Part shown: piece after piece, positions 1 through 64,000 of the stretch
Layout: each line of letters begins with the position of its first letter
Numbering within the stretch: the first letter of the stretch is position 1
DNA from: an uncultured Dehalococcoidia bacterium
GTDB taxonomy: Bacteria; Chloroflexota; Dehalococcoidia; Lucifugimonadales; UBA3495
Direction of reading: 5' to 3'
Length of the DNA stretch: 64,000 nt
Assembly (NCBI GenBank): GCA_951813535.1
Contig: OX638345.1
Location: 3,278,608-3,342,607, forward strand
The notes under the pieces: generated by a model
What the model saw: only the letters and a program-made list of their open reading frames with translations
What the model was told of the DNA's origin: nothing
Databases searched by the model: none
Position numbers and translations under genes: made by a program

Positions 1-1500
1 CGGGTCGCCCGCGCCGGTCAGGTGACGCGACACCAGGAGCGAAACCTCTTCAACCTGCTGTCGCACGTTCATCAAGTCGCACAACTCGGCCAGCAGCGCG
101 GCGCTCTCCACCGGGTCGGCGCCCGTTTCCGGTAAGCGTTGGGCTGGCATGTTGAGGAATCGGTCCAGGTAAATGCTCATGGCGACGTCGAAAACCCCGC
201 GCAGCAGTTCCAAAGACGGGGCGCGCTGCAGCGCGCGGTGCAGGGCGTTGGCCGCCGTGAGGGTGTTGTGCACCGTGTCCCAGTCACCGAACTCGTTTGA
301 GACGTGGAAGTGAGCCATCCTCAGGAACGCAGCGTAGGCAACCGCGGAGCCCAGTTGTTCGGCAGTCGCGCCTGATCTGATTGCGGTCTTGATGGCTTCA
401 AGGATGTCCGATGGGGATTCGTCGAGCATTTCACGAGCCAACGCATCGGCATTGTCCCAGCCCGAGGCGTGGCGACCCGCTTCGCAGAGCGCCGGCAGCT
501 CCTCCCGGGCTTGCCACACCAACGACGCCAGGTCGATGGGGTGCCTCCAGGCGCTGAGTTCCTGGCTGCGGCGGGCGCGGGACATACCATGAACGAGGCT
601 GGTAAGTGTCTGGCTGGCGTGTTCCCACCCGATGTGGTCGAGCAACTCGAACGCCTTGTTGGCGAAATCCAGCGTATGACCGGCGTCCAGGTAGATGTGG
701 TCCGTGCTCGCCGCGAAGATCATGTCCGCGATGTCCCGGGGAGGCAGGCCCAGCTCGATGGCGGTCCTCAGGCACCGTTCGGCGGCATCCTCATCCCGCA
801 CGTCGATGAAGTTGCGGAACCATTGTTTGAAGACCTCTGGCCGGGTCTCGCCGGTGGGCAGCGGGTCCACGATAAAACGCGGCGGCCGACCGGCGCATTC
901 GCGAGACACGTGGAGCAACCCCTGGTACAGCGCCAGCGGACGGTCATCCTCGGCCAGGTGCGGCAGGATGTTGGCCGTTGCGGTGAGGATGGTCATGGCC
1001 GCGCCCCAGCCAGCCGACGTGTAGGTGGTCCCGAAATCGGCGCCGATGCGGAGGGGCCCACGGTAGTCGGCGCCGGCGGCGTGCAGACCCAGCACCGATT
1101 TGGCGGTTACCAGACGGATGTTGTGCTCCAGGCCGTCCCGCAGCCGACCGGACCAATGGACCGCCTCATCACGCTGGCCTGGCCGCGGATCCACCCAAAC
1201 CTGACCATCAACCACGGCGGTCGGGAAACTGCGTACGTCATCGGCGAAGGGATTGAAGGTGCCCCCGCTGGCCAGGTCGAACCGGGCGTGATGCCAATGG
1301 CAGGTCAGAATACCGTCGCTGACGCTGCCCCGGTCCAACGGAAACCCCATGTGCGGGCAGCGGTTATCCACCGCATGAACCTGTCCGTCATGGTAGATGA
1401 CGGCGATTGCATGCCCGCCGCCGGTGACCACCTTGCAGCCGGCGGACTTTATCTCCTCGATGCTTCCAGCAAGTATCTGCCCCGCTAACTGAGTCCCCAT
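1..1500 (-). CDS. Rieske [2Fe-2S] protein with long C-terminal domain (partial)
   Basis: I read this directly from the minus strand: an ATG at 1500-1498 opens a frame with no stop down to base 1, giving 500 residues and a missing C-terminus. Residues 1-110 form a ferredoxin-type Rieske domain: CPH at 48-50 and CHWH at 67-70 supply the Cys-x-His and Cys-x-x-His cluster ligands. The remaining ~390 residues look helical and carry no motif I recognise. The Rieske part implies electron transfer or redox sensing. Because of the extra domain it is neither a simple ferredoxin nor a normal ring-hydroxylating oxygenase, which would carry an HxxH iron site after the cluster. Reverse-strand frames here are shadows. 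Confidence 0.85.
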   Translation of the reverse strand, partial: MGTQLAGQILAGSIEEIKSAGCKVVTGGGHAIAVIYHDGQVHAVDNRCPHMGFPLDRGSVSDGILTCHWHHARFDLASGGTFNPFADDVRSFPTAVVDGQVWVDPRPGQRDEAVHWSGRLRDGLEHNIRLVTAKSVLGLHAAGADYRGPLRIGADFGTTYTSAGWGAAMTILTATANILPHLAEDDRPLALYQGLLHVSRECAGRPPRFIVDPLPTGETRPEVFKQWFRNFIDVRDEDAAERCLRTAIELGLPPRDIADMIFAASTDHIYLDAGHTLDFANKAFELLDHIGWEHASQTLTSLVHGMSRARRSQELSAWRHPIDLASLVWQAREELPALCEAGRHASGWDNADALAREMLDESPSDILEAIKTAIRSGATAEQLGSAVAYAAFLRMAHFHVSNEFGDWDTVHNTLTAANALHRALQRAPSLELLRGVFDVAMSIYLDRFLNMPAQRLPETGADPVESAALLAELCDLMNVRQQVEEVSLLVSRHLTGAGDP

Positions 1501-1552
1501 GTCGCTTCCCTCCAAACCCAAACCGCGTTGGCTCCGGACCCGGCCGACCGTG

Positions 1553-2329
1553 CTATTTCTGGGCGTAGCGATCCATGAACGTCCGAATGGCGCCGAAATA
1601 CTGCTGGATGCCCACGTACAAAAGATCGTTGTGTCCAGCGCCGGGGATGATCTCCAGGTGCTTTTCCGTGGTCCGCATCTTATCGTGCATGCCCACCGCG
1701 TCGGCCAACGGAGCAAGCTCGTCCTGTTCACCGTGGATGACCAGGGCCGGGATGTTTATCGAGTAGAACTTGTCGTGGTATGCCTCTTCCAGGGCCCGGG
1801 CCGAGTCGGCGTCCAGACCCTCGGTGAAGCGTCCCAGGTTGGGCCGTCCGCTCTCGATGATAACGCCGTTAATATGTTCAGAAGCGCTAACGGCCAGTTC
1901 GCCAGCGGCGTGGCGCCCCATGGACCGCCCCATAACGTAGACGGGCCCGGTGAAACTCAGTTGCTCCATCTCATCGCGCAGCTGATCGAGTACCTTGCGC
2001 GCGTCGGACAGCATGGTGGTGAAGGTTGGCGACCCGCCGGACGCGCCATAACCACGGTAGTCGGCCACAAAGAAATTGGCCCCGATCTGGTTGTAGAAGG
2101 GGGCAATCACGTCGTAGCCAGCGGCAGTTTCGCCATTGCCGTAGAAAAACAGCACAGTGGGGTTTTCCTTGCCCACTGGGTGGAATCGGCTGGAGAGCAC
2201 GACCCCGTCGTCGACCGGTATCGCGTAGTCGACGGCGGCCTCCGGCGCATCCGTCCAATGGCGTTGCGGGTAGAAGGAGCGGCCCGACCCCTCAAGGTTG
2301 TCCAATACCGAATAGTCAACGGTGGTCAT
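1553..2329 (-). CDS. alpha/beta hydrolase
   Basis: 258-residue alpha/beta-hydrolase-fold protein of the serine hydrolase type. The nucleophile elbow is GRSMG (GxSxG); a late Asp in GEQDE and a His in GAGHND complete a plausible catalytic triad. The oxyanion region reads FFYGNGE. There is no signal peptide, so it should be cytoplasmic; the substrate is unknown. The open frame extends upstream to 2566, but the ATG at 2329 is preceded by GGGAGGGG and begins the recognisable fold, so I chose it. It lies head to head with the LLM oxidoreductase at 2439, leaving about 110 bp of shared upstream sequence. Confidence 0.85.
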   Translation of the reverse strand: MTTVDYSVLDNLEGSGRSFYPQRHWTDAPEAAVDYAIPVDDGVVLSSRFHPVGKENPTVLFFYGNGETAAGYDVIAPFYNQIGANFFVADYRGYGASGGSPTFTTMLSDARKVLDQLRDEMEQLSFTGPVYVMGRSMGRHAAGELAVSASEHINGVIIESGRPNLGRFTEGLDADSARALEEAYHDKFYSINIPALVIHGEQDELAPLADAVGMHDKMRTTEKHLEIIPGAGHNDLLYVGIQQYFGAIRTFMDRYAQK

Positions 2330-2438
2330 AAGCCCCTCCCCGGTTACATTCGGCATTATACTACCATCAGACTCCCAGCCACCGTTTGGTCGGCTTTGAG
2401 CCGAACGATTTGAGTACCGGATCTCGGAGGTTAACCGC

Positions 2439-3548
2439 ATGGCCAAGATGGAAATCGGACTGTATGACGTGCTGGACCAGGCGCAGATGGAGTCGCATCC
2501 GGTGGCCGCCGACGTGTACGACGAGCATATCCGTAGTGCCAAGGAAGCGGAGCAGATGGGGTACAAGTACTACTTCTCCATCGAGCACCAGACGTCCGAC
2601 GTCAGCTTCATGAGCTCGCCGAGTGTTTACCTGACCGCCCTGGCACGGGCCACCAGCGCCATGCGCTTCGGCGTGATGATCTACCAGCTCCCATTCCATC
2701 ACCCCATCCGCCTCGCCGAAGAGGTTTCCATGCTGGACCACCTGTCCCGCGGCCGGGTGGAATTCGGGGCCGGCACCGGTGTCACTTACCACGAATTCCT
2801 GCGGTGGAACGTGGACTTCGACCGACGGCGCGCCATCAGCGAAGAGGCCCTGGACATCATCCTCATGGCCTGGAAGGAAGGGAGCGTCACCTACGAGGGC
2901 GAGTTCTTCAAGTTCGATGAGGTCTTGACCACACCCGATACATTCCAGAAGCCGCATCCCCCGGTGTGGTTCGGGTGCCACAGCGCCGAGAGCTTTGAGT
3001 ATTCCGCGAAGAAGAACTTCCACGTCTCCCAGAACATCGACACCGACCCGGTGATCGCAGAGAAGTTCGACACCTGGCGCAACCTGTGGCAGGCACAGGG
3101 ACACGATACCCCGATGCCGAAAACCTTCCTGACCCGACATGTGCACGTGGCCGAAACCGACGCCAAGGCGCGGGAGCAGGCCGAGCCCTTCCTGGCAACG
3201 GCGGCCTTCCCGTCGGCAGTCCCTGAAGGCAAGGGCCGCGACTTCATCGGGGAGACGCGCATTGGGTATGGGCCTTTCGGGATGCGCGGCGAAGATCCGG
3301 GATCACCGGAGCGTGCCGAACTGCGGCGCACCTTCCGCGAGCGCGCTCAGTCCTACGATTTCTGGATCGACAACGGCATCGCCCTGGTGGGCAGCCCGGA
3401 GACGGTGGCAAAACGCCTCCGGGACCAGCACGATCTCATCGGCCACGACATCTTCTGCGCGCGGCACCTGTTCGGCTACATCGACCCAAACGCGGCCAAG
3501 CAATCTATTCGGTTGTTTGCCGAGGAAGTTATGCCGGCGTTTGTCTAA
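2439..3548 (+). CDS. LLM class flavin-dependent oxidoreductase
   Basis: 369-residue bacterial luciferase-like monooxygenase (TIM barrel using FMN or F420). Family traits seen are the early strand-helix with EHQ, the segment GRVEFGAGTG in the middle of the barrel, and KPHPPVWFG near residue 185. GGAGG stands 9 bases before the ATG, which fixes the start. Its last bases overlap the tail-to-tail Rieske oxygenase by 4 bp. Relatives oxidise a range of small organics and sulfonates; the substrate cannot be read from the sequence. It is one of three LLM enzymes in this window. Confidence 0.9.
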   Translation: MAKMEIGLYDVLDQAQMESHPVAADVYDEHIRSAKEAEQMGYKYYFSIEHQTSDVSFMSSPSVYLTALARATSAMRFGVMIYQLPFHHPIRLAEEVSMLDHLSRGRVEFGAGTGVTYHEFLRWNVDFDRRRAISEEALDIILMAWKEGSVTYEGEFFKFDEVLTTPDTFQKPHPPVWFGCHSAESFEYSAKKNFHVSQNIDTDPVIAEKFDTWRNLWQAQGHDTPMPKTFLTRHVHVAETDAKAREQAEPFLATAAFPSAVPEGKGRDFIGETRIGYGPFGMRGEDPGSPERAELRRTFRERAQSYDFWIDNGIALVGSPETVAKRLRDQHDLIGHDIFCARHLFGYIDPNAAKQSIRLFAEEVMPAFV

Positions 3549-4993
3549 ACGCGGCGCAGCAGCTCGGCCTCCAGTCGATCGGCGTCGAATGTCTCCGTGG
3601 AGGAAGCGACTTTGACGTCGCCCTCGCGCACCATGCGTTCGGCTTCGCTCTCCTCCATCACCTCGGGCATGGCTTCCTCACGTTCACGCTGGCGGATGAC
3701 GTCGCGGTTGTGGTCCGCAAACAGCCGGCGCATGGCGACGACAACCGAGTCCGTGGAGGACAGGTACTCTGGCATGTTGTACTGGGTGTACTTCTCCGCA
3801 TCGTAGTCCTGGTTCCTGAAGTTGAAGTTGAGCTCCCAGTTGCGGTACGGCCAGGTGGTGGCGCTCACGACGCGGCGAACCGGGCTGGGCCGTTTTTCAT
3901 ACCGCTCCACGTTCAGGTAGACCATGCGGGTGAGGTTGTCCTCGACCGGTACGGGCCACCGAGTGCTGCGGAAGTAACGGTTGTTGCCTCCCGTGCGGGA
4001 CATGCCGGGCAGCCGGGTCCCGTTCCACTCGTTGACGTCGGGTGTGTCGGAGCCGGACGCGCGCCGGTAGTTGGGGTCCTGTCCCCGGCGCTTGGCCTTC
4101 CAGTCGAAGAACCAGGTCCAGGCGAGCCGCCAGCGGTGCAGCGGCCACACGCCGTCCACGCCGGGATAGTACATCTGGTAGGGAATGTTCCCGTCCTCGT
4201 CGTAGTAGTACTTTTCCACCGACGACTTGCCGCTGCCGGGCCGGTAGTGCACGTTCTTGTTGTTGACCAGGTTCACGCGATAGCCCAGCGGAGTGCGGGG
4301 CCGGCCGCCGACCCGGCTGCCAAGAATGCGCAGGGCGTTGCGGTGCACCATGAAGGCGTTGTGGGCATCCATGGTGTTCTCAAGAACCAGCACCCAGTTG
4401 CAGTCGAACATGGTGAAGGATGGCCGGCAGATGTTGTGCTCCTCGAACATCTCCGGCGGAATGTCCTCCTCGGGAGCAACGGGCTCGCCTTCGCCCATCC
4501 ACACGAATACCATTCCCTTGAGGGTCACCGTGGGGAATTTGCGGGCCTTCATGCCGGGCGCGCCGACCATCATGGAGTCAGGGCCCTCGGTGAGAAAAGC
4601 GACGCAGTTGCCGTCGCCATCGAAGGTGGCCCCGTGGTAGGGGCAGGTCAGGAAGCCTTCGAAGTAGCAGCGGCCCATCGACAGATACACCGCGCGATGT
4701 GGGCACCAGTCCAGCAGTGCCTGCACCTCGCCCGCTTTGTCTTTGAAGAACACCACATCGCTGCCCAGCATCCGCAGCATGGTGGGCTGGTTCTTCTTGA
4801 CGTCCTTGGCCGGCAGAGCCGGATACCAGTACTCACGAAACCCCAAAGGAGGGATGCGACTGCGGCGGTCCCTGGGGTTATCCGGAACCTGGAACGGCGG
4901 AGTGGAGTTGAACCCCTGCGTCCCGCGCCGCATCTTCTTGTAGCCGCCGGGATAACCGGATAGCGGCTTCAGCAAAAGGCTTTTGAGTCCCAT
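3545..4993 (-). CDS. Rieske aromatic ring-hydroxylating oxygenase, alpha subunit-like
   Basis: 482 residues from the ATG at 4993 (the frame stays open 19 codons further up). The N-terminal Rieske domain shows CPHR and CPYH, the Cys-x-His/Cys-x-x-His ligands of a [2Fe-2S] cluster. The C-terminal half should be the mononuclear-iron catalytic domain; a segment with EN.MDAHNAFMVHRNA gives the expected D/H-x4-H type iron ligands. It is closest in style to the phthalate/vanillate oxygenase alpha subunits, which work with a separate reductase; none is adjacent. Substrate unknown. It converges with the LLM oxidoreductase gene with a 4-bp overlap. Confidence 0.88.
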   Translation of the reverse strand: MGLKSLLLKPLSGYPGGYKKMRRGTQGFNSTPPFQVPDNPRDRRSRIPPLGFREYWYPALPAKDVKKNQPTMLRMLGSDVVFFKDKAGEVQALLDWCPHRAVYLSMGRCYFEGFLTCPYHGATFDGDGNCVAFLTEGPDSMMVGAPGMKARKFPTVTLKGMVFVWMGEGEPVAPEEDIPPEMFEEHNICRPSFTMFDCNWVLVLENTMDAHNAFMVHRNALRILGSRVGGRPRTPLGYRVNLVNNKNVHYRPGSGKSSVEKYYYDEDGNIPYQMYYPGVDGVWPLHRWRLAWTWFFDWKAKRRGQDPNYRRASGSDTPDVNEWNGTRLPGMSRTGGNNRYFRSTRWPVPVEDNLTRMVYLNVERYEKRPSPVRRVVSATTWPYRNWELNFNFRNQDYDAEKYTQYNMPEYLSSTDSVVVAMRRLFADHNRDVIRQREREEAMPEVMEESEAERMVREGDVKVASSTETFDADRLEAELLRRV

Positions 4994-5093
4994 ACCGTTG
5001 CCCCCGTGTCGTGGCGTGGTCGATCCACGCCATATTAGCAGAACGGTCAAGGGACGGAGTCGACGCGCGCCAGTAACGGGACTAGAACCAGGA

Positions 5094-5117
5094 AAGGGCG
5101 AATAATCATTCCCCCTT
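5094..5117 (-). terminator. GC-rich hairpin after SDR gene
   Basis: AAGGGcGAAT at 5094-5103 pairs with ATTCcCCCTT at 5108-5117 around the loop AATC, with one C-C mismatch. It sits just past the stop of the minus-strand SDR gene. Its text resembles the perfect hairpin at 11861-11886. No clear U-run follows. Confidence 0.5.
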
Positions 5118-5144
5118 CAACCTGCGGACGAGTTGTGGGCGAAC

Positions 5145-5984
5145 CTAGAACGGGTAGGGCTGACCACCGCCAACCGCCAGCACCTGGCCGGTTATGTACG
5201 AGGCGTCGTGTGAAGCAAGGAAAGCGATGGCCGCTGCCTGCTCGTCGGCCTCGCCGCGTCGGCCCATGGGGATCTCGGAGTTGCGGGTTGCCGAGCGGTA
5301 CTCGTCCTGGGCAGCGCGTTCGCTGGCCGGCAGCTCCGGCGGCATGATTCCTACGCCAAAGTCGCGCGGGGTCACCCGATCGTCCGCGGCGGTTCCGCTG
5401 GGAGCTACACAGTTGACCCGGATGCCCAAATGGGCGACCTCGCGCGCCAATGAGGTAGTCAGGCCAATCTGACCGGCCTTGGCCGCAGCGTAGGGCACGC
5501 GGAACCGACCAGTAACGGCGTGGGTGGCGATGTTGACTATGGATCCGGAGCCCTGATCGATCATGTATGGCAGCGCGGCCCGGCAGCACCACATGGCGGT
5601 CCAGAAACTCCGGTCGATCTCCGCCTGGATCTGGTCCGGGGTGTAGTACTGTAAAGATTGGAACCAGATGGTTCCGCCGGCGATGTTGGCGAGGACGTCG
5701 ATCCTGCCAAAAGCATCGTTCGCCTTCGCCATGAGAGCCTCGGCATTCTCCCATTTGGAGAGATCACCGATGGATATTTCGCAAGCGCCGCCGAAATCCT
5801 GTATCTCCTTGCGGACGCGCTCCGAGGTTTCAGCGACCATGTCGCCGATGACGATGGACGCTCCCTCTTGCACCAGACGACGGGCAGTGGCCGATCCGAT
5901 ACCCTGCCCGCCCCCGGTTACCACGGCGACCTTGCCCTCGAAGCGTCTGGCGCCAGCAGCTTTCGGATCCAACACGTCGGCCAT
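5145..5984 (-). CDS. SDR family NAD(P)-dependent oxidoreductase
   Basis: 279-residue classical short-chain dehydrogenase/reductase. The cofactor loop is TGGGQGIG near residue 24, the structural motif NIAGG is near 100, and the catalytic YAAAK lies near 165. The usual catalytic Ser about 13 residues before the Tyr is not obvious: the strand reads VNIATHAV, so Thr or nothing may serve there. The C-terminus GQVLAVGGG is typical of the family. The final product could be an alcohol/ketone oxidoreductase or an inactive relative. Confidence 0.88.
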   Translation of the reverse strand: MADVLDPKAAGARRFEGKVAVVTGGGQGIGSATARRLVQEGASIVIGDMVAETSERVRKEIQDFGGACEISIGDLSKWENAEALMAKANDAFGRIDVLANIAGGTIWFQSLQYYTPDQIQAEIDRSFWTAMWCCRAALPYMIDQGSGSIVNIATHAVTGRFRVPYAAAKAGQIGLTTSLAREVAHLGIRVNCVAPSGTAADDRVTPRDFGVGIMPPELPASERAAQDEYRSATRNSEIPMGRRGEADEQAAAIAFLASHDASYITGQVLAVGGGQPYPF

Positions 5985-6036
5985 GGGGGTAGCTCAGATT
6001 TGTGACCGCTACAGGCGCGGAGATCGATAGAGCGCG

Positions 6037-6363
6037 TCAGCTTGGTGTTACATCCGCGCTGGAAAAGAATTGCTTGTCCAGGTCGGGATCGGTCGCGCCG
6101 AGCAGGCCATTGGTGTAGAGGCGGCAGGACCGCAGCCACAGGACCAGGATGGCGTTGTTGACATACATTTGCGGGAGTTCGCGTCCGTGCTCCAAGCGAG
6201 CGTGGGCGCGAATTCCCGCTTCGAAAAACTGTTCCAGGAACGGCGTGGGCTCGTTGTCAAGCGCGCACGCCTCCAGAATTTCCGGCGGAGCCTCCCGGCA
6301 AATCATGCCGGGAGCCGCCTCCGCCAGCCGAATGTAGTCCGGTTCCTGCTCCTGGGTAATCAC
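6037..6363 (-). CDS. small hypothetical protein
   Basis: 108 residues, starting 6 bases after the stop of the NHL-repeat gene, so probably translated with it. The N-terminus is acidic; the middle reads as helices (ILEAC..., FLEQFFEAGIRAHARL, VLWLRSCRLYTNGLL). No signal peptide, metal-binding pairs or known motif are visible. The close spacing suggests a role tied to the NHL protein or to the DUF1501/DUF1800 operon above it. I do not recognise the family. Confidence 0.6.
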   Translation of the reverse strand: MITQEQEPDYIRLAEAAPGMICREAPPEILEACALDNEPTPFLEQFFEAGIRAHARLEHGRELPQMYVNNAILVLWLRSCRLYTNGLLGATDPDLDKQFFSSADVTPS

Positions 6364-6369
6364 GGATCA

Positions 6370-7434
6370 TCACAGGTTCATCTGGGGAACCATGTAATTG
6401 TCCATCTTGTTGTAGATCTGCAGCCGGCTGCGCTGGGCGTCCAGCACCACCAGGCGACCGCTGTTCTCGTCGAAGTGGACGTCGGTGGGCAGGGCAAAGC
6501 GCCATTCCGACTCGGTGGTGGGAACTTCACGGCGGCGCTTCAGGTAGTCCGCATTGGCGACCACCGTCATGTCCGCCCATTTGCTGAGCCACTGGGCGTC
6601 GCCGATGAGCGAGATGATGAAGTTGCCTTCCTTGTCAAAGACATGGACCTTGCCCGCGTGCATTCCATTGTCGCTCCAGTCGGCAACGTAGACGTCGCCC
6701 TGTGGGTCAATGGTGATCTGGACGGGCAGGTGCATCTGGCCGCGCTTGGTGCCCGGCTCGCCGAACTGCATGAGCCACTCGCCGTCGGCGGTGAACTTCT
6801 GCACCCGGTGGTTCCGGTGGTCCGCTACGTACACGGAACCGTCGTTCTGGTCCACGGTGATGCCCCAGGGGGAGTTGAACTCGCCGTTCCCATCGCCCAG
6901 TGACCCCCAACTGGTGATCAGCTGCCCGCTGGCAGTGAACTTGCGGACCTCGTGGCTGCGGCCGTCGGTGCAGTAGATGTTGCCGCTGGCGTCAACGGCA
7001 ATGCTGGAGGCGCCATGATCCTTGCCGTCGTCGGCGGGAGCCGTCCTCCACCGGGTGATGAACGTGCCGTCCTTTTCAAACTCGGACACTATGTTCATCC
7101 ATTCGTCGGCTACGTAAATGTGGCCGTTAGGGGCGAGAACCATGCCCGAGGGCCAAATGAACTCGCCTTCGCGGTCGCCGTATTTGCCGAACTCGCCGGT
7201 GAATTCCTCGTCGCCCTCGTTGTTGCCCAGGTCAATGATGCTGACCCGCGCGCCATAGGCCAACTTGTTCCACGGCACGTTGGAGATGCCTTCGATGCCC
7301 CGGTTCAGCACGTATACCGTGTTGCCTTCAAAGGCCATCGCCGTGGGCTGGCTGAACCCCATGCCGGAGGCAGCGCCCCGGCCCACCGAGTGGCTGTAGT
7401 CGTACACTCGGCCTTTTGCGATCTGCGTAAGCAT
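6370..7434 (-). CDS. NHL-repeat beta-propeller protein
   Basis: 354 residues built of about six NHL-type blades, recognisable by recurring G.I.VAD....RVQKF and GEF..PWGI phrases: IYVADEWMNIV, IYCTDGRSHEV, VYVADHRNHRVQKF, VYVADWSDN. No signal peptide is evident, so the location is unclear. Such propellers bind partners or act as lyase/peptidylglycine-like enzymes; no catalytic set is identifiable. It is third in the operon after DUF1800 and DUF1501 genes. A second NHL protein of similar style lies at 49393-50277. Confidence 0.88.
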   Translation of the reverse strand: MLTQIAKGRVYDYSHSVGRGAASGMGFSQPTAMAFEGNTVYVLNRGIEGISNVPWNKLAYGARVSIIDLGNNEGDEEFTGEFGKYGDREGEFIWPSGMVLAPNGHIYVADEWMNIVSEFEKDGTFITRWRTAPADDGKDHGASSIAVDASGNIYCTDGRSHEVRKFTASGQLITSWGSLGDGNGEFNSPWGITVDQNDGSVYVADHRNHRVQKFTADGEWLMQFGEPGTKRGQMHLPVQITIDPQGDVYVADWSDNGMHAGKVHVFDKEGNFIISLIGDAQWLSKWADMTVVANADYLKRRREVPTTESEWRFALPTDVHFDENSGRLVVLDAQRSRLQIYNKMDNYMVPQMNL

Positions 7435-7509
7435 AGTACTACCTGCTCATTGCGTGTGTGTCTTTAAGCGGACGGATCGGGCTCTGCGGCCCGGATTGCC
7501 CACAATTGC

Positions 7510-7539
7510 GGGGCCAGCAGATTTGCACCCACTGGCCCC
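7510..7539. other. inverted repeat between NHL and DUF1501 genes
   Basis: GGGGCCAG at 7510-7517 and CTGGCCCC at 7532-7539 form an 8-bp stem with a 14-base loop in the 154-bp gap between two minus-strand genes. It could attenuate transcription between the operon's second and third genes. No U-run is present. Confidence 0.35.
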
Positions 7540-7588
7540 GGTCGGTTTTGCCAATCAGCGCGTCCCGTTGACCGGAACCCGTGAACCT

Positions 7589-8716
7589 TTAGACAAACGC
7601 GACTTTCTCGAAGGTTCCGCTGACGATGGGGTTGGCGTCCAGGCCCATCCAGTTTTCCAGGATCGCGGAATACACACCGCGGAAGTCGGTGCCGGGAACC
7701 AGGTCGCCCTGTTCCAGGTCCTCAGGCTTGGAGGACGGGTATTCGCCATACTCGCCGCCCTTGATCTGGTCGCCCATGACCATGACGAGGCCCGCAGCGC
7801 CGTGGTCCGTGCCGCTGCCGTTGTCGTGGACGCGGCGGCCGAACTCGGAGAACATCATCAGGATGACGTTGTCGCTGGCATTGTTCTCGCGCAGGTCGTC
7901 GAAGAAGCTGGACACCGCGGCGGAAACGTCCCGCCACAGTCCGTCGTGCATCCCGACCTGGTTGGAGTGGCTGTCAAAACTGCCGTGGTCGCAGTAGAGC
8001 ACGCGAGCGCCCAGGTCAGCCTGGTGCACCTGGGAAATGCCCTTCAGCTTGCGCGCGATGGGGGTGTCTGGATACTCGACCGAGCTGCTGTACTGCTCAG
8101 GGGCCACCTTCAGGATGTCGGCGGCCTTGAGGCCGTCGAGACCGGTCTGGCCCAGGTAGTCCATCACGAAGCCGTTGCCGATGGTCGGGGAGTAGAGGCG
8201 CGTGAAGCGGTCAATGATCTTGCCGCGCTGCATCTCTTCCTGGATGCTGGTCAGCATCCCGAAGTTCTCCAGATCATCCACGCACGCGACCGGGACGCCG
8301 GGAAGGGCCAGGGCGCGAGGCAGGCTCGGGCCGAAGCTGACCGCGGTGACGACGTTCTCCTTGTTGGGGTCGATGTCACGGGCGGCGCGACCCAACCAGC
8401 CCTCGGTACCCAGCTTGTCCGGCTCACAGGTGTGCCAGATGTCCATGCTGCGGAAGTGGCTGCGCGGACTGTTGGCATAGCCGACGCCGTGGATGATGGC
8501 CATGTCGCCGCCATCCCAGAAGCGTCGCAGTGGGGCCAGTTCAGGGTGGAGCCCGATGCTGTCATTGAGCTTCAGAATACGCTCGTCCGGCACGCCGACC
8601 ACGGGCCTCTTGTCACGGTACAGAGGCTCGGCGTGGGGGATGACGGTGTTCATGTAGTCGTTGCCGCCGGTGAGCTGCAACACCACCAGAACCGGATCTT
8701 TCTTCGTTGAGGTCAT
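7589..8716 (-). CDS. DUF1501 domain-containing protein
   Basis: 375 residues. The pattern is that of DUF1501: LVVLQLTGGNDYMNTVIP at the start, HFRSMDIWHT, and the late MFSEFGRRV...GTDHG block, which resembles the metal-binding part of alkaline-phosphatase-superfamily (sulfatase-like) proteins. Members are nearly always encoded beside a DUF1800 gene, as here (8809-10212). AGGAGC lies 7 bases before the ATG. No Tat or Sec signal is visible at this start, unlike many relatives. The biochemical role of the family is unknown. Confidence 0.9.
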   Translation of the reverse strand: MTSTKKDPVLVVLQLTGGNDYMNTVIPHAEPLYRDKRPVVGVPDERILKLNDSIGLHPELAPLRRFWDGGDMAIIHGVGYANSPRSHFRSMDIWHTCEPDKLGTEGWLGRAARDIDPNKENVVTAVSFGPSLPRALALPGVPVACVDDLENFGMLTSIQEEMQRGKIIDRFTRLYSPTIGNGFVMDYLGQTGLDGLKAADILKVAPEQYSSSVEYPDTPIARKLKGISQVHQADLGARVLYCDHGSFDSHSNQVGMHDGLWRDVSAAVSSFFDDLRENNASDNVILMMFSEFGRRVHDNGSGTDHGAAGLVMVMGDQIKGGEYGEYPSSKPEDLEQGDLVPGTDFRGVYSAILENWMGLDANPIVSGTFEKVAFV

Positions 8717-8808
8717 TTTGCTTGCTCCTGTGGATATCGTTCCGCGAACGCGGATTGCGAGACGGTGGTAGCGGCGACGCGTTGGAGTGCGCCGCCGCGT
8801 TGGTCTCG

Positions 8809-10212
8809 TCAGGCGTACTGGTAGTCGCGCAGCGAAACGATCAGCTGCAGCATTTCGGAGATGCGTTCCTCAGAGGCGCTGACGTCGGCGTCAGTAGCCC
8901 AGCTGATGTTGCCGGAATTTCGGGCGTGGGAGACCAATTCCTCGCGGGTATCAGCATCAACTTCCAGCGGACCCATCAGATCGAGGCAATTGTCCACCAT
9001 GTCGGCGGCCGTGAGGTCGCCCTGTACCTGCATGCGGTTGATCATCGACCGGATGCCGGGGCGATTGATGTCGCTGACCATGTCGGCGGTGAAGTTGATG
9101 CGGCGCATCAGAGACCCGCTGTTGATCCATTCGACACCGGTGTGCCAGCCTTCCACGCTGGGCGGGTTGAGCAGATCCTGACCCATGTAAGTGGGCTGGC
9201 GAGCCATCTCACCCAGGCCGGGGCCGGGGAATTCGTAGCCGCCGACCAGCCGCAGGGTGCCAACCACCACTTCGGCAGGGCTCTTCAGGCGAGCGTAGCG
9301 GGCGTTCTTGAAGAAATCGCTGTTGAACAGGACACGAAGCACCGCAGTCATGTCGCAGCCGGAATCAACGAAGGCGTCGGCCAGCAAGTCGATGGCGTCT
9401 TCGTCCTTGGGTGGGATCACCTGCCAAGCCGGTACCTGCGCCTCGTCGGCGACGAAGAAGTTGTACAGGTGGCGGGCGATGAAAGTTGCCGTGGCCGGGT
9501 GCTCGCAGACGATGTTGATGATGTCTTCGCCGTCGAAGTTCCCACTCTCGCCGAGGAAGGTCTTTTCCCCGTCGTCGTGGTCTTCGGGCAAATACTGGAA
9601 CTGCCAGTCGTGGCGGCCGATGGGACCGCGCGGCAGCTTGGGCTCGAACGTCCAGCCGGTGAAGGCGCGGGAGGCCTCGCGGACGTCAACCTCGGTGTAG
9701 GTGCCGACACCCATGCTGAACAGCTCCAGCAACTCGCGGCCCCAGTTCTCGTTGACGGCGTCGGCGTGGTTCTCGAAGTTGTCCAGCCAGTAGATCATCG
9801 CCGGGTTTTTGGCGACTTCCAGGAGGAGATCCTTGTAGTTGCCCATGCCCTTCTCGCGGAACAGGGAAACCATGCGGGTGATCTCATCATAGTGGTCAAC
9901 CTTGGACACGCCGGTGGCGAAGATCTGGTGCCAGAACAGCACCATCTTCTCTTCCAGCGGCCGCTTGGTGTTGATCATGAAGTGCAGCCATTCGGCTGAA
10001 CCCATGCCCTGGATGGTGCCCGGGCGCCAGGTCCACGGCTGGTAGCGGATCAACTCGTAGCGGTCAATAGCCGGCTGGCTGTCGGGATCCAGCAGTTCGT
10101 CAACCGTGGCCTCGTACCCCTTGGCAGCGCGGGCTTCCAGCTCTTCGCGGGACGCCCCGAAACCGGCACGACGCATCAGATGGGCCATCAAGGCGATGTC
10201 CTGAGATGCCAT
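8809..10212 (-). CDS. DUF1800 domain-containing protein
   Basis: 467 residues. The N-terminus (LMRRAGFGAS) and the central LFWHQIFAT...NENWGRELLELFSMGVG...REASRAFTGW are hallmarks of DUF1800, the constant partner of DUF1501. The start at 10212 is supported by AGGAGG 7 bases upstream; the frame remains open 13 codons more. No signal peptide is evident. It is the first gene of a DUF1800-DUF1501-NHL-small-protein operon read from the promoter at 10250-10279. Function of the pair is unknown; secreted or surface roles have been suggested for relatives. Confidence 0.9.
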   Translation of the reverse strand: MASQDIALMAHLMRRAGFGASREELEARAAKGYEATVDELLDPDSQPAIDRYELIRYQPWTWRPGTIQGMGSAEWLHFMINTKRPLEEKMVLFWHQIFATGVSKVDHYDEITRMVSLFREKGMGNYKDLLLEVAKNPAMIYWLDNFENHADAVNENWGRELLELFSMGVGTYTEVDVREASRAFTGWTFEPKLPRGPIGRHDWQFQYLPEDHDDGEKTFLGESGNFDGEDIINIVCEHPATATFIARHLYNFFVADEAQVPAWQVIPPKDEDAIDLLADAFVDSGCDMTAVLRVLFNSDFFKNARYARLKSPAEVVVGTLRLVGGYEFPGPGLGEMARQPTYMGQDLLNPPSVEGWHTGVEWINSGSLMRRINFTADMVSDINRPGIRSMINRMQVQGDLTAADMVDNCLDLMGPLEVDADTREELVSHARNSGNISWATDADVSASEERISEMLQLIVSLRDYQYA

Positions 10213-10249
10213 CTTTTCGCCTCCTATGTGTTTTGGCATTGGTCGCGAC

Positions 10250-10279
10250 ATTATCTGATATGCTCTAACTATCTGTCAA
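10250..10279 (-). promoter_or_regulatory. sigma70-type promoter for DUF1800 operon
   Basis: On the minus strand, TTGACA (10279-10274) and GATAAT (10255-10250) are separated by 18 bases. The start codon of the DUF1800 gene is about 30 bases past the expected transcription start. The interval also serves as upstream region for the divergent His-rich gene at 10330. Confidence 0.7.
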
Positions 10280-10329
10280 CGACGACACTCCCCACGCTAC
10301 CGTCTCACCGGTATTTCAGTTCACCAATC

Positions 10330-10830
10330 ATGGCTACCATACCAGGCGCACCGCAGCGCGAATTGGGCAGCTGGACTACCGCGTCTCGTGTACACGAACC
10401 GCCCTCGTTGGGTTGGATGCTGCTCCTGGCGGCCGCTTTGTTCGCGCTGGCTCTGCCCATTGTCGGGCCCCTGGACGACCACCACTTTGCCGAACGCTCG
10501 CACAATCATGACCATATCTACCTGGACGGCGCTCCCGTTGCGCACGATCATACCTACGAAGGTTCCGGGCGACACGCCCATCAGGAATCGGGGCCGCGAA
10601 TCTCCCTACCTGACCGGCGTGAGGGTGCAGGGAGCGTGCTCTATCTATCGCCGGTCACCGCCGGATTGACGCTGGCGGCTCTGAATGCTCCCTACCATCC
10701 GGCGCCGGAATCATTGCGGCCTCCGCCTCCATCGGCCACGGAAGGCAATCCCATCAGGCGTTTCGCTCCCGGGTCGATTCGCCCGCATGGGGAGAATGTT
10801 CCACCGCCGCTGCCACCTCCGATCATTTGA
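10330..10830 (+). CDS. His-rich single-pass membrane protein
   Basis: 166 residues from the ATG at 10330; the frame is open to 10180, but that part overlaps the divergent promoter and DUF1800 start. One membrane segment (LGWMLLLAAALFALALPIVG, about residues 32-51) is followed by a His-rich stretch with HHFAERSHNHDHIYLDG, HDH and HAH, and a Pro-rich C-terminus. The layout suggests an anchored extracytoplasmic domain that binds metal such as zinc, copper or nickel. The motif HDHIYLDG recurs as HAHIYVDG in the lipoprotein encoded 90 bp downstream, suggesting a working pair. The family is unknown to me. Confidence 0.65.
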   Translation: MATIPGAPQRELGSWTTASRVHEPPSLGWMLLLAAALFALALPIVGPLDDHHFAERSHNHDHIYLDGAPVAHDHTYEGSGRHAHQESGPRISLPDRREGAGSVLYLSPVTAGLTLAALNAPYHPAPESLRPPPPSATEGNPIRRFAPGSIRPHGENVPPPLPPPII

Positions 10831-10919
10831 ATCCTCCTTCGATTCCGTTCTAACTCCGGCGCTCAAGGGTAGCCGCGACGGTTGCCAGCGCCCATCTTTC
10901 CTGACGGAGGATTCTTCCC

Positions 10920-11834
10920 ATGCAATTGCTGCATCATGGTACTTTTCGGCCGGCGGTCGCGTTGGGCGTCGCCATCGCGTTGGTCGCGACCCTGGCCTGT
11001 GGAGCCGCTGCTGAACCCGCTCCCACCGGAGATTCCGAACCCACGACCCAGCACGACGATAACCGGTCAGACCGGGGGACCGAGATCCAGACCCCAGCGG
11101 ACGAGGTCGTCATCAACCTGCCGATCGCCCGCCGCAGCACGATCCTCACCCGGGACGACCTGCGCGTGTCTCAGGGTGACGCGGTGCGACTCCGGTTCGA
11201 GACCGACGAGGAAGGTGAGATCCACCTTCACGGTTATGACCTCACGGCGGCCGTATCTCCCGGGCATCCCGGCGAGCTGGTTTTCGATGCGAACGCCGCT
11301 GGGGCTTTCGCCCTGAATTTTCACGTCTTCGCAACCGCCAACGCCGAACCGGCGGACGACCACCGCGGGTCCGATGCGCCTGAACTCGTGGTGTCAGAGA
11401 CTCCGGTTGGCGTCACAATAACCGCCGAACCGGATGCAAATGGCGGCGTGGACGTCCGCATCGCGACCGAAGGCTTCCGCTTCGCCCCGGAGTTGGTGGA
11501 CCAGGCACATACCGCAGGGGAGGGACACGCTCACATCTACGTGGACGGGGTGAAGCTCGGTCGCGTTTTCGAGAACGAATACCAAATCGAGGAACTGGCT
11601 CCAGGCGACCACGAAATTCAGGTGTCACTCAACACCAACGACCACAGCGAACTGGCATTCAACGGGCGAAAGGTCGAGTCCACGGTAACCATCACCATCC
11701 CCGACGTCGGGCAGGGGCACGGCGACAGCCAGCCTGAACAGAGTCAGGACGGGCACGGGCACTCCCACGAAACTCCGGGCGAACGTGAGGTCATCGCGGA
11801 GGTCCACCTGGGGAACCTGGAAGTCTATCCGTAG
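10920..11834 (+). CDS. His-rich lipoprotein with cupredoxin-like domain
   Basis: 304 residues. Residues 1-27 form a lipoprotein signal ending in the lipobox LATLAC, so the mature protein should be anchored outside the membrane. A first beta-rich domain (about 60-145) includes EIHLHGYDLT and FNFH-like phrases (ALNFHVF) typical of cupredoxin-like folds. A second domain (about 160-260) contains HAHIYVDG and ends in TITIP. The C-terminus has HGHSH. GGAGG precedes the ATG. Together with the upstream His-rich membrane protein it looks like a metal-handling pair. The copper ligands (Cys-His-Met) of a true cupredoxin are not evident. Confidence 0.75.
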   Translation: MQLLHHGTFRPAVALGVAIALVATLACGAAAEPAPTGDSEPTTQHDDNRSDRGTEIQTPADEVVINLPIARRSTILTRDDLRVSQGDAVRLRFETDEEGEIHLHGYDLTAAVSPGHPGELVFDANAAGAFALNFHVFATANAEPADDHRGSDAPELVVSETPVGVTITAEPDANGGVDVRIATEGFRFAPELVDQAHTAGEGHAHIYVDGVKLGRVFENEYQIEELAPGDHEIQVSLNTNDHSELAFNGRKVESTVTITIPDVGQGHGDSQPEQSQDGHGHSHETPGEREVIAEVHLGNLEVYP

Positions 11835-11860
11835 GCGACCGCCGCATCCGGATAAAGAAA

Positions 11861-11886
11861 CAGGGGCGAATGATTATTCGCCCCTG
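11861..11886. terminator. GC-rich hairpin between convergent genes
   Basis: A perfect 11-bp stem (CAGGGGCGAAT with ATTCGCCCCTG) closes a GATT loop between the lipoprotein and citrate synthase genes, which point toward each other. It can serve both strands. There is no U-run. It belongs to a set of similar GGGGCG hairpins at gene ends in this window. Confidence 0.7.
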
Positions 11887-11909
11887 CGCGTTTCGAGACC
11901 TTGCCCGGG

Positions 11910-13046
11910 CTAGCGCTGTTCGATGGGCACGTACTCGCGGTCCATGGGGCCGATGTAGTGCAGGCGCGGCCGTAGCAGGATGTTGTTACCGTACTGCTCA
12001 ATGCATTGGGCTGACCAGCCGGGGACCCGGCCCAGCGCGAAGATCGGAATGAACAGGTCCGACGGTATGCCCAGCAGGTGGTAGATGGAACCGGCGTAGA
12101 AATCCACGTTGACGTAGATGCCGCGGTCGCGATAGGGCGCCATCACGTCTTCAGACAGGTGGGTGAGGATCTGGAACCAGCGGGGGTCGCCGCGCTTTTC
12201 GCCCAGGGCCTGGGAGCGCTCGCGAAGGTGCCGCGCCCGGGGGTCCTCGGCCCGGTAGACGCGGTGACCAAACCCCATGATGCGCTCGCGGTTGTTCAGC
12301 TTGTTGCGGGCGTACTCCTCGGCGTTCTCGGGGTTGCCGATCTCTATCGACATCTTCATCACTTCTTCCGCAGCGCCGCCGTGAGCGGGTCCCTTGAGCG
12401 TGCCCACCGCGCCGGAAACTGCGGCATGCAGCGTCGAGTTGGTGGAGGCGGAAACACGAGCGGCAAAGGATGACGCGTTGACACCGTGCTCGGCGTGCAG
12501 AATGAAGTCCACGTCCATCAGGGAGATGGTCTCGTCGTCCGGCACTTCGTCGAAGAGCATGTAGAGGAAGTTGCCGGCATGGTTCAGGTCGGGGTTGGGC
12601 GCGACCGGCTCCAGTCCGGACCGGATGCGATGATGCGCAGTTACGATGGTCGGAGCCTGGGCAGTCAAACGCAAAGCCTTGCGCACGTTGGCTTCCTTGG
12701 AGTTGTTCTCGGACTCTTCGTCAAACGCGGCCAGGCCAATTAGCGCGGTCTGGAGGACATCCATGGGATGTGCCGATTTCACCGCGTCGATGACGGTGAT
12801 GATCTCGTCGGGGATACGGCGATTCGCGCGCAGGTAGCCGTCCGTCTCGGCGAGTTCCGCATGCGTCGGCAACTCTCCGTAGAGCACCAGGTGAATGATT
12901 TCCTCAAAGGTGGACTTCTCTGCCAGATCGTGGATGTCATAGCCACGATAGAGCAGTTTTCCGATTTCGCCGTCGATGAAACTGGACTCGGTGGTGTCCA
13001 TGTAGACGTTCATCAAACCGCGGTGCAGTTCAGGCTGGTCGGCCAT
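11910..13046 (-). CDS. gltA: citrate synthase
   Basis: 378 residues, the length of the short two-domain bacterial citrate synthases. It condenses acetyl-CoA with oxaloacetate. Catalytic surroundings are present: AEHGVNAS (first His), GPAHGGAAEEV (second His), GFGHRVYRAEDPRA (CoA/oxaloacetate binding), and VNVDFYAG with the catalytic Asp. A short enzyme of this kind could also act as 2-methylcitrate synthase; there are no prp genes nearby. A strong promoter lies upstream at 13131-13160. Confidence 0.95.
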   Translation of the reverse strand: MADQPELHRGLMNVYMDTTESSFIDGEIGKLLYRGYDIHDLAEKSTFEEIIHLVLYGELPTHAELAETDGYLRANRRIPDEIITVIDAVKSAHPMDVLQTALIGLAAFDEESENNSKEANVRKALRLTAQAPTIVTAHHRIRSGLEPVAPNPDLNHAGNFLYMLFDEVPDDETISLMDVDFILHAEHGVNASSFAARVSASTNSTLHAAVSGAVGTLKGPAHGGAAEEVMKMSIEIGNPENAEEYARNKLNNRERIMGFGHRVYRAEDPRARHLRERSQALGEKRGDPRWFQILTHLSEDVMAPYRDRGIYVNVDFYAGSIYHLLGIPSDLFIPIFALGRVPGWSAQCIEQYGNNILLRPRLHYIGPMDREYVPIEQR

Positions 13047-13130
13047 CTGTAGTACTCCTTGGTGAGGGGCTTGGCGACGGGGCGCCGCCCCGTTAACGCC
13101 GGCGGGAATCTCCCGATCCGGCGGTGGATT

Positions 13131-13160
13131 ATGCTAGCATCGGGTTCGGCGGAGTGTCAA
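13131..13160 (-). promoter_or_regulatory. sigma70-type promoter for citrate synthase
   Basis: Minus strand: TTGACA (13160-13155), an 18-base spacer, then TAGCAT (13136-13131). The expected transcript start is about 78 bases before the gltA ATG. The text TTGACACTCC...ATGCTA recurs in the pdhA promoter at 53215-53242. ATGCTAGCAT is also a 10-bp palindrome. Confidence 0.65.
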
Positions 13161-13205
13161 CCAAAACGGGTCGCCGGGCACGTCCCCCAGCCCGAGGATT
13201 TGAGC

Positions 13206-14123
13206 ATGAAATACGGCGTGATCCTGCCCAACGTCGGCCCAATGGCGCACATCGATTCGTTGGTCCAAATCGCCCGGCGCGCCGAGGCGCTGGGATATGA
13301 CGGCGTGTTCCTCAGCGACCACATCGCGATACCCACGGAACTGCGCTCAGCGTACCCGTACCGCAGCGACGGCCGGTTCCCGCTGACCGTCGCGGACCGC
13401 ATCCTGGAGCCGGTGACGACCCTCGCCTACCTGGCGGCGATGACAACCCGGCTGCACTTGGGGTTCAGCGTTCTGGTGCTGCCCTACCGCCATCCGGCGC
13501 TCAACGCCAAGATGCTGGGCACATTGGATGTGATCTCCAACGGCCGGCTCATCGTCGGCGCCGGCGTAGGCTGGATGGCCGAGGAGTTCGCGTCGCTGGA
13601 TGCCAATTTCGACGCCCGTGGTGCGGTTACCGACGAGCACATCGCGGTGCTGAAAGCCTTTTGGACCCAAACTGCCCCCGACGTGCGCGGAAGTCACTAC
13701 CGCGTTGCTGGAATGGGCATGGCACCAACGCCAGTGTCAGAGCCGCATCCGCCGATCTGGACGGGCGGTATCAGCCCGCCGGCGCTGCGACGCGCCGCTG
13801 GCCTCGCCGACGGGTGGCACGGCGTGCGGCAGAGTCCGGAGGACGTATCACGGGTGACCGGTCGAATCGGCGAACTGCGCGCGTCACGCGGTGTGAGCAT
13901 GGAAGGATTCACCATCTCGCTGCGCGCCGGGCTGGATGTCACCGACGACGCTTTCACCGGATCGTCGCGAACTCCGCTGCGAGGCTCCCCAGAGCAGGTG
14001 GCCGGCGATCTGGCGGAATACGCCCGGGCCGGGCTCGACTATCTCGTCGTGGAGCCCCGGGCCGCCACTGCCGAGCAACTGATCGATCAGTTGGAACGGT
14101 TCCTGGCAGTAGACCGGCCCTGA
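13206..14123 (+). CDS. LLM class F420/FMN-dependent oxidoreductase
   Basis: 305 residues from the ATG at 13206, 7 bases after GAGGAT; the upstream 49 in-frame codons overlap the citrate synthase promoter and were discarded. The N-terminus MKYGVILPNVG, the central RLIVGAGVGWMAEEF and PHPPIWTGG mark the luciferase-like family, most like the F420-dependent TIGR03619 group. It is a predicted cytoplasmic TIM-barrel oxidoreductase with unknown substrate. It converges with the SDR at 14125, with the two stops one base apart. Confidence 0.9.
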   Translation: MKYGVILPNVGPMAHIDSLVQIARRAEALGYDGVFLSDHIAIPTELRSAYPYRSDGRFPLTVADRILEPVTTLAYLAAMTTRLHLGFSVLVLPYRHPALNAKMLGTLDVISNGRLIVGAGVGWMAEEFASLDANFDARGAVTDEHIAVLKAFWTQTAPDVRGSHYRVAGMGMAPTPVSEPHPPIWTGGISPPALRRAAGLADGWHGVRQSPEDVSRVTGRIGELRASRGVSMEGFTISLRAGLDVTDDAFTGSSRTPLRGSPEQVAGDLAEYARAGLDYLVVEPRAATAEQLIDQLERFLAVDRP

Positions 14124-14124
14124 A

Positions 14125-14883
14125 CTACTGTGCCGTCCAGCCGCCGTCCACCACCACCTCGCTGCCGGTGACGAAGGACGACTCGTCGGACGCCAGGTAG
14201 AGCACCGCGTTGGCCACTTCCTCGGCCTCGCCGTACCGGCCCATGGGGATCCGGGCCAGCATGATCGACAGTCGTTCCGGATCGTCGCGGCCGGCCCGCG
14301 TCATCTCAGTGACAATGGGGCCGGGATGCACCGAGTTGACCCGGATGCCCCGGTTCGCGTACTGCAGCGCAGCGGCCTTGGTGAAGATGCGAACGCCGCC
14401 CTTGGAAGTCTGGTACGCCGACCCGTTGTAGGGCACCCCGACGATGCCCAGCTGGGAGGATATGTTGATGATGGAACCGCCACCAACCTCCAGCATGGCC
14501 GGGACGGCGGTGCGGGTGCCCAGGAACACGCCCTTGAGGTTCACGTCGATGGTCCGGTCCCACATCTCCACCGGCTCCTCGTGGATTTCGAAAGAGTTGC
14601 TGCCGATCCCGGCATTGTTCACCAGCACGTCGAGACTGCCGAACTGCGACACCGCCTGGGCTACGGCCGCCTGCCAGTCGGCTTCCTGGGTGACATCCAG
14701 ATGCACGTAGCGGCAACGCCCGCCATCGGCGGCAATGGAAGCCGCGGTCGCCTCGCCGTCCTCGTCCAGGATGTCGCCGATCACGACCGCCGCGCCCTCC
14801 CGGGCGAACAATCGGGCCTCGGACGCGCCCATCCCGCGCGCGCCGCCGCTGATCAACGCCACCTTGCCGTCCATCCTGCCCAT
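14125..14883 (-). CDS. SDR family oxidoreductase (3-oxoacyl-ACP reductase/hydroxysteroid-like)
   Basis: 252 residues with the complete classical SDR set: SGGARGMG for NAD(P), an acidic residue after the second strand (GDILDE), NNAG near residue 88, catalytic Ser in INISSQLG, YQTSK, and the PG motif HPGPIVTEM. The final TGSEVVVDGG is typical of cofactor-dependent dehydrogenases with broad alcohol or steroid substrates. The acidic residue favours NAD over NADP. It follows the acetyltransferase gene on the same strand with a 12-bp gap, so the two are probably co-transcribed. Confidence 0.92.
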   Translation of the reverse strand: MGRMDGKVALISGGARGMGASEARLFAREGAAVVIGDILDEDGEATAASIAADGGRCRYVHLDVTQEADWQAAVAQAVSQFGSLDVLVNNAGIGSNSFEIHEEPVEMWDRTIDVNLKGVFLGTRTAVPAMLEVGGGSIINISSQLGIVGVPYNGSAYQTSKGGVRIFTKAAALQYANRGIRVNSVHPGPIVTEMTRAGRDDPERLSIMLARIPMGRYGEAEEVANAVLYLASDESSFVTGSEVVVDGGWTAQ

Positions 14884-14895
14884 GCTCTCACCTCG

Positions 14896-16086
14896 TCAGA
14901 AGTTGTATGGTGTCCACGGCATCAGGGGCACCGCGAACGCCCGGTCGGCGCGCTGGATGGCGCCCGCGGTCACCTCGTCCACCAAGCCGGCCTGCTGCAA
15001 CGTGCCGAAACTGGCCGCGCCCAGGTACACCGACGCCAGGGCGGATACGTCGATCGCCAGGTCTGCGCCGCCGGTGACGGACCGGCAGTCACCGCCCTCC
15101 GGCGACATCTCGAGACTCCAGCAACCCCGGTTCCAGTCGCAGAAGTCATCGCGGATTTCCAGCACCAAGCGGTCGCTGGAAGCGTAGGTCCGCTGCTCCA
15201 GCGCCGCCCGGGCGTCGACCACACGGACCCACAAGCCGTCGCGGGCCGAGCGTTGCAGACGGCGCGGGTCGGCCAGCATCCAGGGGAGGGGATCGTCCAC
15301 AGGGCGCCTCGCGGCCTCGGTGCGCTCGTAGAGGTCGAGGTCAAAGCAGAACCGCCACAGCGCGGCGGACGCCTCGCGTGTTGTCGCCACCAACTCGTTG
15401 ACCGTCACCGTGGGCCGCTGGGTGCGGTAGGAGGCGTAGCCGTCGATGCGCCCGTCCTCCACGTAGGCCACGTAGAACACGCCGCCGGAGCCTCCCTGGG
15501 AATGGATGGGATCGTTGGCCGCGTCCTCCCAGTGGTGCATGGCGCGCTGGAACACCGCGGGTCGGCCCCGGGTTCCTTGTCGGGACACCTCGGGTAGCTT
15601 CTCCAGGATGTCCGCCGGGTCCACGAACTCCAGGCGGCCGGGGCCGTCGCGGCGGCGGTCGTAGCCGCTGTGACGCTTTTCGATGGACCACTGCTCGTGG
15701 ATGGCGCCGATGCCGTAGCCGAAACGCCCGTAGATGCCGCTCTCGGTGGCGAACAGGGCGGCCAGGGGCTCGCCGCGCTCGTGGATGCCATCGATCTGGA
15801 GGCGCATCATCTGGGTCATGATGCCCCGCCGGGTGTGGGTGGGCTGCACCTCCACGTTGGACACGCCGGCCACGGCGCACGTGCCGCCCGGTATGGACAT
15901 CTCCAGCAGGTGCGAGTGGCACCCCCCGACGATCTGCCCATCCTCAAACACGGCGATGGACCGCCCCAGGTCGAAGCGGGGCCGCAGATGCTCGGGGTCG
16001 TGGTTCAGGCGGTTGCCATGGGCACGCGACTCCGTGCTCATCCACCGCTCAAACTCGTCGGGGGTTATGTTGCGTAGTTCAGGCAT
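14896..16086 (-). CDS. GNAT N-acetyltransferase, Eis-like
   Basis: 396 residues from the ATG at 16086. The length and layout fit the Eis/aminoglycoside-type family: two fused GNAT folds plus a C-terminal SCP2-like lobe. The acetyl-CoA loop reads VEVQPTHTRRGIM around residue 80. The C-terminal end (PWTPYNF) supplies a terminal carboxylate near where Eis enzymes use theirs in catalysis. Substrate unknown. Its first ~60 codons are repeated, diverged, at 16941-17216. Confidence 0.85.
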   Translation of the reverse strand: MPELRNITPDEFERWMSTESRAHGNRLNHDPEHLRPRFDLGRSIAVFEDGQIVGGCHSHLLEMSIPGGTCAVAGVSNVEVQPTHTRRGIMTQMMRLQIDGIHERGEPLAALFATESGIYGRFGYGIGAIHEQWSIEKRHSGYDRRRDGPGRLEFVDPADILEKLPEVSRQGTRGRPAVFQRAMHHWEDAANDPIHSQGGSGGVFYVAYVEDGRIDGYASYRTQRPTVTVNELVATTREASAALWRFCFDLDLYERTEAARRPVDDPLPWMLADPRRLQRSARDGLWVRVVDARAALEQRTYASSDRLVLEIRDDFCDWNRGCWSLEMSPEGGDCRSVTGGADLAIDVSALASVYLGAASFGTLQQAGLVDEVTAGAIQRADRAFAVPLMPWTPYNF

Positions 16087-16090
16087 ATAG

Positions 16091-16420
16091 TTATTCTTCG
16101 CCCTCGGTTGAGGACAGGGCCACCACGGCGTCCAATTTATCAGAAAGACGGCCCTGAGCGGTCTCCAGGTCGTATTGGCTTTGTAGCCCCATCCAGAACC
16201 CGGCGGAATTCCCGAAGAAGCGCGAGAATAGCAGCGCTGTCTCCGCCGTGATGGCACGCTCTCCATGAACGATGGCATGGATGCGCCTCGCATCGACCCC
16301 GATGGCCTTGGCCAACCGGTACTGCGTGATGTTCATGGGCCGGAGAAACTCTTCGTCGAGAATCTCCCCGGGATGAATTGGCGGGAGTTTTTCAAAGTAC
16401 TGCACATCCTGACTGGACAT
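16091..16420 (-). CDS. higA: HigA-family antitoxin
   Basis: 109 residues from the ATG at 16420. The N-terminus LPPIHPGEIL is the standard opening of HigA/XRE antitoxins, followed by a helix-turn-helix (ITQYRLAKAIGVDARRIHAIVHGERAITAETA) and FFGNSAGFWMGLQSQYDLE. It should neutralise HigB and repress the operon. It starts 16 bp after the toxin gene at 16437-16718, the normal toxin-first order of hig loci. The stop lies 4 bp before the start of the acetyltransferase gene, so the two may be coupled. Confidence 0.92.
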   Translation of the reverse strand: MSSQDVQYFEKLPPIHPGEILDEEFLRPMNITQYRLAKAIGVDARRIHAIVHGERAITAETALLFSRFFGNSAGFWMGLQSQYDLETAQGRLSDKLDAVVALSSTEGEE

Positions 16421-16436
16421 GATCGATCCTCTTATT

Positions 16437-16718
16437 CTAGTGATAGTCCACAATCTCCACTCGGTATGCATCCCCGCCATCCCAGATGAAGCAGATGCGC
16501 CACTGGTCGTTGATCCGAATGCTGTGCTGCCCATTGCGGTCGCCCGATAGGGCCTCAAGTCGGTTACCAGGAGGAACCCGCAGGTCATTCAAGTTCATGG
16601 CATTATGGAGCATCATCAACTTGATCTGAGCACGACGCTGGATGTGCTCCGGGAACTTCCGAACACGCCGACGATCGGCTACGGCCTGCGTATCACTGTC
16701 GCGGTAGTCCTTGATCAC
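16437..16718 (-). CDS. higB: HigB-family toxin (RelE superfamily)
   Basis: 93 residues with the HigB pattern: VRKFPEHIQRRAQIKLMMLHNA, the conserved LRVPPGNRLEALSGDR block, and QHSIRINDQWRICFIW near the C-terminus. The family cleaves ribosome-bound mRNA. Full length for the family with basic and aromatic residues of the active cleft in place, so it is probably active. The antitoxin gene follows immediately. Confidence 0.93.
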   Translation of the reverse strand: MIKDYRDSDTQAVADRRRVRKFPEHIQRRAQIKLMMLHNAMNLNDLRVPPGNRLEALSGDRNGQHSIRINDQWRICFIWDGGDAYRVEIVDYH

Positions 16719-16743
16719 CTGCTAATAATAGCGCATTATGCTA

Positions 16744-16944
16744 TTAGCGTAAATTGCCATTAAACTCTGCGGCTTTGGCAATGGGAGCACGGTGTGAACG
16801 TACCGACGTCCGGTTGGAAACAAATAGGCGCTCGAATTCCTGGTCGTCCTGCGGGGTTTCAAGCAGCAACTCACCCAAGGGATCAGTGAGAGACCTACCT
16901 ATGCGACCCAGTCTGTCATATTCCTCCGCCGAAATGATGATCAC
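16744..16944 (-). pseudogene. truncated Phd/YefM-type antitoxin
   Basis: 66 residues beginning IIISAEEYDRLGRI, which normally sits at about residue 35 of a Phd/YefM antitoxin; the N-terminal DNA-binding half is missing. The ATG overlaps the end of the duplicated acetyltransferase fragment, so a recombination joint lies here. The tail LGELLLETPQDDQEFERL matches LGQMLLETRRDDQEFERL in the frame at 17317-17562. No matching toxin gene is present. Confidence 0.55.
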
Positions 16945-17216
16945 GGCCGGTTAGCCTCCGCGAGAGACCTGTTGGGGCTCCGTGCCAGCGTAGGGATTGC
17001 CACCGCCGCAGTGCCACCCGGTTTCGACATCTCCAGCAGGTGGAAGTGGCATGCGCCGACGATCTGCCCGTCCTCGAACACGGCGATGGAACGCGCCAGG
17101 TCGAAGCGGGGCCGCAGATGCTCCGGGTCGTGGTTCAGGCGGTTGCCATGCACCCGCGACTCCGTGCTCATCCACCGCTCAAACTCGTCGGGGGTTATGT
17201 TTCGTAGGCCAGGCAT
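16941..17216 (-). pseudogene. duplicated 5' fragment of the acetyltransferase gene
   Basis: The first ~65 codons match the start of the GNAT gene at 14896-16086 almost residue for residue (RNITPDEFERWMSTESR, HGNRLNHDPEHLRPRFDL), with about 90% base identity over roughly 200 bp (17007-17216 versus 15875-16086). After about residue 66 the similarity stops and the frame runs into unrelated sequence ending at 16941. It lacks the acetyl-CoA loop, so it is a remnant. Confidence 0.8.
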
Positions 17217-17316
17217 TGCAATAGCTTGTTTCGGCCCAGCTTTGTCCTAGTGCTCTACGGCGACCCATCTTAACGCAGGTGGGCTTCCGACGGTGGGTTG
17301 ATGTCAGTCATGCGCA

Positions 17317-17562
17317 TCACGGTCCCAACACCCGACCGGGAAATGACAATCGTTCAAATTCCTGATCATCCCGTCGGGTTTCAAGCAGCATTTGACCCAA
17401 TGACTGGGGCTGCTCCGCACCATCTAGCCAGTCACGATCTACAGCCGCTACAACCGTTGGCGGTTGATCCTTAAGGGTGGCCTGTTTTGCCCCGCCGGAC
17501 AGGGTGTCGATTACCATCGAGAGGAACTTGTTCATCATATGCTCGATAGGTCGCTTGACCAT
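17317..17562 (-). pseudogene. Phd-like antitoxin remnant
   Basis: 81-residue frame whose C-terminal half (QPPTVVAAVDRDWLDG then LGQMLLETRRDDQEFERL) resembles the end of Phd-type antitoxins and the fragment at 16744-16944. The N-terminal half, MVKRPIEHMMNKFLSMVIDTL, does not fit the usual DNA-binding start. It may be a chimeric or decayed antitoxin. No toxin follows. Confidence 0.35.
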
Positions 17563-17794
17563 GCTCGTTGCTCTTTACGACCCCAGTGTATATTCCAATC
17601 GCTCGACGCTGTTAATTTGTCGAGTAACAGTCGAGCGAGCCGGGCCGTTAGCGACCATTTTTAGCGATAACGGAATCTGCCTGTGTCCGGGCGGATCGAA
17701 TGCGATTAACCACCATCAAGCCGTCGTACCGTGTCTTACCGCTATGGCGGGCACTGAACGGAGGCTGGACAGCGCACATCCCTACGACATCAGC

Positions 17795-18775
17795 CTAGCC
17801 GTCAAGGTGCTCCTTCCATGCGTGTTTTAAGTAGTCCGTGAATCCATCAACGCTCTTACACGGCGTCATGTGTCCGAGTATTCGGCCCGTTTGCGTAAAA
17901 TCTAACACCCCAACATTGAGAGCGGTATCCAACGGGTACGGTTGAACTAGCACCCTGCCGAAATAGTCCCTTGGGATTGGGGAGCGTAAGGGCCACACCG
18001 TGAACTCAGGCTCTTGAAAATATTGTACTCGAAGACCGGCGTCGGGCATTTTCAATGAATAGATATCCCCGGTGCCGCCTCGGACCACCAAACCGACCGC
18101 GATTAGGTTATCCACTAGTTGAGCGTCTAAATCCTTTGCCCTATAGACAGCGTCCTCGCAATTCAAGATCACAGGCGTGATCCGGCCGCCGATGCAACAT
18201 GTGAATTCGCAAACGGCTGTGAACGTTTTCCAATCCTTCGGACTGACAATCGCAAGGCATTCGATCGCGGCATGACTAACGCGGCCTGGAGTAGTGGCTT
18301 CAAGCAGAAACGCCTTAGCGAAAGCTTGCTGTAGCGGGATATCTTGAACCCCCCGGCTTTTCGACACGAAGATACGTAACCAAGTACTATCCATCTCAGA
18401 CCATAGCTTTTTCCAATTGGTGTGCCGATCTCGGCCGGCAATTTCTATGGCCATGCGTAGAACACTCAAAACGTTGTCTAGTTCCTGTCTTCGAATGCCC
18501 AATGGAGCGCTCGGGTATGATGTACGAAGGATCCGTAGTGCCGGCTGCACTAGTCGGCGCGAAGGACTTGACGCATCGCGCAACATTTTTCGTTTGAGCT
18601 TCCAAAACTTGTAACGTATGAATGCATATTTTACGACCGGTAGGGTCAACAATCCGAAGATGTACCAGATCAACGCCTCAGGAGACAATAGCGGCCCTAA
18701 CGAAGCCGAAACTGAGATTAGAAAATCTAGCACCTCGCGGCAGGTCTCAAAGAGAGTTGTAATGACCCCAGACAC
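17795..18775 (-). CDS. DUF2806-like membrane-anchored protein
   Basis: 326 residues from a GTG. A hydrophobic segment at about 30-50 (ALIWYIFGLLTLPVVKYAFI) anchors it, followed by a basic helix. The middle (SHAAIECLAIVSPKDWKTFTAVCEFTC) and the later LVDNLIAVGLVV resemble the DUF2806/TIGR03899 pattern, in which an all-helical region precedes a 'no GLI' segment. The base composition is visibly lower in GC than neighbours, and it lies beside a tRNA gene, both signs of acquired DNA. Function unknown; relatives occur in genomic islands. Confidence 0.6.
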   Translation of the reverse strand: MSGVITTLFETCREVLDFLISVSASLGPLLSPEALIWYIFGLLTLPVVKYAFIRYKFWKLKRKMLRDASSPSRRLVQPALRILRTSYPSAPLGIRRQELDNVLSVLRMAIEIAGRDRHTNWKKLWSEMDSTWLRIFVSKSRGVQDIPLQQAFAKAFLLEATTPGRVSHAAIECLAIVSPKDWKTFTAVCEFTCCIGGRITPVILNCEDAVYRAKDLDAQLVDNLIAVGLVVRGGTGDIYSLKMPDAGLRVQYFQEPEFTVWPLRSPIPRDYFGRVLVQPYPLDTALNVGVLDFTQTGRILGHMTPCKSVDGFTDYLKHAWKEHLDG

Positions 18776-18890
18776 AAGCTAACCCCAAGAAATTCACCCG
18801 ACCTGCTGCGACCAAAGAGATAAGCGTTCACGAAACGTGGCAACGGACATACGGATGTTGGTTTGGCCAATCGTTTGACCGGAGTTGAAA

Positions 18891-18965
18891 TGGTGGGCCC
18901 GACAGGGTTCGAACCTGTGACCTGCCGATTATGAGTCGGATGCTCTTCCACTGAGCTACGGGCCC
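18891..18965 (-). tRNA. tRNA with CAU anticodon (Met or Ile2)
   Basis: Minus strand: acceptor GGGCCCG pairs with CGGGCCC, the D arm has GCTC...GAGC, the anticodon loop CTCATAA gives CAU, and the T arm is ACAGG-TTCGAAC-CCTGT. The CCA tail is encoded (18893-18891). 75 bases with CCA. The anticodon alone does not separate elongator Met from lysidine-modified Ile2; the first acceptor pair (G-C) excludes the usual initiator mismatch. Confidence 0.95.
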
Positions 18966-19029
18966 CGAACGCGCAGCGCGAACATCGATCCCGCGCCACG
19001 ATTCAGGTTAGACCCCGACTGCCCAATCG

Positions 19030-20382
19030 TCAAATGCCCAGGCGCTGGCGGTATTCCGGGTCCCACTCGGCGAGCTGGCGGCGCTCCACCAGCTCCTCCG
19101 GGTCCAGCGTCGGCGACGGCTCGCCGGTGGTAGGAACCTCGGTGATTACTGTGGCCTCGGCCCAGGCGGCCACCTGCTCGGCGGGTTTGCCCAGCAGCGC
19201 CTCCAGCAGCGGCACGTTGTCCTGGCCAAAGTTCGGCGCCGGACCCCGAATCTCCAGCGGCGTCTTCGACAGCTTGTAGGGGCGACCCATGATGATGCGC
19301 GTGCCCATGTCCCGCTCCGGCGGGTACTCCACCCGCTCCAGGAAGTTGCGGCTGCGGTAATGGGGGTCGAAATGGACGTCCTTGCCGCTGAGCACCGGGC
19401 CGGACGCAATGCCTTTGGCCTGCAGCGCGTGCATCATCTCGTACTTGTCGTGGTGCTTCGTCGACTGGCCGATTGCCTCGTCGATCTCGTCATGGCCTGT
19501 CTGCCGGCCGGCCAGGGTGGCGAACCGTTTGTCGGAGGCCAGGTCGTCCCGTTCCATGAGGAGGCACAGGGCGAGCCACTGCTCGTTGTCGGCCACGGAC
19601 AGGGTGATCCACTCGTCGTCCCCGGCGGCGGGATAGGCTCCCTGGGGCGCGCGGTTGGGATGGCGGTTGCCGATGCGCTCGCCCTCGCGCCCGTTGGCAA
19701 TGGCGTCCATCAGGTATTCGGACAGGAACATGACCCCGGCCTGGTACATGCCGATGTCCACCCACAGGCCCTTGCCGGTGCGGTTGCGGTAGCGCAAGGC
19801 CGACCCAATGGCCAGCATCGCGCTCCAGGTGGACAGGAAGTCGACGAAGGAGCGGCCGGCCTTGGACGGCTCGTCGCCGGGGTAGCCGGTGATCCAGCAG
19901 TGGCCGTGGGTGCCCTCCTGGGTGGTGGCCTGGGCCGGGTAGGACGAATAGGGACCGTCGCCGTGGCCGTAGCCGGTGTTGGACACCATGATGATGTCGG
20001 GCCGCAGCTTGCGCAGGTTGGGGTAGTCCAGGTTCCAGCGGCGCATGACGCGAGGCGTGAAGTTCTCCATGACGACGTCGCTGACCATCACCAGCTCGCT
20101 GAAGATCTGCCGGCCCTCCTCCTGGGCCATGTCCAGCACCATGGACCGCTTGCCGCGGTTGAGCAGTTGGTAGGTACTGGGCCGGTTCCACCAATCCTCG
20201 CCCGGGTCGTTGTCGGGGAAGGTGCCGTACAGCCCGCCGCCGCGCGTTATGTCCGGTCGGCCCGGACCTTCGATCTTGATGACCTCAGCGCCCAGGTCGG
20301 CCAGCTGCCCGCCGGTGTAGGGCAGCGCAAACACGTAGGTGGAATCGAGAACCCGTATCCCTTCCAGGGGCAGAGCGGTCAT
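19030..20382 (-). CDS. CaiB/BaiF-family CoA-transferase 1
   Basis: 450 residues of the class III CoA-transferase family. The start LEGIRVLDSTYVFALPYTGGQLADLGAEVIKIE is diagnostic, and KRSMVLDM...GRQIF and GKGLWVDIGMYQ follow. These enzymes move CoA from one acyl group to another through an aspartyl-CoA intermediate. The next gene on the strand (20415) is a paralogue, so the pair may form a heteromer. The acid substrate cannot be deduced. Confidence 0.92.
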   Translation of the reverse strand: MTALPLEGIRVLDSTYVFALPYTGGQLADLGAEVIKIEGPGRPDITRGGGLYGTFPDNDPGEDWWNRPSTYQLLNRGKRSMVLDMAQEEGRQIFSELVMVSDVVMENFTPRVMRRWNLDYPNLRKLRPDIIMVSNTGYGHGDGPYSSYPAQATTQEGTHGHCWITGYPGDEPSKAGRSFVDFLSTWSAMLAIGSALRYRNRTGKGLWVDIGMYQAGVMFLSEYLMDAIANGREGERIGNRHPNRAPQGAYPAAGDDEWITLSVADNEQWLALCLLMERDDLASDKRFATLAGRQTGHDEIDEAIGQSTKHHDKYEMMHALQAKGIASGPVLSGKDVHFDPHYRSRNFLERVEYPPERDMGTRIIMGRPYKLSKTPLEIRGPAPNFGQDNVPLLEALLGKPAEQVAAWAEATVITEVPTTGEPSPTLDPEELVERRQLAEWDPEYRQRLGI

Positions 20383-20414
20383 CAGTCAGTTCCTCCCCAC
20401 ATCCATTGCGACGT

Positions 20415-21605
20415 TCAGATGACTTCCAGCTGCCGCATGACCGACAGCGTCGCGCGGTCGTAGCCCAGTCCCTCGACGAAGATCTCGTCGTTGTGCTGTC
20501 CCAGCGTCGGCGCCGCCATCCGCAGTTGATACCCGGCCGGCGTCATCCTGAACAGCTCGGCCGGCACCTTGATCCGCCCGATCACCGGGTGTTCGGTCTC
20601 GCGATAGAACTCGCGGGAGTCGAGCTGCGGGCAGTCGGCCAGTTCCGTGGGCGTCTGCACCAGGCCGAAGAGCATGCGCTTCTCCGCCGCCGCTGGGAAC
20701 AGTTCCCACTTCTCCCGGTCCTTGATGACGTCCAGCACCACCTCGTCCATGGCCGGGCCGTTGCGGACGCGCTGGGCCCGGTCGGCAAACCTGGGTTCCA
20801 GCAACTCGGGGGCGCGGAAAAAGTCGGCGATGTCGTCCCAGGTCGCGCCGCCGCCGGCCTGCACGATGATCCAGCCGTCCTTGCAGGGCATGGGGTTTTC
20901 CCACATGGTTCCCGGGGCCCGCCGCACCTGCACGCCGCCGATGAACGGGTAGATGGTCTGCGTCGCCATCATGGTGGAGGCCACGCACTCTGTGATGGAC
21001 ACATCCACGTGCTGGCCGACGCCGTGCCGGTCCTGGGCGAACAGCGCCATGGCGGTGGCGCCGGCTCCGAACAGGCCGCCCTCGTACTGCGCCTGGAACC
21101 CACCGTGCTTGAGGGGCGGCCGGCCCTGCACACCGCTGATCCCCATCACCATGCCCATGGCATAGGAGACGATCTCCTCGCCGGCATACTGGCTATAGGG
21201 GCCGGTCTGTCCGAAGGGTGTGATGGAAGTCATCACCAGGTTCGGATTGATCGCCGACAGCGCGTCGTAGCCTATGCCCAAGTCGTCGAGATGGCCGGGC
21301 CGGTAACTCTCAATGACCAGGTCAATATGAGGGACCAGTTCCTTGAGGATGCGCCGGCCGGCAGCCGTCTCCAGATTGAGAGTAATGCCCTTCTTGTTCA
21401 GGTTGAGGATCAGGAAGAACAGGCTCTTTTCCGGATGCGGGTCGTCGTGGTAATACGGACCGACTCGCCGCATCGCCGACCCTCCGGGCGGTTCGACCTT
21501 CAGCACGTCCGCGCCGTAGTCGGCCAGCAGCCTCCCACAAAAAGACCCGGCGATATCTTCGCTCAGGTCCAGCACCTTGATTCCGCTCAATGGCCCGTCC
21601 AACAT
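20415..21605 (-). CDS. CaiB/BaiF-family CoA-transferase 2
   Basis: 396 residues from the ATG at 21605 (MLDGPLSGIKVLDLS), the usual start of the family; the frame is open to 21689, and no strong ribosome site distinguishes the two. SFCGRLLADYGADVLKVEPP and GVGQHVDVSITECV are class III CoA-transferase landmarks. Its stop is 32 bp before the ATG of the first CaiB gene, so they are co-transcribed. Subunits of benzylsuccinate- or mesaconyl-type transferases are arranged like this. Substrate unknown. Confidence 0.92.
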   Translation of the reverse strand: MLDGPLSGIKVLDLSEDIAGSFCGRLLADYGADVLKVEPPGGSAMRRVGPYYHDDPHPEKSLFFLILNLNKKGITLNLETAAGRRILKELVPHIDLVIESYRPGHLDDLGIGYDALSAINPNLVMTSITPFGQTGPYSQYAGEEIVSYAMGMVMGISGVQGRPPLKHGGFQAQYEGGLFGAGATAMALFAQDRHGVGQHVDVSITECVASTMMATQTIYPFIGGVQVRRAPGTMWENPMPCKDGWIIVQAGGGATWDDIADFFRAPELLEPRFADRAQRVRNGPAMDEVVLDVIKDREKWELFPAAAEKRMLFGLVQTPTELADCPQLDSREFYRETEHPVIGRIKVPAELFRMTPAGYQLRMAAPTLGQHNDEIFVEGLGYDRATLSVMRQLEVI

Positions 21606-21736
21606 GGCGGGGATTTTATCCCAAGCGGGCGACTGCGGCAATTTGTCGAATACGCTGCGCAACGCAAGGTATACTTGTCGCGGTCTCATTCGTCAGCATA
21701 TACCGCAGACCAAGCAAATCATCAGGAGTTTCCCCG

Positions 21737-22396
21737 ATGCTCATCGACCCCAAGACCTTCGAACGGTTCAACATGATCCTCACCGGTGTGGTGGTGCCGC
21801 GGCCGATCGCCTTCGTGTCCACCGTCTCGACCGACGGCGTGGTGAACTTGGCCCCCTTCAGCTTTTTCAACGCCATGGCCTACAACCCACCCACGGTAAT
21901 TTTCTCCTCCTCCCGCCGCGCTCCAGGCTGGCAGGACAAGCGCAAGGACACGCTGACCAACATCGAGGAGACCGGCGAATACGTGGTCAACGTGGTCGTG
22001 GACGATATTGCGCCCGCCATGAACGCCACCGCCGCCGAGTACCCGTCCGACGTGTCAGAGTTTGACATCGCCGGCCTCACCGAGGCCCCCAGCGAAATCA
22101 TAAAACCGCCTCGCGTGTTGGAGTCTCCGGTGAACATGGAGTGCCGGCTCGTGCAGGTCGTGAACATCGGGGAGCAGCCTCACGCCCACGGCATCGTCAT
22201 CGGCGAAATCCTGCGCATGCACGTGAGCGATGAGGTGCTGTACGACGGCCCCAATGGGCTGCGGATCAACCACGCCGCGCTCAAGCCCACCGGACGCCTC
22301 GCCGGCAACATGTACTGCCACACCGACGACGTTTTCGAACTGGTGCGCCCCACCTACACCGAGCAGGACGAAAGCGCGGAGCGCGTTGCGGACTGA
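21737..22396 (+). CDS. flavin reductase family protein (FMN-binding)
   Basis: 219 residues. It has the split-barrel flavin reductase pattern: LTGVVVPRPIAFVSTVSTDGVVNLAPFSFFNAMAYNPP and a late HAIVIGEI-type strand (HGIVIGEILRMHV). It should reduce FMN or FAD with NAD(P)H and feed LLM-type monooxygenases, several of which are in this window. The ATG at 21737 follows AGGAG by 9 bases; upstream in-frame codons belong to the divergent CaiB leader. A glutaredoxin gene follows 24 bp downstream. Confidence 0.92.
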   Translation: MLIDPKTFERFNMILTGVVVPRPIAFVSTVSTDGVVNLAPFSFFNAMAYNPPTVIFSSSRRAPGWQDKRKDTLTNIEETGEYVVNVVVDDIAPAMNATAAEYPSDVSEFDIAGLTEAPSEIIKPPRVLESPVNMECRLVQVVNIGEQPHAHGIVIGEILRMHVSDEVLYDGPNGLRINHAALKPTGRLAGNMYCHTDDVFELVRPTYTEQDESAERVAD

Positions 22397-22420
22397 TCCG
22401 TACCTGACTGGAGGCTCAAC

Positions 22421-22672
22421 ATGACCACCGCGGAACCTGAAATCAAACTCTATGGCGCCGAGTGGTGTCCCGACTGCCATCGTTCGCGCAACTACCTGGA
22501 CAGCCAATCCGTGGCCTACGAGTACGTCAACGTTGACGGCGACGACGAAGCCCAAGCCTACGTGAAGCAGGTCAACGATAACCGGCTGATCATCCCGACC
22601 ATCGTTTTTCCCGATGGTTCGGTACTGGTTGAGCCGTCCAACGCCGAATTGGCCCGCAAGCTCAGGGACTGA
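22421..22672 (+). CDS. glutaredoxin-like protein
   Basis: 83 residues forming a single thioredoxin-like domain. The active site is CPDC at residues 16-19 (AEWCPDCHRS), and TIVFPDGSVL supplies the cis-Pro region (IPTIVF). It belongs to the NrdH/mycoredoxin-like group and should reduce disulfides in the cytoplasm. GGAGG lies 8 bases before the ATG. It is in an apparent two-gene operon with the flavin reductase. Confidence 0.93.
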   Translation: MTTAEPEIKLYGAEWCPDCHRSRNYLDSQSVAYEYVNVDGDDEAQAYVKQVNDNRLIIPTIVFPDGSVLVEPSNAELARKLRD

Positions 22673-22684
22673 CTGTCCGAGCCG

Positions 22685-23050
22685 CTAATCGGGAAACTGC
22701 AATAACTGGAGTACGTTCCCGTCGGGATCGCTAAAGGTGGCAACCCAGCCACCCCAGTGTTCCCGCTCGGGAACGCGGATGAACGGCACGCCGGCAGCGG
22801 ACAGCCTGGCGTGCTCTGCGTGAATATCGTCGACTCCCAGGTGGGGCATAACGCGCAGGGGGTCTTTTGAACCGCCGCTCACGCTGCCGTGCCGTCCCAC
22901 GTTGAACCGGATATCGCCCAGTTCAAATGCGGCGAAGCCCTCGTCCTCGTGGAAGGAATGCAGGGGCAATCCGAGGACATCGCGGTAGAACCGCAACATC
23001 CCGTCCAGGTCGTCGGTCCACAGGGTTATGCCGACAACGCCGGTGATCAC
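22685..23050 (-). CDS. VOC family (glyoxalase-like) protein
   Basis: 121 residues, one vicinal-oxygen-chelate domain of two beta-alpha-beta-beta-beta modules: ITLWTDDLDGMLRFYRDVLGLPL at the start and HARLSAAGV...FSDPDGNVLQLLQF at the end. Members bind a divalent metal and act on glyoxal adducts, extradiol substrates or antibiotics. It is encoded 9 bp after the Fur-type gene on the same strand. Confidence 0.9.
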   Translation of the reverse strand: MITGVVGITLWTDDLDGMLRFYRDVLGLPLHSFHEDEGFAAFELGDIRFNVGRHGSVSGGSKDPLRVMPHLGVDDIHAEHARLSAAGVPFIRVPEREHWGGWVATFSDPDGNVLQLLQFPD

Positions 23051-23059
23051 AACGAAAGT

Positions 23060-23512
23060 CTATTTGCTGGCGTGCGAGCTCGCCGGCTCATCAGCCGGCA
23101 CGCAGGCGCGGCACCAGCCGTGAAAATCGACCCGCTGCCACATGACCTGGAAACGAGTCTCAGTGGACACCTGGTCGCGCAACCGGATGATGATGTCGCT
23201 GCTATCGTCGGCGTCGGCAATGTTCCCGCACCCGATGCATACCAGATTGACGTGAGGTGACACGTTGCTCTCGTACCGGGACTGCTTGGCAAAGGGCAAC
23301 TCTTGGATCAAACCGCTCTTGGAAAGCACTCCCAGGGTCGAATAAACGGTGGCCAGCGTCATGGAAGGGAAGTGCTGCTGCACGCGCTCGTGGATCTGTT
23401 GCACCGTGGGATGGTCGGTGGAGTTGAGCACGGCCTCGGCGATGGCCAGGCGCTGCGGCGTGACCCGCACGCCTCCCTGACGAAGTTGCTGCACAACGGC
23501 GCTCTGTATCAT
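23060..23512 (-). CDS. Fur family transcriptional regulator (PerR-like)
   Basis: 150 residues. The winged helix carries the DNA-contacting GGVRVTPQRLAIAEAVL and TLATVYSTLGVLSKSGLI. Downstream, SPHVNLVCIGCGNI and WCRAC give two CxxC pairs for the structural zinc. This is the layout of PerR/Fur peroxide or metal sensors. Promoter and start fit: an extended -10 lies at 23577-23606. It probably controls itself and the adjacent VOC gene, and perhaps the divergent thiolase operon. Confidence 0.93.
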   Translation of the reverse strand: MIQSAVVQQLRQGGVRVTPQRLAIAEAVLNSTDHPTVQQIHERVQQHFPSMTLATVYSTLGVLSKSGLIQELPFAKQSRYESNVSPHVNLVCIGCGNIADADDSSDIIIRLRDQVSTETRFQVMWQRVDFHGWCRACVPADEPASSHASK

Positions 23513-23576
23513 CGTCCCCTCCGGATACTGCGCCTGTCACCTTCCGCAAAAACCGCTTCGGCAGCATCGTGATCGG

Positions 23577-23606
23577 AGTATAGCACCGGGCATTTGTGAC
23601 CCGCAA
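23577..23606 (-). promoter_or_regulatory. promoter for Fur-type gene
   Basis: Minus strand: TTGCGG (23606-23601), 18 bases, TATACT (23582-23577) with an extended-10 TG two bases upstream. The predicted start of transcription is about 58 bases before the ATG. Confidence 0.6.
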
Positions 23607-23748
23607 ATCGAACACACTCACTGTGCAGACGTAAGCCACCTGGCGAGCTGAAGCGCCGGAATCCGTCGCCGGGACACCACTATGGCAATGCCTGCGATTT
23701 TTGGTGTAGGATGTCCCACCGCAACCGCAAGTGAGGAGCAATTTCGAA

Positions 23749-25023
23749 ATGGCTACCACCCGTTCCCGTCGCCTGGCCCGCTCGGTATCCATAGTCGGCG
23801 CCGGTCTGTCCCAGTTCGGGGCCTATCCCGACAAGACCAGCCGCGACCTGTTCGTCGAAGCGTTCCACGACATGCAGGACAGTATCGATACAGGCATCTC
23901 GGCACAGGATATCGAAGCCGGTTACCTGGGTAACTACTCGGCTGACCTGTTCGAGCACCAGGGCCACACGGCGCCCATCATGGCCGACTGGCTGGGGATG
24001 ACGCCCACCCCGATGACGCGCATCGAGAACGCGTGCGCCAGCAGCGGCAGCGCCCTCCGCGAGGGCGTGATGGCCATCGCCAGCGGCATGTACGACGTGG
24101 TTCTGGTGGGCGGCGTGGAGAAGATGACCTCGCTGCCGACGGAAGGTGTCACCGATGTCCTGGCCTCCGCCGCGGACGGGCTGTACGAAGTTCCTGCCGG
24201 CCTCACTTTCCCCGGCATCTTCGGAGCTATCGCCAAGGCGCACATGGACCGGTACGAGACCAACCTGAACCACCTGCTCAAGGTGGGGGTCAAGAACCAC
24301 GAGAACGGAAAGCTGAACCCCAAAGCCCAGTTCCAGGTCACCGTCAGGGACATGATGGACCGGAGAAAGGCAAGGGCCGAGCAGCGCGGCGAGCCCGTTC
24401 CCGATTGGGATGACGAACTGGACTTCCTGAACGATGCCCGCGCCAACCCGTGGATCGCCTGGCCGTTGCGCCTCTACGACTGCGCTCCCATTACCGACGG
24501 CGCATCCTGCGTGTTGCTGGTTGCCAGCGAGTTGGCCAACCAATTCACCGAAAAACCGGTGCATATCGCCGGCCTCGGGCAGGCCACGGGCCGCCCGCTG
24601 CATGATGCTGAGGAGTTGACCTCCCTGTCGGCCGCGAAGATCGCATCGGCACAGGCTTACGAGATGGCCGGCATCGGACCCGAGCAGGTCGGCGTTGCCG
24701 AGGTGCACGACTGTTTCACCATCGCCGAGATCGTCGCCAGCGAGGACCTGGGCTTTTTCGCTCCTGGAGAGGGACCGCACGCGGTGGACGAAGGGCGCAC
24801 CGCCCGCACGGGCGACCGTCCCATCAACACCAGCGGCGGCCTGAAGGCCAAGGGCCACCCCGTTGGCGCCAGCGGCGTGGCGCAGGTCATCGAGGTCTAC
24901 AAGCAACTCCGCGGTGAGGCCGGTGGTCGCCAGGTGTCCAACCCCGATTTGGAATTCGGGCTCACGCACAATGTGGGCGGAACCGGCGGAACCTGTGTCG
25001 TCAACGTGCTCCAGCGCGGCTAG
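23749..25023 (+). CDS. SCP2-type thiolase family protein
   Basis: 424 residues from the ATG at 23749 (GAGGAG 11 bases upstream). It has the thiolase fold: nucleophilic Cys in ENACASSGSAL, VHDCF for the HDCF motif, and GGLKAKGHPVGASG with the catalytic His. The arrangement matches the sterol-carrier-type (SCP-x) thiolases, which usually need a small DUF35 protein; that is the next gene. Likely role is cleavage of 3-ketoacyl-CoA from side chains or branched acids. The next gene starts 11 bp downstream, so the two are an operon. Confidence 0.93.
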   Translation: MATTRSRRLARSVSIVGAGLSQFGAYPDKTSRDLFVEAFHDMQDSIDTGISAQDIEAGYLGNYSADLFEHQGHTAPIMADWLGMTPTPMTRIENACASSGSALREGVMAIASGMYDVVLVGGVEKMTSLPTEGVTDVLASAADGLYEVPAGLTFPGIFGAIAKAHMDRYETNLNHLLKVGVKNHENGKLNPKAQFQVTVRDMMDRRKARAEQRGEPVPDWDDELDFLNDARANPWIAWPLRLYDCAPITDGASCVLLVASELANQFTEKPVHIAGLGQATGRPLHDAEELTSLSAAKIASAQAYEMAGIGPEQVGVAEVHDCFTIAEIVASEDLGFFAPGEGPHAVDEGRTARTGDRPINTSGGLKAKGHPVGASGVAQVIEVYKQLRGEAGGRQVSNPDLEFGLTHNVGGTGGTCVVNVLQRG

Positions 25024-25034
25024 GAGGCTTCTGC

Positions 25035-25454
25035 ATGGCTACCGAAGCGGAATCCCGACCGTTCAACGCTGCGTCATTCTACGCCTTTCTCCAGGAGGGC
25101 CGGTTCATGGGCGTGCGTTGCCGCGAAAACGGCAATTTGTACGCTGAAGCGCGGCCCATCGACCCGGTGAGCCACAGCCGGGACATGGAGTGGCACGAAC
25201 TCAGTGGCCGCGCGACGTTGAGCACCTTCACCTGCATATCAGTCGCGCCGGCCTCACTGGAAGCCAAGGGCTTTGGTCGGAACAATCCTTACTGCACCGG
25301 CATCGTAACGTTGGAGGAGGGGCCGCGTATTTCGGCTCGAATCGCCGGCGTGGACGCGTCCAATCCGCAGAACATACGGACCGGCATGGCGTTGGAAATC
25401 GACCTGACGGAAATCGATCCAAACGAACCGGGGCTGGTGTTCCGGCCGGCATGA
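25035..25454 (+). CDS. DUF35 OB-fold protein, zinc ribbon degenerate
   Basis: 139 residues. The C-terminal OB-fold part, LSTFTCISVAPASLEAKGFGRNNPYCTGIVTLEEGPRI, is typical of DUF35 partners of SCP2-type thiolases. The N-terminal rubredoxin-like knuckle should hold two CxxC pairs; here only one Cys is present (VRCRENGNLY), so zinc binding is doubtful. It is probably a subunit that stabilises the thiolase complex. It lies just after the thiolase gene. Confidence 0.88.
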   Translation: MATEAESRPFNAASFYAFLQEGRFMGVRCRENGNLYAEARPIDPVSHSRDMEWHELSGRATLSTFTCISVAPASLEAKGFGRNNPYCTGIVTLEEGPRISARIAGVDASNPQNIRTGMALEIDLTEIDPNEPGLVFRPA

Positions 25455-25513
25455 TCAGTTAGACACCCGTGTGCCGGCTGAAACGCGCCGGCGCCGAGAA
25501 CGGTCAAAATGAA

Positions 25514-25545
25514 ACCGCCCCACTTGGATGGGGCGGTCGTTTTTC
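25514..25545 (+). terminator. intrinsic terminator of the thiolase operon
   Basis: ACCGCCCC (25514-25521) pairs with GGGGCGGT (25530-25537), loop of 8 bases, followed by CGTTTTTC. This is a classic stem plus U-run. Confidence 0.85.
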
Positions 25546-25565
25546 GGTTCCGGGAATGGCGCTTA

Positions 25566-26039
25566 CTAGACCCCGGCGTCTTTGCACACGTTGCAGGTCT
25601 TGTCGTACCACACGTACGCGGAGTTGGGTTCGTGGAAGACCTCGAAAAGCGTGACGTTGCGATACTTTCGACAATTGAAGCACAGTTCCGTGTGGTTGGG
25701 ATCCAATTGCGCGGGGATGCCGGTCTCTGCGTCAATAAACGTCTTGCGTATCCGACGCTTGGAGAACGGCAACTTCTGCAGGAAGCTTTCTTCGAATTTG
25801 AGCTTCCACACCTGACCGCCAGGCATAGGGCGGAACAACAGGCTCTGTTCGTCGTCGGGCTGCCGTTCGTCAATGAATTTTATGTAATTTTGCACCGCGC
25901 GGTGCATAGTCTCGACGACTTCTTCGTATGTATCCCCGACCGCAGGCACGTCCATTTCGACGCAAAAGCCTTCCCACGTTTCGGGATGTGAAAGTGTCCT
26001 TTTGATGTAACAAGTTAATTTTTGTGGTGTCCTGTTCAC
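25566..26039 (-). CDS. HicB-like domain protein with C-terminal zinc-binding pairs
   Basis: 157 residues from a GTG preceded by GGAG. Residues 10-50 follow the HicB antitoxin pattern: CYIKRTLSHPETWEGFCVEM, then VGDTYEEVVETMHRAVQNYIKFI. Unlike HicB, the C-terminal half has CFNC and CNVC, a probable zinc ribbon, in place of a ribbon-helix-helix or HTH. No HicA gene is present. It may be an orphan regulator that re-uses a HicB-type fold. Function unknown. Confidence 0.7.
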   Translation of the reverse strand: MNRTPQKLTCYIKRTLSHPETWEGFCVEMDVPAVGDTYEEVVETMHRAVQNYIKFIDERQPDDEQSLLFRPMPGGQVWKLKFEESFLQKLPFSKRRIRKTFIDAETGIPAQLDPNHTELCFNCRKYRNVTLFEVFHEPNSAYVWYDKTCNVCKDAGV

Positions 26040-26117
26040 GATACTCCAGGGCGATGCGCTGGAGCACCGCCCTCCTCGTCTGACATTCTGAGCTCGCGGA
26101 GTTATGGGGTTTGCGAC

Positions 26118-26543
26118 CTAGTCAAGGCCGCGGGTTCCCACCCAACCGGTTTCTGAAACGTCGATCATTTCGCCGTTGGGCCCTTCGTATTTGGTCTCCA
26201 CGTTTTGCGTGCGCGGACCGGTCATGGCGGCATGCAGAGCGTGATTCACCTCGTCCATGGGCTTGGAGTTGGCAGCGGACAGACGAGCCTCGGTCTCCTC
26301 GAGGCTTTCGACCTCGAAGCCGATGTGGTGGATACCCTCCCAGTCCTTGCCGCGCTCGCCGGCTACGGTGTCGTTCTGGAAGTCCAGGATGGCCATGTTG
26401 ATGTTGCCGTCACTGAGCATGTAGCCGTTGGCGTTGGCGCTTTCGAGCTTGGCTACTTCACGGAGCCCAAACACTTCCTGGTAGAATTTGGCGGTCTTTG
26501 CAGCGTCGTTGGTGGCGATTGCGATGTGCTTGATCTGAGGCAT
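26118..26543 (-). CDS. VOC family (glyoxalase/epimerase-like) protein
   Basis: 141 residues: KHIAIATNDAAKTAKFYQEVFGLREV starts the first module, and GIHHIGFEVESLEETEARL the second. The metal ligand His near the start and the Glu in a later strand (GEMIDVSE) fit methylmalonyl-CoA epimerase or catechol dioxygenase-like families. The C-terminal tail GWVGTRGLD is short. Substrate unknown. A clear RBS (GGAGG) lies upstream. Confidence 0.9.
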   Translation of the reverse strand: MPQIKHIAIATNDAAKTAKFYQEVFGLREVAKLESANANGYMLSDGNINMAILDFQNDTVAGERGKDWEGIHHIGFEVESLEETEARLSAANSKPMDEVNHALHAAMTGPRTQNVETKYEGPNGEMIDVSETGWVGTRGLD

Positions 26544-26822
26544 GTCATTCCTCCAAGTTGGATTTCCGTCGTTCCGTTTGACGGTTTCTCCCCTGAAAAC
26601 GGTAAGCGCAACGATAACATTTTTGCGTCGCAGGGGCTAGTGCCGCCCGTTTCCGCTTCGACACCATGCAGACGATTCCCAACTCGACATTCGTGGGAAT
26701 TCATCCACGTTGGAGATCCCTCGGACCGGCATTCGTCACGCGGGGTTCGACGCTATAACATCTCCCCAACTGCAAAAAGGAGCGCCGCAGATTCTCCAAT
26801 AACAACCGCGGGCGGCAACCCC

Positions 26823-27059
26823 ATGACCGAACCCATGACCCTCGAAGACAGGCCGGCGGTGCGCGGCATATATGCTGATGGCATCGCTACAGAGGACTCT
26901 GTAAAGCAGCACTTTTTCGAAAGCGCGGCCAGCATCGCGGTCCATCTGGCGTGCGGATTCCGCGTGCTGGGACGACGAATGCGCGTAGCCGCCTTCCACG
27001 GCGTCTGGAGAGACACGGTACTCGCGGAACGTCGCGGCACGCTGGTGGACGCGGCGTAG
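26823..27059 (+). pseudogene. internally deleted GNAT (phosphinothricin-acetyltransferase-like)
   Basis: 78 residues. The beginning VRGIYADGIATE resembles the start of Pat/Bar-type acetyltransferases, and the end, ESAASIAVHLACGFRVLGRRM.VAAFHGVWRDTVLAERR, resembles their acetyl-CoA-proximal C-terminus. The roughly 100 residues normally between them, including the acetyl-CoA loop, are absent. The frame closes neatly, so an in-frame deletion took place. It cannot be catalytic. Confidence 0.65.
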
Positions 27060-27088
27060 CCGCATCGCCTTTGAGAAGCTGGGTCGTA

Positions 27089-27116
27089 TTGCGCGGAGCC
27101 GAGGGATTGGTATAAT
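27089..27116 (+). promoter_or_regulatory. promoter of tRNA-Ile
   Basis: TTGCGC (27089-27094), 16 bases, TATAAT (27111-27116); the tRNA 5' end is 12 bases past the -10 box. Confidence 0.65.
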
Positions 27117-27128
27117 GGTAACTCCTGT

Positions 27129-27205
27129 GGGCCTGTAGCTCAGGCGGTTAGAGCGCAGTCCTGATAAGACTGAGGTCGTTGGTTCGAGTCCATCCAGGCC
27201 CACCA
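27129..27205 (+). tRNA. tRNA-Ile (GAU)
   Basis: Acceptor GGGCCTG pairs with CAGGCCC, D arm GCTC...GAGC, anticodon loop CTGATAA gives GAU, T-arm loop TTCGAGT. CCA is encoded. 77 bases in all. It is preceded by a TATAAT promoter and followed at 27359 by an intrinsic terminator; no rRNA is adjacent. Confidence 0.97.
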
Positions 27206-28006
27206 GATAAACCATACGTTGAATACGGATGCCGCATACCGGCCGACCGTTTAGCATCTTTCGCATCACAATTGAATTGGGTTGGCACACGCCAAAAGAT
27301 TGTCAAGTCGAAAACCTTTGTTACCGCTAGGCCGGTGGCAATGGTGCTGATACCCGAGAACCCGTCATCTTGACGGGTTTTTCTTTGCCTTGAGATGACG
27401 GCGTTTTTCTGGTGCTCCGGGGATTGCGGACGTTGACGCAATGTTCGAACTGCCTCCTGCGGCATGCGCAGCAAGTTGAATAGCCAGGTTAGATCCCGCG
27501 TTTGCAGCAGGATGGGAACAACCGGGTTGCTATTGCCCTTGTTTTGCGTTGGGCCGCTTTCTGCCTGCACCGCCCCCGTTCCTTATCCAGGCGCCGTTGG
27601 CACATACCGCTCTTGACAGTTTTCGCATCGCCACCGCAACGTCCGCACAAATCTTCCTGCATCCGTTTCCGGCAGTAAAGCAACCGTCTCCGAGATCAAG
27701 ATGCGGCGGGATGCGGATTCCATTGCTGCCCGCTCACGCGTACGCCGCTTTGGTGGCGTTGAATGGCGAAGAGGTGTTGCGGCGGGTCGGGAGTGGCGAG
27801 GTAGTATTCGTGACCCAGATGCAGGATGCCCAGCTTGCCACGGGAGCAGACCTGTCGCAGGAAGGTTGGCGACACTCGCATTCTCACCAGTATCAGCAGG
27901 CAGCAGGCCAGGAGCAGCCCGACCAGCAACCGTTGCAGCCGGTCGGTGGTGGTTACCGTGCTCCGGTTCAACCCTGCGCGGTCCGACCGGCCGGACTCCT
28001 CCGGAC
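27206..28006. other. no confident gene (tRNA-Ile downstream region)
   Basis: Apart from the terminator at 27359-27387, I see no supported gene. Antisense frames here end in the well-known translated tRNA phrase GWTRTNDL and are artefacts. A minus-strand frame at 27696-27971 from a TTG, with one hydrophobic helix (LLVGLLLACCLLILV), might be a small membrane protein, but nothing supports it beyond openness. Confidence 0.5.
27359..27387 (+). terminator. intrinsic terminator
   Basis: AACCCGTCA (27359-27367) pairs with TGACGGGTT (27371-27379) over a 3-base loop, followed by TTTTCTTT. A strong rho-independent terminator about 150 bases after the tRNA-Ile gene. Confidence 0.85.
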
Positions 28007-28650
28007 ATGGCGGCCGGGTCGGCCGAGCCCCGATTGGTCGAGTTGTTGCTGGTCAAGGGGGCCGACGCGGACATATATGCCGTCACCGTGGGCGGAGACA
28101 TTCCATTACACGACGCGGCGCGTGGCAGCGAGAGTCAATTGGAGGTCATCCGCCTGTTGCTGGACTGGGGGGCCGACGAAGAAATCGACCGGGCCAATAA
28201 CAACGGCAAAACCGCCCGGCACCGGGCGGCGGGCAGCCCACGGGCCGACCCCGCCGCCATTGAACTCCTGCCGGAACGGGGAGCGGATATCCTCGCCGGG
28301 ACCAAGCAGGGGGAGACGCCGCTCCATGCCGCGGCACAGTACGGGCCACGACCAGAGGTCCTCCTTGCCCTCGTCGACCACGGCGCTGACGTCAATGGCC
28401 GCGACAACGTTGGTTGGACCCCCTCATGCGTGCTTCCTGCTGCCGGGTCAGTAATCCCGAACTTCTCAGAACCGGAGGCACCGAGGGTCAAACGGCGAGG
28501 AACGTGGAAATCATCCAGCTGCTGCTTGCGAACGGCGCCGACGTGTCGGCCCGGTCTCACCATGGGCCGACGGCGTGCGAGTACGCCAAACTGGCCCCGA
28601 TTCCTTCCACCAACAGGTCCGGCCCCTGGTGTGCCCGCAACACTGCGTGA
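28007..28650 (+). pseudogene. ankyrin-repeat protein gene with a 1-base frameshift
   Basis: Five to six ankyrin repeats are readable: LVELLLVKGADADI, LEVIRLLLDWGADEEI, GKTARHRAAG...LLPERGAD, GETPLHAAAQYG...LVDHGADVNG, then GWTP. The next repeat (LMRAS...NVEIIQLLLANGADVSA) continues in another frame; adding one C within the C run at 28419-28423 restores GWTPLMRAS. No signal peptide or start is certain; an ATG at 28007 is the earliest in frame. Repaired, it would be about 215 residues of protein-protein binding repeats. The break may be real or a homopolymer error. Confidence 0.75.
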
Positions 28651-28690
28651 ACAATCCCGCCGGACTTCATGACCGTAGGATCGTCTTGCG

Positions 28691-29956
28691 ATGACTTCCA
28701 ATCGGAATTATCCCTACGGTCTGTTCGATGGCCTGTTTCGGGGTTGGTGGCTGGCGATCATCCTCTCGGCGATCGGCCTCCTGGCGTTTGGTGACGGTCT
28801 GCCCGGCCTGGCCCAGGACGTCATGATGGCCAGCCTGCCGGACATCGACGACGATTTCGAGACATGGAGTCGGTTTCGTGCGATCACGAGCTTCAGTTCG
28901 GGCCTCTTGCCGACGTTGCTGGCGCTGCCTGGAGCCTGGCTGGTGGACCGTTACGGTCCCAGGCGCGTGGCGCTCCTGGGACTGCCGGTGGCAGTCGCCG
29001 GCTACCTGGCTCTCATCGGCGCTTCGCCGGTGAACTGGGTGATGTTTCTCAGCGCCGCTCTGCTCACCGCCGGCTCGACGATTGGCTTCTCGTGGGTGCC
29101 CGCGACCACTCTCAACAACTGGTTCCACCGGCGCAAGGCGACAGCAATGGCGATACCCGTAGTCGCGTTTTCGCTTTGGCAGTGGATGATCGGTCCCGCG
29201 CTGGAGACACTGTTCGCAGCCGTCGGCTGGCGCCTGGCAGCAGCGGCCGTAGGGGCCGCGGTCCTGACCGTCGTGATGCCCCTGGCCTGGCAGATCAGGG
29301 ACAAGCCCGAAGCAAGCGGGCTTTATCCGGACGGAGTGCCGCTTCAGCCCGGCACCGTCCTGCCGGAGTACACTTGGGGCGAGGCGATGCGATCCCGGGC
29401 GTTCTGGCTGCTGGTGGTCGGCGACGCGTGTGTTTCTTCCATGGCAATACCGTTGCTGGTGCTTTCATCCCACTTCGAGTTTGGCAGCGGCCGGACCTGG
29501 GCCGGTTGGGAGTCCGTCAATGTGGTGAGGATCGCCGCCGTCCTGGCGGGCGCGCTCCTGGCCGACCGCATGCCCGTCCGGTACGTACTGGCGGGGTCGG
29601 GCGTGGCGATGGTCGCGGCGGTCGCCATGCTCGCTACCGGCACTCCCGTTGCGATTTACCTGTTTGAGATCGTCCTGGCGACAGCGCTGGGCGCATCGAA
29701 CGCGGCGCGTCTGGCGGCGCGTGGCATCTATTTCGGACGGCGCAGTTTTGCCACCATTGCGGCCACCGGAGTGTTCGTGATCACTCCATTCCAGCCGTTG
29801 GCAACGTTCGGGCTGCTCGGCTTGTCGGAACTCATCGACGGTTACTTTCTCCCGCTGTCAATTGGGCTGGCCGGATGCGTAATCGGCGCGGTAGCCTACC
29901 TGTTGGCCGGGCCGCCTCGGTTGGCTCCATCACAGCAAGCCCAGGCGGAAAGTTGA
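28691..29956 (+). CDS. MFS transporter
   Basis: 421 residues with about 12 hydrophobic segments. The loop between helices 2 and 3 reads GAWLVDRYGPRRVALLG, the MFS signature (GxxxDRxGxR). The mid-protein loop has ASGLYPDG, a phrase common in oxalate/formate-antiporter-type and related MFS members. It is an integral membrane secondary transporter for an unknown small molecule, likely an organic acid. It begins just after the frameshifted ankyrin gene and is followed 66 bp downstream by a lipoprotein gene. Confidence 0.9.
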   Translation: MTSNRNYPYGLFDGLFRGWWLAIILSAIGLLAFGDGLPGLAQDVMMASLPDIDDDFETWSRFRAITSFSSGLLPTLLALPGAWLVDRYGPRRVALLGLPVAVAGYLALIGASPVNWVMFLSAALLTAGSTIGFSWVPATTLNNWFHRRKATAMAIPVVAFSLWQWMIGPALETLFAAVGWRLAAAAVGAAVLTVVMPLAWQIRDKPEASGLYPDGVPLQPGTVLPEYTWGEAMRSRAFWLLVVGDACVSSMAIPLLVLSSHFEFGSGRTWAGWESVNVVRIAAVLAGALLADRMPVRYVLAGSGVAMVAAVAMLATGTPVAIYLFEIVLATALGASNAARLAARGIYFGRRSFATIAATGVFVITPFQPLATFGLLGLSELIDGYFLPLSIGLAGCVIGAVAYLLAGPPRLAPSQQAQAES

Positions 29957-30021
29957 CGCAGCGAATCCGGCGTACGTTTTGTAGTCGCTTTCCGACTTGG
30001 TTTGGGCCTTTCCCGTTTGGA

Positions 30022-30579
30022 ATGGCGTCGGGCAACCTTGCGATCGTGCTGGCGGTGATCACACTGGTTGTATCCGCGTGCCACGGATCTCCGGCCGATT
30101 TGCCGGCTGACTCGGAACACGAGATCACGCCACGGAAGCAGGGCTTGGCAGCTATACCGTCGGTCGAGCCGGCTCCGACCTACCCGACGTCAGCAACTGC
30201 ACGGCCGACCCGGTCGGCTGTCGAGGCAGTTTCCCCAACACCGCGCCCAACACCGTCTCCTACCTTTCCGTCTCCCACGCCAACCCTGCACCGGGAATGG
30301 TCTGTCCTGGAGACGACCGTAGAAGGCAAGACCGTCACGGTGGACCTGCACATGTATGCTGCTGTAGACGTCCGAGTAGCTTTGGGAGGCAGAAAACCGG
30401 AGTTGGTGGAATGGTCCGGCGGATCCCTGCGGCATGTGTTCCGCGAGGTACCCGCCGGCAACCACGAGGTGGAGGTCTCCGACGTGACGGGATCCTCCGA
30501 AACTTTCGAAGTCGTGGTGCCGGACCCACGCGCCAAGGCCGCGATGCCAAGTGGTCCCGGCTCACGAGATCGTCCTTGA
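30022..30579 (+). CDS. lipoprotein with Pro/Thr-rich linker
   Basis: 185 residues from the ATG at 30022. The signal peptide MASGNLAIVLAVITLVVSAC ends in a lipobox, with the lipidated Cys at 20. A Pro/Ser/Thr-rich linker (TPRPTPSPTFPSPTPTL) spaces a small beta-rich domain (VTVDLHMYAAVDVRVALGG...EVEVSDVTGSSETFEVVVP) from the membrane. The domain resembles the immunoglobulin-like second domain of the lipoprotein at 10920 (EIQVSL.TND...TITIP) only in outline. The C-terminus SRDRP may be short because the frame could be shifted near 30560. Confidence 0.65.
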   Translation: MASGNLAIVLAVITLVVSACHGSPADLPADSEHEITPRKQGLAAIPSVEPAPTYPTSATARPTRSAVEAVSPTPRPTPSPTFPSPTPTLHREWSVLETTVEGKTVTVDLHMYAAVDVRVALGGRKPELVEWSGGSLRHVFREVPAGNHEVEVSDVTGSSETFEVVVPDPRAKAAMPSGPGSRDRP

Positions 30580-30735
30580 CCCGTCGGTACCGCTCGCTGG
30601 AGACACGGTTGGGACCACCGTTTGGGTGACGCTGAAGACCGGTGGTGGCAGAGACTCCGCAACCTCGAATGCTAGCCCCAAGCCATATGCAGGAACCACG
30701 CGGTTCGAGGGCATGCGGAAGCCGTGGACGACTAG

Positions 30736-30870
30736 CAGCGTGTCCGAGAGATGCAGTTATTGATGCGTTGGCGTAAGACGGTCCGAGTACTGCTCCGACG
30801 GTGGGTGGTGGAATGCACCTTCGGTCGGCTGAACCAGCAGCGGCGATCGAGCAAGGATTGCGAAGCATAG
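30736..30870 (+). pseudogene. IS5-family transposase C-terminal remnant
   Basis: Read directly: a short frame ends LLRRWVVECTFGRLNQQRRSSKDCEA then TAG. It matches the end of IS5-type DDE transposases (RWVVERTFaWLnrcRRLsKDyE), including the DDE Glu region, where E is kept but R is C. Only about 40 residues are left, and no inverted repeats are recognisable. It is an insertion-sequence scar. Confidence 0.8.
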
Positions 30871-30994
30871 CGTGTAGCCACAGAAACCTGGATCTGCATC
30901 TCAATAACCGGCCCCACGCTTCGCAGGCTGATCCGCCTTTCTCCTATTGAGACACCCCCAGACGTCGAATTGTCGGTGGTCGGGCCTTCCCGTC

Positions 30995-32122
30995 CTACAG
31001 CGCAAACGGAAGATTGGCCGCGAGGTTGTTTTCGGTACGGAACGGGCCCCAATTGCGTGGGATGTTGAGCAGTGGGTCTTCCAGATTGTCCACGCTGCTC
31101 TGGCCGCAATAGGCCATGGCGCGGTTGAATTCCTCCCGCAGCAATTCAAGCATATGATGGACCCCTTCGGCGCCGTTCACGGCGAGGCCCCAGTAAAGGG
31201 GCCGTCCAACGGCGACGGCCGTGGCGCCCAATGCCAACGCCTTCAACACGTCGCTGCCGCGCCGAACGCCCGAGTCGACGTATACCTCCACCCGTTCCTT
31301 GGTGGCGGCGGCAATCTCGGGCACCATCTCGATGCTGGACATCGTATCGTCAAACCGTCGTCCCCCGTGGGTTGAAACCAGGATTCCGTTGACCCCGTGC
31401 TCCACGGCCATGCGGGCGTCTTCGGCGACGCGGACTCCCTTCAACACCAGCGGCAGATCGGTCAGACTGCGCAGCCAGTCCAGCTCGCGCCAGGTGAGGG
31501 GTGGGCATTGCGGCATGTCCCAGGCCGGCGGTTCGCCCGCACCGTCTGTTGCAGCAGCAGGGTTTAGCGTTTCACGGAAGTTGCCGTACTCACCCGGGCG
31601 CTCATAGCGATTGCGCAAATCCCGCTCTTTGGGACTGGGAAAGGGCGCGTCGACGGTGAGGACGATGGCCCCGAAACCGGCGGCTTCCGCACGTTTCACC
31701 AGGTTCTCCGTCAGGTCGTAGCCACGATGAGACAGCTGGAACCACAGCGGACCCGTTGCCGCTTCGGCGATTTCTTCCATGCTGCAGTTGGACGAAGTGC
31801 TGCACATCATCAGCGTGTTGGACATTCCCGCCCCGCGCGCGGTGGCGCGCTCCGCCTCCGGATGAGCGTTGAGGTGAGAGTCCGTTGGCGCGATCATCAC
31901 CGGAAAGCTGATGTCGGTTCCCAGGACGGTGGTCGAAGTCTTGCGCTCCGTGGTATCGCGCATAAATCGCGGTCTCAGCGTCAGCGCTTCGAAAGCGGTG
32001 CGGTTTCGGGCCGTGGTGATCTCGTCCATCGCGCCGGCTTCGATGAACACCCAATTGTTGTGGGGCAGAATGTGCCTGGCGCGTGCCTCGTAATCGTAGA
32101 GGCTGATTGGATCCATTCGCAC
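30995..32122 (-). CDS. FMN-dependent alpha-hydroxy-acid oxidase/dehydrogenase
   Basis: 375 residues of the lactate/glycolate oxidase family. The FMN-binding barrel shows PVMIAPTDSHLNAHPEAE, WFQLSH, VLKGV with the catalytic Lys, STHGGRRFD with the active-site His, and DSGVRRGSDVLKALALGA for phosphate binding. The normal SNHGG is here STHGG, which is unusual. It should oxidise an L-2-hydroxy acid using FMN. It stands alone, flanked by pseudogene debris. Confidence 0.93.
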   Translation of the reverse strand: MRMDPISLYDYEARARHILPHNNWVFIEAGAMDEITTARNRTAFEALTLRPRFMRDTTERKTSTTVLGTDISFPVMIAPTDSHLNAHPEAERATARGAGMSNTLMMCSTSSNCSMEEIAEAATGPLWFQLSHRGYDLTENLVKRAEAAGFGAIVLTVDAPFPSPKERDLRNRYERPGEYGNFRETLNPAAATDGAGEPPAWDMPQCPPLTWRELDWLRSLTDLPLVLKGVRVAEDARMAVEHGVNGILVSTHGGRRFDDTMSSIEMVPEIAAATKERVEVYVDSGVRRGSDVLKALALGATAVAVGRPLYWGLAVNGAEGVHHMLELLREEFNRAMAYCGQSSVDNLEDPLLNIPRNWGPFRTENNLAANLPFAL

Positions 32123-32448
32123 GGTTGGCCTCCTCGTAATGTTTCAGCATTGCAGGACTGCGTTGATGGCAAGAGCTGCCTTGCCACCGGCAGCCTCCGA
32201 TAAGCAGGCGGAACGGAACGGTAGCATGTCGCCCAAGACCTTTCAATTCGTGCTGCCTCATCACTCCCGTTTCGGCATGCCTTTCTGTCGACTTGCCCAG
32301 GACCCCAACAACGATCGCTGATCGGCTTTCGGGGCGAGTGCGGGGCCACAAACCGTTTCAGTCCTGACAGTGGAACGGCGACTTGACAATCAATATGCCC
32401 AATCGCCTCGGGTGCGTTCCTACCGGTCACCGTTATCGCTGCACGGTC
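32123..32448. other. no supported gene
   Basis: Between the hydroxy-acid oxidase start and the ABC-permease fragment there is no gene I can support. The minus-strand frame that continues the permease through here shows no permease similarity. Confidence 0.5.
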
Positions 32449-32772
32449 CGGGGAGTCAAGCAGGTCCCTCAGGCCGTCGCCCAGGTGGTTGAACCCCAGG
32501 AAGGCGTTGAATTTTGCGGTCCCGGACATCAGCAGCAGTCGGGGAGCGGTCCGCAGGTGCGGGCGAGCGTCGTTGAGCGTAGCGCCCCATTCCGCCGTCG
32601 GGGGTTCAGCACAGAGTCCCAAGAAGCTCAGACCGGCGATGCCCAGGATGATCCAGCCCACGTCCAGAGAAGCGATGATTGTGATGGGCCCGGAGATGTC
32701 GGGGGCGATGCGCCTGAGGATGATGCCCAGACCGCTTGCGCCTGCAGCGCGCGCCGCCATCACGTACTCCAC
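32449..32772 (-). pseudogene. dipeptide ABC transporter permease (DppC-like) C-terminal fragment
   Basis: 108 residues match the end of DppC/OppC permeases: EYVMAARAAGASGLGIILRRIAP (the EAA loop that contacts the ATPase), GWIILGIAGLSFLGL, PPTAEWGATLNDARPHLRTAP, and NHLGDGLRDLLD. The N-terminal ~180 residues with the first membrane helices are absent, and no stop appears where homologues end. Nearby there are no dpp genes, so this is leftover from a lost transporter. Confidence 0.8.
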
Positions 32773-33507
32773 ACCGAGTCCTTGTTGGTCAGCGACGCCC
32801 TGGAGGCCGCTGCCGGAACAACATCAACAAGGATGACGCTTATCCCACTAGTTGACGGGATGTAACTCCGTGCGGGTGGTCCACCCGGGCCGGGTGCGCG
32901 CCTTCGTCAAAGCCTGCGGCTACGACGCCAATGCCAGTGACCCGGGTAGGAGCCCGGCCTAAGGTTGACTGCCTTGGCCCGGATGCGTAACCTCTGTGGT
33001 CAGATTTCGCCCGTGCGCCCGCTCGTTTGCTCCCGTGCCTACAGGTATAGGCCATGCCCGCCCCGACCATCGCGATAGCGCCCGAGCGTGCTGGCCGTCC
33101 TGACCAACGCTGCCGATAGCGTCTCGGGCCGTGTGCCACCATTTTTCATATATCATCTCGTCTAGCACTGACGGGGTGGCGACAGCGGGAACCGGTGAAA
33201 CGTCAACGCATGATAAATCGGCTGTACCTCGAACAAAACGGATTGGGAGCGCTATTTTTTGACCCTTCGTGGTCAAGCGTGAAACCCCAAAATGGTGGCT
33301 CCAGCCCACCATTTCCAACCCTGAGTGACGCTGTGAAACGCGCCCGGTTGGCCCGCGAGCAGTTCCGCCGAACGCGTAACCGCGGTCCGTTTGGCTATTG
33401 CGCGTTGCCCGCGCCGCAGCCTCCTGTGATATGCCGGTCTCTCGGCGCCAATCGTGTGAATCCGTTCCCGTCCAATCCTTTGCGCCTCTGGCCTGTGGTT
33501 ATGTGAG
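32773..33507. other. no supported gene
   Basis: Open frames here are short and unlike proteins. The only clear structure is an inverted repeat at 33290-33314 (AAATGGTGG...CCACCATTT with a 7-base loop), which mimics a tRNA T-arm but has no matching acceptor arm. Confidence 0.5.
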
Positions 33508-34200
33508 ATGGTTGATTTCAGCGGCATTGAATGGGTGAGCTTCGACTGCTACGGGACCCTCGTTGATTGGGAAACGGGAATCTCCTCAGCGGTGTCACAG
33601 GCATTGGAACCGTACGGTGTTCGCCAGACTACGGCCGAGATACTGGCGCTTTTCGCCGAGCTTGAGCCTCAGGCGCAAAGTTCGGGCGGCTATAAAGATT
33701 ACCGTGTCGCCCTGCGCGAAGTGATGGCGATGATTGGCGGCAGGTTGGGTGTTCCGTTTACTGAGGACGAGGCGAACTCTCTCCCCAAGTCCTTGCCGGA
33801 CTGGCCGGTTTTTTCCGATGTCCAGGCCGCGCTGGAAATCCTCAAACAGCGGTACAAACTCGCGATTATCTCCAATGTCGACGACGACCTGTTTGCGGGG
33901 TCGGCCCAAGCGCTGGGGGTCGAGTTTGACGCCGTGATCACCTCCCAGCAGGTGCAGGCGTACAAACCCAATCTCATCAACTTTGAAGCCGCCGCCGCTG
34001 CGATGGCGGTCGACAAGGAGCGCTGGCTCCACGTCGGAGAGAGCCTGTACCATGATATCGGGCCGGCCAACCAGTTTGGCATTGCGTCGGTATGGGTGAG
34101 CCGTGCCGACCGCGGCGGCGGAACCCGGCCGACCGATGCCGTCCCCGATCTGGTCGTCCCTGACCTGGCGGCGCTGGCAAAAATGATGGTTCCGTCCTGA
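33508..34200 (+). CDS. HAD-superfamily hydrolase (type II haloacid dehalogenase-like)
   Basis: 230 residues with all HAD motifs: motif I SFDCYGTLVDW (nucleophile Asp at 13), motif II IISNVDDD, motif III Lys in QAYKPN, and motif IV HVGESLYHDIGPA. The Cys in DCYGT and the cap insert fit the L-2-haloacid dehalogenase group, but phosphatase activity is also possible. There is no obvious ribosome site; ATG at 33508. Confidence 0.9.
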   Translation: MVDFSGIEWVSFDCYGTLVDWETGISSAVSQALEPYGVRQTTAEILALFAELEPQAQSSGGYKDYRVALREVMAMIGGRLGVPFTEDEANSLPKSLPDWPVFSDVQAALEILKQRYKLAIISNVDDDLFAGSAQALGVEFDAVITSQQVQAYKPNLINFEAAAAAMAVDKERWLHVGESLYHDIGPANQFGIASVWVSRADRGGGTRPTDAVPDLVVPDLAALAKMMVPS

Positions 34201-34320
34201 ATCTGCGTGTGGTCGGAGCGCAACGCGCCAAACTGAACCGGCACTTTCCCGGGGCGACAAATGCCGTCGCTGAAGAATTGCATGCGCGCCGAGATTGGAA
34301 TACGGCCCAAGGACGGTCGT

Positions 34321-34830
34321 GTTCCCCTGCGAACAGAAATCGTTGATGAATGGCGCGCCCGGCTGGGCCAGAATCACGACGCCTCAGCCGGCGTGTGGCT
34401 CGTGTCGTGGAAACAGGCGACTGGCAGACTTTAGTCGCCCATCCCGATTCGGTGGACGAAGCCCTGTGCTTTGGCTGGGCCGACTCGAGGCCCAATAATC
34501 TCGACAATGATCGCGCCATGCGGCTCTTCACGCCTCGCCGCCCGAAGGGCCCCCTGGTCGATCATCAGCAAGGGAAAGGCAGCGCGCCTGATGGAGGTTG
34601 ACCGCATGGCCCGCGCCGGTATGCGGCTGGTGGAGTCGGCGCAGGCAAACGGAGCATCAACGGTTTACGATGAGATGAGGACTTGGTCATTCCCGATGAC
34701 CTGTCCTCAGTGCTGGCGAGCAACGAAACCGCCCGGACATACTTCGAGAATTTTTCCGCCTCGTCCAAGAAGAACATCCCCCGGTGGATAGAATCCGCCC
34801 GCACGCCTGCGACCAAGTCCAATCGTGTCG
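34321..34830 (+). pseudogene. YdeI/OmpD-associated family gene, multiply frameshifted
   Basis: Four pieces of one YdeI-like protein are read in alternating frames: EWRARLGQNHDASAGVWLVSWK, then SVDEALCFGWADSRPNNLDNDR..FTPRRP, then WSIISKGKAARLMEVDRMA.AGMRLVESAQANG, then IPDDLSSVLASNETARTYFENFSASSKKNIPRWIESARTPATKSNRV. The order matches intact relatives of about 190 residues. At least three frameshifts and an in-frame TAG disrupt it. It abuts the end of mutS on the other strand. Confidence 0.85.
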
Positions 34831-34966
34831 TTCAGACCGCCGATTTCGTCGGGTGCAACCGGATGGCCAATCGTCCCAAAGGCCGCGATCAGGGACCCGC
34901 GCCGGCACCTCTCCCCGCGGTGAAATACCACGGGCGCCTGGCGATTGGATCCGGCGACGCAGACCG

Positions 34967-37618
34967 TCAGTCCTCCGGGCGGCGCGCCTGCTCCTGCAGC
35001 TCGTAAAGCTTGTTGATCGCCTCCAAAGGCGTGAGGTTTGACACGTCCATTCCCAGCAATGCTTCGGCGAGGTGTTCATCGCCGGACGGGAACAGTGGCA
35101 ACGCCAGTTGAGAGGATGGGGCCGTTTTGCGCCGTTCACCCCGGCCTGTCCCCATGCTCGATCCGCGATCCTGCTCCAGGTGCGTGAGTAATTCCTGCGC
35201 GCGGCTCACCACGGAGGCCGGCATCCCGGCCAGCATCGCCACGTGCACCCCGTATGATCGATCCGCTCCGCCCGGCACGATCCGGCGCAGGAACGCGATC
35301 CGACCGTCTTCCTCCGACACCGCGACGCTGTAGTTGCGGACGCCCGGCAGCGTGGATGCCAGTTCAGTCAACTCGTGGTAATGAGTCGCGAACAGGGTCT
35401 TGCACCCCAGCCGGGGATTGTTGTGCAGGTGCTCGACCACCGCCCGGGCGATTGATAGCCCATCGTAGGTGCTGGTCCCTCTGCCGATCTCGTCGAGGAC
35501 TACCAACGACCGCCAGGAGGCCTGGTTGAGAATGGCAGCGGTTTCGACCATCTCAACCATGAAGGTTGATTGCCCGGTGGCCAGATCGTCCTGGAGACCG
35601 ACACGGGTAAAGATGCGGTCCACCAGGCCAATGGTCGCGGATGACGCCGGTACGAAGCTGCCCACCTGGGCCATCAGAACGATAATCGCCACCTGCCGGA
35701 TGTAGGTGGACTTGCCGGCCATGTTGGGACCGGTGATGAGCATGATCTGGGCGTCGTCGGAGTCCAGCGCCGCGTCATTGGGCACGAACGCTCCTGATCC
35801 CAGCACCCGCTCCACCACCGGATGCCGGCCGTCGGTGACGCGGATGGCAACCCCGTCGTTCAACTCGGGCCGTACGTATCCGTGGCGCACGGCCACGTCC
35901 GCAAGCCCCGCAAACACGTCCGCCCGGGCAATCGCCGAGGCCAATCGGGATACTGTCGGGCCGTGATCGGCGATCTGGCGGCAGACTTGTCGGTAGAGGC
36001 TGCGCTCCAGTTCCTCCAGCTTTTCGCGCGCGTCGAGCGCCTGGCTCTCGAATTCCTTGAGCTCAGGGGTGATGTATCGTTCTCCCCCCGTGAGGGTCTG
36101 TCGCCGCTGGTAGTATTCAGGCACCGCGTCGAGATTGGATTTGCTGATCTCGATGTAGTAACCGAATACCTGGTTGAAGCCGACCTTCAGATTGCGGATG
36201 CCCGTGCGTTCCCGTTCCTCTGCTTCAAGACCAGCGATGAAACCCCGGGCGTCCCGGGACAGGCCGCGAGTACGGTCCAGTTCCGGGGAAAATCCGGGAC
36301 GAATCACTCCGCCCTCTCCAACGGAACCCGACGGTTCCGCCTCGATGGCCTGCTCAATCAAGGCCACCACGTCGGGGATCGACCGCAGATCGCCGGCAAG
36401 CCATGCCACCTGCGGAACCTCGTCGCGGGATAGCATGGCGCCAAGTTCCGCCGCAGCTTCCACGCTCCGCTTCAATGCCAGCAGATCCCGGGGAGACGCC
36501 GTATTTGTCTGCACCCGGCTGAGAATGCGTTCCAGATCGGAGATGTGCGCCAGCGCCGAAGCCGCTTCGTCGCGCCGGAAAGCGTCGTCGTGAAAGAACT
36601 GCACCGCGTCCAACCGGCGTTCAAGTCGTTGCAAGTCCAGCAACGGTTGTCCCAACCATTTGCGGAGTAGTCGTGCGCCCATCGAGGTTCGCGTGCCATC
36701 CAGCGCGTTCAGCAGGGACATATCACTACTGTCCCATCTTCCGGCGGCGAAGAGCTCCAGGTTCCGCCGGGTTTGAGGGTCGAGGGTCATGTACGTTGCC
36801 GTACTGTAAACGGAGGGCGGCGACAACGCCGGACGTTCGCCCTGCCAGGTGTACCGCAGATATTCCAGGATCGCGCCGGCCGCCCGAACCGCCAATGGCT
36901 CGATCGGCGTGTCGTTGGACTCCAGGCCGTAGGCTTCCAGCGACAGCACCTCGTAGTAGTCCAGCAGGGTGCGCCGGGCCGCGTCAAGACCGAAAGCCGC
37001 GTTATCCAGCTGGGTGACGGATACTGCTTCGCCAAGTCCGCCCCCTAAGGTAACGAAGTCCTGAAACCCGTCTCGATCGGGAACCAGGATCTCCGACGGT
37101 CGCAGCCGGGCCAATTCCAGGAGCAGTTGATCCTCCGGCACCTGACAAACGCCGAATTCGCCGGTGGTAACGTCCACGTACGCCAACCCGGCTTGGCCCT
37201 CGCTGACGCAGGCCGCGACCAGGTAGTTGTTGGCCTGATTGTCCAGCAGCGCGGCCTCAATGACCGTGCCCGGCGTCACCACCCGGACTACCCCGCGCTC
37301 GACCAAACCTTTGGACGTTGCCGGGTCACTCAGTTGCTCGCAGATTGCCACCTTGTGGCCCTGCTTGATGAGCCGAGCCAGGTTGGCTTCCAACGAAACG
37401 GCCGGCACCCCGGCCATCGGAACGCGAGTATCCTTTCCCATGGTCCGGGAGGTGAGAGCGATTTCCAGCGCTGACGAAAGGGTGTGGGCGTCGTCGTCGA
37501 AGCATTCGTAGAAATCGCCCATGCGGAACAGCACCACGGCGTCCGGGTATGAGTGTTTGATGGTCAGGTACTGCCGACGGACCGGCGTCAGGCGCGCACC
37601 ACCCAGCATTGTAGACAT
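34967..37618 (-). CDS. mutS: DNA mismatch repair protein MutS
   Basis: 883 residues, standard length. It recognises mismatches and signals repair with MutL. The mismatch-binding Phe-x-Glu is in GDFYECF (residues 34-40). The ATPase has GPNMAGKST (Walker A), VVLDEIGRGTSTYDG (Walker B/signature), and FATHYHEL (H-loop region). The C-terminal dimer region is included. It begins near MSTMLGGARLTPVRRQYL; an ATG three codons further in is also possible. MutL is not in this window. Confidence 0.97.
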   Translation of the reverse strand: MSTMLGGARLTPVRRQYLTIKHSYPDAVVLFRMGDFYECFDDDAHTLSSALEIALTSRTMGKDTRVPMAGVPAVSLEANLARLIKQGHKVAICEQLSDPATSKGLVERGVVRVVTPGTVIEAALLDNQANNYLVAACVSEGQAGLAYVDVTTGEFGVCQVPEDQLLLELARLRPSEILVPDRDGFQDFVTLGGGLGEAVSVTQLDNAAFGLDAARRTLLDYYEVLSLEAYGLESNDTPIEPLAVRAAGAILEYLRYTWQGERPALSPPSVYSTATYMTLDPQTRRNLELFAAGRWDSSDMSLLNALDGTRTSMGARLLRKWLGQPLLDLQRLERRLDAVQFFHDDAFRRDEAASALAHISDLERILSRVQTNTASPRDLLALKRSVEAAAELGAMLSRDEVPQVAWLAGDLRSIPDVVALIEQAIEAEPSGSVGEGGVIRPGFSPELDRTRGLSRDARGFIAGLEAEERERTGIRNLKVGFNQVFGYYIEISKSNLDAVPEYYQRRQTLTGGERYITPELKEFESQALDAREKLEELERSLYRQVCRQIADHGPTVSRLASAIARADVFAGLADVAVRHGYVRPELNDGVAIRVTDGRHPVVERVLGSGAFVPNDAALDSDDAQIMLITGPNMAGKSTYIRQVAIIVLMAQVGSFVPASSATIGLVDRIFTRVGLQDDLATGQSTFMVEMVETAAILNQASWRSLVVLDEIGRGTSTYDGLSIARAVVEHLHNNPRLGCKTLFATHYHELTELASTLPGVRNYSVAVSEEDGRIAFLRRIVPGGADRSYGVHVAMLAGMPASVVSRAQELLTHLEQDRGSSMGTGRGERRKTAPSSQLALPLFPSGDEHLAEALLGMDVSNLTPLEAINKLYELQEQARRPED

Positions 37619-37945
37619 GACGCGATTTTATCCCATGGGGCGATGCGCCGGTGGCTTGACCCGGCGCGAAGAACCCGTCAGGGACTGCTCCGTAACGCCG
37701 GGGATGTGGATCAAAGCAGCCAACGCGTCGCGCATCCCGGTATCCGATTCGCGGCCACATCCGCGCCAACGGGACGGCCGGCGAGAAAATTGTAGTGACT
37801 TTTATGACTATTCATAAAAAACTGGGCAAGATGCGAAACAGGCGCAGTGTGCGCCCATATGACATTCGTGTATGATTGCGCCATCGCATCATCCGCCAGC
37901 CTCGCTCCGCAACGACGCTGGCGAATAACAACGGGAAGAGAGGAT

Positions 37946-38182
37946 ATGGCAACGCAGCGAATCAGAAAGACCAAGTTAATGCGCAGCGTGGAAGAAAAAC
38001 ACGGGAGGCAATTGGAAAGCCTGGTGCCCGACTTGGTCAATGAAATGGGAATGAGCCGCGCAGCCTCCCATCTAGGGGTCAGTCCCGCAACCCTCGGATA
38101 CTGGATGTTGAAAATGGGAATCCAATACCGCCGCGTCGCGCTGGCAGACGGTGAGACTATCGAGGTTCGGCGTCAGGGTTAA
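37946..38182 (+). CDS. small helix-turn-helix protein
   Basis: 78 residues from an ATG preceded by GAGAGGAT. The N-terminus is basic (RIRKTKLMRSVEEKHGR), followed by helix-turn-helix text MGMSRAASHLGVSPATLGYWMLKMGI. It looks like a small DNA-binding regulator or a transposase-type N-terminal HTH standing alone. The 3' end overlaps the convergent cupin gene by 26 bp. No partner is obvious. Confidence 0.75.
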   Translation: MATQRIRKTKLMRSVEEKHGRQLESLVPDLVNEMGMSRAASHLGVSPATLGYWMLKMGIQYRRVALADGETIEVRRQG

Positions 38183-38633
38183 CTCTGGGCGGCTCCAGGG
38201 TGGGCTCGCCCAGCCCGCCTTCCGGCACTTCCACCGCCTCATCCATGCCCGGCCATGCGGGTGTGGTCACGCAGACGAACTGCAATTCTGAACCAAGGCC
38301 GGCCCGAAACTGGAATGCCCAACCCGTCGGGATAATGAGGGCCTCCCCGGCAGTCACCGGCACCGGCGGGACTCGCGAAACCGGTATTCCCGGAGGGCAA
38401 CGCCAGACCTCCCCGGCCCCGGAAAGCACGTACCAAGCTTCCTCAACAGTGCGGTGACGCACTGGACGGCTGACCTCCCCGGCGCCGATCGTGACCTCGA
38501 CCATACTGCACCGTGTAGCCCCGTGCTCGTCGGTCAGCAAGAGCCGAACCCGGGAACCATCCGGGGCAACGATCACATCACCGGAATTTCGCCCCACCGG
38601 CGGGGCGGCTACCGGCCTGGTTTCTTCGGTCAT
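38157..38633 (-). CDS. cupin domain protein
   Basis: 158 residues of one cupin barrel: VRHRTVEEAWYVLSGAGEVW matches motif 1 (G-x5-HxH-x3,4-E-x6-G, with H and E ligands reduced to RHR..EE), and motif 2 is AGEALIIPTGWAFQFRA. The metal set is partly substituted, so it may bind metal weakly or not at all. Function of the family ranges from sugar epimerases to dioxygenases and sensors; none is indicated here. Confidence 0.85.
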   Translation of the reverse strand: MTEETRPVAAPPVGRNSGDVIVAPDGSRVRLLLTDEHGATRCSMVEVTIGAGEVSRPVRHRTVEEAWYVLSGAGEVWRCPPGIPVSRVPPVPVTAGEALIIPTGWAFQFRAGLGSELQFVCVTTPAWPGMDEAVEVPEGGLGEPTLEPPRVNPDAEPR

Positions 38634-38660
38634 GTTTCCGAATAGGATATGGGCGTTCTA

Positions 38661-39476
38661 TCAGGCTGACTGAGGTTTGCGGCCTTTCCGAGCCAGAAAG
38701 TCCGAGAACCCTTCCTCCACCGAGAGACCCTTAAAGCGGTCGGTTCGGCCCTCGATCTCGTTCCGGTATTGCTGTTCGATGGGCAGCCCGGAATGTTCCA
38801 GCAGCAACTGCTTGATATTCGCCAACCCTTCGACCCGGTTGCGGGCGATTCCGGCAGCTATCTCCAGCGTCCGGTCCATGAGTTCTTCAGAGGGGACCAA
38901 GTGATTGATGAGCCCCATGTGGTACGCCTCTTCGGCAAAAACTTCGCGACCGCTGAGCAACAGTTCCTTGGCCCGGTGGATGCCCACCAGTTGCGGAAGG
39001 CTCCAGGTCGCGTTCATCTGGCCGTAGTTCACCGCGAGGAACCGGAAACTGCTCTTTTCGCATCCCACCAGGAAATCTAGGCTGGTCGCCAGCACCGTGC
39101 CGCCGCCGTAGCAAAGCCCGTTCACCGCTCCGATGATTGGCTTGCTGCTGGTGTGCAGGTGCCAGGTGTATTGGGCGCGCTCAGCCTGACCGGCGTCGCG
39201 CTGTTCGGGCGAAAATTCACGGTTCTCGTGGATGTCCGCGCCGGCGGAAAATGCGCGTTCGCCGGCGCCGGTAATGATCACCGCGCCGACGCTGTCGTCC
39301 GCTTCATAATCGGTGATGGCCTGGTCCAGTTCGCGCACCAATTGGAGATTGAGAGCGTTCAGAACTTCGGGGCGGTTCAACGTGACCACGCCGATATGGG
39401 TTTCGACTTCGTTCCGGCCCATCATCGCGGGGCGCATCACTGTTTCGGTGTTGATGCACGAGTAGGTGGTGACCAT
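38661..39476 (-). CDS. enoyl-CoA hydratase/isomerase family protein
   Basis: 271 residues from the ATG at 39476 (GAGGA 5 bases upstream; the open frame runs much further but includes the promoter). The crotonase fold is recognisable: IGVVTLNRPEVLNALNLQ, GAGERAFSAGADIHE (oxyanion loop), and GAVNGLCYGGGTVLA. The two catalytic Glu positions of classical hydratases are not both obvious (CYGGGTVLATSLDF), so it may be an isomerase or another crotonase. It opposes the hydantoinase gene. Confidence 0.92.
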   Translation of the reverse strand: MVTTYSCINTETVMRPAMMGRNEVETHIGVVTLNRPEVLNALNLQLVRELDQAITDYEADDSVGAVIITGAGERAFSAGADIHENREFSPEQRDAGQAERAQYTWHLHTSSKPIIGAVNGLCYGGGTVLATSLDFLVGCEKSSFRFLAVNYGQMNATWSLPQLVGIHRAKELLLSGREVFAEEAYHMGLINHLVPSEELMDRTLEIAAGIARNRVEGLANIKQLLLEHSGLPIEQQYRNEIEGRTDRFKGLSVEEGFSDFLARKGRKPQSA

Positions 39477-39531
39477 GGTGGAGTCCTCGCCGTACGGGAG
39501 ATTTAGCCGCGAACCACGATGCGGCGCGCCT

Positions 39532-39561
39532 ATTATAGCGGGGCCATCGACAGCCCGCCAA
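39532..39561 (-). promoter_or_regulatory. promoter of the enoyl-CoA hydratase gene
   Basis: Minus strand: TTGGCG (39561-39556), 18 bases, TATAAT (39537-39532), about 50 bases before the ATG at 39476. Confidence 0.65.
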
Positions 39562-39840
39562 TTTGATCCAACGCCCTGGCGCCGCGCACGACCCCTGGGA
39601 ACGCCGGAAACACGCGACCAGCCTTCCGGGTGGCTGTCCCCCGACCTGACTCTGCGAATTTCCTCCCGGCGACCGCTGACGAGTCCGCCCGGAAATACCG
39701 GGCCAATATCCCGGCCGGACCACGGCGACTGGGGCGTCACCGATCCAATCGATGTAACGAGGTTTTGCGCTATACTGGCGCCGCCTTGCCGGTCCGATCC
39801 GACACCCCTTGCCGGCTCACGGCTTATACGGAGGGAAATT

Positions 39841-41265
39841 ATGCTGGACTTGATCATTCGAGGCGGCCAGGTCGTCACGCCCTGGGGCGTGGGCGACTGG
39901 GACGTGTGCATCCAGGGCGAGAAAATCGTCGCCATCACCGCGCCCAACACTATGACCGACGACGTCGGCCGGGTCATTGACGCCACCGGAAAGATCGTAG
40001 TTCCGGGCGGCATCGAGCCCCACGCGCACATCGACGCGCCCATCATGGGCCCCGGAAATCTGCGCACCGCGCCGCCGGAGCAGGTCAGCCGGGCCGCCCT
40101 TTTCGGGGGCACGACCACCCTGATGGACTTCGCCATCCATCACCCCGGCAACACCATCGACGAAGCCATCCAGGAGCGGAACAACTCCTGGCGCGGCAAC
40201 TCCTACGCGGACTATGCCCACCACCTGATGCTGCTCGGCGAGATCCCCCAGCGCACGCTGGAATCGCTCCACGAGTACATTGAGGGAGGCTGGGCCAGCG
40301 TCAAAATCTTTACGACCAACATCCGCCCGCCCGAAATGTCCGGCGAGCCTCGCAAGGTCGGTATGGGACACCTCCACGACTTGATGGAGGTCATCCAGCG
40401 CAACGACGCCATGCTCCTCGTCCACTCGGAAGACGACGACATGGTGCAGTACATGTACGAGAAGCTCCAGCGCGAGGAACGGAACGAGTGGTGGAACATG
40501 CCCCAGGTCCACAGCAACGAGTCGGAGGACGTGTCCTTCCGGCGGGTGCTGCGCGTCGCGGAGTGGACCGGCTCCCCCGTCTACTTCGTTCACGTGAGCG
40601 CCCGCGAGGGCATCAACGCCATCGGCGAAGCCCGCAACAAGGGCATGGCGATCTATGGCGAAACGCTCCACAACTACGCCTGCTTCAACGCCAACAACTA
40701 TAAGGAAGAGAACGGGATGAAGTACCACACGTACCCGTCCCTCAAGTCGCCGGAAGACGCTGCCATGTTGTGGAAGGGCATCGCCTGGGGCGGCCTGCAC
40801 ACCATGGCCACGGACGAGTATTGCACCGACTGGAACCTCAAGATCGCCGGCAAGACCGTACGTGACGTCACCGGAGGCCACAACGGAGCCGAGACCCGCG
40901 TCGGCATCACCTACAGCGAAGGCGTATCCAAGCGCGGCATGTCCCTACAGCGGTTTGTGGACGTAACTTCCGCCAACGCCGCCCGCATCTTTGGCCTCTA
41001 TCCCCGCAAGGGGGCGCTGGCGCCCGGCAGCGACGCCGACATTACGCTCATCGACCCCTCGATCAAGAAGCGGTTGACGATGGACGATTTCCACATCAGC
41101 GACTACAGCATCTGGGAGGATTTTGAGATCGAAGGCTGGCCCGTGATGACGATCATGCGAGGCACGGTCGCTGTGGAGAACGGACAATTGGCGGCCCCGG
41201 CGGGTCATGGCCAGTGGATCCCGCGCAAGGTTGACCGGGAGGTCACCAACCGGCCGATTGGCTAG
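39841..41265 (+). CDS. dihydropyrimidinase/hydantoinase-type amidohydrolase
   Basis: 474 residues from the ATG at 39841, preceded by GGAGGG. The binuclear metal centre is complete: HAH at 61/63, carboxylated Lys 155 (WASVKIF), His 195 (LLVHSEDD), His 251 (VHVSAREG) and Asp 325 (MATDEYC). These enzymes hydrolyse cyclic amides such as hydantoins and dihydropyrimidines. Compared with allantoinases the Asp loop (ATDEYCT) is unusual; hydantoinases have GSDHCPF. The next gene is a zinc dehydrogenase. Confidence 0.92.
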   Translation: MLDLIIRGGQVVTPWGVGDWDVCIQGEKIVAITAPNTMTDDVGRVIDATGKIVVPGGIEPHAHIDAPIMGPGNLRTAPPEQVSRAALFGGTTTLMDFAIHHPGNTIDEAIQERNNSWRGNSYADYAHHLMLLGEIPQRTLESLHEYIEGGWASVKIFTTNIRPPEMSGEPRKVGMGHLHDLMEVIQRNDAMLLVHSEDDDMVQYMYEKLQREERNEWWNMPQVHSNESEDVSFRRVLRVAEWTGSPVYFVHVSAREGINAIGEARNKGMAIYGETLHNYACFNANNYKEENGMKYHTYPSLKSPEDAAMLWKGIAWGGLHTMATDEYCTDWNLKIAGKTVRDVTGGHNGAETRVGITYSEGVSKRGMSLQRFVDVTSANAARIFGLYPRKGALAPGSDADITLIDPSIKKRLTMDDFHISDYSIWEDFEIEGWPVMTIMRGTVAVENGQLAAPAGHGQWIPRKVDREVTNRPIG

Positions 41266-41371
41266 TCAGCAATCTCCCGGCCTTGTCGCTGGATCGGCCC
41301 GCATACTATGATTGCAAGGCAGTGTGTCGGTCCCACGACCTTTCGCGTTACTTCAAAGGAGCAAACCCCCA

Positions 41372-42343
41372 ATGAAAGCAGCCCAACTGGTAGCCCCCAA
41401 GCGGTGGGAGTTCACCGATGTCGACACCCCCGCACCCGCCGATGGCCAGGTCCTGGTCAAGATGGAAAGCGTCAGCGTCTGTGGGTCGGATATCCGTCAC
41501 ACCTACGGTCCGGTGCTCGATGAGTCCGAGTATCCGATGGCGCCATGCAAAGGCGCTCACGAACTCGCCGGCGTCATCGTTGAAAGCAAGACCGACGAGT
41601 TTCAGGAAGGGCAGCGCGTCATCACCATCCCCTACCCCGGCACCGGTGGTCTCTGCGAGTACGTGCTGTCCGCACCGGGCCGCCTGGCGCTGTTGCCTGA
41701 CGAGGGCGGGCTGGATGAATGGGTCATGTGCCAGCCTCCGGGAACCGTGCTTTATTCCTGTCGCCAGATGGGCAGCCCACTACAGCAGAGCATCCTGATC
41801 TTCGGCCAGGGCAGTATCGGCCTCAGCTTCACTATGATCCTGTCCCGGATGGGCGCCCGCCACGTCATCGTAGTCGATCCCCTGGACTACCGTCTCGAAA
41901 AGTCCAAGCAGATGGGCTCCACCCACCGCATCAATCCCGACAAGCAGGACGTCGCCGAAGCCGTCATGGAGATCACCAAGGGCCGTGGCCCGGATGTGTG
42001 CGTCGAGGCCGCGGGTTACCCGGAACCGCTGAACGAGTGCTTCCGGCAAGTGCGTCAGTTCGGGCAGGTGATCATCTTTGGCATCCAAACTGATCATATG
42101 GTGCCGATTGAGCACAACCTCTGGATGGACAAGCAGCCGCGGATCATTCCGACCACCGGCGCTCGCAGCGGCGACCCCATCAGCCAGATCCAAGACATGG
42201 TGGACCTGAGGACTCGAGGCTGGGCCGATCCGGCCGAGCTGATCACCCATCGGGTCGGTTTCTCCGATATCCAGCAAGCGTACGACATGTACGAGCAGCG
42301 GGAAGACAACATCATCAAGGTGGTCATGGACATCAACAAGTAA
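41372..42343 (+). CDS. zinc-binding dehydrogenase (MDR), short form
   Basis: 323 residues from the ATG at 41372 (AAAGGAG 11 bases upstream). Catalytic zinc ligands are recognisable: Cys in SVCGSDIRH and His-Glu in KGAHELAG. The Rossmann part has FGQGSIGLS and VVDPLDYR. The structural-zinc lobe with four cysteines, normally after the HE motif, is missing; the chain goes directly to ITIPYPGTGGLCEYVLSAPG. NAD or NADP dependence is unclear. Possibly it works with the hydantoinase in one route. Confidence 0.9.
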   Translation: MKAAQLVAPKRWEFTDVDTPAPADGQVLVKMESVSVCGSDIRHTYGPVLDESEYPMAPCKGAHELAGVIVESKTDEFQEGQRVITIPYPGTGGLCEYVLSAPGRLALLPDEGGLDEWVMCQPPGTVLYSCRQMGSPLQQSILIFGQGSIGLSFTMILSRMGARHVIVVDPLDYRLEKSKQMGSTHRINPDKQDVAEAVMEITKGRGPDVCVEAAGYPEPLNECFRQVRQFGQVIIFGIQTDHMVPIEHNLWMDKQPRIIPTTGARSGDPISQIQDMVDLRTRGWADPAELITHRVGFSDIQQAYDMYEQREDNIIKVVMDINK

Positions 42344-42378
42344 GACGAAACTGTCCTGGGCAGGTAGCCCGGTGTTCC

Positions 42379-42402
42379 AGGGGCGGGCGAATGTCCGCCC
42401 CT
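42379..42402 (+). terminator. GC-rich hairpin after dehydrogenase gene
   Basis: AGGGGCGG (42379-42386) pairs with CCGCCCCT (42395-42402) with an 8-base loop, 36 bp after the stop of the dehydrogenase. No U-run. It shares the stem text of the hairpins at 11861, 48059, 49339 and 50317. Confidence 0.6.
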
Positions 42403-42418
42403 ACTCTCGATTGGCGCA

Positions 42419-43444
42419 TTGACCAATTCTCCGTCGACATCCGCCCTGTCGCCCGGCCAGCGCATACGGTTGGCCCGGGAGAACCTGTGTGTCGCCATGG
42501 CGTTCTACGCCGCCTCACACCGGGGATTGATCACGCCAGCGTTCGTGCCGGCCAGCACAGACGTCTACACGAGGGATGGACAGGCGATAGACGCCAGCGT
42601 CCCGTTGGAGATGTCCGACCAGCGCAGCCTGCTCCGGTGCGCCGGCAACCAGGTCCGTGCCGCTTTTGCTTTGTGCGCTTTGCAGACCCAAAGGGAACTG
42701 GACGGAGTTTCCGCAGGCCAACCGCTGGAGGAACCTGACCCCAGCTTGAGAGCCGTGCGGGCCGTTTGCTTCGTTGCCGGGCACAGCCTCGAGCGAGAAT
42801 TGCTGAACCCGACCTGGGTTGTTCCAGTGGAATACCGTCGAGCTTTCGAATGCCCGGCGATGGACCTCACCCTGGACGCATCAAGCTGGAATGGGCGGGA
42901 GGTGCGGTGGGAACACCTGGGCGGGCTGACGTCCTATCTGGACCTGATCCTGTTTGCGTCCTATTGCGTAGATGGTATGCCGGTTCCGGACGCCGCCAGC
43001 ATCGCCAAAGGCGATTACACGGCTCTGCAAAGCATGGCCTCGGCGGGTTCGGGCGCGGCAGCCGATGTGGGACCCGTAGTCCCGGGCTACGGCAGCGGAT
43101 CCGGCCGCCCCCGCCGACCCGGTCCGGCGGCATCCGGACCGGTGCCAGACTCCGGTTGGATTGCGCCGGATGGACCGCCTCAACCGGCGATAACTATAGC
43201 CTCGCAAGCCAGTGAATGCGGGCCGATAGACCATTTCGTCGCTGACGTCTGTGCAACGGGCGCCGAAGCGATGTCCCCGGCCGGCGACTTGTACGCATCG
43301 TACGCCCGCTGGTGCCTGGACCAGGGATATCTGGCACACAGCCAACGAAAGTTCGGCCTCGAGCTGAGGGCTCGCGGATACCAGCGCAAGCGCCGGGGCA
43401 AGGGAAAGCACTGGTGGCTGGGCGTGAGAGCGGCGCAGATTTAG
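42419..43444 (+). CDS. protein with P4-type primase C-terminal domain
   Basis: 341 residues from a TTG at 42419; an ATG at 42497 is the first ATG. The last ~65 residues (DLYASYARWCLDQGYLAHSQRKFGLELRARGYQRKRR then WWLGV) match the winged-helix end of P4/D5-type phage-plasmid primases. The primase and helicase parts are absent. The N-terminal 200 residues form an unknown helical domain, and a Gly/Pro-rich linker (about 205-260) joins the two. It is best described as a single protein with a domesticated phage-type DNA-binding module. Function unknown. Confidence 0.7.
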   Translation: MTNSPSTSALSPGQRIRLARENLCVAMAFYAASHRGLITPAFVPASTDVYTRDGQAIDASVPLEMSDQRSLLRCAGNQVRAAFALCALQTQRELDGVSAGQPLEEPDPSLRAVRAVCFVAGHSLERELLNPTWVVPVEYRRAFECPAMDLTLDASSWNGREVRWEHLGGLTSYLDLILFASYCVDGMPVPDAASIAKGDYTALQSMASAGSGAAADVGPVVPGYGSGSGRPRRPGPAASGPVPDSGWIAPDGPPQPAITIASQASECGPIDHFVADVCATGAEAMSPAGDLYASYARWCLDQGYLAHSQRKFGLELRARGYQRKRRGKGKHWWLGVRAAQI

Positions 43445-43588
43445 CCAAAGCCGCGCGGGTTCCAAGGCATTTGCGCTGATCGGTAACACAGTCGTTACAT
43501 TGACGCAAAATTCGCGTAACAACCGACCGCGATACTGTCTCCAACGAAACGGGCAGCGTGCCCCCACCTCAGATTGGAGACAGGAAAA

Positions 43589-43738
43589 ATGATTGCCATC
43601 GCCGCCGGAGCCGCTTTTGTAGGACTTTTCGCCCTCTGGGTCATCGTGCCTCGCTTCATCCTTCGTCGGCACGAAAAGAGCGCTCAGGTGGCATCTCCGA
43701 TGGCGCGCGAGGACTTCGCACCGCAGGCGGCCGACTAG
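43589..43738 (+). CDS. small single-pass membrane protein
   Basis: 49 residues, too short to have been listed among long frames. The start GGAGACAGGAAAA-ATG is good. MIAIAAGAAFVGLFALWVIV forms one membrane helix, followed by the positively charged RRHEK and a short soluble tail. A terminator at 43774 closes it off as a separate unit. Function unknown; such proteins often assist a larger membrane complex. Confidence 0.6.
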   Translation: MIAIAAGAAFVGLFALWVIVPRFILRRHEKSAQVASPMAREDFAPQAAD

Positions 43739-43773
43739 GCTCAAACGACCTGCAAACAACTACCGGGCAAACG

Positions 43774-43799
43774 AGCCGGGGCGTGGTCCCCGGCTTTTT
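43774..43799 (+). terminator. intrinsic terminator
   Basis: AGCCGGGG (43774-43781) with CCCCGGCT (43788-43795), 6-base loop, then TTTT. It follows the small membrane protein gene by 35 bp. Confidence 0.85.
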
Positions 43800-43805
43800 G
43801 TCGTT

Positions 43806-43823
43806 CCGGGGACCACGCCCCGG
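43806..43823. repeat. inverted copy of the terminator stem
   Basis: CCGGGGACCACGCCCCGG at 43806-43823 is the exact reverse complement of the 18-base hairpin CCGGGGCGTGGTCCCCGG at 43776-43793. Two hairpins of the same text lie head to tail within 50 bases. Confidence 0.7.
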
Positions 43824-43967
43824 CCCCTACGGCTTGGGCTTTCGATCTGCGCTTTCTCCCGCGATTGACTTTGTCCGGGGCCATCGCTAGCATTGCGACA
43901 ACCGTCCGGCCAACCCCGGCGCGAGTTTCAGTTCAGTTCGGCCACAGACTCTCAGGAGGCCACGATC

Positions 43968-44768
43968 ATGTTCGTGCAGCGCGACCTTACCGACACCGTC
44001 CCCACTCGTGAAGGCAACATGCACTTTGTCAAACAGGGTGCCGGCTACCCGCTAGTGATGCTGCACCCCCTGGGCACATCCACTTGGGCGTGGAGCTCAG
44101 TAATAGATGCGTTCAGCCAGCACTACACCTGCTACGCATTCGACATGCTGGGGCACGGCGAGTCCGACAAACCTTCCCGACATTTCAACATCCCGGATTA
44201 CGCCCAGGCTCTGGACGACGCCTGCCAAATACTGAACATCCACCGCGGGCACTACGTTGGCAATTCGGTCGGAGCCGTGCTGGCAACTGAGATGGCCGCC
44301 TCGTACCCGGACCGGCTGGACAAGCTGGTCCTGGTCGGCGCCCCGGTTTGGGATGCCCGTACTGCTCCGGAGCGGATCGCCGAAGCGGCGGCCGGCTACG
44401 ACGCCGACGGCATGCCTGTGACCCGGACCATGGAACAGGCCAAAGAATCCACGACGTTTGCCGAACCACGGCAGGAATGGGTCGACGCCAACAACGGTAC
44501 GAGAGCACAGGCCGGCGCCTGGGTCAAAAAGCTGCACGAATCGCTGGCCTGGTACGACATTATGACCCGGTTGCCCCAGGTTAGCGCTCGCGAAACCCTG
44601 GTTTTGTACGGCGAAGTTGACCGGCTGCGCGACGGTGAGGAACTGCTGCACAACAACATCGTCCGGGCTCGTAAACACATCATGCCCGGCGTAGGCCATA
44701 TTCCGCAGATCGAAGATCCCGAAGGGTTCGTCGACGCGGTGTTGACCTTCCTCAAGCCGGGTAACTGA
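43968..44768 (+). CDS. alpha/beta hydrolase
   Basis: 266 residues from the ATG at 43968 (AGGAGG 7 bases upstream). It has the standard epoxide-hydrolase/esterase-like layout: HPLGTSTWAW oxyanion region, GNSVG nucleophile elbow (Ser about 95), an Asp in YGEVDRL, and the His of GVGHIPQIE. It is cytoplasmic. Substrate unknown. It is encoded just upstream of the first tubulin-like gene, on the same strand, with 130 bp containing that gene's promoter. Confidence 0.92.
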   Translation: MFVQRDLTDTVPTREGNMHFVKQGAGYPLVMLHPLGTSTWAWSSVIDAFSQHYTCYAFDMLGHGESDKPSRHFNIPDYAQALDDACQILNIHRGHYVGNSVGAVLATEMAASYPDRLDKLVLVGAPVWDARTAPERIAEAAAGYDADGMPVTRTMEQAKESTTFAEPRQEWVDANNGTRAQAGAWVKKLHESLAWYDIMTRLPQVSARETLVLYGEVDRLRDGEELLHNNIVRARKHIMPGVGHIPQIEDPEGFVDAVLTFLKPGN

Positions 44769-44803
44769 TCGCTAAACCCGGACAAGCCGGTCATCGGGCT
44801 GGC

Positions 44804-44833
44804 TTGGCATTGCGGATGCATCCGCGTTAAAAT
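44804..44833 (+). promoter_or_regulatory. promoter with palindromic spacer, tubulin-like gene 1
   Basis: TTGGCA (44804-44809), 18 bases, TAAAAT (44828-44833). The spacer contains GCGGATGCATCCGC at 44812-44825, a perfect 14-bp palindrome between the two RNA polymerase contact boxes, as expected for a repressor or activator site. It lies about 70 bp before the ATG. Confidence 0.6.
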
Positions 44834-44901
44834 AGAGCCGACGGCGGCCCGACACCGGGCATGCCGTCGGCAAAAATTGTTGTTTCGGTTCATCATCTCC
44901 C

Positions 44902-46275
44902 ATGCCATCGACCTTCGTCAGAGCTCGTAGTCGTAACCATCGCCTGCTCCACACCGCCAAGCGCGGCGTCGTGGGGAGCATTCCGCCGACGCTGGTTGTC
45001 GTCGGCGTGGGCACGGCCGGGGTGCGGCGTTCCATGCTGTTTTCGGAGCGTATGTCCGAGCTGTCTGCCGCCGGCCGCATTCAGACCGCGGTTTACTACG
45101 ACTGCAACGAGGTCACAGTGGCCAACGTGCAGAAGACGCTGCAAAAGTCGTTTGGCGCGGCCCGGACCGGCGCCGGCACGCAGGTGCTGTTTCCAAATTA
45201 CGTTCCGGTGCCCAACGGATTCATGCGCGATCCGACGCGGTTTCGAGACTTCCGGGGACCATTGGAACGGGACATGGACAACATCGTCAGCCAGGTTATG
45301 CTCCATTCAGAGCGCTGCGGGCGTGTGCCGGAGACCATCGTCGAGTTCATGGGATTTTCGGGGCACGCGGTGCTGGGTGGCCTCTTGCATCAAAAGCTGC
45401 TGAACGCGTTCCCTAACACCACCATCCTACCGGTCATGATGCTCCCCAAGGACCACGTAGCTGAGGAGTGGACCAGGCGATATATCTGGGAACAATACGA
45501 AAACCTGCTGTCCGGCTCCAACTGTCTGGTAACCACCCAATCTGATGTCAACGCGCGGGAAGATGACGCCCGTCTGGCTACTGGACTGGCCGGATTCGAG
45601 GTCGCAGAATTCGGGGAAGACAACGATCCCGCAATCAGCCAGTTGGGGGTGACCCTGAGGCGGCTGATGGCTGCTTCGGGTGGCTGGCTCGGGATGGCCG
45701 CGGTGAAACGCAGGATGCCGGTCACGAAAAAATTCGAATGGCTGAATTTTCCGCCCTGGTGGCGTCAGTACGCGGCCGTGGGACCGGACGACGATCTGTC
45801 CTCGTTGTTGGGAAACGCGATTTGGTCGACCTTGGACCCGGCGGCGCAGCTGGCGGAGGGAATCAATCAGCCGCCCAACGCGCCGCAGGAAATAGTCGTC
45901 TCTCTGCCACTGCACGGTGACGAGTTGGAACCGGTGGCTTCGCAAGCAGCAGAGGCGCTCGACCAGAGCAGTATCTTTGACCGGTTTACCAACCTGGACA
46001 TCGCGTTCAATACCGCACGTTTCACCGACGGCATCGAGCCCGATCCGTACATGCACGTTACGAGGATTTATCCCGTGAACGGCGAATTGCAGACCGTTGC
46101 GGAGATTCTGCGTGGCCCGGGGGCTGCGCTTCCCTATGGCGCCGCTGCTATGGCGGAGACGGGTTTCGGATCATATTTCCACGGGCGGGAGGTGGCGTTC
46201 AATCCGGTGCTGCCACCGGCCGGTGACGGTACGGAATTCGAGGATGACGGACAGCAGCATGTCCGATATGTTTAG
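44902..46275 (+). CDS. divergent tubulin/FtsZ-like protein, paralogue 1
   Basis: 457 residues. A first strand-loop, VVVGVGTAG (33-40), is placed like the T1 nucleotide loop of FtsZ; YYDCN (65-69) follows; VEFMGFSGHAVLGG (147-160) sits where FtsZ has its GGGTGTG signature and is followed by a helix and the strand ILPVMMLP. The exact Gly-rich signature is altered, so GTP binding is unproven. No signal or membrane segment is seen. The neighbour at 46525 is a clear paralogue (GTAG, YDCN, and GF.GHA.LGG conserved). No ribosome site is clear before the ATG; a promoter is present. Confidence 0.6.
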   Translation: MPSTFVRARSRNHRLLHTAKRGVVGSIPPTLVVVGVGTAGVRRSMLFSERMSELSAAGRIQTAVYYDCNEVTVANVQKTLQKSFGAARTGAGTQVLFPNYVPVPNGFMRDPTRFRDFRGPLERDMDNIVSQVMLHSERCGRVPETIVEFMGFSGHAVLGGLLHQKLLNAFPNTTILPVMMLPKDHVAEEWTRRYIWEQYENLLSGSNCLVTTQSDVNAREDDARLATGLAGFEVAEFGEDNDPAISQLGVTLRRLMAASGGWLGMAAVKRRMPVTKKFEWLNFPPWWRQYAAVGPDDDLSSLLGNAIWSTLDPAAQLAEGINQPPNAPQEIVVSLPLHGDELEPVASQAAEALDQSSIFDRFTNLDIAFNTARFTDGIEPDPYMHVTRIYPVNGELQTVAEILRGPGAALPYGAAAMAETGFGSYFHGREVAFNPVLPPAGDGTEFEDDGQQHVRYV

Positions 46276-46316
46276 CAAACCTAGCGTTTTTTTGAAATGT
46301 GCGCAACGCATTCGGT

Positions 46317-46345
46317 TTGACGTATTTGTTTTCATCTGGTATAGT
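46317..46345 (+). promoter_or_regulatory. strong sigma70 promoter, tubulin-like gene 2
   Basis: TTGACG (46317-46322), exactly 17 bases, TATAGT (46340-46345). Expected start near 46352 gives an untranslated leader of about 170 bases before the ATG at 46525. Confidence 0.8.
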
Positions 46346-46464
46346 CGCGTCTGTTACTGTCATGGTGTACAACTATGCCGCGCAGATTGGTGTGAATCGC
46401 CCAGTCGCTAGGATGCCCGCAAGCTGTACGTCTGTTAGGTCTACGGTAGTTAGTCTAGGCTAAA

Positions 46465-46513
46465 AAGTACTTTGTCTGGTACTGGGGTAATCCCTCCCAA
46501 ATCAAATAGGGGG
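46465..46513 (+). promoter_or_regulatory. leader with possible RBS-sequestering stems
   Basis: AGTAC at 46466-46470 can pair with GTACT at 46479-46483. Next, CCCTCCC at 46492-46498 can pair either with GGGG at 46484-46487 or with the ribosome-binding GGGGG at 46509-46513. The two pairings exclude each other, so the leader could switch translation. Hand-derived; the stems are short. Confidence 0.35.
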
Positions 46514-46524
46514 TAAACATAACT

Positions 46525-48030
46525 ATGCCGCCGAAAAATCAAAATCGCACATTTCACATTCGCCGCAATACCCCACATAGGCTGGGCACGCAAGGCGACC
46601 TTACTCGGGACGGCACACCACCCCCAATCGTGTCGGTAGCGGTTGGCACCGCTGGCTACAAGCGTAGCTGGAGGTGGGCCAAGCGTATGGGCGAAGCCGG
46701 GGTATTGGACCGCGTGCAGAGCCTCCTGATGTACGACTGCAACCAGGGGACGATCGATTCTATTGATAACGAAACTCGTTCGATGCGCCGCGTTCGCGGT
46801 GGTCAGTTGCCGGTCATAATTCCCGGCTTCCTCCCCAAAGTAGACGGCTTCTTGCGCGACCCCAACGCATACAAGGATTTCTACGGCTTGATCCATCGGG
46901 ACATGGAAAGAATGGTGGACACCGTGGCACGCCGGTCTGAAGAGGTTGGTTCTCCCCCGCAATTGATTTTGGAATGGCTGGGGTTCGGCGGACACGCCAA
47001 ACTGGGCGGCGTCCTGCACGGAATGATGCGCGAGCGTTTCCCGGAAGCCACTTTCCTCCCCATCGTGCTGGTGCCCAGCGAAGCCGTTCTCAAGGAGAAC
47101 ATGCGACGCGAGACCTGGGGCGCGTACGAAGAAACCATCGGTACTCGCGTAGTCCGCAACAGCCGCGGCGTCCAGGAACTGCAACGGCATCCGGCCCTGA
47201 TTACGGACAACAGCCTCTCTCCCAACTTCGAACGGTTGGACGACAAACTGGCAATCGCACTCGCGTCCATGGAAGCCGGCATGCGTTATCAGGTCGACGC
47301 GGGTTCCATGGCGGAAACCGTCACCAGCTTCGGTGATTACTCCAACGGCTGGTTCGGGGTGCGTGTGCTGAACCGGCGCGTCGACATCGCCGACACCCGC
47401 AACGGCTCACGGTTGTTTGGGCCTTTCCGTGGTCGCGAGATCGTGGTCGTCAATGACAACGCCAAACAGTTGCCGTTCGCCATCAAATCGGCAATGTGGG
47501 ACATCATGGATCCCAAGCGCACCGACCTGCAACTGGCGAAACACCCGTTCCCAGAAGGCGACACCGTCATGCGCATGGTCATCACCCTGCCGGTCGAACC
47601 GGCCGGACTGGCCGAAATAGCTGCCGACGTCCAGGACCAGATGCACCGCGAAGATTTCGACGTGGCCTATCCGAACCTCATGTGGTCGTTCGCGTCGTCG
47701 AACTTCCAGCAGTCACCGGATGACCGCCACATGCACGTCTCGCTGTTCTTCCCGATGCAGAACGACAACATTTCGACCATCAGCGACATCATGGGCGAAG
47801 ACAACACCCCCATGCAGTTGGCCGGAACATTGGAATACGCCGGGTTCGGATCGCGCCACTTCATGCCGCCGGTCAACGGCCACGAGGCTGAATCCCAGTA
47901 TGGCTACGTCTCGCGGGGTCAACAGGTTAGGCTCGAACGTGAGCGCACCCGGATGACCACCGATGAGCGCCAGCCTTATGGTTATGGCAACGGTTACGGC
48001 AACGGCGCGGGTGGCGACTACGGCCGCTAA
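46525..48030 (+). CDS. divergent tubulin/FtsZ-like protein, paralogue 2
   Basis: 501 residues. It aligns with the gene before it: IVSVAVGTAGYKRS (35-48), LMYDCN (68-73), LEWLGFGGHAKLGG (149-162), LPIVLVP (178-184), and a later strand pair (RMVITLP) found as EIVVSLP in paralogue 1. The C-terminus adds about 45 residues: a charged stretch then a Tyr/Gly/Asn-rich tail (PYGYGNGYGNG), unlike paralogue 1. By analogy with FtsZ, the tail may bind a partner. It has its own promoter and 170-base leader, and a GC hairpin terminator follows at 48059. Confidence 0.6.
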   Translation: MPPKNQNRTFHIRRNTPHRLGTQGDLTRDGTPPPIVSVAVGTAGYKRSWRWAKRMGEAGVLDRVQSLLMYDCNQGTIDSIDNETRSMRRVRGGQLPVIIPGFLPKVDGFLRDPNAYKDFYGLIHRDMERMVDTVARRSEEVGSPPQLILEWLGFGGHAKLGGVLHGMMRERFPEATFLPIVLVPSEAVLKENMRRETWGAYEETIGTRVVRNSRGVQELQRHPALITDNSLSPNFERLDDKLAIALASMEAGMRYQVDAGSMAETVTSFGDYSNGWFGVRVLNRRVDIADTRNGSRLFGPFRGREIVVVNDNAKQLPFAIKSAMWDIMDPKRTDLQLAKHPFPEGDTVMRMVITLPVEPAGLAEIAADVQDQMHREDFDVAYPNLMWSFASSNFQQSPDDRHMHVSLFFPMQNDNISTISDIMGEDNTPMQLAGTLEYAGFGSRHFMPPVNGHEAESQYGYVSRGQQVRLERERTRMTTDERQPYGYGNGYGNGAGGDYGR

Positions 48031-48058
48031 CCGCTCAGCCTGGCATCAGACCCAAAAG

Positions 48059-48083
48059 AGGGGCGGGCCAATCACCCGCCCCT
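48059..48083. terminator. GC-rich hairpin between convergent genes
   Basis: AGGGGCGGG (48059-48067) and CCCGCCCCT (48075-48083), 9 bp with a 7-base loop, then TT. It separates tubulin-like gene 2 from the convergent LLM gene. Confidence 0.75.
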
Positions 48084-48139
48084 TTGGTTTGTCCGGATTG
48101 GAGACCCACGCTCGCAACTGCGATTGGGTCAAAGCGCGG

Positions 48140-49267
48140 TCAGTTGTCGGCAGCCAACTGCTGCTGGCGGGCCTTTTCCTTGAAGTGCGGGATGACGTAT
48201 TTGCCGAACAGCCGCAGAGTATCCATTACCTCATCATGCGTTACCGGGCCGACCTGGAACAGCGGCATGATTTCGTCCACGCCCATCCGCTCGTAGTCTT
48301 CGATATACTTGATGCAATCGTCGGGATCGCCGATGCAGAACCGGCCGCCCTCTTCGATCAATTTGCGTGAACTGACCTCGTCGGCGCGAGCGCTATCGGC
48401 GTTGACCGCACGCTGGTAATGCCACTGATAGTCGTCTGGCACCTTGGCCGGATCGTACCCCTGCCAAACGTACGAATCGCGGATCCGTTGCTGCTCCCGA
48501 TACCAGTCGATGATGGTTTCGGCGCGTTCAAAGGCCTTTTGGCGGTTCTCCATGCACAGGCCCACAGTGTTCCCGGCGACACGCGGATAAACCAGCTTGG
48601 TAGCCGGCTCCGGATTGGCAATGGCATCGCGATAAATCTGGATCAAACCCTCGGCCCGGTCCAGGCCCACGCTGGTTTGCGCCAGGCATCCCAATCCCTG
48701 TCGACCCACTTTTTCGGCCGTGAACTCCTGGCTGACCGCCTGCCAAATCGGAGGGTGTGGCTTCTGCACCGGCTTGGGAATGACCTCGCGGGGCGGGATC
48801 TGATAGTGCTTGCCCTCAAACCCGAACGTTTCCTCGGTCCATGCCCCGGGAATGATCTGAAGGTATTCCTCGACCATCTCCGATACGTCCGCCAGGTCAG
48901 ACCCATAGGGCAGCATCTGGTAGGGATAGCCGGAGCGGCCGATACCCAGGTTCACGCGCCCGCCGGAGATTACGTCCAACGTCGCCATGCGAGAGGCGAT
49001 GTTCAACGGGTGATGCAACGGCGCCAACACCACGGCGATACCCAGACGCATGTTGGTGGTACGCTGACTCAGGGCCGCCAGAGTGATGTCAGGAGCGCTG
49101 GAGTGGGACCATTCGGAGCGGAAATGGTGCTCGACGAACCACACCGACGTCATGCCGATTTCTTCGGCGAAGCACACTTGCTCCATCATTTCCTGGAACT
49201 TCCGGGTTTCGCTCTGGTCGTCCCAGGGCTTGGGAACCTGAATTTGGTAGAAAAGACCAAGATCCAT
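48140..49267 (-). CDS. LLM class flavin-dependent oxidoreductase
   Basis: 375 residues with luciferase-like features: WFVEHHFRSEWSHSSAP (the active-site EHH), GRVNLGIGRSGYPYQM, and KPHPPIWQA. It belongs to the same broad family as the genes at 2439 and 13206, but is not closely similar. It should use reduced FMN or F420. A GC hairpin precedes the next gene downstream. Confidence 0.92.
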   Translation of the reverse strand: MDLGLFYQIQVPKPWDDQSETRKFQEMMEQVCFAEEIGMTSVWFVEHHFRSEWSHSSAPDITLAALSQRTTNMRLGIAVVLAPLHHPLNIASRMATLDVISGGRVNLGIGRSGYPYQMLPYGSDLADVSEMVEEYLQIIPGAWTEETFGFEGKHYQIPPREVIPKPVQKPHPPIWQAVSQEFTAEKVGRQGLGCLAQTSVGLDRAEGLIQIYRDAIANPEPATKLVYPRVAGNTVGLCMENRQKAFERAETIIDWYREQQRIRDSYVWQGYDPAKVPDDYQWHYQRAVNADSARADEVSSRKLIEEGGRFCIGDPDDCIKYIEDYERMGVDEIMPLFQVGPVTHDEVMDTLRLFGKYVIPHFKEKARQQQLAADN

Positions 49268-49338
49268 AACAATGTTCTCCTGCGGTCACCCGCCAGTTGC
49301 GACGGTTGGGCGGATTGTAGCAGATCGATACCCAGACA

Positions 49339-49365
49339 AAGGGGGCGGGTACGGCCCGCCCCCTT
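49339..49365 (-). terminator. GC-rich hairpin after NHL gene
   Basis: AAGGGGGCGGG (49339-49349) with CCCGCCCCCTT (49355-49365), an 11-bp stem and a 5-base loop, just past the stop of the NHL gene (minus strand). Confidence 0.7.
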
Positions 49366-49392
49366 CAGCAGTTGGCTGAAAGCGCGAGAACC

Positions 49393-50277
49393 TCAGCCGC
49401 GGGCGTATTTGTCCACCGCTTTGTCGCCGGTCAACGCCAGGAAAATGTCTCCGTGAGCGTCGCACCAGATCCCGTGGGCGGAGCGGCTGTCCCAGCGAGC
49501 GAGCACATTTCCGTCCCGGTCGAAGATGGCGACCCGCGGGCTGTGGGAGTCGTCCAGCGGGGCGAGCTGGCTGACCACAAAGTCGCCTTCGGGCGTCTCC
49601 GCGATGTCGGTGGGGCGGCAGGTGTCGGTCCACATGGCGAGGAAGTCGCCCGACGTGTTGAAGACCTGGACCCGGCTGTTCTCCCGGTCGCAGACGTACA
49701 CCCGGTCGTCGCGGGTGACGAGCAGACTGTGGGGCAGGTGAAACTCGTAGGGGTGTTCCTTACCCGGTTTGCCCCAGGAATACTTGTGGTTGCCATCGTT
49801 GTCGAAGCGGTGGATGCGGGCATTGCGGTAGCCGTCGGCCACGTACAGGTCGCCGCTGGGCGAAGGCACGAGCTCGGCGGGGTAGTTGAACGGCCCGGCG
49901 GCTCGGGGAACCAGTGCGCCGGCCACCTCGCAACCCGTGTCCGAGTGGACCATGTACCGGCCCAGCATCTGGATGGGCTTGCCGTCCAGCGTGTACATGA
50001 TGCAAACCGAGGTGTCGCGATCGGTCAGGTAAACGATATCGTCCTCGATGTAAAAGCCGTGGGCGTAGACGAAAGAACCGTTGCCCCAGCCACTGGTGAA
50101 GTTGCCGGTTTCCCGGTCAAAAATGGCGATGGGCGGGTCGGCCCGGTGAAACGCGTAGATGCTGCCGGCCGCATCGCTGGCCAGCGCGCTGACCGCGCCC
50201 AGGGGGTGAGCGTCGGGCATCTTTGCCCAATCAGAAGTCAGCGTATATGTATGCTTTCCGCTTCCAACGGTGGTCAT
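49393..50277 (-). CDS. NHL-repeat beta-propeller protein 2
   Basis: 294 residues with five or six blades: SDWAKMPDAHPLGAVSALASDAAGSIYAFHR, FVYAHGFYIEDDIVYLTDRDTSV, GDLYVADGYRNARIHRFD, HLPHSLLVTRDDRVYVCDRENSRVQVF, and ARWDSRSAHGIWCDAHGDIF. It is similar to peptidylglycine-alpha-hydroxyglycine-lyase-type propellers (VADGYRNARIHRF is close to those). No signal peptide at this start. It precedes no obvious partner. Confidence 0.9.
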   Translation of the reverse strand: MTTVGSGKHTYTLTSDWAKMPDAHPLGAVSALASDAAGSIYAFHRADPPIAIFDRETGNFTSGWGNGSFVYAHGFYIEDDIVYLTDRDTSVCIMYTLDGKPIQMLGRYMVHSDTGCEVAGALVPRAAGPFNYPAELVPSPSGDLYVADGYRNARIHRFDNDGNHKYSWGKPGKEHPYEFHLPHSLLVTRDDRVYVCDRENSRVQVFNTSGDFLAMWTDTCRPTDIAETPEGDFVVSQLAPLDDSHSPRVAIFDRDGNVLARWDSRSAHGIWCDAHGDIFLALTGDKAVDKYARG

Positions 50278-50316
50278 GGTTTACCTCCAGAATTGATCGG
50301 ATCGACTGTCACACAG

Positions 50317-50351
50317 AAGTCGGGGCGGGTTCGCACCCCGCCCCGACTTCT
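50317..50351 (-). terminator. GC-rich hairpin after E1 beta gene
   Basis: GAAGTCGGGGCGGG (50317-50330) pairs perfectly with CCCGCCCCGACTTC (50338-50351); 14-bp stem, 7-base loop. It lies 6 bp past the stop of the pdhB-like gene on the minus strand. Confidence 0.8.
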
Positions 50352-50356
50352 TCCAA

Positions 50357-51412
50357 CTAAGACATCAATCTTCGGGCGGTGTTGACCACCCTCTCCGCGT
50401 TGGGTAGGTAGATGTTTTCCAGGGCGCGGCTGTACGGAACCGGGGTATGCGGCGGCGTCACGCGGGACGGCGGAGCGTCCAGATAGTCAAAAGCCTCTTC
50501 GGCGACGCGGGCGCAGATATCGGACGAAATGCTGCATACCGGCGTGTCCTCGTCCACAACCAGCAGCCGGTGGGTGCGGCGTACCGAATCCAGCACGTGG
50601 TCGTAGTCAATGGGCGATACGCTCAGCAGATCGATGACCTCGGCGTTGATTCCCTCTTTGGCCAACTCCTCCGCGGCTTCCACGGCGACCCACGTCATTT
50701 TGCTGATGCCCACAATGGTCAGGTCGGTACCCGGGCGCACGGTGCGGGCCTTCCCCAGAGGCAAGGTGTACATTTCCTCGGGCACCGGGCAGGTATCGCC
50801 GTACAGGCCCTTGTGTTCGAAAAAGACCACGGGATCGTCGTCGCGTATCGCGGAGAGCAGCAGCCCTTTGGCCGTATAGGCGTCAGACGGGCAAACGCCC
50901 TTGAGCCCGGGGATATGGCTGAAGAGCGAGTAGAACGATTCCGAGTGCTGCGCCGCGCTGCCGAATCCCGCGCCGATGCGGGTCAACATGACGAAGGGCA
51001 CCTTGACCTGACCACCAAACATGTAGCGCATTTTGGCGGCGTTGTTCAGCAGTTGATCCATGCACACGCCCACGAAATCGACGAACATCAGCTCAGCGAC
51101 AGCGCGCATGCCCGTCGAAGCAGCGCCGATGGCGGTTCCGACGAAGGCGGCTTCGGACAGCGGGGTATCCAGCACCCGCTCATTCCCGAACTCCTGGATC
51201 AGGCCCCGGGTGGTGCGGAAGGCGCCGCCCCAGGCATCGACAATGCCCAGGTGCTCGCGGCCGGCGCCGCCAGCGATTTCCTCGCCCATGATGATGACGG
51301 TTTCGTCCCGCCGCATCTCCTGGAGCAAAGCCTCGTTGATGGCCTCGCGTGTCTGCAATATGCGGGTTTCCCCGGTAGGGGGAAGCATTGGTGTTTCGGT
51401 GAGAGTTGTCAT
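50357..51412 (-). CDS. pdhB: TPP-dependent dehydrogenase E1 component, beta subunit
   Basis: 351 residues from the ATG at 51412. Beta-subunit landmarks: ETVIIMGEEIAGG, RVLDTPLSEAAFVGTAIGAA, AKMRYMFGGQVKVPFV, AGFGSAAQHSES, and late RRTHRLLVVDEDTPV. It makes the thiamine-diphosphate enzyme with the alpha subunit at 52107-53117. Pyruvate, acetoin and branched 2-oxo acids are the possible substrates; acetoin dehydrogenases resemble it most in length. The ATG overlaps the preceding gene's TGA as ATGA. Confidence 0.93.
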   Translation of the reverse strand: MTTLTETPMLPPTGETRILQTREAINEALLQEMRRDETVIIMGEEIAGGAGREHLGIVDAWGGAFRTTRGLIQEFGNERVLDTPLSEAAFVGTAIGAASTGMRAVAELMFVDFVGVCMDQLLNNAAKMRYMFGGQVKVPFVMLTRIGAGFGSAAQHSESFYSLFSHIPGLKGVCPSDAYTAKGLLLSAIRDDDPVVFFEHKGLYGDTCPVPEEMYTLPLGKARTVRPGTDLTIVGISKMTWVAVEAAEELAKEGINAEVIDLLSVSPIDYDHVLDSVRRTHRLLVVDEDTPVCSISSDICARVAEEAFDYLDAPPSRVTPPHTPVPYSRALENIYLPNAERVVNTARRLMS

Positions 51413-51789
51413 ATTCGGCCTCCCAAGGGGGTGATGCTCACTGAGCCGTCGGCAACGGCGTCGATGGTGATGCGATGGTTCCAGAGGAATTCCATGCCGA
51501 GGAGCGGTTCGGAGTCGAGTTGAAGCACCCGAACACTGCGGCGCCTGCCTCGCCAAATGACTGTTGCAGTGCCCGTCGCAATTTCAGTCATTTCTCCACT
51601 GGCCAAACGGCCAGTGCTACTTCTGTCCATCCTGATTCCCAGCCTGCGAATATATCGCTCCGGCAGAAGCAACTGCCCAGTGAAACCGGTATCCAGGACG
51701 AACGGAATAGTATGCCGGCGTTCTCCGGTGTCGAGAAGTGTGACGCGCAACAGCGGTTTGCGAGTGGTCGTGACAAACCCGTTAGTCAC
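51409..51789 (-). CDS. retropepsin-like (clan AA) aspartic protease
   Basis: 126 residues. FVLDTGFTGQLLLP holds the active-site DTG of single-domain aspartic proteases, and LLGMEFL the conserved late Gly motif. Such proteins dimerise for activity, like retroviral proteases. Start GTG at 51789 overlaps the stop of the upstream gene (GTGA), and the TGA stop overlaps the pdhB ATG (ATGA). Sitting inside the pdh operon is unusual. It may process or regulate something in the operon, or be a passenger of a toxin-antitoxin-like module. Confidence 0.85.
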   Translation of the reverse strand: MTNGFVTTTRKPLLRVTLLDTGERRHTIPFVLDTGFTGQLLLPERYIRRLGIRMDRSSTGRLASGEMTEIATGTATVIWRGRRRSVRVLQLDSEPLLGMEFLWNHRITIDAVADGSVSITPLGGRI

Positions 51790-52091
51790 AGTTCTGGCTC
51801 CTCGTGCCAGCCAATAAAATACGCTGCGGAGTATCCCACGCGCATGATGTACCCACGAGCGTCGGGGACTCGTGCTTTCAACCTGTGATCGGCCTTAACA
51901 CTGTCCTCGTCAATTTCGTATTCGCCACTGTACACGTCCACGATCACGTACTTGCCAATGTCCTTTTCGGTCATCAGCGGTCTTATTTTTTGACGGTAAA
52001 TCAGTTTGCCCAACGCCGAGATTTCGACGTCGGTCAAATTCGGTTGGCCCTTGCCCAGATCCATGACCGTGTAAATCTCCTGGTGATACAC
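51786..52091 (-). CDS. small protein paired with aspartic protease
   Basis: 101 residues from a GTG at 52091; an ATG nine codons later, with GGAG upstream, is also possible. The end SVKADHRLKARVPDARGYIMRVGYSAAYFIG resembles the C-terminus of small proteins often encoded next to retropepsin-like proteases. N-terminal half: DVEISALGKLIYRQKIRPLMTEKDIGKYVIVDVYSGEYEID. Function unknown; possibly a specificity or inhibitor partner of the protease. It lies 15 bp after the stop of the E1 alpha gene and overlaps the protease start. Confidence 0.75.
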   Translation of the reverse strand: MYHQEIYTVMDLGKGQPNLTDVEISALGKLIYRQKIRPLMTEKDIGKYVIVDVYSGEYEIDEDSVKADHRLKARVPDARGYIMRVGYSAAYFIGWHEEPEL

Positions 52092-52106
52092 GCCTGGAGC
52101 TGCGCG

Positions 52107-53117
52107 CTACACCGGCATGTTGGCGCCCCGCCGCATCATCTCGACCGGGTAGTCGCCGTACACGTCCTCGTAGATCTCGTGGGGCTCGGGCAGCGGGCTG
52201 GCGTCGGCAAACGCCACCGCCTCTTCCATCAGTACCCGAGCTTCCTCGTCCATCTGATCCAGCTCTTCGGCGGTGATCGCGTTGCCCTGGGCGACCATAT
52301 GGTTGCGGAAGGTGAGCAACGGGTCGCGAGCTCGCCAGTGGTCCTCTTCTTCCTTGGTACGGTAGGTCAGCGGATTGTCGAAAACGGTGTGGCCGTAGTA
52401 ACGATAGGTGCGGGCCTCAAGCAGAGCAGGACCGTTACCGGCGCGGGCGCGGGACACGGCTTCGCCGGCTGCCTCGTACACGGCCAACACGTCCATGCCG
52501 TCAACGTGGAATCCGGGCATATCGTAGGACGCGGCCCGATCCGCGACGTTGGCGACGGAGAGGCCGTACTCCACCGGCGTGGATTCGGCGTAGCCGTTGT
52601 TCTCGCAACAGAAGATCACCGGGAGTTTCCAAACCGAGGCCAGGTTCATGCATTCGTGGAGTACGCCCTGGTTGGCGCCACCGTCACCGAAGAAGGCCAC
52701 GGCGACACGACCGAGCTTCCGAATCTTGGAGGTCAGCGCCGCTCCGACGGCCAGCGGGACGCTCCCGGCCACGATGCCGTTGGTTCCCAGCATGCCCTTG
52801 CTCATGTCGGCGATGTGCATGGAGCCACCCTTGCCCTTGTTGGGCCCGTGGCTGCGACCAAAGAGTTCGGCCATCATCAGCTTGGGGTCCACACCTTTGG
52901 CGATGCAGTGGCCGTGGCCACGATGGGTGCTGCCAATGTAGTCATCGTCGGACAGGTGGGCGCACACTCCGGTCGGGACAGCTTCCTGCCCGACGGAGGA
53001 GTGGACCGACGAGGACATGCCCCGTTGTCCGGTTTCGGGGACGCCACGTTCCTCGAAGTGGCGGATGGTGGTCATGGTTCGGTAAAGTTTCAGCAAGTTG
53101 TCGCGGTCGAGTTCCAT
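52107..53117 (-). CDS. pdhA: TPP-dependent dehydrogenase E1 component, alpha subunit
   Basis: 336 residues from the ATG at 53117 (AAGGAGCG upstream). The TPP motif is AFFGDGGANQG...CCENNGYA. EERGVPETGQRGM at the start and STHRGHGHCIAKGVD are typical of the alpha subunits of pyruvate or acetoin dehydrogenases. The beta subunit lies 700 bp away, beyond two intervening genes. No E2 or E3 genes are in the window. A promoter is at 53215-53242. Confidence 0.94.
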   Translation of the reverse strand: MELDRDNLLKLYRTMTTIRHFEERGVPETGQRGMSSSVHSSVGQEAVPTGVCAHLSDDDYIGSTHRGHGHCIAKGVDPKLMMAELFGRSHGPNKGKGGSMHIADMSKGMLGTNGIVAGSVPLAVGAALTSKIRKLGRVAVAFFGDGGANQGVLHECMNLASVWKLPVIFCCENNGYAESTPVEYGLSVANVADRAASYDMPGFHVDGMDVLAVYEAAGEAVSRARAGNGPALLEARTYRYYGHTVFDNPLTYRTKEEEDHWRARDPLLTFRNHMVAQGNAITAEELDQMDEEARVLMEEAVAFADASPLPEPHEIYEDVYGDYPVEMMRRGANMPV

Positions 53118-53177
53118 GGCAACACGCTCCTTATGACGCCGACGTTTTTCGAAGGACGGCTGACGCGCCGTGTAATA

Positions 53178-53204
53178 AAAGCCGACGGGTGCAGCGCCGG
53201 CTTT
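53178..53204 (-). promoter_or_regulatory. hairpin in pdhA leader
   Basis: AAAGCCG (53178-53184) pairs with CGGCTTT (53198-53204), 7 bp with a 13-base loop, in the untranslated leader between the promoter and pdhA. It might act in attenuation; no U-run follows directly. Confidence 0.35.
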
Positions 53205-53214
53205 GGGATGGCCC

Positions 53215-53242
53215 ATAGTAGCATGGGGCCGGGGAGTGTCAA
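53215..53242 (-). promoter_or_regulatory. sigma70-type promoter for pdhA operon
   Basis: Minus strand: TTGACA (53242-53237), 16 bases, TACTAT (53220-53215). It shares TTGACACTCC and ATGCTA with the citrate synthase promoter at 13131-13160. Confidence 0.7.
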
Positions 53243-53329
53243 CAAGGATCGTCCGCGCACGTTCTTGCGTTCAACGGACCTCTCGCGGGAACTCCCGGTG
53301 GTGAAAACGGAGACCCGTATGAAAACGGA

Positions 53330-54178
53330 TCATCCAACGCGCAGCACGATCTCCGTGCCACTCGCGGCACCCAGGGCTGCTGAGGCATTGCCGTCCACGA
53401 TCACCACCTCCAACCGCCCATGGCTGCCTAACAGCGCCTTCAGGCCGCCTCCAGGCGGGTCGTGGAAAGTCCGCGACAATCCGGATACGTCTCGCCCGGC
53501 GATGCTGACCACCGCATCGGATTCCCTGCCCCACACGCTCATGTCGGCCAATATGTCGGCGGTGATATCGCTGACCAGGTTTCCGAAAGCGTCGGCGAAG
53601 ATGATCTGTCCTCGGACGGCGTTGCCCTCGGGTCGCGGGGCGGTCAACGGCAGCGCGGTGATGGCCGCGGTCGGATCACCGAGAACGTCGGGGGTCACGC
53701 CGGCAGACAGGTGGGCCGCCGTCGGAGCGAAAACGTCGCGGCCGTGAAAGGTGGCGCTGACGGGATGCCGCCAGTACGCGGGGTTGGTCAATCTCCAAGC
53801 GCGGCAACCATCTGGTACCAGCGCCATTCCAGAGGTGTCGGTTACGCCGAAATTGGGATGATATCGCCGGCACACCAGCGTAAGCAGACCGTTGTCCGGC
53901 GCGACGAAGCGGTGGTCGGGGGTCTCCAAGAGAATAGCAGGACGGTCGGTGCCGACGCCCGGGTCGACCACGGCTACAAATATGCTGCCCTCGGGGAAGT
54001 AAGTATGGGAGTCCGCCAGCGCTACGGCGCCATGCCGGACATCCTGCGGGCCAATGCCGTGGGTAAGATCGATGACTGAAGCGTACGGATTGATCGAAAA
54101 AATGACCCCGCGCATCATGCCCACATAGGCATCGGCGAGGCCAAAGTCAGTGGCGAGCACTATGGGCGGAGCGGACAC
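53330..54178 (-). CDS. SAM hydrolase/chlorinase-like (DUF62)
   Basis: 282 residues from a GTG. The family motifs are present: ATDFGLADAYVGMMRG at the start, VDPGVGTDRPAI, APDNGLLT, TFHGRDVFAPTAAHLS, and FGN for the adenosine site (ADAFGNLVSDI). Family members split S-adenosylmethionine with water (SAM hydroxide adenosyltransferase); halide-using members are rare. It is encoded just after secG on the same strand (28 bp), though a functional link is not obvious. Confidence 0.93.
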   Translation of the reverse strand: MSAPPIVLATDFGLADAYVGMMRGVIFSINPYASVIDLTHGIGPQDVRHGAVALADSHTYFPEGSIFVAVVDPGVGTDRPAILLETPDHRFVAPDNGLLTLVCRRYHPNFGVTDTSGMALVPDGCRAWRLTNPAYWRHPVSATFHGRDVFAPTAAHLSAGVTPDVLGDPTAAITALPLTAPRPEGNAVRGQIIFADAFGNLVSDITADILADMSVWGRESDAVVSIAGRDVSGLSRTFHDPPGGGLKALLGSHGRLEVVIVDGNASAALGAASGTEIVLRVG

Positions 54179-54206
54179 TCAGACCCATCCCAAATTGGAG
54201 TTGGCG

Positions 54207-54425
54207 TCAGGGTCCGGTGAAGCGCGCGCTGAGAACCGATACCAGCAGAAATACCACGATCAGGGCGACGGTCAGCTGGAACATGGTGCGCTCCAGACCC
54301 CGTCGTGTCCGTACCGTGTTCTGGGCGCTGCCAAACATGCCGGTACCGGCTTCCCGGACCTGGGACAGGATGATCAGGACCAGCACAATTGACGTGACGA
54401 TCTGGGCGATGTTGAGCAGGCTCAT
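54207..54425 (-). CDS. secG: protein translocase subunit SecG
   Basis: 72 residues with two membrane helices (IVTSIVLVLIILSQV and LTVALIVVFLLVSVL) and the characteristic loop GTGMFGSAQNTVRTRRGLERTM, which matches SecG (GGGLFG-type). CGGAGAA is 6 bases before the ATG. It is a normal housekeeping gene placed between gatB and the SAM hydrolase gene. Confidence 0.95.
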   Translation of the reverse strand: MSLLNIAQIVTSIVLVLIILSQVREAGTGMFGSAQNTVRTRRGLERTMFQLTVALIVVFLLVSVLSARFTGP

Positions 54426-54454
54426 GTCGATTCTCCGGCCAACATTGTATCACG

Positions 54455-55936
54455 CTACTGCCGTTGAGCCTCCAGTCCGGCCTGGACCAGTCGCAGAGCC
54501 AGTTCCGGTTGCGCCTGACCCTTGGTGAGACGCATGACCTGTCCCATCAGGAAGCGCGCGGCGGTTTCCTTTCCGCTCAGGTAGTCGGCGACGGCTTTCG
54601 GGTTGGCGGCGATCGCCTCGGCCACGGCGGCTTCGATCGCGCCGGTATCACTGATTTGAGCCAAGCCCTGTTCCCGTACGATGTCCGCCGCCGGGGCGCG
54701 GGTGGCGTACATTTGCTCGAGCACCGTTTTGGCCAGGGAGGTGGACAGAGTGCCGTCGGCGATCAGGCCCAGCAGCTCGGACAATCTTCCGGGAGTGACC
54801 GAGGCGGCGGCGAAATCGCGGTGGTCCTGGTTCAGCAGGTAGGAGAGGTCGCCAAGCATCCAGTTGGCGATTTCCTTGGCGGCCGCCGGCCGGCTCACCT
54901 TGGTGTTGCTCAGCGCCACCGTTTCTTCGAAGTAATCGGCCGTGGCTCGGGAGCCGGTCAACTGGTCAGCGTCGTAGTCGGAAAGTTCGTACTCGTCCTG
55001 GAACCGGGCTTTGCGCTGGGGGGCCAATTCGGGCAGAGCCGACTGCAACCGGTCCACCCATTCTGAGCCGATGTTCAGTGGCGGCAGGTCAGGCTCAGGG
55101 AAATAACGATAGTCGTGGGCATATTCCTTGCTGCGCTGGGACACGGTTACGCCCCGCTCCTCCACCCAGCCGCGGGTTTCCTGCACCACGGTTCCGCCGT
55201 CCTCTACCACGTGCCGCTGCCGCTCTACCTCGTATTCGAGGGCGTGATAGACCGAACGGAAGCTGTTCATGTTCTTGACTTCGGTGCGGGTGCCGAAGGT
55301 GTCGCTCCCGGCGGGACGGATGCTCACGTTGGCGTCGCACCGGAAGTTTCCGTCCTGCATGTTCGCGGTGGACACGCCGAGGTACTGGACCATGGAATGC
55401 AGGGAAGTCAGATATTGGTGGGCTTCTTCGGGAGAACGCAGGTCGGGCTTGCTGACAATTTCCATGAGCGGCACGCCGGAACGGTTCACATCTACCAGCG
55501 AATAGCCCTCCGCGTCTTCCGGGAAGTGCTGCATCTTGGCGACGTCTTCTTCCAGGTGTACCCGCTCGACGCCGATGGGTCGCCGGCCGTGTTCCAGGTT
55601 GGGGTCGCCGTCGATCTCCAGATGACCGTCCAGGGCCAGTGGCAGGTCGTACTGGGAAATCTGGTACCCCTTCATCAGGTCCGGGTAAGGGTAGTTCTTC
55701 CGGTCAAACTTGGTGAACTGCGGAATCCGGCAATGAAGCGCCAGCCCGGTCATTACGGTGTATTCCACCGCCCGGCGATTGATGACGGGCAAAGCCCCGG
55801 GCAAACCCAGGCAGACCGGGCAGGTGCGGGTGTTGGGTTCTGCGGCCTGGTAATCGGCTGGACACCCACAGAACATTTTGCTGCGCGTGTCCAGCTGAAC
55901 GTGTACCTCGAGGCCGATGACGGTTTCGTATTCCAC
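54455..55936 (-). CDS. gatB: Asp-tRNA(Asn)/Glu-tRNA(Gln) amidotransferase subunit B
   Basis: 493 residues from the GTG at 55936 (VEYETVIGLEVHVQL). The catalytic cradle has SKMFCGCPADY, TCPVCLGLPGALPVIN, and DRKNYPYPDLMKGYQISQYD; the tail is the YqeY-like tRNA-binding domain. It converts misacylated Glu-tRNA(Gln) or Asp-tRNA(Asn) in complex with GatA and GatC, which are not adjacent. The frame opens further upstream, but that text is not family-like. Confidence 0.95.
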   Translation of the reverse strand: MEYETVIGLEVHVQLDTRSKMFCGCPADYQAAEPNTRTCPVCLGLPGALPVINRRAVEYTVMTGLALHCRIPQFTKFDRKNYPYPDLMKGYQISQYDLPLALDGHLEIDGDPNLEHGRRPIGVERVHLEEDVAKMQHFPEDAEGYSLVDVNRSGVPLMEIVSKPDLRSPEEAHQYLTSLHSMVQYLGVSTANMQDGNFRCDANVSIRPAGSDTFGTRTEVKNMNSFRSVYHALEYEVERQRHVVEDGGTVVQETRGWVEERGVTVSQRSKEYAHDYRYFPEPDLPPLNIGSEWVDRLQSALPELAPQRKARFQDEYELSDYDADQLTGSRATADYFEETVALSNTKVSRPAAAKEIANWMLGDLSYLLNQDHRDFAAASVTPGRLSELLGLIADGTLSTSLAKTVLEQMYATRAPAADIVREQGLAQISDTGAIEAAVAEAIAANPKAVADYLSGKETAARFLMGQVMRLTKGQAQPELALRLVQAGLEAQRQ

Positions 55937-55992
55937 TGCTATCCGCTCTCTAACAATTAGCTGGCATCGGTCGCTCACTCGCAGGTCTGCGT

Positions 55993-56712
55993 CTAATCGG
56001 AGCGGGTCTCGAAGCGGCCAATGAATTCACGCTCCTTGGCCTCGACGTGGCGCGGAAGGCGCGCCAACGCCAAACGCTCGGGTAATACTATACCGCCAGA
56101 GAAGATCAATTTCATGGCGTCTTCCACGCTGAGGTCGGTTTCGAAGAGATCGTCTTCATTGACGAAGGCCATATTACCGGAAGTTGGATTTGGTACGGTG
56201 GGTATGTAAACAATAGCCATGGAATGGCCTCCGGTCTGGGAGTAAGCTCGCCCGGTCACGAAGCCGACGGCCACCATCCCTTCCCGCGGCCACTCGAGAA
56301 AAACCACCCGGCTGAAGTTATAGTCCGATGCAAGCAGAGTTGTAGCTTGCTCCGTGACTCCGAATATAGTCTTAACCACCGGCACCTTACGCAGGACGAA
56401 CCCCATGCTTCCCATGATCCGTCTACCGACGGTCAGAGAAACAAAAAGACCTATGATGTAAAAGATGAGGACAATTCCGATCAACCCGATCCCGGGGAAG
56501 TCCCAGGGCTGATCTTTTACGAAAGGCATGGGTCTGATGAAATTATCAGTATGGCCAATGATGAACGCCAGCACAAACACGGTGACCAAGATAGGTACCA
56601 GTTGCATCAGGCCGGCAAGAACCTTGCCTTGAAAGTGACCTTCAATGCGTTGCCCCACGGTCGGTTTCTCTCGCTCTACCCGACCCAGCGGCGGTTGCTC
56701 GGCAGAACCCAT
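55993..56712 (-). CDS. DUF502 family membrane protein
   Basis: 239 residues from the ATG at 56712, with AGGAGG 5 bases before it. Two membrane helices (LMQLVPILVTVFVLAFIIG and IGLIGIVLIFYIIGLFVSLTVG) come before the family-typical GVTEQATTLLAS...VVFLEWPREGMVAVGFVTG and YIPTVPNPTSGNMAFV. Members occur in membranes of bacteria and plants; the role is unknown. It lies between gatB and menG on the same strand. Confidence 0.92.
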   Translation of the reverse strand: MGSAEQPPLGRVEREKPTVGQRIEGHFQGKVLAGLMQLVPILVTVFVLAFIIGHTDNFIRPMPFVKDQPWDFPGIGLIGIVLIFYIIGLFVSLTVGRRIMGSMGFVLRKVPVVKTIFGVTEQATTLLASDYNFSRVVFLEWPREGMVAVGFVTGRAYSQTGGHSMAIVYIPTVPNPTSGNMAFVNEDDLFETDLSVEDAMKLIFSGGIVLPERLALARLPRHVEAKEREFIGRFETRSD

Positions 56713-56846
56713 AGCCGCCTCCTGTATGCCTGGCACGTCGTTCGACGGCCTCGAACGGCAACTACAATGCAAGTATGATGGAATAGCGGTGGTATTTCAA
56801 TGAAACCGGTAGGCGCAATGCGGCAGTTTGGTTCGAACCGGGCGCC

Positions 56847-57569
56847 TCATGCGGCTCGATCACCGAAGTGCAAGGCCACGCCTCCGAACCCCAATCGGCG
56901 GTACCCGACATCGATGAGACCGGCCTGACGGAATACGTCGGCCAGCCCGTCCGCGGTAAGGAAGTAGTCGACGCTGTCGGGAAGATAGGTATAAGCGGTT
57001 CGCTCGCCGGCGACGAGTTGCCCCATCAGGGGAACCACGCGATGGAAATAGAAACGGCCCATGCTGGATGCAATCCCGGGGGGCATGGGCGTCAGCTCAA
57101 GGGTGGTTACCCGGCCACCCGGCGCGACGACCCTGGCCATTTCCCGGATCGCGGACGGCACGTCGGGCATGTTGCGCAGACTGAATCCGGCCGTGGCGCC
57201 AACAAAGGAATCGTCGGGAAAGGGCAATCGCAGGGCGTCACCCTGCACGAAGTGCACGGTCTGCGCGTAGTTTGAGCCGGCGGCGCGACGGCGGTTCGCG
57301 ATCGATAACATTTCAGGCAACAGGTCCACGCCGACGACTTCCGTGACGTTCGAGCAATCGGCCAGGGCGAAAGCCAGGTCGCCGGTGCCGGTGGCCACGT
57401 CCAAAGCCGGTCCGACGGCGTTCCTCCCGGTGAGGTCAGCCGTCACGCGTTTCCAGCGGTGATGCATGCCTCCCGTCATGAGAGAATTCATGAGGTCGTA
57501 TCGAGGCGAGATGCGTGCGAACATCTCCGCCACGTATCGCCGCTTGTCGTCGCCGCTCAGGTGGGCCAT
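56847..57569 (-). CDS. menG: demethylmenaquinone methyltransferase
   Basis: 240 residues. UbiE/MenG landmarks: VAEMFARISPRYDLMNSLMTGG at the start, the SAM motif LDVATGTGDLAFAL, and SLRNMPDVPSAIREMARVVAPGG. It methylates demethylmenaquinone in the last step of menaquinone synthesis. It begins 3 bp after the stop of the RibD-like gene and shares an operon with ubiX, ubiA and ubiD. Confidence 0.95.
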   Translation of the reverse strand: MAHLSGDDKRRYVAEMFARISPRYDLMNSLMTGGMHHRWKRVTADLTGRNAVGPALDVATGTGDLAFALADCSNVTEVVGVDLLPEMLSIANRRRAAGSNYAQTVHFVQGDALRLPFPDDSFVGATAGFSLRNMPDVPSAIREMARVVAPGGRVTTLELTPMPPGIASSMGRFYFHRVVPLMGQLVAGERTAYTYLPDSVDYFLTADGLADVFRQAGLIDVGYRRLGFGGVALHFGDRAA

Positions 57570-57572
57570 GCC

Positions 57573-58100
57573 CTAGCGCTTTTTGGATGGGTAGTAGCGG
57601 AGCCGTACCACGCCGTCAGCGTGAGATTGCACCGACTCCAGCTCCAGGACAGTTGGCGAATCTGCCCCGCCGAACAGCGGCACCCCCTCTCCCAGGATAG
57701 TCGGTATCACAAAGACCCAGAATTCGTCGATCAGTCCGGCCCGGAGGAACTGGTCGGCAAGGTTCGCGCCACCCACCAACCACACGGTTCCAGAGTACCC
57801 GTCCGCAACGTCATTCACGAAATCTGCGGGATTGGACTGCACGAACCGGATATCGGATAGACCGCTGGACGGCGGGGAATGGGTGAACACATAAGCCGGC
57901 TTGCCCAGGTAGGGCCATTCACCGAAACTCAGCGCCTGATCGTAGGTGCGCCGGCCCATGACCATGGCTTCGACCCCCCCATAAAACTCAGCGTAGCCAT
58001 AGTCGTCGGGTTCGCCGGCGGGCAACCAGTCCACGCCGCCGGTGGCGTCAGCGATGAAGCCATCCAGGCTGGCGGCGACGTAATAGACGATTCTTGCCAT
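57573..58100 (-). CDS. dihydrofolate reductase-like/RibD C-terminal family
   Basis: 175 residues of the DHFR-like fold: RIVYYVAASLDGFIA at the start, VMGRRTYDQAL, VWLVGGANLADQFLRAGLIDEFWVFVIPTILGEGVPLF at the end. Members reduce pterin- or flavin-precursor-like substrates with NADPH. It stands between ubiX and menG in the menaquinone operon, an odd place. It may have a house-cleaning or unknown role there. Confidence 0.92.
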   Translation of the reverse strand: MARIVYYVAASLDGFIADATGGVDWLPAGEPDDYGYAEFYGGVEAMVMGRRTYDQALSFGEWPYLGKPAYVFTHSPPSSGLSDIRFVQSNPADFVNDVADGYSGTVWLVGGANLADQFLRAGLIDEFWVFVIPTILGEGVPLFGGADSPTVLELESVQSHADGVVRLRYYPSKKR

Positions 58101-58115
58101 GGCTGGTCGCTGCCG

Positions 58116-58718
58116 CTATCGCTCGCGATCGTGGTACTGCATGTCGTCCGGCAGGCCTTCGGTGACGCCGGAGGCGACCAGCGCGCGCTGGACGACGAAC
58201 CGAACCACGCCGTGGATGTCCAACGGCTTCAGGTAAAAGGGAGGCTCCGGGGGCAGGATAGTGGCTCCCAACCGCGACAGTGTCAGGAGATTTTCCAGAT
58301 GGATGGCGTGCAGCGGAGTTTCCCTTGGTATTAAGGTGAGCCGGCGGTTCTCCTTGATCGTGACATCAGCGGCGCGCAGGAGGAGGTTGGGCGTCAGGCC
58401 GTGGGCCAGAGACGCTACGGCGTTCATGCTGGCGGGAGCGATGATCATGCCCGCCGTGGGAAAGGTTCCGCTGGCAATGGGGGCGAACAGGTCTGTGATG
58501 GCGTAGGTGCTGAAGCCGGGATGCTCGGTCCACCGCGCTACGGCCGTATTGTAGGATTCGTCGAGTTCTTCCTGCCATACCATCCGCGCGGCGTTGGAAG
58601 CCACGACCACCACCGGCGTTTCCCGTTCCAACAGCGCGTCGATAAGCTCGCGGGCGATTATCGACCCGCTGGCTCCCGTAAGCCCGACGATCAGCGGGCG
58701 AGATGAATGGGACGTCAT
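58116..58718 (-). CDS. ubiX: UbiX family flavin prenyltransferase
   Basis: 200 residues from the ATG at 58718. The Rossmann-like FMN region shows VGLTGASGSIIARELIDAL, GTFPTAGMIIAPASMNAVASLAHG, and NLLLRAADVTIKENRRLTLIPRETPLHAIHLENLLTL. It prenylates FMN to make the cofactor of the UbiD enzyme encoded at 59814. The frame is open 73 codons upstream, but that part overlaps the ubiA end and is not family-like. Confidence 0.95.
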   Translation of the reverse strand: MTSHSSRPLIVGLTGASGSIIARELIDALLERETPVVVVASNAARMVWQEELDESYNTAVARWTEHPGFSTYAITDLFAPIASGTFPTAGMIIAPASMNAVASLAHGLTPNLLLRAADVTIKENRRLTLIPRETPLHAIHLENLLTLSRLGATILPPEPPFYLKPLDIHGVVRFVVQRALVASGVTEGLPDDMQYHDRER

Positions 58719-58797
58719 GTCAGCGTCCGCGCGCGACGGGTTGGGGCGGGGAACCGCTTGTCGTCGACCCGATGGGGCACCATGGTAACGTCGCGGT

Positions 58798-59724
58798 TTA
58801 CCACGGGAAAAAGCCGCTAAACGGCAGGGCCACGGCGAGGATCGTGAAGGCCAACAGCTGGCTCGAAATGTACTTGTTGAACGCGAACGCCTTGCCGACC
58901 ATGGCCGGCTCGCCGGACTTGACCATGTTGTTTTCATACACCAGCAATACGACTGCGATTGCCCAGCCGATGAAATAAAAGACGTTCAAGCCCATCCAGA
59001 TGCCCAGCGCCAGAAGCGCGGCCGCGGCCAGGCTGTGCAATACCCGGGTGGTACGTATGGCATTGCGAACGCCGAAGCGAGCCGCGATGGAATTGATCCG
59101 GTTGGCTCGATCGAAATCGAAGTCCATGCTGCCGTAGATCGTTTCGAACCCGCCGGCCCACATCATCACCGCAAAGGTCAGCAGCACCGGCTGCCAGGCA
59201 AGTTGGCCGGTTACCCCGATCCAGGCGCCTGAAGGAGCGATGGACAGGGCCAGACCCAGCATCAAACTGCACAGCCACGTGAAGTACTTGGCGAAGGAAT
59301 AGAACACGACGTAGGCTGCCGCCACCGGCGCCAGCATCAGAGCCAGGGGGTTGAGTTGCCAGGCAGCTATGAAGAATATGCCGGCGCCGCCAGCCGCCAT
59401 GCCGCCGACTTCCAGGGGTTTCAGGATGCCAGCCGGCAAATGCCGACCTGCCGTGCGTGGATTGCGAGCGTCCTCCCGGGCGTTGATGATGCGGTTGGCG
59501 GACATCCCGAGGGTCCGCACTCCCAGGAACGCCAGCGTGATCCAGATGAAGGCGTGCCAGCCCGGCCACCCGCTGCCACCCGAAAAATGCGACCCCAACA
59601 CCATCCCGATGTAACCGAACGGCATGGCGAATAACGATTCCGAGATGTTAATCGCGTTCAGGTAGTGGGGAACTTTGCCCGCCGCTACGCGTAGAGGTCC
59701 GGAATGTGCAGGGACATCATGCAT
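58798..59724 (-). CDS. UbiA family prenyltransferase (MqnP-like)
   Basis: 308 residues from the ATG at 59724, with 8-9 membrane helices. The two Asp-rich sites are NRIINAREDARNPRT and YGSMDFDFDRAN. It should attach a polyprenyl chain to an aromatic acid, as MqnP or UbiA does. With UbiD and UbiX neighbours, a menaquinone (futalosine-type) role is more likely than ubiquinone. MpfGYIGM near residue 40 is common to the UbiA group. Confidence 0.93.
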   Translation of the reverse strand: MHDVPAHSGPLRVAAGKVPHYLNAINISESLFAMPFGYIGMVLGSHFSGGSGWPGWHAFIWITLAFLGVRTLGMSANRIINAREDARNPRTAGRHLPAGILKPLEVGGMAAGGAGIFFIAAWQLNPLALMLAPVAAAYVVFYSFAKYFTWLCSLMLGLALSIAPSGAWIGVTGQLAWQPVLLTFAVMMWAGGFETIYGSMDFDFDRANRINSIAARFGVRNAIRTTRVLHSLAAAALLALGIWMGLNVFYFIGWAIAVVLLVYENNMVKSGEPAMVGKAFAFNKYISSQLLAFTILAVALPFSGFFPW

Positions 59725-59813
59725 ACGCGACCATGGTAGCACACGGCCCTTTGCGGCACGCGCGACGACCGGGGAAGGGAGCGGACGCTAGCCAGAACCG
59801 TCAGTCGCGAAGG

Positions 59814-61292
59814 TCACGAGCCGGACCGGTCTACGGGAATGATGTCGTCCAGTCCCAACTCAGTCCATCTTTCTGAGACCCGGTCCTGGATCTCCGGGGT
59901 CATTTCGATGTCCGGCGGCCATTCCCGGTGATAGCCTTCCTGGGGCCCCTTCCGGGTAGCGTCGATCCCGACCTTGCTGCCAAAGCGCGGGGTTGGAGAT
60001 GCCACGTCCAGATCGTCTATGGGACCGTCGACCAGGACCAGATCAGTGGCAGGGTTGATGTTGTTGGCGACGCGCCATGCCACTTCGGAAGGGTTCTGAA
60101 CATCCACGAAATCGTCCACGACCACAATCACCTTGGTGAGGCTGAGCAGTCCCAGGCCCCACAGGCCGTACATCACCTTTCGGGCGTGTCCGGGGTACTC
60201 CTTCTTCATCGATACCAGGACCAGGTTATGGAAAATGCCTTCGGCAGGCATGTTGATATCGACCACTTCCGGAAGGATGAGGCGTATCAGCGGGAGGAAA
60301 ACGCGCTCGGTGACCTTGCCCATCCAGTAGTCCTCGGTGGGAGGCCGCCCCACGAACGTGGTGGGGTAAATAGGATTGTGGCGGCGCGTGATCGTGGTCA
60401 CGTGAAACACCGGGTAGGGCTCGGCAAGTGAGTAATATCCGGTGTGATCCCCGAAGGGGCCTTCCGTCCTTTCTTCGCCGGGAACGACGTACCCTTCGAG
60501 GACGATCTCGGCGTGGGCTGGCACCTTGAGATCGACCGACACGGCCGGGGCCAACTCAACACCCTCGTCGCGAATGAAGCCAGCAAGCACCATCTCGTCG
60601 ATATCCGGCGGCAGGGGCGCTGACCCGGTCCATATCGAGGCCGGGTCGCCGCCGAGGGCGACCGCCACTTCAAGTTTTTCTCCGCTGGCCCGGTAATGGC
60701 GCGCACCGACCTTGTGGGTCTGCCAGTGCATCCCGGTGGTGTTGCGGTCGAATACCTGCATCCGATAGATGCCGTAATTCTGCGTGCCGGTATCCGGGTC
60801 CCTGGTAATCACCAGCGGCAAGGTGATGTACGGGCCGGCGTCCTGCGGCCAACATTTGATAATCGGCAAGCTGTACAGGTCGACGTCTTCCCCGGTTAAA
60901 ACAACTTGCTGACACGGGGGATTGCTGATTGTCCTGGGCTGGAACGCGCCGAGGTGGACCAAACGTCCCAAGGTGCGCAGCTTGTTCAGCACGCCCTGGG
61001 GGGGACCGCCCTGGACCATATCGATCATTGCCTCGAGGCGGGCGGCCAGACTTTCGGCGTCGTCGACCTCCAGCGCCCAGTTCATGCGCCGATGTGAGCA
61101 GAACAGATTCATGGCCACAGACGTTTCGTGGCCAATCACATTTTCAAACAGGATTGCCGGCCCATCGGCACGGAGTAGCCGATGGGCTATTTCGGTCATC
61201 TCCAGCTCCGGGTCTACAGGAGCGGAGACGCGCCTGAGATCGCCTTTGCTTTCGAGAAAGGCGATGAACTCGCGAAGGTCCCGATATGGCAT
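59814..61292 (-). CDS. ubiD: UbiD family decarboxylase
   Basis: 492 residues. The prenyl-FMN site and E-R-E motif appear as FGDHTGYYS (EGPFGDHTG), RMQVFDRNTTGMHWQTHKVGARHYR, and the DxPGH-like VSMKKEYPGHARKVMYG. It decarboxylates an aromatic acid such as 6-amino-6-deoxyfutalosine pathway intermediates or 4-hydroxy-3-polyprenylbenzoate, using the cofactor made by UbiX. It is the first gene of the ubiD-ubiA-ubiX-menG set. Confidence 0.94.
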   Translation of the reverse strand: MPYRDLREFIAFLESKGDLRRVSAPVDPELEMTEIAHRLLRADGPAILFENVIGHETSVAMNLFCSHRRMNWALEVDDAESLAARLEAMIDMVQGGPPQGVLNKLRTLGRLVHLGAFQPRTISNPPCQQVVLTGEDVDLYSLPIIKCWPQDAGPYITLPLVITRDPDTGTQNYGIYRMQVFDRNTTGMHWQTHKVGARHYRASGEKLEVAVALGGDPASIWTGSAPLPPDIDEMVLAGFIRDEGVELAPAVSVDLKVPAHAEIVLEGYVVPGEERTEGPFGDHTGYYSLAEPYPVFHVTTITRRHNPIYPTTFVGRPPTEDYWMGKVTERVFLPLIRLILPEVVDINMPAEGIFHNLVLVSMKKEYPGHARKVMYGLWGLGLLSLTKVIVVVDDFVDVQNPSEVAWRVANNINPATDLVLVDGPIDDLDVASPTPRFGSKVGIDATRKGPQEGYHREWPPDIEMTPEIQDRVSERWTELGLDDIIPVDRSGS

Positions 61293-61344
61293 ACGATCGC
61301 GGTGGCCTCAAGTCCGATGAGAGACTGAGGCCTGGACGCCGGCC

Positions 61345-61668
61345 TCAGGAATTTCGCATTTGGCTAAAGCAGTCGCTGCAATATACCGGGCGATCGCCGC
61401 GGGGACGGAAAGGCACAGTGGCATCCGCTCCGCAGTTGCTGCAAACGATGGGGAAAGATTCTCTCTGGCCCCCACCATATCCGCCGCCGCCGCCACCGCC
61501 GCCACCGAAGTTGTCACGAGGCTGGCCGCGCCGAGCGTTCCTGCACGAAACACACCGTTTCGGATAGTTGGTGAAGCCTCGCGAGGCGTAGAATTCCTGC
61601 TCGCCTACTGTGAAGAGAAACTCTGCTCCGCAGTCGCTGCATTCAAGGGTCATGTCGGAAAGGGCCAC
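61345..61668 (-). CDS. two-zinc-ribbon protein with poly-Gly linker
   Basis: 107 residues. The N-terminal part has CSDC at 10-13 and CVSC (with GAEFLFTVGEQEFYASRGFTNYPKRC between), the second has CSNC and CSDC, so two zinc ribbons are joined by NFGGGGGGGGGYGGGQ. It matches the zinc-ribbon proteins often annotated as CxxC-x17-CxxC. It may bind nucleic acid or protein. Start ATG at 61668; encoded upstream of ubiD on the same strand. Confidence 0.9.
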   Translation of the reverse strand: MALSDMTLECSDCGAEFLFTVGEQEFYASRGFTNYPKRCVSCRNARRGQPRDNFGGGGGGGGGYGGGQRESFPIVCSNCGADATVPFRPRGDRPVYCSDCFSQMRNS

Positions 61669-61899
61669 GGTTCATCCTCCGGCCTGGTTGGTAATCACGG
61701 TGCACACGCTAGGTCTGTTTCGTCGGGCACAGCGATTACAATACCCAAGGATCGAGGACCGGCGCAATTTTGCTGCGACTACTATACTTGCATCAACGGC
61801 GGCAGACAACGATTTTCACTGCCTGAATCGGAAAATCGCTGGTTTCGGCGCCGCCGTCGTCGCCAAACGCCCGCGTCGAGCCGAACACGCAAAATCCAA

Positions 61900-62334
61900 T
61901 CACATGGGTTCGGCAACGAAAACCGGTATCTTCCTTGAGGTCCGGCCCTGATATTCCTCGTAAGGAGGAAACGCCTCGACGGAAGCGGCCCACAGCCGAG
62001 CCCGCTCGTCAGGGTCGGCCACTTCGCGGACACGCATCGTGTGCACCTCTGTCTCGTCGCGGATTTCGACGTTGGCGTCGACGCGCAGGTTGTACACCCA
62101 AACGGGATTGCGCGGGGCGCCACCCTGGGAGCCCACCAGCACGTAGGCATCGCCAACTTTGACGCGCATCAGCGGGGTCTTGCGGACGGCTCCGGTCTTG
62201 TTTCCCCGGTTGGTAACGATGATTACGGGCAAACCGGTATCTCGTAGCGTGGTGCCTTCGGTGCCTCCGCTGCTTTCGTATGCCTCCACCTGCTCACGCA
62301 CCCAATCCCTGGTCGACGGAATGTATTCGGGCAT
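61900..62334 (-). CDS. deazaflavin-dependent nitroreductase-like protein (Ddn family)
   Basis: 144 residues. The family pattern is seen: IIVTNRGNKTGAVRKTPLMRVK, GDAYVLVGSQGGAPRNPVWVYNL, VREVADPDERARLW, and YQGRTSRKIPVFV. Members use the deazaflavin F420 to reduce nitro compounds and other substrates and are found mostly in Actinobacteria and Chloroflexota. A ribosome site (AGGAGGAAC) precedes the ATG. Confidence 0.92.
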   Translation of the reverse strand: MPEYIPSTRDWVREQVEAYESSGGTEGTTLRDTGLPVIIVTNRGNKTGAVRKTPLMRVKVGDAYVLVGSQGGAPRNPVWVYNLRVDANVEIRDETEVHTMRVREVADPDERARLWAASVEAFPPYEEYQGRTSRKIPVFVAEPM

Positions 62335-62413
62335 TTCAGTTCCTCCTGGCTACAGTGGCTTTCATGATAACGGAAACCGCTGCGGGTAGTAATGGCAAGA
62401 ACCGAAACCCCGG

Positions 62414-62419
62414 TATAAT
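62414..62419 (+). promoter_or_regulatory. -10 box (weak promoter) before GLUG lipoprotein
   Basis: TATAAT at 62414-62419, about 100 bases before the lipoprotein ATG. No convincing -35 box lies at the right distance, so this may be incomplete. Confidence 0.3.
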
Positions 62420-62519
62420 GCCGTGGCGGCTGGAAAAGGACGATCCCGGTGAGACGGATCCGTCCGGCGATATCGCGGCAGGAACACGCCGCGTTGCTTA
62501 AGCGGCCGAGCAGGTGTGC

Positions 62520-64000
62520 ATGGTGATGAATTCGTCGGTAGGTCGGATGACCCCTGGAACCCATCGGGCATGGCGATCGATTGTATTGGCCGCAGTCGGA
62601 GCTCTTGCCCTCGCTACGCTATTGGCGGCCTGCGGTTCCGACCCGGAACCAGAGCGGGAACGAGAGGACGATCGCTCCGATCGGGCGGCGGTAGACGAAG
62701 CGACCCCCACTGCGAGCCAACCGACGGTGCTTCCAACCGTATCCAAGTCCGGGCAGGCCCCGTCAAATCAGGCGCCAGCTAGTGGGGCGCCGTCAGCGCC
62801 TACACCATCAGGTGCGGCTGAAGCAAGGCCGACCACCGCTCCCGAGATTGCGCCTACACCCGTCCGCGAGCCGGGCGAAACCCCTGCCCCGGTGCCCGCG
62901 CCTGCGGCCGTCATTGACGGGGACTACGACGCTGATGACAACGGCCTGATTGAGATCCGCGACCTGGCACAACTGGACGCCATCCGATACGACATGGACG
63001 GCGACGGGATGGCGGACGAAGAGGCCGACCGGCCCCGATACCTGGAGGCTTTCCCGGACCCGGCAGAGGGCATGGGATGCCGCGTGGGCGGGTGCGAAGG
63101 CTATGAGCTCGTCGTCGACCTGGACTTTGATACCAACGGGAATGGGCGAGCTGACCCCGAGGATGCATACTGGAACGGCGGCTCCGGGTGGGAACCAATC
63201 GGCCACTACCGGGGCTCGGACGACCAGCAAGCATTGGAAACCGCGCTCGACGGCGGCGGCCACACCATCTCAAATTTGCACATTTCCAGGCCGGACGAGG
63301 ATTATGTCGGCCTGTTCGGGTTCAGCAGCGGCGGGCAGATCCGCAACGTCGCCTTGAGCCGGACGGAAGTAACCGGCCACGATTACGTTGGCGCTCTGGT
63401 CGGCAACAATGAGGAGGGTGGCCGTGTGATCGACTGCGTTTCCGATGGATTCGTGACCGGGAACGATTTCGTAGGCGGCCTCGTCGGTGACAACAAGGAG
63501 GGCGGGCGCATATCCGGCAGCGCGGCGGCCGGCTCCATCGTCGGCGTCCGGTACGTGGGAGGCCTGGTTGGGCGCGTCGACGGCAACTTCGGTAGCGCCG
63601 CCCGTGATAGCTCAGCCGACGGCGACGTGCACGGACACGACTTTGTGGGCGGCTTGGTCGGATTCAACGACGGCAACATCGACCGGGCCACTGCCACCAG
63701 CCAGGTGTCTGGCAACGTCAACGTGGGCGGCCTCGTGGGAAGAGGCAACGGCGGGAAGGTCAGCAACAGTGTCGCGCACGGCGCAGTCACCGGCAGAACC
63801 GATATTGGAGGCCTGATCGGACGTAACGACGGCGAAATCACCGATAGCAGCGCGCATGGCTCCGTGACCGGCCAGGACAACGTCGGGGGCCTCGCTGGAT
63901 ACAATGGCCAGGGTATGGTCAGCAACAGTTTGGCCTCGGGCGCCGCAACCGGTCACGACAACGTCGGCGGTCTGATTGGCCGCAACGGAGAAGGAACGCT
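62520..64000 (+). CDS. GLUG-repeat lipoprotein (partial)
   Basis: Read directly, because no stop occurs before the right edge. From an ATG at 62520 (later in-frame starts at 62526 and 62547), a signal ends in the lipobox LLAAC. A Pro/Thr/Ala-rich linker of about 90 residues follows, then a calcium-binding-like segment (DGDYDADDNGLIEI, YDMDGDGMADE), then nine GLUG-type repeats to the edge (VGGLVG..N.G units of about 27 residues). It is a predicted surface adhesin or cell-wall-like protein. The C-terminus lies outside the window. Confidence 0.85.
   Translation, partial: MVMNSSVGRMTPGTHRAWRSIVLAAVGALALATLLAACGSDPEPEREREDDRSDRAAVDEATPTASQPTVLPTVSKSGQAPSNQAPASGAPSAPTPSGAAEARPTTAPEIAPTPVREPGETPAPVPAPAAVIDGDYDADDNGLIEIRDLAQLDAIRYDMDGDGMADEEADRPRYLEAFPDPAEGMGCRVGGCEGYELVVDLDFDTNGNGRADPEDAYWNGGSGWEPIGHYRGSDDQQALETALDGGGHTISNLHISRPDEDYVGLFGFSSGGQIRNVALSRTEVTGHDYVGALVGNNEEGGRVIDCVSDGFVTGNDFVGGLVGDNKEGGRISGSAAAGSIVGVRYVGGLVGRVDGNFGSAARDSSADGDVHGHDFVGGLVGFNDGNIDRATATSQVSGNVNVGGLVGRGNGGKVSNSVAHGAVTGRTDIGGLIGRNDGEITDSSAHGSVTGQDNVGGLAGYNGQGMVSNSLASGAATGHDNVGGLIGRNGEGT

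Follow-up and report, generated by a model that had tools for sequence, protein, structure and literature searches.

What are the two adjacent, related genes between positions 44902 and 48030 of the window, the 64,000-nucleotide stretch of Dehalococcoidia DNA analyzed here? An earlier note, made from the letters of the sequence, took the pair (here genes A and B) for degenerate relatives of tubulin and FtsZ, with an altered glycine-rich signature. For the fold and for the pairing, the tubulin-like reading is supported. A and B are a previously unclassified, strongly diverged tubulin-like pair, far from every known family, and a literature search, mostly outside subscription papers, returned no description of it.

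The genes and the fold of their products

Both open reading frames lie where they had been placed, on the forward strand of a genome that consists of a single 4.38-Mb contig, with a 249-bp spacer from A to B. Their products are full-length paralogues, identical at 130 of 443 positions (29%; E 3e-53). The genes and their putative expression signals are as follows.

44804..44833, +: candidate promoter of A, TTGGCA-18-TAAAAT (similar box in close relatives only)
44902..46275, +: gene A, tubulin-superfamily paralogue of 457 aa, T7 acid absent (open reading frame, paralogy, orthologues)
46317..46345, +: promoter of B, TTGACG-17-TATAGT, extended -10 (kept across ten relatives' loci)
46508..46514, +: ribosome-binding site of B, AGGGGGT (conserved in relatives)
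46525..48030, +: gene B, tubulin-superfamily paralogue of 501 aa, T7 Glu present (open reading frame, AF2 model, fold search, orthologues)

Separate promoters had been proposed for the two genes. For B this holds: upstream of it, the aligned loci keep a TTTGACG / TATAAT box and AGGGGG, the remaining spacer having diverged. The A box is confined to the closest relatives; where kinship is more distant, it is not recognizable and A sits close behind the upstream hydrolase gene.

Do the proteins belong to a known sequence family? Scans of Pfam, NCBIfam, and PHROGs gave no credible match for either, so no unrelated family claims them, and searching the PDB by sequence gave nothing credible. DUF6250 was tried and rejected (E 0.05, below the cut-off, in one stretch only). 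The Pfam Tubulin family, PF00091, matches none of the 24 members at E<=1. Tubulin_2 (PF13809), which the earlier note had put forward for comparison along with FtsZ, CetZ, and BtubA/B, matched nothing encoded anywhere in the genome, even at E<=10. The other profile comparisons were weak but collinear. In local hhalign, profile A1 scored 31.7 (E 0.005) against a profile built jointly from FtsZ, CetZ-like proteins, and tubulin, above all 40 of 40 column shuffles (maximum, 26.6) and above the reversed profile (18.1); positive controls in the same set-up scored 58 (CetZ-like type X against FtsZ) and 62 (tubulin against FtsZ). The tubulin sequences in these comparisons were human. Profile scores to CetZ-like types X and Y of sister genera (described below), with two wrong-strand open reading frames (L132 and L134) left out of the X set, were weak (E 0.11 and 0.026). 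By itself, then, the sequence evidence for tubulin kinship is weak.

The predicted structure says more. The AF2 model of B, computed with 24 relatives and without ligand or dimer, is of moderate confidence (pLDDT 68.9 and pTM 0.71, with core blocks at 86-92); a single-sequence run gave pLDDT 34 and was unusable. Foldseek placed 903 PDB chains at E<=1e-3 (best E, 2.7e-13), and the best 50 of the 903 all belong to the tubulin superfamily, headed by tubulins and a BtubABC chain. With VIA-align, residues 32-460 of the model matched tubulins, gamma-tubulin, BtubA, CetZ1, CetZ2, and AtubB at Z 23-25, with 300-346 residues aligned across both the N- and C-terminal domains, on a scale where the best Z is typically 7-8 for a model without a clear match and up to 14 for helical models. 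In a viral library, phage PhuZ/tubulin-like models matched as well. Structure prediction and fold search, the checks on which the tubulin reading had been made to depend, thus return a tubulin fold over both domains of B. The computed model shows a GTPase and a C-terminal domain of the tubulin superfamily, with helix H6 apparently shortened or missing. A, being a paralogue of B, presumably shares this fold.

A proposed remodeled nucleotide pocket

Residue numbers and element boundaries in tubulin and FtsZ are established knowledge. Their equivalents in A and B rest on the order of secondary structure and on weak profile alignments, and the conservation counts come from an alignment of 24 sequences, among them 12 A proteins, 11 B proteins, and a third paralogue. 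The elements assigned in this way are as follows.

45010..45030, +: A, T1 loop GTAGVRR, residues 37-43 (matches tubulin GQAG)
45097..45111, +: A, T2 loop YDCNE, residues 66-70 (alignment)
45352..45381, +: A, T4 (glycine-loop position) GFSGHAVLGG, residues 151-160 (aligned with FtsZ GMGGGTGTG)
45565..45567, +: A, D222, guanine-contact position of helix H7 (invariant, 24/24)
45649..45651, +: A, V250, catalytic-acid position of T7/H8 (V, A, or S in 12/12 A proteins)
46261..46272, +: A, C-terminal VRY[IFV], preceded by an acidic tail (11/12 A proteins)
46645..46665, +: B, T1 loop GTAGYKR, residues 41-47, G41 and R47 invariant (alignment; tubulin GQAG)
46732..46746, +: B, T2 loop YDCNQ, residues 70-74, Y70, D71, and N73 invariant (alignment; tubulin VDLEP)
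46846..46863, +: B, T3 position GFLRDP, residues 108-113, G108, F109, R111, and P113 invariant (alignment)
46981..47010, +: B, T4 (glycine-loop position) GFGGHAKLGG, residues 153-162 (flanked in the model by strand 147-151 and helix 156-171)
47203..47211, +: B, T6 position TDN, residues 227-229 (alignment; tubulin VDN)
47239..47241, +: B, D239 in helix H7, equivalent to FtsZ D187 and tubulin N228 (invariant, 24/24; profile alignment)
47314..47316, +: B, E264 in T7/H8, equivalent to FtsZ D212 and alpha-tubulin E254 (11/11 B proteins and the third paralogue; profile alignment)

The three motifs first noticed in both proteins, VGTAG, YDCN, and GF.GHA.LGG, turn out to be invariant or nearly invariant columns of the alignment. 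They had been assigned, in this order, to T1, T3, and the GGGTGTG loop of FtsZ. The first and last assignments stand; YDCN follows strand S2 and is T2, the T3 position being a conserved DGFxRDP segment (DGFLRDP, residues 107-113, in B). The glycine-rich signature is indeed altered, GGGTG[ST]G being absent from all 24 sequences. In its place they have GF[GSA]GHxxLG or near variants, mostly GF[SAG]GH[AS]xLG in A, and G156 and H157 of B are invariant. The T6 Asn has become Gln (T-x-Q) in 11 of the 12 A proteins. Helix H7, which starts at about residue 235 of B, leads to T7, where Glu occupies the putative catalytic-acid position in 11/11 B and 0/12 A proteins; this equivalence comes from weak alignment and secondary structure, and the alignment runs without a gap from there to a GW[FL]G anchor 12 residues on. 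Beyond the pocket, there is a basic N-terminal extension of ~30 residues, and the tail of B is rich in Gly and Asn. In the most divergent member of the genus (L055 / L089, genome G318), A has neither the acidic tail nor VRY[IFV].

How might such a pair work? The reading that we favor, at a probability of roughly 55%, is that A and B make up a new, strongly diverged heteromeric filament system of the tubulin superfamily that binds nucleotide and has one hydrolyzing interface type. They would be its two subunits, probably in an alternating A-B filament, and each would hold a guanine nucleotide in a remodeled pocket that keeps T1 GTAG, T2 YDCN, and the H7 acid. Retention of the H7 Asp argues that guanine nucleotide is still bound, and the lost glycine loop suggests a rebuilt phosphate site, as do Arg47, Arg111, and His157 of B, all of them invariant. 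These three residues and their equivalents in A would probably contact the phosphates, with GFGGHxxLG replacing GGGTGTG. Glu264 of B would reach the nucleotide of the longitudinally contacted subunit and lead to its hydrolysis. The T7 of A, having no acid, would not. Hydrolysis and switching would then be limited to one interface type and the other would be silent, the arrangement seen in alpha/beta-tubulin. This split between A and B at T7 strengthens the case for a heteromer. By analogy with FtsZ, the acidic tail of A with its VRY[IFV] may serve to bring in a partner protein or an adaptor to the membrane. Nucleotide use, heteromer, filament, asymmetric hydrolysis, partner, and cellular role are what we infer from these features. 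A tentative extension, at somewhat less than even odds, is that the pair represents an independently evolved, obligate two-subunit tubulin-like filament with an alpha/beta-type division of labor and a phosphate loop rebuilt with Arg and His where GGGTGTG is nearly universal.

Does the pocket still bind nucleotide? Since the canonical phosphate loop is lost from both A and B, binding may be lost too, leaving a pseudo-GTPase pair with the tubulin fold, either a stable heterodimer with a structural or scaffolding role or a filament that needs no nucleotide. The absence of GGGTG[ST]G from every sequence fits this, as does A, which also lacks the T6 Asn and the T7 acid. A dead pocket would be free to drift, however, and the H7 Asp, the T2 Asp and Asn, and the T1 glycines vary little or not at all, with the T7 Glu invariant in B. 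We regard this alternative as unlikely, though a serious one.

Occurrence and inheritance of the pair

The survey of related genomes that the earlier note had called for finds the pairing conserved. The window belongs to a Dehalococcoidia genus of SAR202 type, and A and B occur together in 14/14 genomes sampled from it; none has only A or only B. They are adjacent wherever contigs allow, the non-adjacent cases (G312 and G316) being genes at or near contig ends. Apart from the two sequences described next, profile searches of 250 genomes of the order, 393 of the class, and 400 of the phylum found nothing else of weight (in the class and phylum sets, beyond the pair's own genome, there were two chance-level matches), and homologues were not found in the phages, plasmids, and viral contigs searched.

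Two outlying sequences deserve mention. Within the genus, a lone and very divergent third paralogue without a paired A gene (L042:1303-2721; G315:C33) carries LGFGGHVRLG, SDN, the H7 Asp, and the T7 Glu, with a MutL-like gene a few kilobases off. In a different genus, a contig edge (L129:11548-11889, at the end of G346:C47) holds an N-terminal homologue fragment in which YDYN replaces YDCN; it may reflect transfer, retention, or a binning error, which are indistinguishable here.

The locus keeps its place on the chromosome. Most relatives retain its flanks, an alpha/beta hydrolase gene upstream of the pair and a luciferase-like monooxygenase gene downstream; these neighbors are metabolic, and the operon context gives no clue to function. 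Two nearby forward-strand open reading frames have no Pfam match. One, of 341 aa (42419-43444), is found at this site in the closest relatives only and may have been inserted recently, just outside the conserved block on its upstream side; the other, of 647 aa, lies at 51804-53747.

In the tree, A and B form separate clades (support, 100/99 for A and 90/99 for B), which points to one duplication before the genus spread, with both copies retained. The dN/dS ratios, approximate values given a high dS, are 0.04-0.15 for A and 0.02-0.07 for B, so judged from the coding sequences both genes are under strong purifying selection, B being the slower evolving of the two. What is being preserved? In every genome of the genus, PF00091 matches a single protein, a canonical FtsZ (E about 1e-48; 165 bits). 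With this FtsZ present, A/B would more probably serve cell shape, positioning, or internal organization than septation.

Of course, co-occurrence and adjacency are no proof of a heteromer. A and B could instead be separate homopolymers with different roles, independently expressed, and the conserved promoter of B, its slower evolution, and the lone paralogue in G315 would suit such an arrangement. The complementary T7 states and the lack of any sampled genome of the genus with one gene alone speak against it, and we think it improbable. That A and B are unrelated to tubulin, with an alpha/beta fold that resembles it by chance or through AlphaFold bias, is in keeping with the missing Pfam Tubulin and Tubulin_2 matches, the weak profile comparison, and an alignment of only 24 sequences, but is hardly credible beside a two-domain fold match (Z 23-25, E 1e-13) and a motif order, T1-T2-T4-T6-H7-T7, that fits the secondary structure of the model.

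Relation to known tubulin systems

How does the favored heteromeric filament compare with the systems already described? With FtsZ, A and B share the fold and the order of elements, and D239 and E264 of B fall at the D187 and D212 positions; unlike FtsZ, they have no PF00091 match. Surveys based on the PF00091 sequence profile therefore miss superfamily members such as these. FtsZl1 and FtsZl2 (Tubulin_2, PF13809) are likewise diverged prokaryotic members of the superfamily, of unclear function (PMC2875224). However, the FtsZl families keep GGGTG[ST]G, and FtsZl1 lies in vWA/GTPase operons; neither is true of A/B. If A and B do form a polymer, they would be a gauge of how much change in the GTPase pocket a working polymer tolerates.

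CetZ belongs to the same superfamily (CetZ1 matches the B model at Z 23.3), and CetZ-like proteins, noted earlier in Dehalococcoidia (PMC9871819), occur in the same bacterial family as A/B. They keep GGTGSG or GGGTGAG and match PF00091, whereas A/B have lost the glycine loop. Most sister genera have FtsZ plus one or two such divergent PF00091 proteins (E about 1e-19 to 1e-22). Type X, of about 420 aa, has a TTAGGTGSG loop (L133:6304-7566, L135:5423-6742, L136:5930-7189, and others). Type Y, of about 375 aa and mainly in genus g194, has GLGGGTGAG (L137:6385-7506, L139:5727-6848, and L143:6204-7328) or, in L140:6054-7193, GLAGGTGAG. Several sister-genus genomes carry FtsZ, X, and Y together, and none of the 14 genomes of the window's genus has X or Y. 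It is tempting to suppose that A/B replaced them, but g195 and g192 also lack both. Gene neighborhood, with no neighbors shared, lends no support to orthology of A/B with the sister-genus CetZ-like genes, and descent of A/B from X or Y is at most conceivable.

The closest parallel in gene arrangement is BtubA/BtubB of Prosthecobacter, also two adjacent paralogous bacterial genes with the tubulin fold (Z to the B model, 23.7 and 23.3 for BtubA and 23.0 for BtubABC entry 5o09). Paired bacterial tubulins were previously known from Prosthecobacter, as close kin of eukaryotic tubulin; A/B come from a different phylum. In BtubA/B the loops are canonical and the T7 of each subunit is activating (PMC3232192), unlike A/B, with their lost glycine loop, a T7 acid apparently in B only, and about 14% sequence identity. 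In the division of labor, the likeness is to alpha/beta-tubulin and, by prediction, to Asgard AtubA/B, where one subunit supplies the T7 acid that the active site next to it needs and the other has Lys at T7, which leaves its interface silent (PMC13394414). A/B, too, appear to have the T7 acid in one subunit only, which would put B in the alpha role, and AtubB (9f6t) matches the B model at Z 23.0. They differ from both systems in having no T4 signature, no sequence-level tubulin match, a helix H6 that looks shortened or missing in the model, and a basic N-terminal extension. A/B thus appear to have a hydrolyzing/silent subunit split of their own and, if so, would offer an independent test of why tubulins heterodimerize.
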